From Streptomyces sp. HUAS CB01 (GTDB lineage Bacteria; Actinomycetota; Actinomycetes; Streptomycetales; Streptomycetaceae): a stretch of 19,799 bases of DNA. The translations under genes and the position numbers were made by a program. The stretch covers positions 1-19,799 of the forward strand of contig NZ_CP129138.1 of NCBI RefSeq assembly GCF_030406905.1, given 5' to 3'. Shown here piece by piece: positions 1-19,799 of this stretch (position 1 is its first letter; the number at the start of each line of letters is the position of its first letter). The notes under the pieces are model-generated. The model was not told the origin of the DNA, ran no database searches, and saw only the letters and a list, made by a program, of their open reading frames with translations.

Positions 1-198
1 GACCTCGCCTCGGTCGACACGGACGTTGATGCTTATGCGGGTCAGCTCGACAAGAGCGTCCCAGTCAGCGGCCAGCGAGTGCTCCTCCACCCTGCGGGCC
101 CTCAACACGAAAGCTTCCAACAAGCGCTGGTGCTTCTCGTCAAGAGTTTCCGTCAGCCCGCGGCTCACGCTTCCCCCCGGATCGATCGCTTCCAGCAT
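1..198 (-). CDS. Unrecognised protein, N-terminal 66 residues, runs off left edge
   Basis: An open frame starts with ATG at 198 and continues past base 1, so the C-terminus is missing. The start is well supported: GGAGAAGG lies at 205-212, six bases upstream. The visible residues (MLEAIDPGGSVSRG..., then a segment rich in E, R, L and A) look like a soluble, mainly helical protein, with no signal peptide or membrane segment. Third codon positions are GC-rich as expected for a real actinomycete gene. The start overlaps the end of the upstream zinc-ribbon frame by 59 bases, which suggests translational coupling in the ancestral operon. I do not recognise the family and assign no function. Confidence 0.6.
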   Translation of the reverse strand, partial: MLEAIDPGGSVSRGLTETLDEKHQRLLEAFVLRARRVEEHSLAADWDALVELTRISINVRVDRGEV

Positions 199-688
199 GA
201 CGTGCCTTCTCCGTCGTATCCATCCAATTCGCCGGGCTGGTCCTTGTCAGAAGGAGAAGCGCGGCTGGTCGGGAGGCGTGCCCCGGCTCAGCGGCGCAGG
301 CGCGAGAGCCAGCCGGTGCCGGCTGCTCGGGCACGGCCGGCTCCTGCTCCTGGTCGCGCTCCTCCTGCCGGTGACTCACACCCCAGGTCTGCTCCACGTC
401 GGACTCGAACCGCTGGTCGCAGTCGCCGCACAGAGACGGGCGCTTCGCTGGGGAGGGGCTCCAGCCGACGCGCGCGGTCGCCTTCCATCGTTCGTCGGTG
501 AACGCGGCACCGCACTCGGTGCAGACGGGGCGCTGGGGGGCGGGCCAGAAGTCGTCCGGCCCGGCCTCACCACGTGCCGGCTCCTGGCGCTCCTGCGTGC
601 CAGCCGCTGGGCTGACGACGGGGCCAGCCTTCTGCTTGCAGTCGTCGCACAAGTGCGGGTGGGAGTCCTTCGTGGCTCGCGCCCGAGG
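140..688 (-). pseudogene. Zinc-ribbon protein missing its 5' end
   Basis: The minus-strand frame shows three Cys-x2-Cys knuckles in succession: HLCDDCK, VCTECGAAF and LCGDCDQRFE. They are separated by Pro/Glu-rich linkers, and the C-terminal part is rich in E, Q, P and A. This looks like a small multi-zinc-ribbon protein, a class that often binds nucleic acid or mediates protein contacts; the role here is unknown. Codon use is GC3-rich up to about 680. Beyond that the same frame stays open only because it is antisense to a plus-strand coding fragment. No ATG, GTG or TTG lies in frame just upstream of the first knuckle, so the natural N-terminus appears lost. The stop lies inside the next gene's 5' end. 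A functional gene using a distant start is possible but unlikely. Confidence 0.5.
205..212 (-). promoter_or_regulatory. Ribosome binding site fixing the start at 198
   Basis: Reading the minus strand, GGAGAAGG is followed by a six-base spacer and ATG. This is close to the ideal complement of the 16S rRNA tail and decides the start of the gene that leaves the window on the left. Confidence 0.6.
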
Positions 689-1001
689 CGGAGCAGGTGC
701 CGGGACTGCTGCCGGCCATCGCGGAACTGGTCGTCTTTCCCGTGACCGCGCTGTCCGACGACACCGACCCCTGCGCCGACTCCTTCGTCCTGGACGAGGC
801 CGCCGTCCTCTACCTGATGGCGATCCGCGAGTGGGCCACGCACGCCCCCGCGCCGGGGATCGCCCGCACCCTCGCGCACTTCGTCGGCCAGGTCCTCGCC
901 GACGCCCCGACCGATGCCGTCGCACTCTGCAGGAGCTGCGCGACGAACAGGTGGCGCGGGCCCGCGCGGCGGTGGAGAACGTAGTGGCCCTGCACCGCTG
1001 A
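670..1001 (+). pseudogene. C-terminal fragment of an unknown protein, frameshifted
   Basis: From about 670 the plus strand has a coding-like frame (SWLAPEAEQVPGLLPAIAEL...), with GC3 bias and hydrophobic/acidic patterning, through to about 920. There the sensible frame jumps: the first frame degenerates into CRSCATNRWRG and stops at 984, while a neighbouring frame continues as LQELRDEQVARARAAVENVV and stops at 1001. The simplest reading is one gene with a single-base indel near 920-928. A GTG at 697 exists but has no convincing ribosome site, and the coding signal runs upstream of it. The 5' end is therefore probably lost at the 670-690 breakpoint. The protein would be soluble and helical. 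I do not recognise it. Confidence 0.4.
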
Positions 1002-1008
1002 CCGCACC

Positions 1009-1178
1009 ACCGCACCGAGTGGGAGCGCACCGGTGCGGTGGAGCGCACCCACCCGGTGCGCACCGGTCCGGTGGTGCGCACACCGAGTCCATCCGGTGCG
1101 CACCACGTCCATCCGGTGCGCGCACCGGTGCGGCCGGCGCGCGGGAGTGGCCGCACCGGGTGGACGCGGTGCGGTGAA
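1009..1178. repeat. Palindromic GGTGCGCACC array with ~20-bp spacing
   Basis: The stretch is built from variants of the self-complementary decamer GGTGCGCACC. Copies begin at 1055, 1073 (last base differs), 1095 and 1115 (two-base expanded centre). The related palindrome GCACCGGTGC occurs at about 1028 and 1124. Start-to-start intervals of 18, 22 and 20 bp put the copies on one face of the helix. Two of them share the longer unit GTCCATCCGGTGCG. The layout resembles an iteron or multi-operator site for a dimeric DNA-binding protein of a plasmid or integrated element, but no cognate protein is recognisable here. Chance from skewed composition is the alternative. Confidence 0.5.
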
Positions 1179-1210
1179 GTGGGCCCGGATGGAGACGGTG
1201 GAGGCGCTGT

Positions 1211-1246
1211 GTTTCTCCCTGACCTGAGCTCAGGTCAAGGAGAAAC
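1211..1246. repeat. 36-bp near-perfect palindrome flanked by a direct repeat
   Basis: The left arm GTTTCTCCCTGACCTGA and the right arm TCAGGTCAAGGAGAAAC are reverse complements with one mismatch around a central GC. The inner 16 bases (GACCTGAGCTCAGGTC) are fully self-complementary. The 13-mer CGCACCGGGTGGA occurs on both sides, at 1152-1164 and 1246-1258, and GGTGGAGGCGC also brackets it. There is no hairpin loop and no T-run, so it looks less like a terminator than like an operator, a recombination site or a fused pair of element ends. Confidence 0.6.
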
Positions 1247-1258
1247 GCACCGGGTGGA

Positions 1259-1456
1259 GGCGCGGCGCCACTCCCGTCGATGTCCTCTGTCCTGTATCAG
1301 CGAAGTTAGTCGACGGGGGGCTGCTGAGCTGCGAGGACTGGATTGAGTGAGACGGAGGCTCTCCGTCTGGCGAGCAAGGAGGCAAGGGGGCACCAGGTTA
1401 GACTCGAACCGGGGGAGTTGCGCCGTGCCCCTTGTCTCATGGCTCAGGACACGGCC
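1259..1456. other. Non-coding remnant between palindrome and IS1380 fragment
   Basis: I see no convincing gene here. The minus-strand transposase frame stays open through this stretch, but its translation no longer resembles the family. A short perfect hairpin (AGACGGAG, loop GCT, CTCCGTCT) lies at 1350-1368 and is not followed by a T-run. The stretch may contain the far end of the truncated IS1380 element or DNA from another insertion. Confidence 0.3.
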
Positions 1457-2175
1457 CAGGAACTCGTGGGTGCCGCCTGCGGAGTCGGTGCGGATCAGGG
1501 TGCGGCGGCCGCGCCGGTACTGCTTGGGCAACTGAGCCAAGGCCATCCTCGTCGTGGTGATGTGGTCGGCCGCGGTGTTGCTGCCTGCGTTGCCCGGCCG
1601 CAGCAGCCCCGCCACCGGCTCCCCTGACCCGGCCGACCCGTGGTCGAGGAACGCGACCAACGGCTGGTGTCCGAAGGTCCGCTTCCACGTCGCCGTGGCG
1701 TCCTGCTTCTCGGAGTGTGCCAGCACCAGAACCCCGTCGATGTCCACGATGACCTGGCCACCGGCGTCGGGGGCGTCGGTGGCGGCCAGCTTCCATACCC
1801 GCTCACGGGCTTCGGCCCTGGCATGGCGGATCGCGGTCAGCGCGCGTGAGCCAGCCGCAGCCAGGGTCTCGACCAGCCTGGAGACGGTGGGGTCGGAGGC
1901 CACCGTCCCGAACACCTGTGGCTCGGCCCGCAGCACCGCCACATCCGACAGGCAGTCCCCACCCATTGCCACCGCCGGGGCAAGGTCCAGCAGGACCTTG
2001 CCCGGGTCGTGCAACGTCCGCGACTTGCGCCACGGCGTCATCGCCGCCGACATCGCCGTGTCCAACCGGCCTTGCGGACGGTCTCCAGCAGTAGCACCCC
2101 ACCGGCTTGCGAGACCACCTCACCCCCACCGCCCTGGACACAGACAGGCGGATACGACCCGATACGCTTGTTCAC
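1457..2175 (-). pseudogene. IS1380-family transposase, frameshifted and 3'-truncated
   Basis: The product starts at GTG 2175 with VNKRIGSYPP and continues through a glycine-rich N-terminus to LLETVRKAG. Near 2066 the family pattern passes into another frame (LDTAMSAAMTPWRKSRTLHD), which implies a single-base deletion. The second part carries typical IS1380 landmarks: DPGKVLLDLA, GGDCLSDV, SDPTVSRLVE, the catalytic-strand motif GGQVIVDIDGVLVLAHSEKQ, ATWKRTFGHQPL, LLRPGNAGSNTA and RTDSAGGTHEF. After THEFL the sequence stops resembling a transposase. About 235 residues are visible where the family usually has about 450, so the C-terminal half with the last catalytic acid is absent. The gene cannot make an active enzyme. 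It lies just downstream of the relaxase remnant and may have cut into that gene's 3' end. Confidence 0.8.
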
Positions 2176-2249
2176 CTGGAGTGCTTCTTTCCTTGCATCT
2201 GACGGGACCTCGACAAGTTCCATCGTTGCAGTTCAGAAGCACTCTCCAC

Positions 2250-3080
2250 TTATCTGATCAAGACCCGGACAAACCCGCCGCAAGGGCGCGAGGTCAGCCG
2301 TTTTCCCGGCCCGGCAGGGGTGCGCCCTCCAGGAAGGCGTGATAGGTCGGCGAGGACGGCGCGCTCGTACTGGAGCGGGACGCGGGGGATCTCCCACTCC
2401 CCCGCGTCCTGGCCCGGGGGGCCGGGGTTCGGCCGCCTCGCCGGGATCGGCCGGGGGATGCCGGTCCGACTCGGGTGCGGGGGCCGGGGGGCGGCGGACA
2501 GGGACCACCGGGCGGTGTAGAGGCGGTAGCCGGCCTCCCGGCCGCAGACGGTCTTCGGCTCGCTGATGTCCAGGCAGTGGGTGGAGATGGCTGCGGCCAC
2601 GATCTCCTCGTCCAGGCCCGGGTCGCGTCGGCGGCCACGCAGGACGAGGGCGAGATGGCGGCGGGCTTCGGCGAGCAGGTGCCGGCGGTGGAAGCGGCCG
2701 CCCTCGTTCATCACGAACACCGTCGCGGTGACGTCGACGGCCGCCAGGGCGACGTCGACCACGGCCGCGACCCGGGCCCGAATCGCGGCGGCCGCGGCGC
2801 GGGCGTGCTCGAGGAGGGAGGTGATGACGTCGGCGGCGACCTTGGAGGTGAGGATCGCGCTCGCCTTCCACCAGACCCGCAGCTGCGCGAGCGGCCGGGT
2901 CTTCCGCTTGGGCGGGCGGGTCTTGCGGGCGGCCATGGCATTCAGCTTGGCGCGGGCCCGCTCGGAGACCACGGGCAGGAACCGTGGCTCGCCGTCGTCG
3001 TCGACGGCGGTCACGTACTCGTGCTCCAGCTCTGCCAGGCAGGCGGCGATCTGGTCGCTGCGCCGGGAGGTCCAGCGGAT
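2250..3080 (-). pseudogene. MobF/TraA-like conjugative relaxase, C-terminal remnant
   Basis: About 275 residues of a large protein remain, reading from the IS630 left end toward the left. Recognisable blocks are DQIAACLAELEHEYVTA, a basic linker, ARAAAAAIRARV, FHRRHLLAEARRHLALVLRG, DPGLDEEIVAAAI and EIPRVPLQYERAVLADLSRL. From memory these match the C-terminal tail of the long MobF-type relaxases (TraA/TrwC-like) of Streptomyces plasmids and integrative elements. In the intact family this tail follows relaxase and helicase domains, which are absent here. The frame stays open into the IS630 end, but those residues are encoded by the insertion sequence. Loss of the N-terminus at the IS630 border means no mobilisation activity. 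The family call is moderate because the diagnostic domains are missing. Confidence 0.55.
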
Positions 3081-3082
3081 TA

Positions 3083-3105
3083 CTGAGGTTGAACTCGTGG
3101 AGTCG
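3083..3105 (+). repeat. IS630 left terminal inverted repeat
   Basis: Twenty-one of 23 bases match the reverse complement of the right end. It is preceded by the target dinucleotide TA at 3081-3082. Confidence 0.9.
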
Positions 3106-3146
3106 TAGGGGCTGACGGCTCGTCGCCCGTGCGGTATCACCGGGGC

Positions 3147-3641
3147 ATGCGGTATCCACAAGGGGGCGGGTTGACCGCCGAACGTCAGCAGTTCCGCGAG
3201 GAGTTACGGCTCAAGGCGGCCGAGAGGTTCGCCCAGGGTGAAGCGAGCTCGGTGATCGCCAAGGACCTGCGGGTCAGCGTCCGCTCGGTGCAGCGATGGC
3301 GGCAGATGTGGGATGAGGGCGGTCCGCGGGCTCTGCGGTCACAGGGACCGGCGTCGCTGCCGAGACTGAGCGAGAAGCAGTTCGCCCAGCTGGAGACGGA
3401 GCTGGCCAAGGGGCCGGCCGCGCACGGCTGGGAAGACCAACGCTGGACCCTGAGCCGTGTGAAGACGGTGATCGGCCGGCGCTTCCACCTCACCTACACG
3501 GTCCAGGGCGTGCGCAAGCTGCTGGTGCGTAACGGCTGGTCGTGCCAGGTCCCGGCCCGACGCGCGATGGAGCGGGACGACGAGGCGGTGGCCGGGTGGG
3601 TCAAGGAGGTCTGGCCCTGCGCGGAAGACTCGCGGCGGTGA
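3147..3641 (+). CDS. IS630 transposase, N-terminal frame (HTH)
   Basis: I chose ATG 3147 because MRYPQGGGLTAE resembles the usual N-terminus of this transposase group; GTG 3129 in the same frame is possible. Residues about 28-55 (GEASSVIAKDLRVSVRSVQR) form a helix-turn-helix for binding the terminal repeats. It is followed by a second winged-helix segment with WTLSRVKTVIGRRF and VRKLLVRNGWS. The frame runs to EAVAGWVKEVWPCAEDS and stops at 3641 without any catalytic residue. The catalytic part continues in the -1 frame, so this is the first half of a split transposase. The overlap could be a programmed frameshift, as occurs in some insertion sequences, or a decayed gene; I see no A-rich slippery heptamer at the overlap. 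Confidence 0.8.
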   Translation: MRYPQGGGLTAERQQFREELRLKAAERFAQGEASSVIAKDLRVSVRSVQRWRQMWDEGGPRALRSQGPASLPRLSEKQFAQLETELAKGPAAHGWEDQRWTLSRVKTVIGRRFHLTYTVQGVRKLLVRNGWSCQVPARRAMERDDEAVAGWVKEVWPCAEDSRR

Positions 3642-4213
3642 GTGGAGCCTGGCTCGTCTTCGAGGACGAAGCCGGATTCTCCATGACGCCGCCGCAGGCG
3701 AAGACATGGTCACAGCGCGGCCGGACCCCGGTGGTGCGGGTCCGCGGCCGTTCCCGCAAACGGATATCCATCGCCGCGCTGACCTGCTACAAACCCGGCC
3801 ACCGGTCCCGACTGATCTACCGGCCACGCCGGGACGACGGCCGGCGCGACGGACGCAAAAGCTTCTCCTGGCGCGACTACCGGGACCTGCTGATCGCCGC
3901 ACACCAGCAACTCGGCGGCCCGATCGTGCTCATCTGGGACAACCTCAACGTCCACAAAGCCGCCGACCTGCGGGAGTTCGCCGCAGCCCGGGACTGGCTG
4001 ACCATCTACTACCTGCCGCCCTACGCACCCGACCTCAACCCCGTCGAAGGCATCTGGTCCCTCCTGCGACGCGGCTGGCTCTCCAACGTCGCCTTCAGCA
4101 CCCCCGAACACCTCATCCAGCGCATCCGACGCGGCCTACGCCACATCCAGTACCGCAGCGACCTCATAGACGGCTGCCTCGCCGAGACCGGCCTGACCAT
4201 CAAACCCACCTGA
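3542..4213 (+). CDS. IS630 transposase, catalytic frame (DDE)
   Basis: The informative part begins at about 3630 (GAWLVFEDEAGFSMTPP). It carries the three catalytic acids of the IS630 fold: the aspartate in LVFEDEAG, the aspartate in LIWDNLNVHKA and the glutamate in NPVEGIWSLLRR, with 35 residues between the last two. YYLPPYAPDLNPVEGIW is a signature of the family. The protein ends with LAETGLTIKPT ten bases before the right terminal repeat. The annotated GTG at 3542 is only the first start in the frame; the upstream translation is a shadow of the N-terminal frame. A working enzyme would need a -1 frameshift near 3615-3640. All catalytic residues are intact and the ends are intact, so recent activity is plausible. 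Confidence 0.8.
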   Translation: MPGPGPTRDGAGRRGGGRVGQGGLALRGRLAAVSGAWLVFEDEAGFSMTPPQAKTWSQRGRTPVVRVRGRSRKRISIAALTCYKPGHRSRLIYRPRRDDGRRDGRKSFSWRDYRDLLIAAHQQLGGPIVLIWDNLNVHKAADLREFAAARDWLTIYYLPPYAPDLNPVEGIWSLLRRGWLSNVAFSTPEHLIQRIRRGLRHIQYRSDLIDGCLAETGLTIKPT

Positions 4214-4222
4214 GCAACTCAG

Positions 4223-4245
4223 CGACATCACGAGTTCAACCTCAG
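4223..4245 (-). repeat. IS630 right terminal inverted repeat
   Basis: This is the inverted counterpart of 3083-3105 and is followed by TA at 4246-4247. It begins ten bases after the transposase stop. Confidence 0.9.
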
Positions 4246-4430
4246 TAACGCACCGCGTCGATCATCTGCCGGTGGCAGTAGCCCTCCGGACGGCCTCCCC
4301 GACCCGACAGCCATCCCGGCACCGGCAGCAGATCCCGCACCAATGCCCACTCCGCATCGCTCATGTCCGAGCCGTACCGGGGCCGGCGCTCCGGCCGGTC
4401 AGCCGCGTTCCCGAACCGATGGGCGAGACA
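4246..4430 (-). pseudogene. IS5-type (DUF4096) transposase, N-terminal stub
   Basis: Reading leftwards, the frame gives FGNAADRPERRPRYGSDMSD, then AEWALVRDLLPVPGWLSGRG, then YCHRQMIDAVRY. This is the recognisable N-terminus of the Streptomyces IS4/IS5-type transposases with a DUF4096 domain, which normally continue with a segment of the type LVDNGIKWRAMP. Here the frame ends at the IS630 right end at 4246, and the sequence beyond the IS630 left end is not the missing part. Only about 60 of the usual roughly 250-plus residues remain. ATG 4364 (MSDAEW) is the nearest start, but homologous residues lie upstream of it, so the natural start is earlier. The DDE catalytic domain is absent and the gene is inactive. 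Confidence 0.7.
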
Positions 4431-4579
4431 GTCACACCCAGGAGTGGACGGACTGGACCCGGCACGGAAAGAGAACGACCTCTCAGCCCCGTCGCCTTCC
4501 GCGCCGAAGCGAGGCGCGAAGCGGAGCCCGTCCACCGCGGCGAAGAAACCCACGGTTTCGCAGCCGGTATCGGCCGCGT
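4431..4579. other. Junction sequence between two transposase stubs
   Basis: I find no coherent reading frame between the IS5-type stub and the IS630-type stub. It presumably contains the terminal sequence of one or both dead elements, but I cannot identify inverted repeats. Confidence 0.3.
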
Positions 4580-4741
4580 TGGAACACCGATCCGAAGCCC
4601 TACGTCTGAACCAAGACCGCCGACGAGATCCTCGAACGCCTCGCCTCATATCTGAACACCCCTGTCAGGCTCCGCCTGACAGGGGATTCCATCTGCTGGA
4701 GAAATATGTCCTGGTGCCGTCAGCTCACGGCGTCTGAGTAG
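4580..4741 (+). pseudogene. Second IS630-type transposase, C-terminal remnant with internal stop
   Basis: The plus strand reads WNTDPKPYV, a TGA at 4607-4609, then TKTADEILERLASYLN. Intact transposases of one actinomycete IS630 group end with a pattern of the type WNtDPKPFVWTKTADEILERLA, so the TGA replaces a conserved tryptophan codon (TGG). The upstream sequence does not continue the family, so only the last 30 or so residues survive. This remnant differs in sequence and type from the intact element at 3083-4245. After LN the frame runs through a hairpin to a stop at 4739. It marks an older transposition event beside the immunity gene. Confidence 0.55.
4659..4685. terminator. Perfect 11-bp hairpin downstream of the immunity gene
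   Basis: CCCCTGTCAGG, loop CTCCG, CCTGACAGGGG forms an uninterrupted 11-bp stem without a T-run. It lies about 90 bases beyond the stop of the minus-strand immunity gene, where a terminator of the toxin operon would be expected; actinomycete terminators often lack the U-tract. It also sits at the decayed end of an IS630-type gene, so it could instead belong to that element. Confidence 0.5.
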
Positions 4742-4775
4742 ACCAGCCGTGCTACCGGGCTCGGTGGGACGCAGC

Positions 4776-5333
4776 CTATCGAAGGCTGTCCCAATCGATT
4801 TCCGGATCCTCGACCATCTCGACCACGGAGGGCCGGTCGAGGCGCTGCCCGTTCATATGACCGGCAACCCAATGGATGCACTCAGGTCGATTCCCCGAAC
4901 GCAGTCGACAAAATTCCTCCACCGCAGCCTGAATTCGGGAAACCGGCAAAGTACTGGCCGAGTCATGGAAGAGCGGATAGCCAGGATCCGACACAACGCG
5001 TGGATCGAAATCAGGAGGTTCGGGATTGTCGGAAATCCAAACAGAATCATAAACCCCTCCCTCTTTAGAGAATTTCTCATCAACGAACCACACTAGAGCC
5101 CCATACCCATGACGTCGATTGATCGCCACGCGCAGGTTGCTCCCCGCCACCGGTTCGGTTTCGCTATGCCGTCTTTCAGCAATGCAGAACCAGGCATCTT
5201 CCCCGGGAAAGTAGAAGCCTCCGACCTCCTCTTCCCCCTGCAAGCCCTCCATGACTTCGACGACAAGCCGTGACGTCTCGACCGGACTCTCGGAGTAGCG
5301 CCACTCACCCTTGAAAAATACGCTCAGAAACAC
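4776..5333 (-). CDS. Imm1-family immunity protein for the adjacent RHS toxin
   Basis: The 185-aa product is acidic and cytoplasmic (no signal peptide) and carries blocks typical of Imm1 (PF14430): GEWRYSESPVE near the N-terminus, then AWFCIAERRH, HGYGALVWFVDE, VYDSVWISDNPEPPDFDPRV, LPVSRIQAAVEEFCR and CIHWVAGHMNGQRLD. Imm1 proteins are encoded next to polymorphic toxins, notably those with deaminase tips, and bind the toxin to protect the producer and its kin. The start is GTG 5333, 18 bp after the toxin stop, with GAGGGG just upstream, so it is probably cotranscribed and translated with the toxin. Base composition is unusually low: 58 of 120 bases at 4981-5100 are G or C, against 75 of 120 at 9001-9120 in the RHS gene. 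A small hairpin (CAGCCT/AGGCTG) spans the stop codon. Confidence 0.85.
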   Translation of the reverse strand: MFLSVFFKGEWRYSESPVETSRLVVEVMEGLQGEEEVGGFYFPGEDAWFCIAERRHSETEPVAGSNLRVAINRRHGYGALVWFVDEKFSKEGGVYDSVWISDNPEPPDFDPRVVSDPGYPLFHDSASTLPVSRIQAAVEEFCRLRSGNRPECIHWVAGHMNGQRLDRPSVVEMVEDPEIDWDSLR

Positions 5334-5351
5334 GACCCCTCACTTTCCTGA

Positions 5352-8300
5352 TCATCCCCGCGCCCGGCCATGGAGCGTGACGTTCTGCATGCTACCCGCT
5401 GCACCTCTGAACCAGACTGTCATACTCGAACCTTGGGGAAGGATCGCCGGAACCGCTGACGAGCACGAGAACCTTCCCGTACACGGTCCGCCAGAATGGT
5501 TGATCACGACATCTAGCGACTTTACGCCGGCCTGTCGCATACGCCAAGCAAGCTTCGTCTCCACGTGAGTGATTGACGCATGGGGCCCACTCGCCGGATT
5601 CGCTATGTCCGGTGAATCCATGAGGAACTGGTTGATGTCATCCGAAGAGGAAGAGTGGCCGCTCTTGAACGGAACCCCCACCCTAGACGCGCCCGAGTCG
5701 CCGATATTCACGACCTGCCCCACCGTGGGGTCACCACTTGCACGCGCCGGAAGCCCGTCAGCAATCCCACCGACGTTGCAGTTATGAACGAGGACCGGCG
5801 TGGCCCCGGCCAGTACATAGTACGTGTGAACGTCTTGGATGGTGAGGTCATGCGTACGCTGGCGCTTGGTGAAATGGCCGACTGCGCTGATCTGGACATG
5901 TGTGCCAGCGCTGGTCCGCAGCCACTGACCGGCATGAAGGTCGCCTGCCGGGACCCACTCTCGTGTATCGGGTACCCAGAAGGGGTGGGTGTCGGTGGCC
6001 ACGATGCTGGAGTATCTGCCGTCTACGACCACCGTGATTTCAGTGAAATCCTTGTCGTCCTCCGTGGTGATCGTCTCGACGACCTTCTTCTCGACAGTTT
6101 CCCCTGTCTCAGTATCCGTCGCCACGACCGTGTCGCCGACCTGGATGTCCTCGATGGCCTTCTCTGTGCCATCCGCAAGTAGCACCCCGGTCCCTGGCAG
6201 GAAGCTGTGGCAGAAAGATGCTGCCGTAGTGCCCGTGACGGCGTCGGACACCTCGTCAATGACCTTTCCGGCGAGCTTCCACTTCGCCGCAAGCAGTGCA
6301 TCTTTGCCTAGGTCGACACACGCCAAGAGGTCCCCGCTCCTGCAGGCGGCGTAAGACTCCAGTCCCAGAAATTCCTTGGCCCTCTGCATGAGCCAGTCGA
6401 TGCCATCAGGGACCGGAGATCCTGTCTTTACGTTCCGGAACGCCTCATCCACATTGGGCCCGTAGCCCGATACCCCCACAGCGCCACTGCAACCGATGTA
6501 GCCGCACTGATAGTCCTTGGGACTAGGGCCTATGCCCGTACTATCCGCAGTTGCCGTTCCATTTACACCGCCACCGCCGCCATTGTTGATCTTGTCGGGT
6601 TGGCCGCTCTGGCCGCCGCTCGGGTTGGTGGGGCAGCCGTCCTGGTTCGGACCGCTACCGCAACCCAGGCCCAGGCCTGACGGGTCGGAGAAAGTAGCGG
6701 GGTTCTGGGCGCCGTAACTGTAGCCGCTGAGCGTTTGGTGCTTGTCGAGTTCCAGCAGGAGGTCGACGCTGATGAACTGGCCGATGGTGGGGTCGTACTC
6801 GCGGGCGCCGATGTGAGTCAGGCCAGTCGTGCTGTCTGCAGGCTTGCCGAGGAAGGCCTTGTCGTCCGGCCACGACGTCGGTGCTGACCCACGGGATGCG
6901 CCGAAGGGAGTGGTGTAGCGCTTGGTGACTGCCATGGTGGTGGCGTCGAGGACGAGGCTTGATGTGCCGTGGTGGTCGCCGGCGAGGAAGCTGAGCTTGC
7001 TGCCGGTGACACCCGCTGTGGCAGTGCGCAGGGCGATGGTCTGGCCGGCGGCGGTGTAGTAGCGGGTGCCGGTCAGGGTCTTGGTGGTGCCCTTGGTGGT
7101 GAGGCGCACCTCGGTACCGCCGAGGTAGAGGACGGTGTCGCCGTCGGCAGTGGTGTTGCGGCGGATGAGGAGTTCGCCGGCGGCGTCGTAGAGGTAGCTG
7201 GTGCCGGTGGCGGGCTTTCCGCCTGCGGCAGGCTCGGACGTGCCGACGAGTTTGCCTTCGGTGTTCCAGGTCAGGGTCTGCTGGGCCTGGGCGCCGGGAC
7301 GGCTGGTGGTGTTGCCTGCCGTGTCGTAGCCGTAGGTGCCGGCCCTGGCGCCGGTGGTGGAGGCCAGAGGGTGGGGCTGGTTGTTGGGTGTGCCGTAGGT
7401 GTAGTCGGTGGTCTTGTCGCCTGCCGTGGTGTGCTGGGTTTCCAGGTCGCGCTGGCCGGAGCTTGTGTAGGTGTAGCTGGTCCAGTAGGGGGCTGCGCCG
7501 TCGAGGTTGGCGACGGTGCGTCCGCTGGTGTCACAGCTGGCGGCCTTCGGGGTCCATGCGTGGCTGAGTCGGCGATGGGTGTCGTAGGTGAAGCACTGGT
7601 AGTCGGCCTTCGAGGTGCCGCCTTGGGTGGTGGCGTCGAAGATCGAGGTGACGTTGCCGGCCTTGTCCTGGGTGTACTTCAGCTCCTGCGGCATGTAGCC
7701 GTGGACCGTGTCAGTGACGTAGGAGCGGGTGAGGCGGCGGGTGCCTTGCTCGTAGTCGAAGCTGAGGTAGGCCTTGGCGTCTGTGCTGTTCCTGCCCAGG
7801 GTGAGCTGGCGTACGTCCCCGGTCTCGGAGTACAGGGCTTCCTGCAGGTACTGGCTGGTGCCCTGGGCCGTGAGCTGCTGGCCGGTGGCGCTGTAGGTGT
7901 TGGAGACGATCTCTGAGGGCAGGCCGGCGACGGCGGGGCTGGACGACTGTCGGACCGTGCCGTCGGGGTTGTAGACGGTGGAGAAGGACAGCGTCTGCGG
8001 GACACCGGCGGCGATGAGCGGGTCGCCGGTGGGCAGGATCAGCTGGCTGCCGGTGACCTGGTAGAGCGGGTCGTAGGTGGTGACCTTCTGGGTGTAGGCC
8101 TTGCTGTTGGTCTGGCCGAGGCCGTTCTCGTAGCGGACGGCCGTGTCCTGCTGGCCCTTTTGGAGAACGTCGAAGGTCCATGCGGCGAGTTTGGTGGCGT
8201 CGGTCTTGGTGCCGTTCCAGAGGCCGGTCTTGCGGCCGAGGATGTCGTACTCGGAGATGAGTTTGTTGCCGGGGCGCGAGTCGCTGGAGCTGACGGGCTG

Positions 8301-11300
8301 GTCGAGGTCGTTGTACTCCGTGGTGGAGGTGCCCTTGTCCGGGTCCTTCGCGGTGACCTGGCGGCCGAAGAGGTCGTAGGTGTAGCTCCACGTGGCCTTG
8401 TCGGGGCCTTCGACAGCCTTCTGCTGGCCTGCCGGTGTGTAGGTGTAGTCAGTGGTGGTGTAGTTGCTGCCGGTCGGTTCGGTGCTGCCGTATTCGCGGC
8501 GCTGGGTCACCTGACCGAGGGCGTTGCTGGTCACGGCCGCGGCTTGGCCGCCGGACGGTGCTGAGGTGGCGACGGTGTCGCCGGTGTAGGTGGTGTTGAT
8601 GGTCCACAGGGGGACGTTCTTGGTCTTCGTCTCCGCCTTGACGGCGCGGGCGGCGCCGTCGTAGGTGGTGTCGGCCTGCATCGGGGCCTGGCCGCCGTCG
8701 GTGGCCACGAGGCTTCCCGAGGGGGCACTGGTCTGGTCCCAGATGTCGGACAGTGCTGATTCGGCGAGGCCGCGCTCGTCGTAGAGGGCCTCGGAGATCA
8801 GCCGGCCGCCGATCGGCGAGGGGGACTGTGTCTGACGCGGCCGCAGGAGGGAGTCGTAGATCTCGTAGGTGGTGTTGTATCCGCTCGCGTCGCCCTTGAG
8901 CGTTCCGGTGGAGACCCAGGAGGGGTCGGAGGCGGTGACGCTGTAGGCGTAGACGTAGTTCGGGGTCTTGCCCAGGGACTTGGAGCGGTTGGGCAGCCAG
9001 ACCTTGGTGACGCGTCCGAGGCTGTCGTATTCGCTCTGGGTGACCTTGTTGTTGGGGTCGGTCACCTTGGTCGGGGCGCCGGTGGCGAAGTCGACGAGTG
9101 TGGTGGTGATGTGGCTCTTGGCGTTCTCGGCCGTGGTGCTGGTCAGTGGGCCGGTGGCCGTGGGGGTGTAGGTGCTCTTCGCGGTGAGGGTGTCGTTGGT
9201 GTCCTTGACTTCCAGCGGGCGGCCGAGGACGTCGTAGGTGGTGGTGGCGACCTTCTGCCACACGGGGTTGTTCGCGGCGGTGTAGCTCTTCGCGCGACCG
9301 ATCCACTGTGCCTCGCCCTTGGTCGGGGTCTGGGTGGAGGACCAGGTGGTGGAGTCGTAGGCGGTGGCGGTGTCGGAGATGACGTCGCCCGGGCGGGTGG
9401 AGTCGGCGGGCAGGTCGAGTGCGTCGCCGGTGATGGCGCAGGGCTTGGCGGTGACGCGAGTGCGGGAGACGAGGCTGTTGATGCCGAGGCTGTCGTTGCG
9501 GGCGTACCAGGTGCGGGAGCACTTCTCGTCGCCACTGATGGCGTTGTCGCCCTTGTCCTCGACGGTCGAGGCCATGCCGTAGGCGTCGTAGGTGGTCGCC
9601 ACGGTGCGGACCCGGTCGATGGGGGTGCCGCTGGTGGTGATGTTCGTGCGGGCGTGGCTGGCGCCGGTGCGGACGAAGTAGGCCTCGGTGTCGGCGTAGG
9701 ACTTGTGCTGGGTGGCGGTGCGCTGGGACCAGGGGTCGTAGACGGCGCCGGTGACTTCCTGGGCGCCGTTGTAGGTGACCGTTTCGCGGGTGAAGCCGGC
9801 GTACTGGTCGGCATCCGTGATCGCGGGTGCCTTGATGCCGGTGACCGTAGCGGTCTTGCGGGTGTCCGGGTGCGGGGTCTTGCCGTCGCTGCCCAGGACA
9901 CGGTCACCGTTCATGCCCTGCAGGTAGACGGTGACGGTCTTGGACTGTGTCAGGCCCGTGCGGCCGGTGAGGTGGGTGACCTTCTCGAAGCCGCGCCAGA
10001 CGGACCAGGTGCGTTCCTTCTCCTTGACCAGCGGGTCCTCGTTGTAGTGCCAAGCCGCGCCGGAGTAGGTGTAGGTGTGCTCGACGGACTCGGAACCGCC
10101 CTCGGGGTCGCTGGTGGACACGGTCCAGACGGGGTACTTGTGGAACCAGTCGAGGATCGGGTCCTTCTCACCGTTCGGGGACCAGTACACCGGGTAGCAG
10201 CGTCGGGTGTTGGTGTCGACCTTGGGCATGGTCTGCCCGGCCACGCAGTCCGCGGCCATGTAGGTGACGATCGTCTCGGCGCCGGTCTCCGAGGTGATGG
10301 TGCGCAGGCGCGGCCTCTCCAGGGAGAGGATGTCGTCGGTGGCGCCGTCGACCCGGTTGGGGCGGAACTCGTGGCTGAACTTCACCGGGTCCAGGCTGAG
10401 GTCGGTGCCTCGCTTGCCGGTGTGGCGGATTTCGGAGAGCCACAGGGACTGGTCGGTGGAGTCGCCGGTGTCACCGGGGTCGAGATACTGCTGCGTGAGT
10501 GCCCAGGAGTCCACTGACTCGTAGACGGGGGTGGCAGCGGCGGCGTTCCATGCCTGGGTGGAGATGCCGGTCATCCGCTTGCGCGTGTAGAAGCTGGGGC
10601 CGGTGTTGCCGGTGCACTTCTGGTCGGCCTTGCATTCGGCGTCGAAGGGCACGTCGGGCCAGTTGTCGCGGGTGGCATCGGTGAGTGAGCCGCAGTCGCC
10701 GATGATGCAGCGCTCGGCGTAGCCGAAGACGACCTTGTTCGACGCGGCGGGAGTGCCGGTGAAGAGGGCGCCGGCGCGCTGACCGTAGCGGATCTCGTTC
10801 AGGTAGCCGCCGCGGGTGTAGGCGGTGCCGTTGTTGTCGTCTCCGAGCATGTCGTAGTGGTTGGTCTCGGCGTTGTACCAGTACGACATGGCGTTGCTGT
10901 GAGTGTCCTCGACGTAGTCCAGGTTCCACCGCCAGGCCTGCTTCTTGTGCCGGTCGGCGAAGGCGGAGCCGTCCGCGTAGCCGGGTTCGCCCGCGTCGTC
11001 GCCGAAGACGGGCACGGTCCACACCGAGTTCGTGCGGTCCGATGCGCCGGCACCGTCCAGCTTGTTGAGGCCGAAGACGTACTTGGTGCCGTCGCCGGTG
11101 ACGACGGTCCAGTGCTCCCCGTTGTCGTCACCGTTGTCGGCTCCGGTGGCGACGGTGACGGTGGAGGCGTCGTCGTTCTTCAGGCGCCACTTGCCCGAGG
11201 TGTCGTCCTTGACGAGTTCGGTGGCCTTGCCGTTGAGGACCAGGGAGGCGTTGTCGTACTTCCAGCACAGGTCGAACTTGTCGGTCTGGCCGTCGTCGTC

Positions 11301-12359
11301 GCAGGAGCCGTACTTGCGCTCGATGTAGGAGGAGGTGATGTCGAAGCCCTCGCCGATCACCGTGCTCTGGTTGTTCGTGGACGCCGTGCGGCCGTCCACA
11401 CTCCCGGAGTCATAGGCAATCTTCAAGTCAGGCTTCGGACCGGCTGCAGAGGGTGGAACACGCAGCGGGTAGGACCAGGTGAAGGTGCCCGACGAGCCTC
11501 CCGCCTCCCACGAGGAGGAGGACGCGAGCGGGGTGGCCTTGTAGTCGCCGCCGCCGGACTTGGTACCCGCGGCGAGCGCGAGGACCATCGTCTGCCCGGT
11601 GGAACGCGGCGCGGCGAAGCGAGCCGCGGACCCCGAGGAGGAGGCGGCGGTGAACGTCAGCTGGGTGCTGAGGTTCTGCTTCTTACGATGGTTGGTGAAT
11701 TCGAGCGGGGTCCGGGCACGGCACTTCGCCGAGGTGGGTGCTGTCAGGGCGCAGTCGGGCAGGCGCAGCACCTGAAGGCGGCCGGCCCAGTCACCGCCGT
11801 ACGCGGAAGCGAAGGCCGCGTAGTTGATGCCGAGGTCGGCCTGTCCCCCGGCAGCGGGACCAGTGACGGTCAGAACGACGCCCTTGACCCCGAGTACGGT
11901 CGCCCGCTGCTGGTCCAGGACGTTCACGGTCACGGCACCCGCACGCTGCGGTGCCTTCTTGCCCTTGTCGGGCTTGGGCGGAGCAATGGTCACGGGCAGT
12001 GCGCCCGGGGCCGCCTGTGCCGTGCCGATGGCGGGGACGGTCAGGGTCGCGGTGCCCGTCTTCGGCCAGGTGACCTTGCGGTTCTGGTCGGCCTTGGCTC
12101 GTGCCGTATCCACGCGCCGGGCAGCCGCGGCCTCGGCCCTCACAGCTTTGGCTTTCTTGCTCACCTTCGGGGTGAAGGGAGACACATCCGCAGACTGCGG
12201 CTTACTGAGCTTCGGCTTGCCGAGCGGATCGACTTCAGCCGCGAAGGCCACCGGGGCCAGGAGCCCAGGTATCAAGGACAGCGCGGCAACCGTGCCCAGA
12301 GACCGCGTGGGCCAGCTGCGGCGGCCGCTCTTGCCGGCCACCGGTAGAAACCGGTTCAT
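5352..12359 (-). CDS. Secreted RHS/YD-repeat toxin with Hint and DddA-like deaminase tip
   Basis: This 2335-aa protein begins at ATG 12359 with a signal peptide: basic SGRRSWPTR, a hydrophobic core, and likely cleavage after AFA at about residue 40. A lysine/alanine-rich region follows, then a SpvB/TcdB-like segment (about 300-340, PDLKIAYDSGSVDGRTAS) and many YD repeats (about 1050-1780, for example TYDVLGRPLEVKD and SEYDSLGRVTKVW) that build the RHS shell. The RHS core spans about 1785-1895 and closes with NPATFSDPSG. A Hint autoprotease spans 2050-2193: initial CHSFLPGTG, internal ATDTHPFW, terminal VLVHN before Cys2194. The tip (2194-2335) has the deaminase pattern THVETKLAWRMRQAG (H2265, E2267), then GGPCTGRFSC (C2293, C2299) and AILPQGSSMTVW. 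This matches DddA/SCP1.201-like cytidine deaminases. Export followed by Hint cleavage would free the tip to mutate DNA in rival cells. Substrate is inferred. Confidence 0.85.
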   Translation of the reverse strand: MNRFLPVAGKSGRRSWPTRSLGTVAALSLIPGLLAPVAFAAEVDPLGKPKLSKPQSADVSPFTPKVSKKAKAVRAEAAAARRVDTARAKADQNRKVTWPKTGTATLTVPAIGTAQAAPGALPVTIAPPKPDKGKKAPQRAGAVTVNVLDQQRATVLGVKGVVLTVTGPAAGGQADLGINYAAFASAYGGDWAGRLQVLRLPDCALTAPTSAKCRARTPLEFTNHRKKQNLSTQLTFTAASSSGSAARFAAPRSTGQTMVLALAAGTKSGGGDYKATPLASSSSWEAGGSSGTFTWSYPLRVPPSAAGPKPDLKIAYDSGSVDGRTASTNNQSTVIGEGFDITSSYIERKYGSCDDDGQTDKFDLCWKYDNASLVLNGKATELVKDDTSGKWRLKNDDASTVTVATGADNGDDNGEHWTVVTGDGTKYVFGLNKLDGAGASDRTNSVWTVPVFGDDAGEPGYADGSAFADRHKKQAWRWNLDYVEDTHSNAMSYWYNAETNHYDMLGDDNNGTAYTRGGYLNEIRYGQRAGALFTGTPAASNKVVFGYAERCIIGDCGSLTDATRDNWPDVPFDAECKADQKCTGNTGPSFYTRKRMTGISTQAWNAAAATPVYESVDSWALTQQYLDPGDTGDSTDQSLWLSEIRHTGKRGTDLSLDPVKFSHEFRPNRVDGATDDILSLERPRLRTITSETGAETIVTYMAADCVAGQTMPKVDTNTRRCYPVYWSPNGEKDPILDWFHKYPVWTVSTSDPEGGSESVEHTYTYSGAAWHYNEDPLVKEKERTWSVWRGFEKVTHLTGRTGLTQSKTVTVYLQGMNGDRVLGSDGKTPHPDTRKTATVTGIKAPAITDADQYAGFTRETVTYNGAQEVTGAVYDPWSQRTATQHKSYADTEAYFVRTGASHARTNITTSGTPIDRVRTVATTYDAYGMASTVEDKGDNAISGDEKCSRTWYARNDSLGINSLVSRTRVTAKPCAITGDALDLPADSTRPGDVISDTATAYDSTTWSSTQTPTKGEAQWIGRAKSYTAANNPVWQKVATTTYDVLGRPLEVKDTNDTLTAKSTYTPTATGPLTSTTAENAKSHITTTLVDFATGAPTKVTDPNNKVTQSEYDSLGRVTKVWLPNRSKSLGKTPNYVYAYSVTASDPSWVSTGTLKGDASGYNTTYEIYDSLLRPRQTQSPSPIGGRLISEALYDERGLAESALSDIWDQTSAPSGSLVATDGGQAPMQADTTYDGAARAVKAETKTKNVPLWTINTTYTGDTVATSAPSGGQAAAVTSNALGQVTQRREYGSTEPTGSNYTTTDYTYTPAGQQKAVEGPDKATWSYTYDLFGRQVTAKDPDKGTSTTEYNDLDQPVSSSDSRPGNKLISEYDILGRKTGLWNGTKTDATKLAAWTFDVLQKGQQDTAVRYENGLGQTNSKAYTQKVTTYDPLYQVTGSQLILPTGDPLIAAGVPQTLSFSTVYNPDGTVRQSSSPAVAGLPSEIVSNTYSATGQQLTAQGTSQYLQEALYSETGDVRQLTLGRNSTDAKAYLSFDYEQGTRRLTRSYVTDTVHGYMPQELKYTQDKAGNVTSIFDATTQGGTSKADYQCFTYDTHRRLSHAWTPKAASCDTSGRTVANLDGAAPYWTSYTYTSSGQRDLETQHTTAGDKTTDYTYGTPNNQPHPLASTTGARAGTYGYDTAGNTTSRPGAQAQQTLTWNTEGKLVGTSEPAAGGKPATGTSYLYDAAGELLIRRNTTADGDTVLYLGGTEVRLTTKGTTKTLTGTRYYTAAGQTIALRTATAGVTGSKLSFLAGDHHGTSSLVLDATTMAVTKRYTTPFGASRGSAPTSWPDDKAFLGKPADSTTGLTHIGAREYDPTIGQFISVDLLLELDKHQTLSGYSYGAQNPATFSDPSGLGLGCGSGPNQDGCPTNPSGGQSGQPDKINNGGGGGVNGTATADSTGIGPSPKDYQCGYIGCSGAVGVSGYGPNVDEAFRNVKTGSPVPDGIDWLMQRAKEFLGLESYAACRSGDLLACVDLGKDALLAAKWKLAGKVIDEVSDAVTGTTAASFCHSFLPGTGVLLADGTEKAIEDIQVGDTVVATDTETGETVEKKVVETITTEDDKDFTEITVVVDGRYSSIVATDTHPFWVPDTREWVPAGDLHAGQWLRTSAGTHVQISAVGHFTKRQRTHDLTIQDVHTYYVLAGATPVLVHNCNVGGIADGLPARASGDPTVGQVVNIGDSGASRVGVPFKSGHSSSSDDINQFLMDSPDIANPASGPHASITHVETKLAWRMRQAGVKSLDVVINHSGGPCTGRFSCSSAVPAILPQGSSMTVWFRGAAGSMQNVTLHGRARG

Positions 12360-12383
12360 TGTGATTCATCCGTTTTCACTGAG

Positions 12384-12400
12384 GCCGCCCTACAGGCGGC
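12384..12400. other. Small intergenic hairpin between LamG and RHS genes
   Basis: GCCGCC, loop CTACA, GGCGGC forms a perfect 6-bp stem immediately after the larger hairpin in the direction of transcription. It may add to attenuation upstream of the RHS start. Confidence 0.35.
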
Positions 12401-12413
12401 ATGCGCTGTGGTG

Positions 12414-12440
12414 CCCCCGCGGTCACGAGGACCGCGGGGG
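12414..12440 (-). terminator. Perfect 11-bp GC hairpin between LamG and RHS genes
   Basis: CCCCCGCGGTC, loop ACGAG, GACCGCGGGGG gives a very stable stem in the 143-bp gap between the stop of the LamG gene (12503) and the start of the RHS gene (12359). There is no T-run. It could terminate most LamG transcripts, protect the 3' end, or set the ratio between the two products. No obvious separate promoter for the RHS gene is visible in the gap. Confidence 0.55.
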
Positions 12441-12502
12441 AGATGGCTCAAGAGGGGGCTTCTGGCGGCACCCGTGGATGCCGCCGGCAGGGACGGAGTC
12501 AC

Positions 12503-15500
12503 CTACTCGGCACTCGGATCGCCCATGATCTTGGTGTCGACCTCATTGGCGTGCATGGCGCCTGCCCAGACACGCACTTCCTGCAGTGCGCCGGGCAGGT
12601 AGTTGCCGTTCACCCCGGCAGAAGGTCCACGGCCGGCGGCAATCGCTCCGCGTCCCTGCTGTGCGGTGGTAAAGGCCGGGGTTTCGCCCGGCGGCTGGTC
12701 GACTGCGCCGACAAACAGGTGCGTGTTGCCGTAGCCGGCACCGATCTGCTCGGTGGCGTCGAAGACGCCCGTGACCTGCACCCAGGTGTTCATGTCGGCG
12801 GGGAACTCGGAGGGAACCGAGCTGCGGGCGACCACATTGCCAGTCCCGTCCGTCGCAGTGCGGCCAAAGCGCCACAGATAGCCCTCATCGACCTTCTCCA
12901 CCCACAGGGCCCACGAGGACTCCTTACCGTCCGGCGTGGCCTGCCCGAAGACGTGCGCCTTCGCGCCGACGGGCATGGCGGCGAACTTCGTCCCGTCCAG
13001 TCGGACGCTGGCCGTCACGGTGAACGAACCCGTCTCGTCCACCACCGGACCGGCAGCTGCCAGGTGCCCGGAGACGCCATCCAGCCTCAGCTCGCCCTGT
13101 GCCGGGTCCGCTGCGGCTCCAGTCGCCGAGATCGCCATGTCCGGGGCGTACGGGCCGGGGGAGTCGATCTTGCCGCTGGCCGCGCTCGCAGCGTCCCAGT
13201 AGCCGACCAGCTCGGTCGCCGGCATGCCGACGGCGTTGTCGAGTCGGTGCTCCGTGCGAACGTCGTCGCCGGTCAGCTGCCTCTGCCACACGGCGAACTC
13301 GTCGATGCTGCCCTTGAAGTACTCGCCTGCCTTGGACCCGCCCACTCTCATGCCGGCCGAGGACGTCCACGGTGCATAGGCGGGATTGGCCGCTGCCAGA
13401 TTGACCGGCGTGCCCTGTGCGCGGCCGTTGACGAAGAGCTGGATAGTGTCGTTGCTCTTGTCCGCGTCGTCCTTGGCGTCAAAGACGCCTGTCAGATGCG
13501 TCCATACGTTCAGCGGCGGATTCGGCGTATCGGCCAGGGCGCTGACATAGGCAGGTGTTGCCGCATCAGCGATCGCCCGGTTGAACACCCACTTCTTCGC
13601 CGAGGCGGAGTAGAACAGGTTGAACGCGGCTGACGTGCTGGTTCCCGGGGCGGACGCCACCACCCGGGTCTTGGCCCCGTCCGTCAACAGAACCCATGCG
13701 GAGACGGTAAACGAGTCCTTCGTGTTGATCGGAGGCTCAGCTGTCGATGCGTAGCCGACCTGCTTGGCCGGATCGGCCACGTCCTCGTTCAGACTCAGCG
13801 AGGAGTCGCCGGTGCCGCGGCGACCGCGTTCCGACCAGGTCGCCGCCGTTCCTCCGGCCTGCTGGTGCAGGGTGAGTTCATGCCGCGTGGCGCCTTCGGT
13901 AGCCGTGTCGCCCGCCTTGTTGCCGGTCGCTTCGGCGAAGTGCCAGCGACCCACCGCAGGCGTGCCCGCCTTGACCTTGAAGTGGAACTCCGCAGCCACT
14001 CCCTCGCGGCCGTTGGTGTCCTTGGCCTCCACGATCAGCACCTGCACGCCGGCTGTCGTGGGCACCGGCTTGATGGTCATGCTTCCATCGGCTCCGAGAT
14101 TCTGCTCAAGGTGCGTGTCCTCGGCATCTTCTGTCAGCAGTCGCCACCGGTAGCTCGTGATGTCGTTGTCCGCGGCATTGGGCTTGATCGTGAAGGAACC
14201 CTCGAGCCCTGGCTTGCCCTTCGGATCACAAAGGTCCGTGGTGCACTCGGTGTAGGGCCCGTTAGTGGTGATCTGCGGTTCCTTGGGAGCCGTTGCATCG
14301 ATCTTGAAGTAGCACCAGCGCTTGTAACCGGAGGAGATCGCCGTCGTGACACCCTCGTACGTCCAGAACGTCTGCACCAGCGATCTCACCCGGTACAGGG
14401 CCCCGTCGACTCCATTGGCCAGGCGCTGCCTGGCAAATGCGTCGTCCACGAGGTAACCGGTGGACGGCACGTTGAACTGAACAGGCGGATCGGCGGTCCA
14501 AGTACCGCCGGGCAGCTTCCGCTCGACCCAGTAGTGCACCCGCAGCGAACCGCGCTCCTCATCATTCGCAGGCTGCACAGCGGTCTGCGCGCGCGCCTGC
14601 AGCATCGGGTCGGATCGTGTGGCGATGATGGGGGTGGCGTCCGAGGTCGAGCAGCGCTCAACGGTTCCGTTGCCCGGGATGACACCGTCATTGGACACTA
14701 GGCCGGGCTTGATGACGTAGACGACCTTGAGTTCGGCGTTCTCCTTGAACCGCTTCCACGCGTCCGCGTTGCCCTCGTCCTTCGCCCGCAACATGAGGGT
14801 GAGGCGCGAGAAGTTGCCGTCGGCGAAGGTGCGGACCGTCTTGGTGAGGTTCTCGTCCGTCTCACTGGCGCTGTCGTTGAACTCGATCCACTTGTCGGGC
14901 TGCTCCGGTGAGCAGTGGTCACCACGGCCTGCAGAGACTTGCCGGTCCCCCATCAGATCCAGTTGCGTCGGTCCGGGCCAACGAGTCGCACTCGAAATGT
15001 TGTTCGTGCGCCAGAGGTCCACCCAGTGCGCAGAGCAGGAAAACGACCACGTCTCATATGCGCGGAAAGTCGCATCGATCACGTACTTGCCGACCAGCTT
15101 GCTCGGCGAGAACTCGAAGTACATCCGGTTGGTGTGGTCGGCGTCGCAGTAGTACGGCCCGACCCGGTAGCAGCGGCCGACGCCCAAGTCGCCGCTGAAG
15201 TCGTAGAAGGTGTCACCGTCCGAGGACAACACTGTCCGCTCCGAGACACCGAGGCCCATAGACGGGTCGATGTAGACGGGGTACACCGTGCCCTCGCCGC
15301 GCAGCACGTCCAAGTCCGGCTTGACGGCGATCTCGCCGTCGCTGACGTGCACCGGAAGGACCGCGCTGACATCGCCCTTGTCCGGCGCCGCCGCCTCGGA
15401 GGCCTCGCTCGCAGCGGGTTCGCCCGTGTTCGCAGAGGAGGTGTTGCGCATCAGCTGGGTCCGGGCACCGGTCTCGTCGGCGTCGCCGGCCGAATCCCAC

Positions 15501-16210
15501 ATCAGGCCGGCCGGGCCCTTGAAGACCGTGTTGCCGTCCTCGTCGATGGCCCGCAGGCCGCCGCCGGCCCCGGGGGCGACGGTGAGCCCGTCGCCCCGTG
15601 CGGTGAGGGCCACCTCGTTGAGCTCGGGGTTGGCCGCCGCCTCGGCGGTCTTGACGACCAGTACCTCGCGATAGCCCTCGGCAGTCGCCGTCAGCTGCAG
15701 GTCGACACCTTTGAAGACTTCCGGGTAGGTGGCTGTGGGCCCCTCGAGCATCGGCTGCGGCAACTGATCGGGCCAGCCCAGGGTCACCGACCCCTGAGGC
15801 GCGGCCAGACGGATCATGTCCTTGCCGGTACCGTCGCCGGAGAACGAGAGGTCGACCACGGCCGCCTTCGGGCCCACGGTCCCGTCCGGGCGGCGCTCAA
15901 GGGTCACATCCACATCACGCCATGAACCGTCATCAGCCTTGACCCGCTGAGGAGTCGTCGACTGCGTCAACGTGAACGTGCCGTCCGGATTCGCCTCAGT
16001 CCTGGTGTACTCGGAACGCTCCGAGACCACCTCCACGGGCTCACCCGTCTCAGCCGCCAGCGCCGACGCACTCTGCGCCGACATCGGCGCTGCCGCTGGT
16101 TGCTGCGCTGAAGCCTGACCGGCCAACGGCTGAAGCACCGAGGCCATGATCGCTGCGGCAGTGACCGCCACGGTTCTGCGGCGCCCCCGACGCCACACCC
16201 AACCCCTCAC
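12503..16210 (-). CDS. Secreted LamG-domain protein paired with the RHS toxin
   Basis: The 1235-aa product starts at GTG 16210, preceded by GGGGTGGG, with a clear signal peptide: WRRGRRR, a hydrophobic core and likely cleavage after ASA at residue 35. A beta-rich N-terminal half contains YTRTEANPDGTFTLTQSTTP, which resembles an RHS-partner leader, and the motif GTVYPVYIDPSMG. An Ig/fibronectin-like segment follows at about 637-746 (DATAPKEPQITTNG...). Two LamG/concanavalin-like domains lie at about 837-980 (SFTVSAWV...NVWTHLTGVFD...GSIDEFAVWQR) and 1057-1225 (SFTVTASV...NTWVQVTGVFD...QEVRVWAG). LamG folds bind sugars or proteins. Such genes often precede giant RHS genes in Streptomyces, so an accessory role in surface display, target binding or delivery is likely but unproven. 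There is no catalytic motif and no LPXTG-type or membrane anchor at the C-terminus. Confidence 0.8.
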   Translation of the reverse strand: MRGWVWRRGRRRTVAVTAAAIMASVLQPLAGQASAQQPAAAPMSAQSASALAAETGEPVEVVSERSEYTRTEANPDGTFTLTQSTTPQRVKADDGSWRDVDVTLERRPDGTVGPKAAVVDLSFSGDGTGKDMIRLAAPQGSVTLGWPDQLPQPMLEGPTATYPEVFKGVDLQLTATAEGYREVLVVKTAEAAANPELNEVALTARGDGLTVAPGAGGGLRAIDEDGNTVFKGPAGLMWDSAGDADETGARTQLMRNTSSANTGEPAASEASEAAAPDKGDVSAVLPVHVSDGEIAVKPDLDVLRGEGTVYPVYIDPSMGLGVSERTVLSSDGDTFYDFSGDLGVGRCYRVGPYYCDADHTNRMYFEFSPSKLVGKYVIDATFRAYETWSFSCSAHWVDLWRTNNISSATRWPGPTQLDLMGDRQVSAGRGDHCSPEQPDKWIEFNDSASETDENLTKTVRTFADGNFSRLTLMLRAKDEGNADAWKRFKENAELKVVYVIKPGLVSNDGVIPGNGTVERCSTSDATPIIATRSDPMLQARAQTAVQPANDEERGSLRVHYWVERKLPGGTWTADPPVQFNVPSTGYLVDDAFARQRLANGVDGALYRVRSLVQTFWTYEGVTTAISSGYKRWCYFKIDATAPKEPQITTNGPYTECTTDLCDPKGKPGLEGSFTIKPNAADNDITSYRWRLLTEDAEDTHLEQNLGADGSMTIKPVPTTAGVQVLIVEAKDTNGREGVAAEFHFKVKAGTPAVGRWHFAEATGNKAGDTATEGATRHELTLHQQAGGTAATWSERGRRGTGDSSLSLNEDVADPAKQVGYASTAEPPINTKDSFTVSAWVLLTDGAKTRVVASAPGTSTSAAFNLFYSASAKKWVFNRAIADAATPAYVSALADTPNPPLNVWTHLTGVFDAKDDADKSNDTIQLFVNGRAQGTPVNLAAANPAYAPWTSSAGMRVGGSKAGEYFKGSIDEFAVWQRQLTGDDVRTEHRLDNAVGMPATELVGYWDAASAASGKIDSPGPYAPDMAISATGAAADPAQGELRLDGVSGHLAAAGPVVDETGSFTVTASVRLDGTKFAAMPVGAKAHVFGQATPDGKESSWALWVEKVDEGYLWRFGRTATDGTGNVVARSSVPSEFPADMNTWVQVTGVFDATEQIGAGYGNTHLFVGAVDQPPGETPAFTTAQQGRGAIAAGRGPSAGVNGNYLPGALQEVRVWAGAMHANEVDTKIMGDPSAE

Positions 16211-16225
16211 AAACCCACCCCAGGT

Positions 16226-16254
16226 CTTACATGATCCTTACATAGACCGACCAA
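16226..16254 (-). promoter_or_regulatory. Possible promoter of the toxin operon
   Basis: On the minus strand TTGGTC (16249-16254) and TGTAAG (16226-16231) are separated by 17 bases, just upstream of the GTG at 16210. The -10 match is poor and the untranslated leader would be very short, so this is only a candidate. The surrounding 16225-16350 is more AT-rich than the rest of the region, as is common for promoters. Confidence 0.25.
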
Positions 16255-16808
16255 ATATGATCGTCCGCATTCCGAACGTCAACCCCCTCAGGGTCACATC
16301 CTGCACAGTGCTGCACTAATTCAATCTGATTCGAAGTATTTGTTCCGGATTCGGGATGCCTACGGACGTCCGGTGAACAGTCCCCCGGGCCGGCGGCGGC
16401 TTGCAGGGGTTGATCGAGGCCCGATCTGCTGCCCTGATCCCAAACCGCGATGGCGCGCGGGCTGTCGGCATCCTGAGCCATCGTCATGGAAGGGTCGCCG
16501 GTGAGCATCACCAGCTCGGAGACGGGCTGGAAACTCAGGTAGCATCCCGGTCACCTGCATCAGCGTCCCGCCTGAGCGGGAGACCAACCTGTACTGGTCG
16601 CTGCCCCTCCCCGATTTCCTGGGCCTGAACCACACCCTCAACACCGCCGACCGCACCCGCCAGTCGGCCCACATGAACAAGCCCGTCGCCCATGTCATGC
16701 CCACGTCCGGATCCGCCTCGGCGAGGACTGGCCAGTCTCCAGTTGTAGTTCGCTGTCTCTGCTGGTCAGAAGCGCCTTCTCGAGTCTGTTCGGCTGCTGT
16801 GGCGTCAG
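16255..16808. other. Degenerate intergenic stretch, no assignable gene
   Basis: Two weak coding-like patches are visible. On the minus strand at about 16400-16520 there is ELVMLTGDPSMTMAQDADSP, without a credible start. On the plus strand at about 16556-16700 there is PPERETNLYWSLPLPDFLGL with a GC3-rich frame, which appears to shift near 16690 into HVRIRLGEDWPVSS. Neither has a start, a stop and a ribosome site that fit together, and I recognise neither family. This stretch is best read as decayed gene pieces upstream of the toxin operon promoter. Confidence 0.35.
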
Positions 16809-17046
16809 GTGCCGGAAGTGGGAGTGGTATCTGCCGAGATCCTGGAGGAGGGCAGGGACCACTGCGAGGCGGTGAAGATGCCCGACGACCGCGACTTCGC
16901 GGCCAAGGGCGACCTCGCCAAAGCCGGGATCCAGCGGCTCCTGGCGTCTCCACTGCCCATCACCGGGGAAACTGTGGACTCGGTTTATGGTCAGGAATGG
17001 CGGCTGCGTCGCATGCTGGAGGAAGCTGGCGTAGATTACAGCGGCC
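16809..17046 (+). pseudogene. IS701-type transposase, internal fragment
   Basis: The frame contains DHCEAVKMPDDRDFAAKGDL, AKAGIQRLLASPLPI and VDSVYGQEWRLRRMLEEAG. From memory these match the central part of IS701-family DDE transposases, where a block of the type DRDRCxxAKIPDDRxFATKP is followed by a catalytic strand ending in aDSVYGqe and then gYVLAVPK. The expected AVPK appears here only after a one-base frame change near 17040 (VDY, then AAVPK), and what follows does not match the family. Both ends are missing and the expected residues before VDSVYG are disturbed. It is an inactive fragment. Confidence 0.5.
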
Positions 17047-17231
17047 GTCCCGAAGCTCCAGCCCGTCCCCGCGCTGGGCCGGATCGGCCTCTTCACAGGC
17101 GCCGAAGCAGAGATCAGGTGGGGACCGTTCGGCATCCTCGATTCGCGCGTGCGAGCACGGCCCCGGGCTGGCACACTCCCCCCGTCTGACCTGGTGCTCC
17201 ATACCGGGTCCGCCATACCAGGGGTGGGACA

Positions 17232-17741
17232 TTGACCGAACTCAGATACTCCACAGCCATCGCCGCCACGATCGCCACGCTGCTGCTCACCGGCTGCGCA
17301 GGCTCAAGCGGGGCAACACCGCCGACAGCCTCCGCGACAGCATCCCCGCAGTCGGCCGCGAAGGCATCACCAACCGGCGCCCACAAGTCCCTGGAGCAGG
17401 TCCTGCGCGATATCCACGACGCCGCCCAAGGCGTCGGCGAAGACCGCATGCGCGTCCTGAGCGACGAGAAGACCGTCACCGACAAACTCCCGCACTGCAA
17501 CGCCCACGGCCTGATCATGACCCTCACGGCCCCTGGCCGACCGGAGATACTCCGCCTCACCGACCGCTTGCAGAAACGGGGTTGGAAAGCCGACGGCCCC
17601 GTGACGGACCTCGCCGACCTCAGGTACGCCACATGGGGCATCATGCTCCGTGCCCGCCCGGTGCCCAAGGAACTCACCGCCAAAGCGGCCCCCCACAAAG
17701 GCATGATCCAAGTCTCAGTCATCGGGAACTGCACCAAGTGA
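17232..17741 (+). CDS. Putative secreted lipoprotein, unknown function
   Basis: The 169-aa product starts with TTG at 17232, preceded by GGGGTGGGA at a good ribosome-site distance. The N-terminus is a lipoprotein signal: short basic region, hydrophobic IAATIATLLL and lipobox LTGC with Cys22 as the predicted lipidation site. A Ser/Thr/Ala/Pro-rich linker (about 23-50) follows, as is usual for actinomycete lipoproteins tethered to the membrane. The mature domain (about 52-169) includes KSLEQVLRDIHDAAQGVGED, HCNAHGLIMTLTAPGRPE and TDLADLRYATWGIMLRARPV; the two cysteines (HCN and the terminal NCTK) could form a disulfide. I recognise no family. No partner gene is obvious: the nuclease gene downstream is 115 bp away and may be transcribed separately. 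Confidence 0.7.
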   Translation: MTELRYSTAIAATIATLLLTGCAGSSGATPPTASATASPQSAAKASPTGAHKSLEQVLRDIHDAAQGVGEDRMRVLSDEKTVTDKLPHCNAHGLIMTLTAPGRPEILRLTDRLQKRGWKADGPVTDLADLRYATWGIMLRARPVPKELTAKAAPHKGMIQVSVIGNCTK

Positions 17742-17856
17742 CAGGTGCCGGCGTACACGCGAACGCACCCAGTCAGGTACGCGGACCACAGGTGGAGTGT
17801 CGGCACCGGGTGGGACCATCGTGCCTGGGTGAGGACTGCGGCGGAAGGGGGCGGGT

Positions 17857-19509
17857 GTGGAGCGGGAGCGGGTCGGCCAGCCCGGATTCGACCGGATCGT
17901 CGAGGCGCTGGTGCACCGGATGTACGACGCATCCGCGCACGTGGAGGTGGTCAACGGGCGCGGCGGGGATGACGGGATCGACATCAAGGTCACCAACGGA
18001 TCCAGGGTGCGGATCTTCCAGTTGAAGTACTATCTGGACGGTTTTCCGACTGCGTCGTTCAAGGGGCGGCGCAAGTCGATCAAGGGGTCATTCGCCCGGG
18101 CCACGAAGCACAGGCCGTGGGAGTGGATCCTGGTCGCTCCGTCCACCCTGACGACGGCGGAGCGGAAGTTCGTGACCTCTCTGGCCGCCGGGCAGTCAGT
18201 GCGGATACAGGTGTGGGACCGGGCCCAGCTGGACGGTCTGATGGCCACTCACGCGGACCTGGATCAGCTCTATGAGACGGCCAAGGTCTACCGGCAGGAG
18301 CGTGCGCTGCTGATGGGCGGCACGCGCGACGTGCGCGCCCGGGTCGCAGCACTGGGCCGGCAGGTCGACGGACTGGACGACCACTGGACGGTGGACTTCG
18401 CCCGGCAGGGCGAGACGGTGGTGCACACGTTGCGGGGCAAGCACCCGCGGGCCCACCAGGTCTCGCCCGTGGAGATCTCGCTGACCGGGAACGGCCCCCT
18501 GGCGCCCGAGCTCGCCAAGGCCGTGCGGCGCAGCCTGGGCTTCGGACTGCCCGAGGAAGTGGTGCTGCCGCGCGGGGCGGTGGAAAGCTTGACGGTCTCC
18601 GGGCCCGAGTGGCTGTCCGCCTCCCACCAGGACGTCGAGGTGCCGTGGCGGCCGGCCGAAATGGCCCCAGGGGCCGAGACGGAAGTGGAGGTGGTCTTCC
18701 TCGACGGCCGTCAGGTCACCGCCTCCTACCCGGGCACGCTGCGCCACCTGGGACGCGGCAGCATCGGCCGCTCCGTCGACGTGGAACTGGCCGGCGGCTG
18801 CATGCAGCTGATGATCCCCGACCATGCGGATGCCCCGGCTTCGCTGCGCTTCACCTTCTCCCTGGAGGGGCTTGAGCCGGCTGCCGCTCTGCGCCTGCTG
18901 CGCATCCACCAGCGCATCGTGGCCGGCGGCGCCTTCCACGTCCGTGCGCGCGCAGGCGTCATCAGCGGTGGCGACCTGCCGGCCAAGCCCGAAGCAGCGC
19001 GTAAGGAAGCCGCGGAGCTGCGCCGCTACCTCGAGGACCTCGAAGTGGTCCAGCGCCACTGCGAGCAGTACTTCCCCATACCCGCCGAGCTCGCCCCGGT
19101 CGACCGGATCACCCTGCGCGCAGCGCGCCTCCTCATCGACGGACACTGCGTGATCTCCCCGTTCATGCCCTCAGCACGCTTCATCCTCAACGGCCAGGAC
19201 TCCCCCGTCCTGCGGGCCCTGCTCAGCGGTGAACCCCACGCCGTGCGAGTCGAGTGCGAGGAGTTCGCCATCACGCTCGCCGGGCGGCGCCTGGACCTGG
19301 GCCCCGTGCTCTTCTTCCACCCCCGCGTGACCGCCGACGACGCCCAGCAGGCCCTCGCCGCCCTCGACAGCGGGCACGGCGACGGCCAGGTCGTCACCGT
19401 GCGACCCGCCAACAAAGAACACTTCCGGCTCCAACTGCAATCCGCCACCACCCGCGACGAACCCGTCCCCGCACCGCTCGCACTGCCCGGCTTCCCCGAA
19501 CCCCGCTGA
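17857..19509 (+). CDS. Mrr-like PD-(D/E)XK nuclease-domain protein
   Basis: The 550-aa product starts at GTG 17857, with a purine-rich GGAAGGGGGCGG just upstream. Residues about 8-125 have the restriction-endonuclease-like pattern of Mrr_cat: helix FDRIVEALVHRMY with Glu16, then GRGGDDGIDI with catalytic-type Asp42, then RIFQLKYY with Gln55-x-Lys57, followed by a helical segment and WEWILVAPSTLTTAERKF. This core predicts Mg2+-dependent DNA cleavage. The remaining 420 residues, mainly beta-rich and then helical (AARKEAAELRRYLEDLEVVQ), match no family I know; they could be a sensor or target-recognition region. There is no signal peptide. Domain layout and accessory setting suggest a stand-alone defence protein of the type IV restriction style, but no methylase or other defence gene is adjacent. 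The role is inferred. Confidence 0.65.
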   Translation: MERERVGQPGFDRIVEALVHRMYDASAHVEVVNGRGGDDGIDIKVTNGSRVRIFQLKYYLDGFPTASFKGRRKSIKGSFARATKHRPWEWILVAPSTLTTAERKFVTSLAAGQSVRIQVWDRAQLDGLMATHADLDQLYETAKVYRQERALLMGGTRDVRARVAALGRQVDGLDDHWTVDFARQGETVVHTLRGKHPRAHQVSPVEISLTGNGPLAPELAKAVRRSLGFGLPEEVVLPRGAVESLTVSGPEWLSASHQDVEVPWRPAEMAPGAETEVEVVFLDGRQVTASYPGTLRHLGRGSIGRSVDVELAGGCMQLMIPDHADAPASLRFTFSLEGLEPAAALRLLRIHQRIVAGGAFHVRARAGVISGGDLPAKPEAARKEAAELRRYLEDLEVVQRHCEQYFPIPAELAPVDRITLRAARLLIDGHCVISPFMPSARFILNGQDSPVLRALLSGEPHAVRVECEEFAITLAGRRLDLGPVLFFHPRVTADDAQQALAALDSGHGDGQVVTVRPANKEHFRLQLQSATTRDEPVPAPLALPGFPEPR

Positions 19510-19799
19510 CGTCCCAGGGCTGCGCGGCGACATTTGCTCCCAAGCGCTGAGGCAGGCCGCGCGGCGGGCTGTTCCGGGCAAGTCCGGCGCGCACGGTCAA
19601 CACTGTTCACTAAACCAGCCGGCTGAACAGAACCATGAGCTGGCCGCCAGGGCCTGGTAAGCAGCCGTCTGCCGTTGCGGGACCCGGCGAAGGGGGCGGT
19701 GATCTCTTTTCACGCTTGGAGCAGGGATGCGTCGTCCTCGCAGGATGGGGACGCCAGCCGAACGGCGACGAACGCGTCGAACTCACCGCCCGCCTCCCC
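19510..19799. other. Terminal stretch with no clear gene
   Basis: No start, stop and ribosome site fit together. At the right edge two opposed frames look weakly coding: minus strand 19710-19799, ending in EFDAFVAVRLAS...SLLQA and a stop, and plus strand from about 19700, reading CVVLAGWGRQPNGDE and running off the edge. Only one can be real and I cannot decide. From 19510 to 19700 I see no gene. Confidence 0.25.

Follow-up and report, generated by a model that had tools for sequence, protein, structure and literature searches.

The window analyzed here, a 19,799-nucleotide stretch of Streptomyces sp. HUAS CB01, encodes an RHS polymorphic toxin whose C-terminal tip, a member of the DddA (PF14428) family, is very probably a zinc-dependent DNA cytosine deaminase, with a neighboring Imm1 gene as its predicted source of immunity. 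The family of the tip, the positions of its residues, the adjacent immunity gene, and the mobility of the cassette are established below, and the folds of the tip and of its DddI-like antidote are predicted. The tip is an ordinary though solid member of a known toxin family.

The toxin is encoded by a whole gene, a minus-strand open frame at 5352..12359 that specifies 2335 amino acids and combines RHS repeats (PF05593) and a TIGR03696 Rhs core at residues 1817 to 1896 with a pretoxin HINT domain and an exchangeable C-terminal tip, the layout by which RHS polymorphic toxins are recognized. The HINT domain (PF07591, 65.8 bits against a cutoff of 27.7) occupies residues 2062 to 2193 (5781..6176, minus strand) and ends in VLVHN immediately before Cys2194, so that its boundary coincides exactly with the start of the tip. 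The tip itself comprises residues 2194 to 2335 (5355..5780, minus strand), and the stop codon lies at 5352-5354. To the eye, the N terminus of the toxin resembles a Sec signal. Across the whole genome there was one match each to PF14428 and PF14430 and five to PT-HINT. A large gene upstream on the same strand (12503-16210) carries a LamG domain (PF13385, E = 2.4e-31).

Searched alone, the tip matched PF14428 (DddA-like) at 71.6 bits, against a cutoff of 25 (E = 7.8e-20), a likeness that, judged from the sequence, is far beyond chance. A single-sequence search of the PDB gave UmbC1 of Streptomyces coelicolor (8w20, with its Imm1 protein UmbD1) as the best match (E = 1.7e-11) and DddA as a nonsignificant one (E = 0.23), and a profile-based search recovered DddA at E = 1.1e-13. 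The structure model of the tip was confident (pLDDT 93.3), and all ten PDB chains that Foldseek matched to it at E <= 0.001 were DddA or TOD4/TOD6 entries; overall TM-scores to DddA of only 0.49 to 0.57 of the query weigh against our interpretation. The landmarks of the family appear in order, as HVETK from residue 2265, CTGRFSC from 2293, and ILPQG from 2306. Within the HVE motif (5559..5567, minus strand), His2265 is a predicted zinc ligand and Glu2267 the predicted catalytic residue; in the zinc loop CTGRFSC (5463..5483, minus strand), Cys2293 and Cys2299 are predicted zinc ligands and Phe2297 is a possible wedge. In a 15-row alignment, the glutamate and both cysteines were invariant and the histidine was kept in 13 rows, being replaced by aspartate in the other two. 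The HxE motif and two zinc cysteines that mark PF14428 are thus present by position and, in the predicted model, lie in a deaminase fold. Codon differences between this tip and those of four other loci (L008, L011, L012, and L031) were most numerous at third positions, with 71 to 92, compared with 34 to 55 at first positions and 26 to 46 at second positions. The initial annotation had proposed that an RHS toxin ends here in a DddA-like deaminase, and the profile match to residues 2194-2335, the modeled fold, and the residues all agree with it; the four zinc-site residues that it named, and the five-residue gap between the cysteines, are correct in the translation.

UmbC1 and the tip share a preceding HINT domain, a long zinc loop, and an Imm1 antidote (PMC11062931). 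UmbC1 differs in being carried on an umbrella stalk of ALF repeats, whereas the toxin in the window has an RHS shell, and in the alignment its loop is C-x10-C, compared with C-x5-C in the tip. UmbC1 causes C-G to T-A mutations in Escherichia coli and coprecipitates with its own Imm1 protein (PMC11062931), and this behavior of a long-loop relative favors a DNA-mutating action for the tip. DddA of Burkholderia cenocepacia with its antidote DddI (6u08, 8e5d, and 8e5e) is the match in fold, but it has a CxxC loop containing Phe1375 and a longer tail with SPKK-related motifs (PMC10442228, PMC9935910), and in the descriptions available it is delivered by type VI secretion, unlike the RHS toxin. The pairing of SCP1.201 (PF14428) deaminases with Imm1 has been tabulated for Actinobacteria (PMC3482391), and we see no essential difference between those pairs, as tabulated, and the one in the window. 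The likeness of the tip to the Sdd single-strand deaminases of Huang (2023) consists, as far as the available text goes, of common membership in PF14428 (PMC10847098).

The C-x5-C spacing had been read in the initial annotation as a departure from DddA, but it proved to be the commonest arrangement in the Streptomyces sample. PF14428 was found in 29 of 392 Streptomyces genomes (37 matches, 30 retained as loci), and among these loci, some of them partial or broken (L013, L014, L016, L019, L020, L027, and L029), the cysteines were separated by five residues in 14, two in 10, eight in 3, and ten in 3. An unusual zinc loop was thereby ruled out. Records P0002 to P0011 all had the five-residue spacing, yet these records were picked for likeness to the tip and include the window itself, as P0002. 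Since Sun et al. found HVE with CxxC in just 64 of 531 family members (PMC10587121), the census and the literature both indicate that C-x5-C is ordinary for PF14428. In a phylum-wide sample, PF14428 occurred in 2 of 396 genomes, including the genome from which the window comes. Plasmid records with matches to the tip numbered 11, all from Streptomyces and all below 60% identity, and a search of phage records at E = 1e-5 returned no match.

The Imm1 immunity gene (4776..5333, minus strand; 185 amino acids; PF14430, 36.7 bits against a cutoff of 22.4) starts 18 bases after the toxin stop codon. Aligned by VIA-align, its predicted model has the fold of DddI, although DddI was absent from the best 50 Foldseek matches listed. 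DddI was also considered as a sequence relative of Imm1 and rejected, as sequence searches found no relation and the likeness appears only in the VIA-align comparison of models. An Imm1-like gene came next in 20 of 23 C-x5-C loci and 3 of 3 C-x10-C loci but in 0 of 2 C-x8-C and 0 of 8 CxxC loci; near-copies (L008/L037/L038 and L011/L032) entered this count separately, and L006, L023, and L024 were left out of it for having no open reading frame of at least 100 amino acids, a limit that shorter antidotes would escape. Pfam at E = 0.01 found an antidote match at 24 of 36 loci, one (not specified) above the profile-based count. The CxxC-type tips of Streptomyces number 10 (L017, L019, L021 to L026, L028, and L029), with no Imm1-like next gene in any of the 8 that have such a frame. 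In a tree of 44 rows, which left out L019, L027, L034, L035, P0001, P0002, and one piece of L013, the loop classes clustered, and the 9 CxxC rows fell on one side of a branch (86/84, unstarred) where long branches meet. Because few branches are concerned, some of them long, we keep the apparent tie between loop class and antidote family as a lead, one that would involve few events, weakly placed on the tree. Broken tip frames beside open Imm1-like genes were seen in Wenjunlia vitaminophila (L033, 2758-3174) and Spongiactinospora rosea (L034, 4001-4402), reflecting either decay of the toxin with retention of the antidote or sequencing error.

Judged by its relatives and its composition, the tip is a mobile cassette that has been swapped between chassis, one of them largely unrelated. 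Compared with the P0003 protein it was 96% identical in the tip but only 56% in HINT and 64 to 65% in three RHS segments, and compared with P0004 it was 91% identical in the tip and 35% in HINT, with pre-HINT segments aligning only in pieces of 36 to 76 residues. Third-position GC fell from 0.91 in the first 1900 codons (RHS core) to 0.75 in HINT, 0.67 in the tip, and 0.60 in Imm1. Downstream of the antidote, at 1235-4649, lie transposase matches: IS1380-like (1235-2065, minus strand), IS630-like (plus strand, with 3129-3641 and 3542-4213 as overlapping frames), and an IS4/5-like fragment (4242-4649, minus strand), the NCBIfam and DUF4096 scores being under their cutoffs.

Several lines of evidence favor our interpretation: the PF14428 match, the DddA fold of a confident model, and the catalytic residues in place; the adjoining Imm1 gene, its DddI-like model, and the frequency of such genes at C-x5-C loci, near-copies included; and the exchange of the tip between chassis and its deviating third-position GC. 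Family membership does not guarantee activity, since 21 of 28 CxxC homologues in the one screen gave no double-stranded DNA (dsDNA) editing above 1%, the other 7 being active (PMC10587121). That result, and the fact that nucleoside deaminases have the same fold, would suit a tip that is inactive on DNA, whether a dead copy or an enzyme of RNA or free nucleosides, which we consider improbable.

Which strand form the DNA deaminase would prefer is a closer matter. The description of the tip as a double-stranded DNA deaminase fails as put, because many PF14428 enzymes act on single-stranded DNA (ssDNA) and those acting on dsDNA form a smaller sub-branch (commentary, PMC10847098), and the tip has neither the CxxC loop nor an SPKK tail, both of which accompany dsDNA activity in published screens (PMC10587121, PMC9935910). 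According to the same commentary, 45 of 76 other family members gave a base-editor reporter signal, many acting on ssDNA and not dsDNA. The screen noted above tested only homologues with HVE and CxxC (PMC10587121), a filter of which the tip has only the first element, although the filter was the authors' choice and other loops could still work. No SPKK-related motif was found in the last residues of the tip's translation; homologues with such motifs were dsDNA active in 4 of 4 cases, and those without them showed little or no dsDNA activity, again in 4 of 4 (PMC9935910). NCBI names some relatives "DddA-like double-stranded DNA deaminase toxin," a name that follows the family and does not test strand preference. 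We put the chance that the tip prefers ssDNA at about even and a preference for dsDNA somewhat lower. A DddA-type enzyme acting strictly on dsDNA, in which Phe2297 of the lengthened loop would serve as the wedge that displaces a base, is a tentative special case of our interpretation. It accords with a fold nearest to DddA and DNA-bound TOD4/TOD6 entries, with the DddI-like antidote model, and with the residue two before the second cysteine being F, Y, W, H, L, or V in 13 of 14 Streptomyces C-x5-C loci. In DddA, however, Phe1375, which displaces the base lying 5' to the target (PMC10442228), directly precedes the second zinc cysteine (numbering derived from the alignment), whereas Ser2298 holds that place in the tip and Phe2297 lies one position earlier; moreover, the tip model ends at the place of DddA residue 1418, short of Lys1420, a contact to the DNA backbone (PMC10442228). 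Because the base-displacing residue of DddA sits in the zinc loop, it is reasonable by analogy that an altered loop could change sequence preference. The literature on Sdd enzymes, in the portions available, held no statement on long zinc loops. We advance as a speculation, less likely to be right than wrong, that the actinobacterial RHS tips with C-x5-C loops and Imm1 partners form a separate functional class, in which lengthening of the loop has moved or removed the wedge (Phe2297 in this tip), strand and sequence preferences differ, and the type of loop has coevolved with the family of antidote.

For the DNA deaminase toxin that we favor, we infer catalysis, target, release, delivery, and mode of inhibition as follows. 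The toxin would be exported, with the RHS shell carrying the tip and HINT cutting it free; in a rival cell the tip would convert cytosine to uracil in DNA, leading to repair breaks and C-to-T mutations, and Imm1 would guard the producing cell by blocking the active-site cleft, the way in which DddI inhibits DddA.

Mitochondrial base editors that work without CRISPR are built on relatives of DddA. In the parts of the literature available, no settled rule was found for whether family members act on ssDNA or dsDNA or in which sequence context, and the C-x5-C class, common in our Streptomyces sample, was passed over by a dsDNA screen confined to HVE and CxxC (PMC10587121). An intact tip with an adjoining antidote gene, from a class that is common yet was set aside, is therefore a usable test case. 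The tip is probably a DNA cytosine deaminase that acts between bacteria and has its own immunity gene, a new member of an already known family and, probably, one more mutagenic toxin that a soil bacterium directs at other bacteria.
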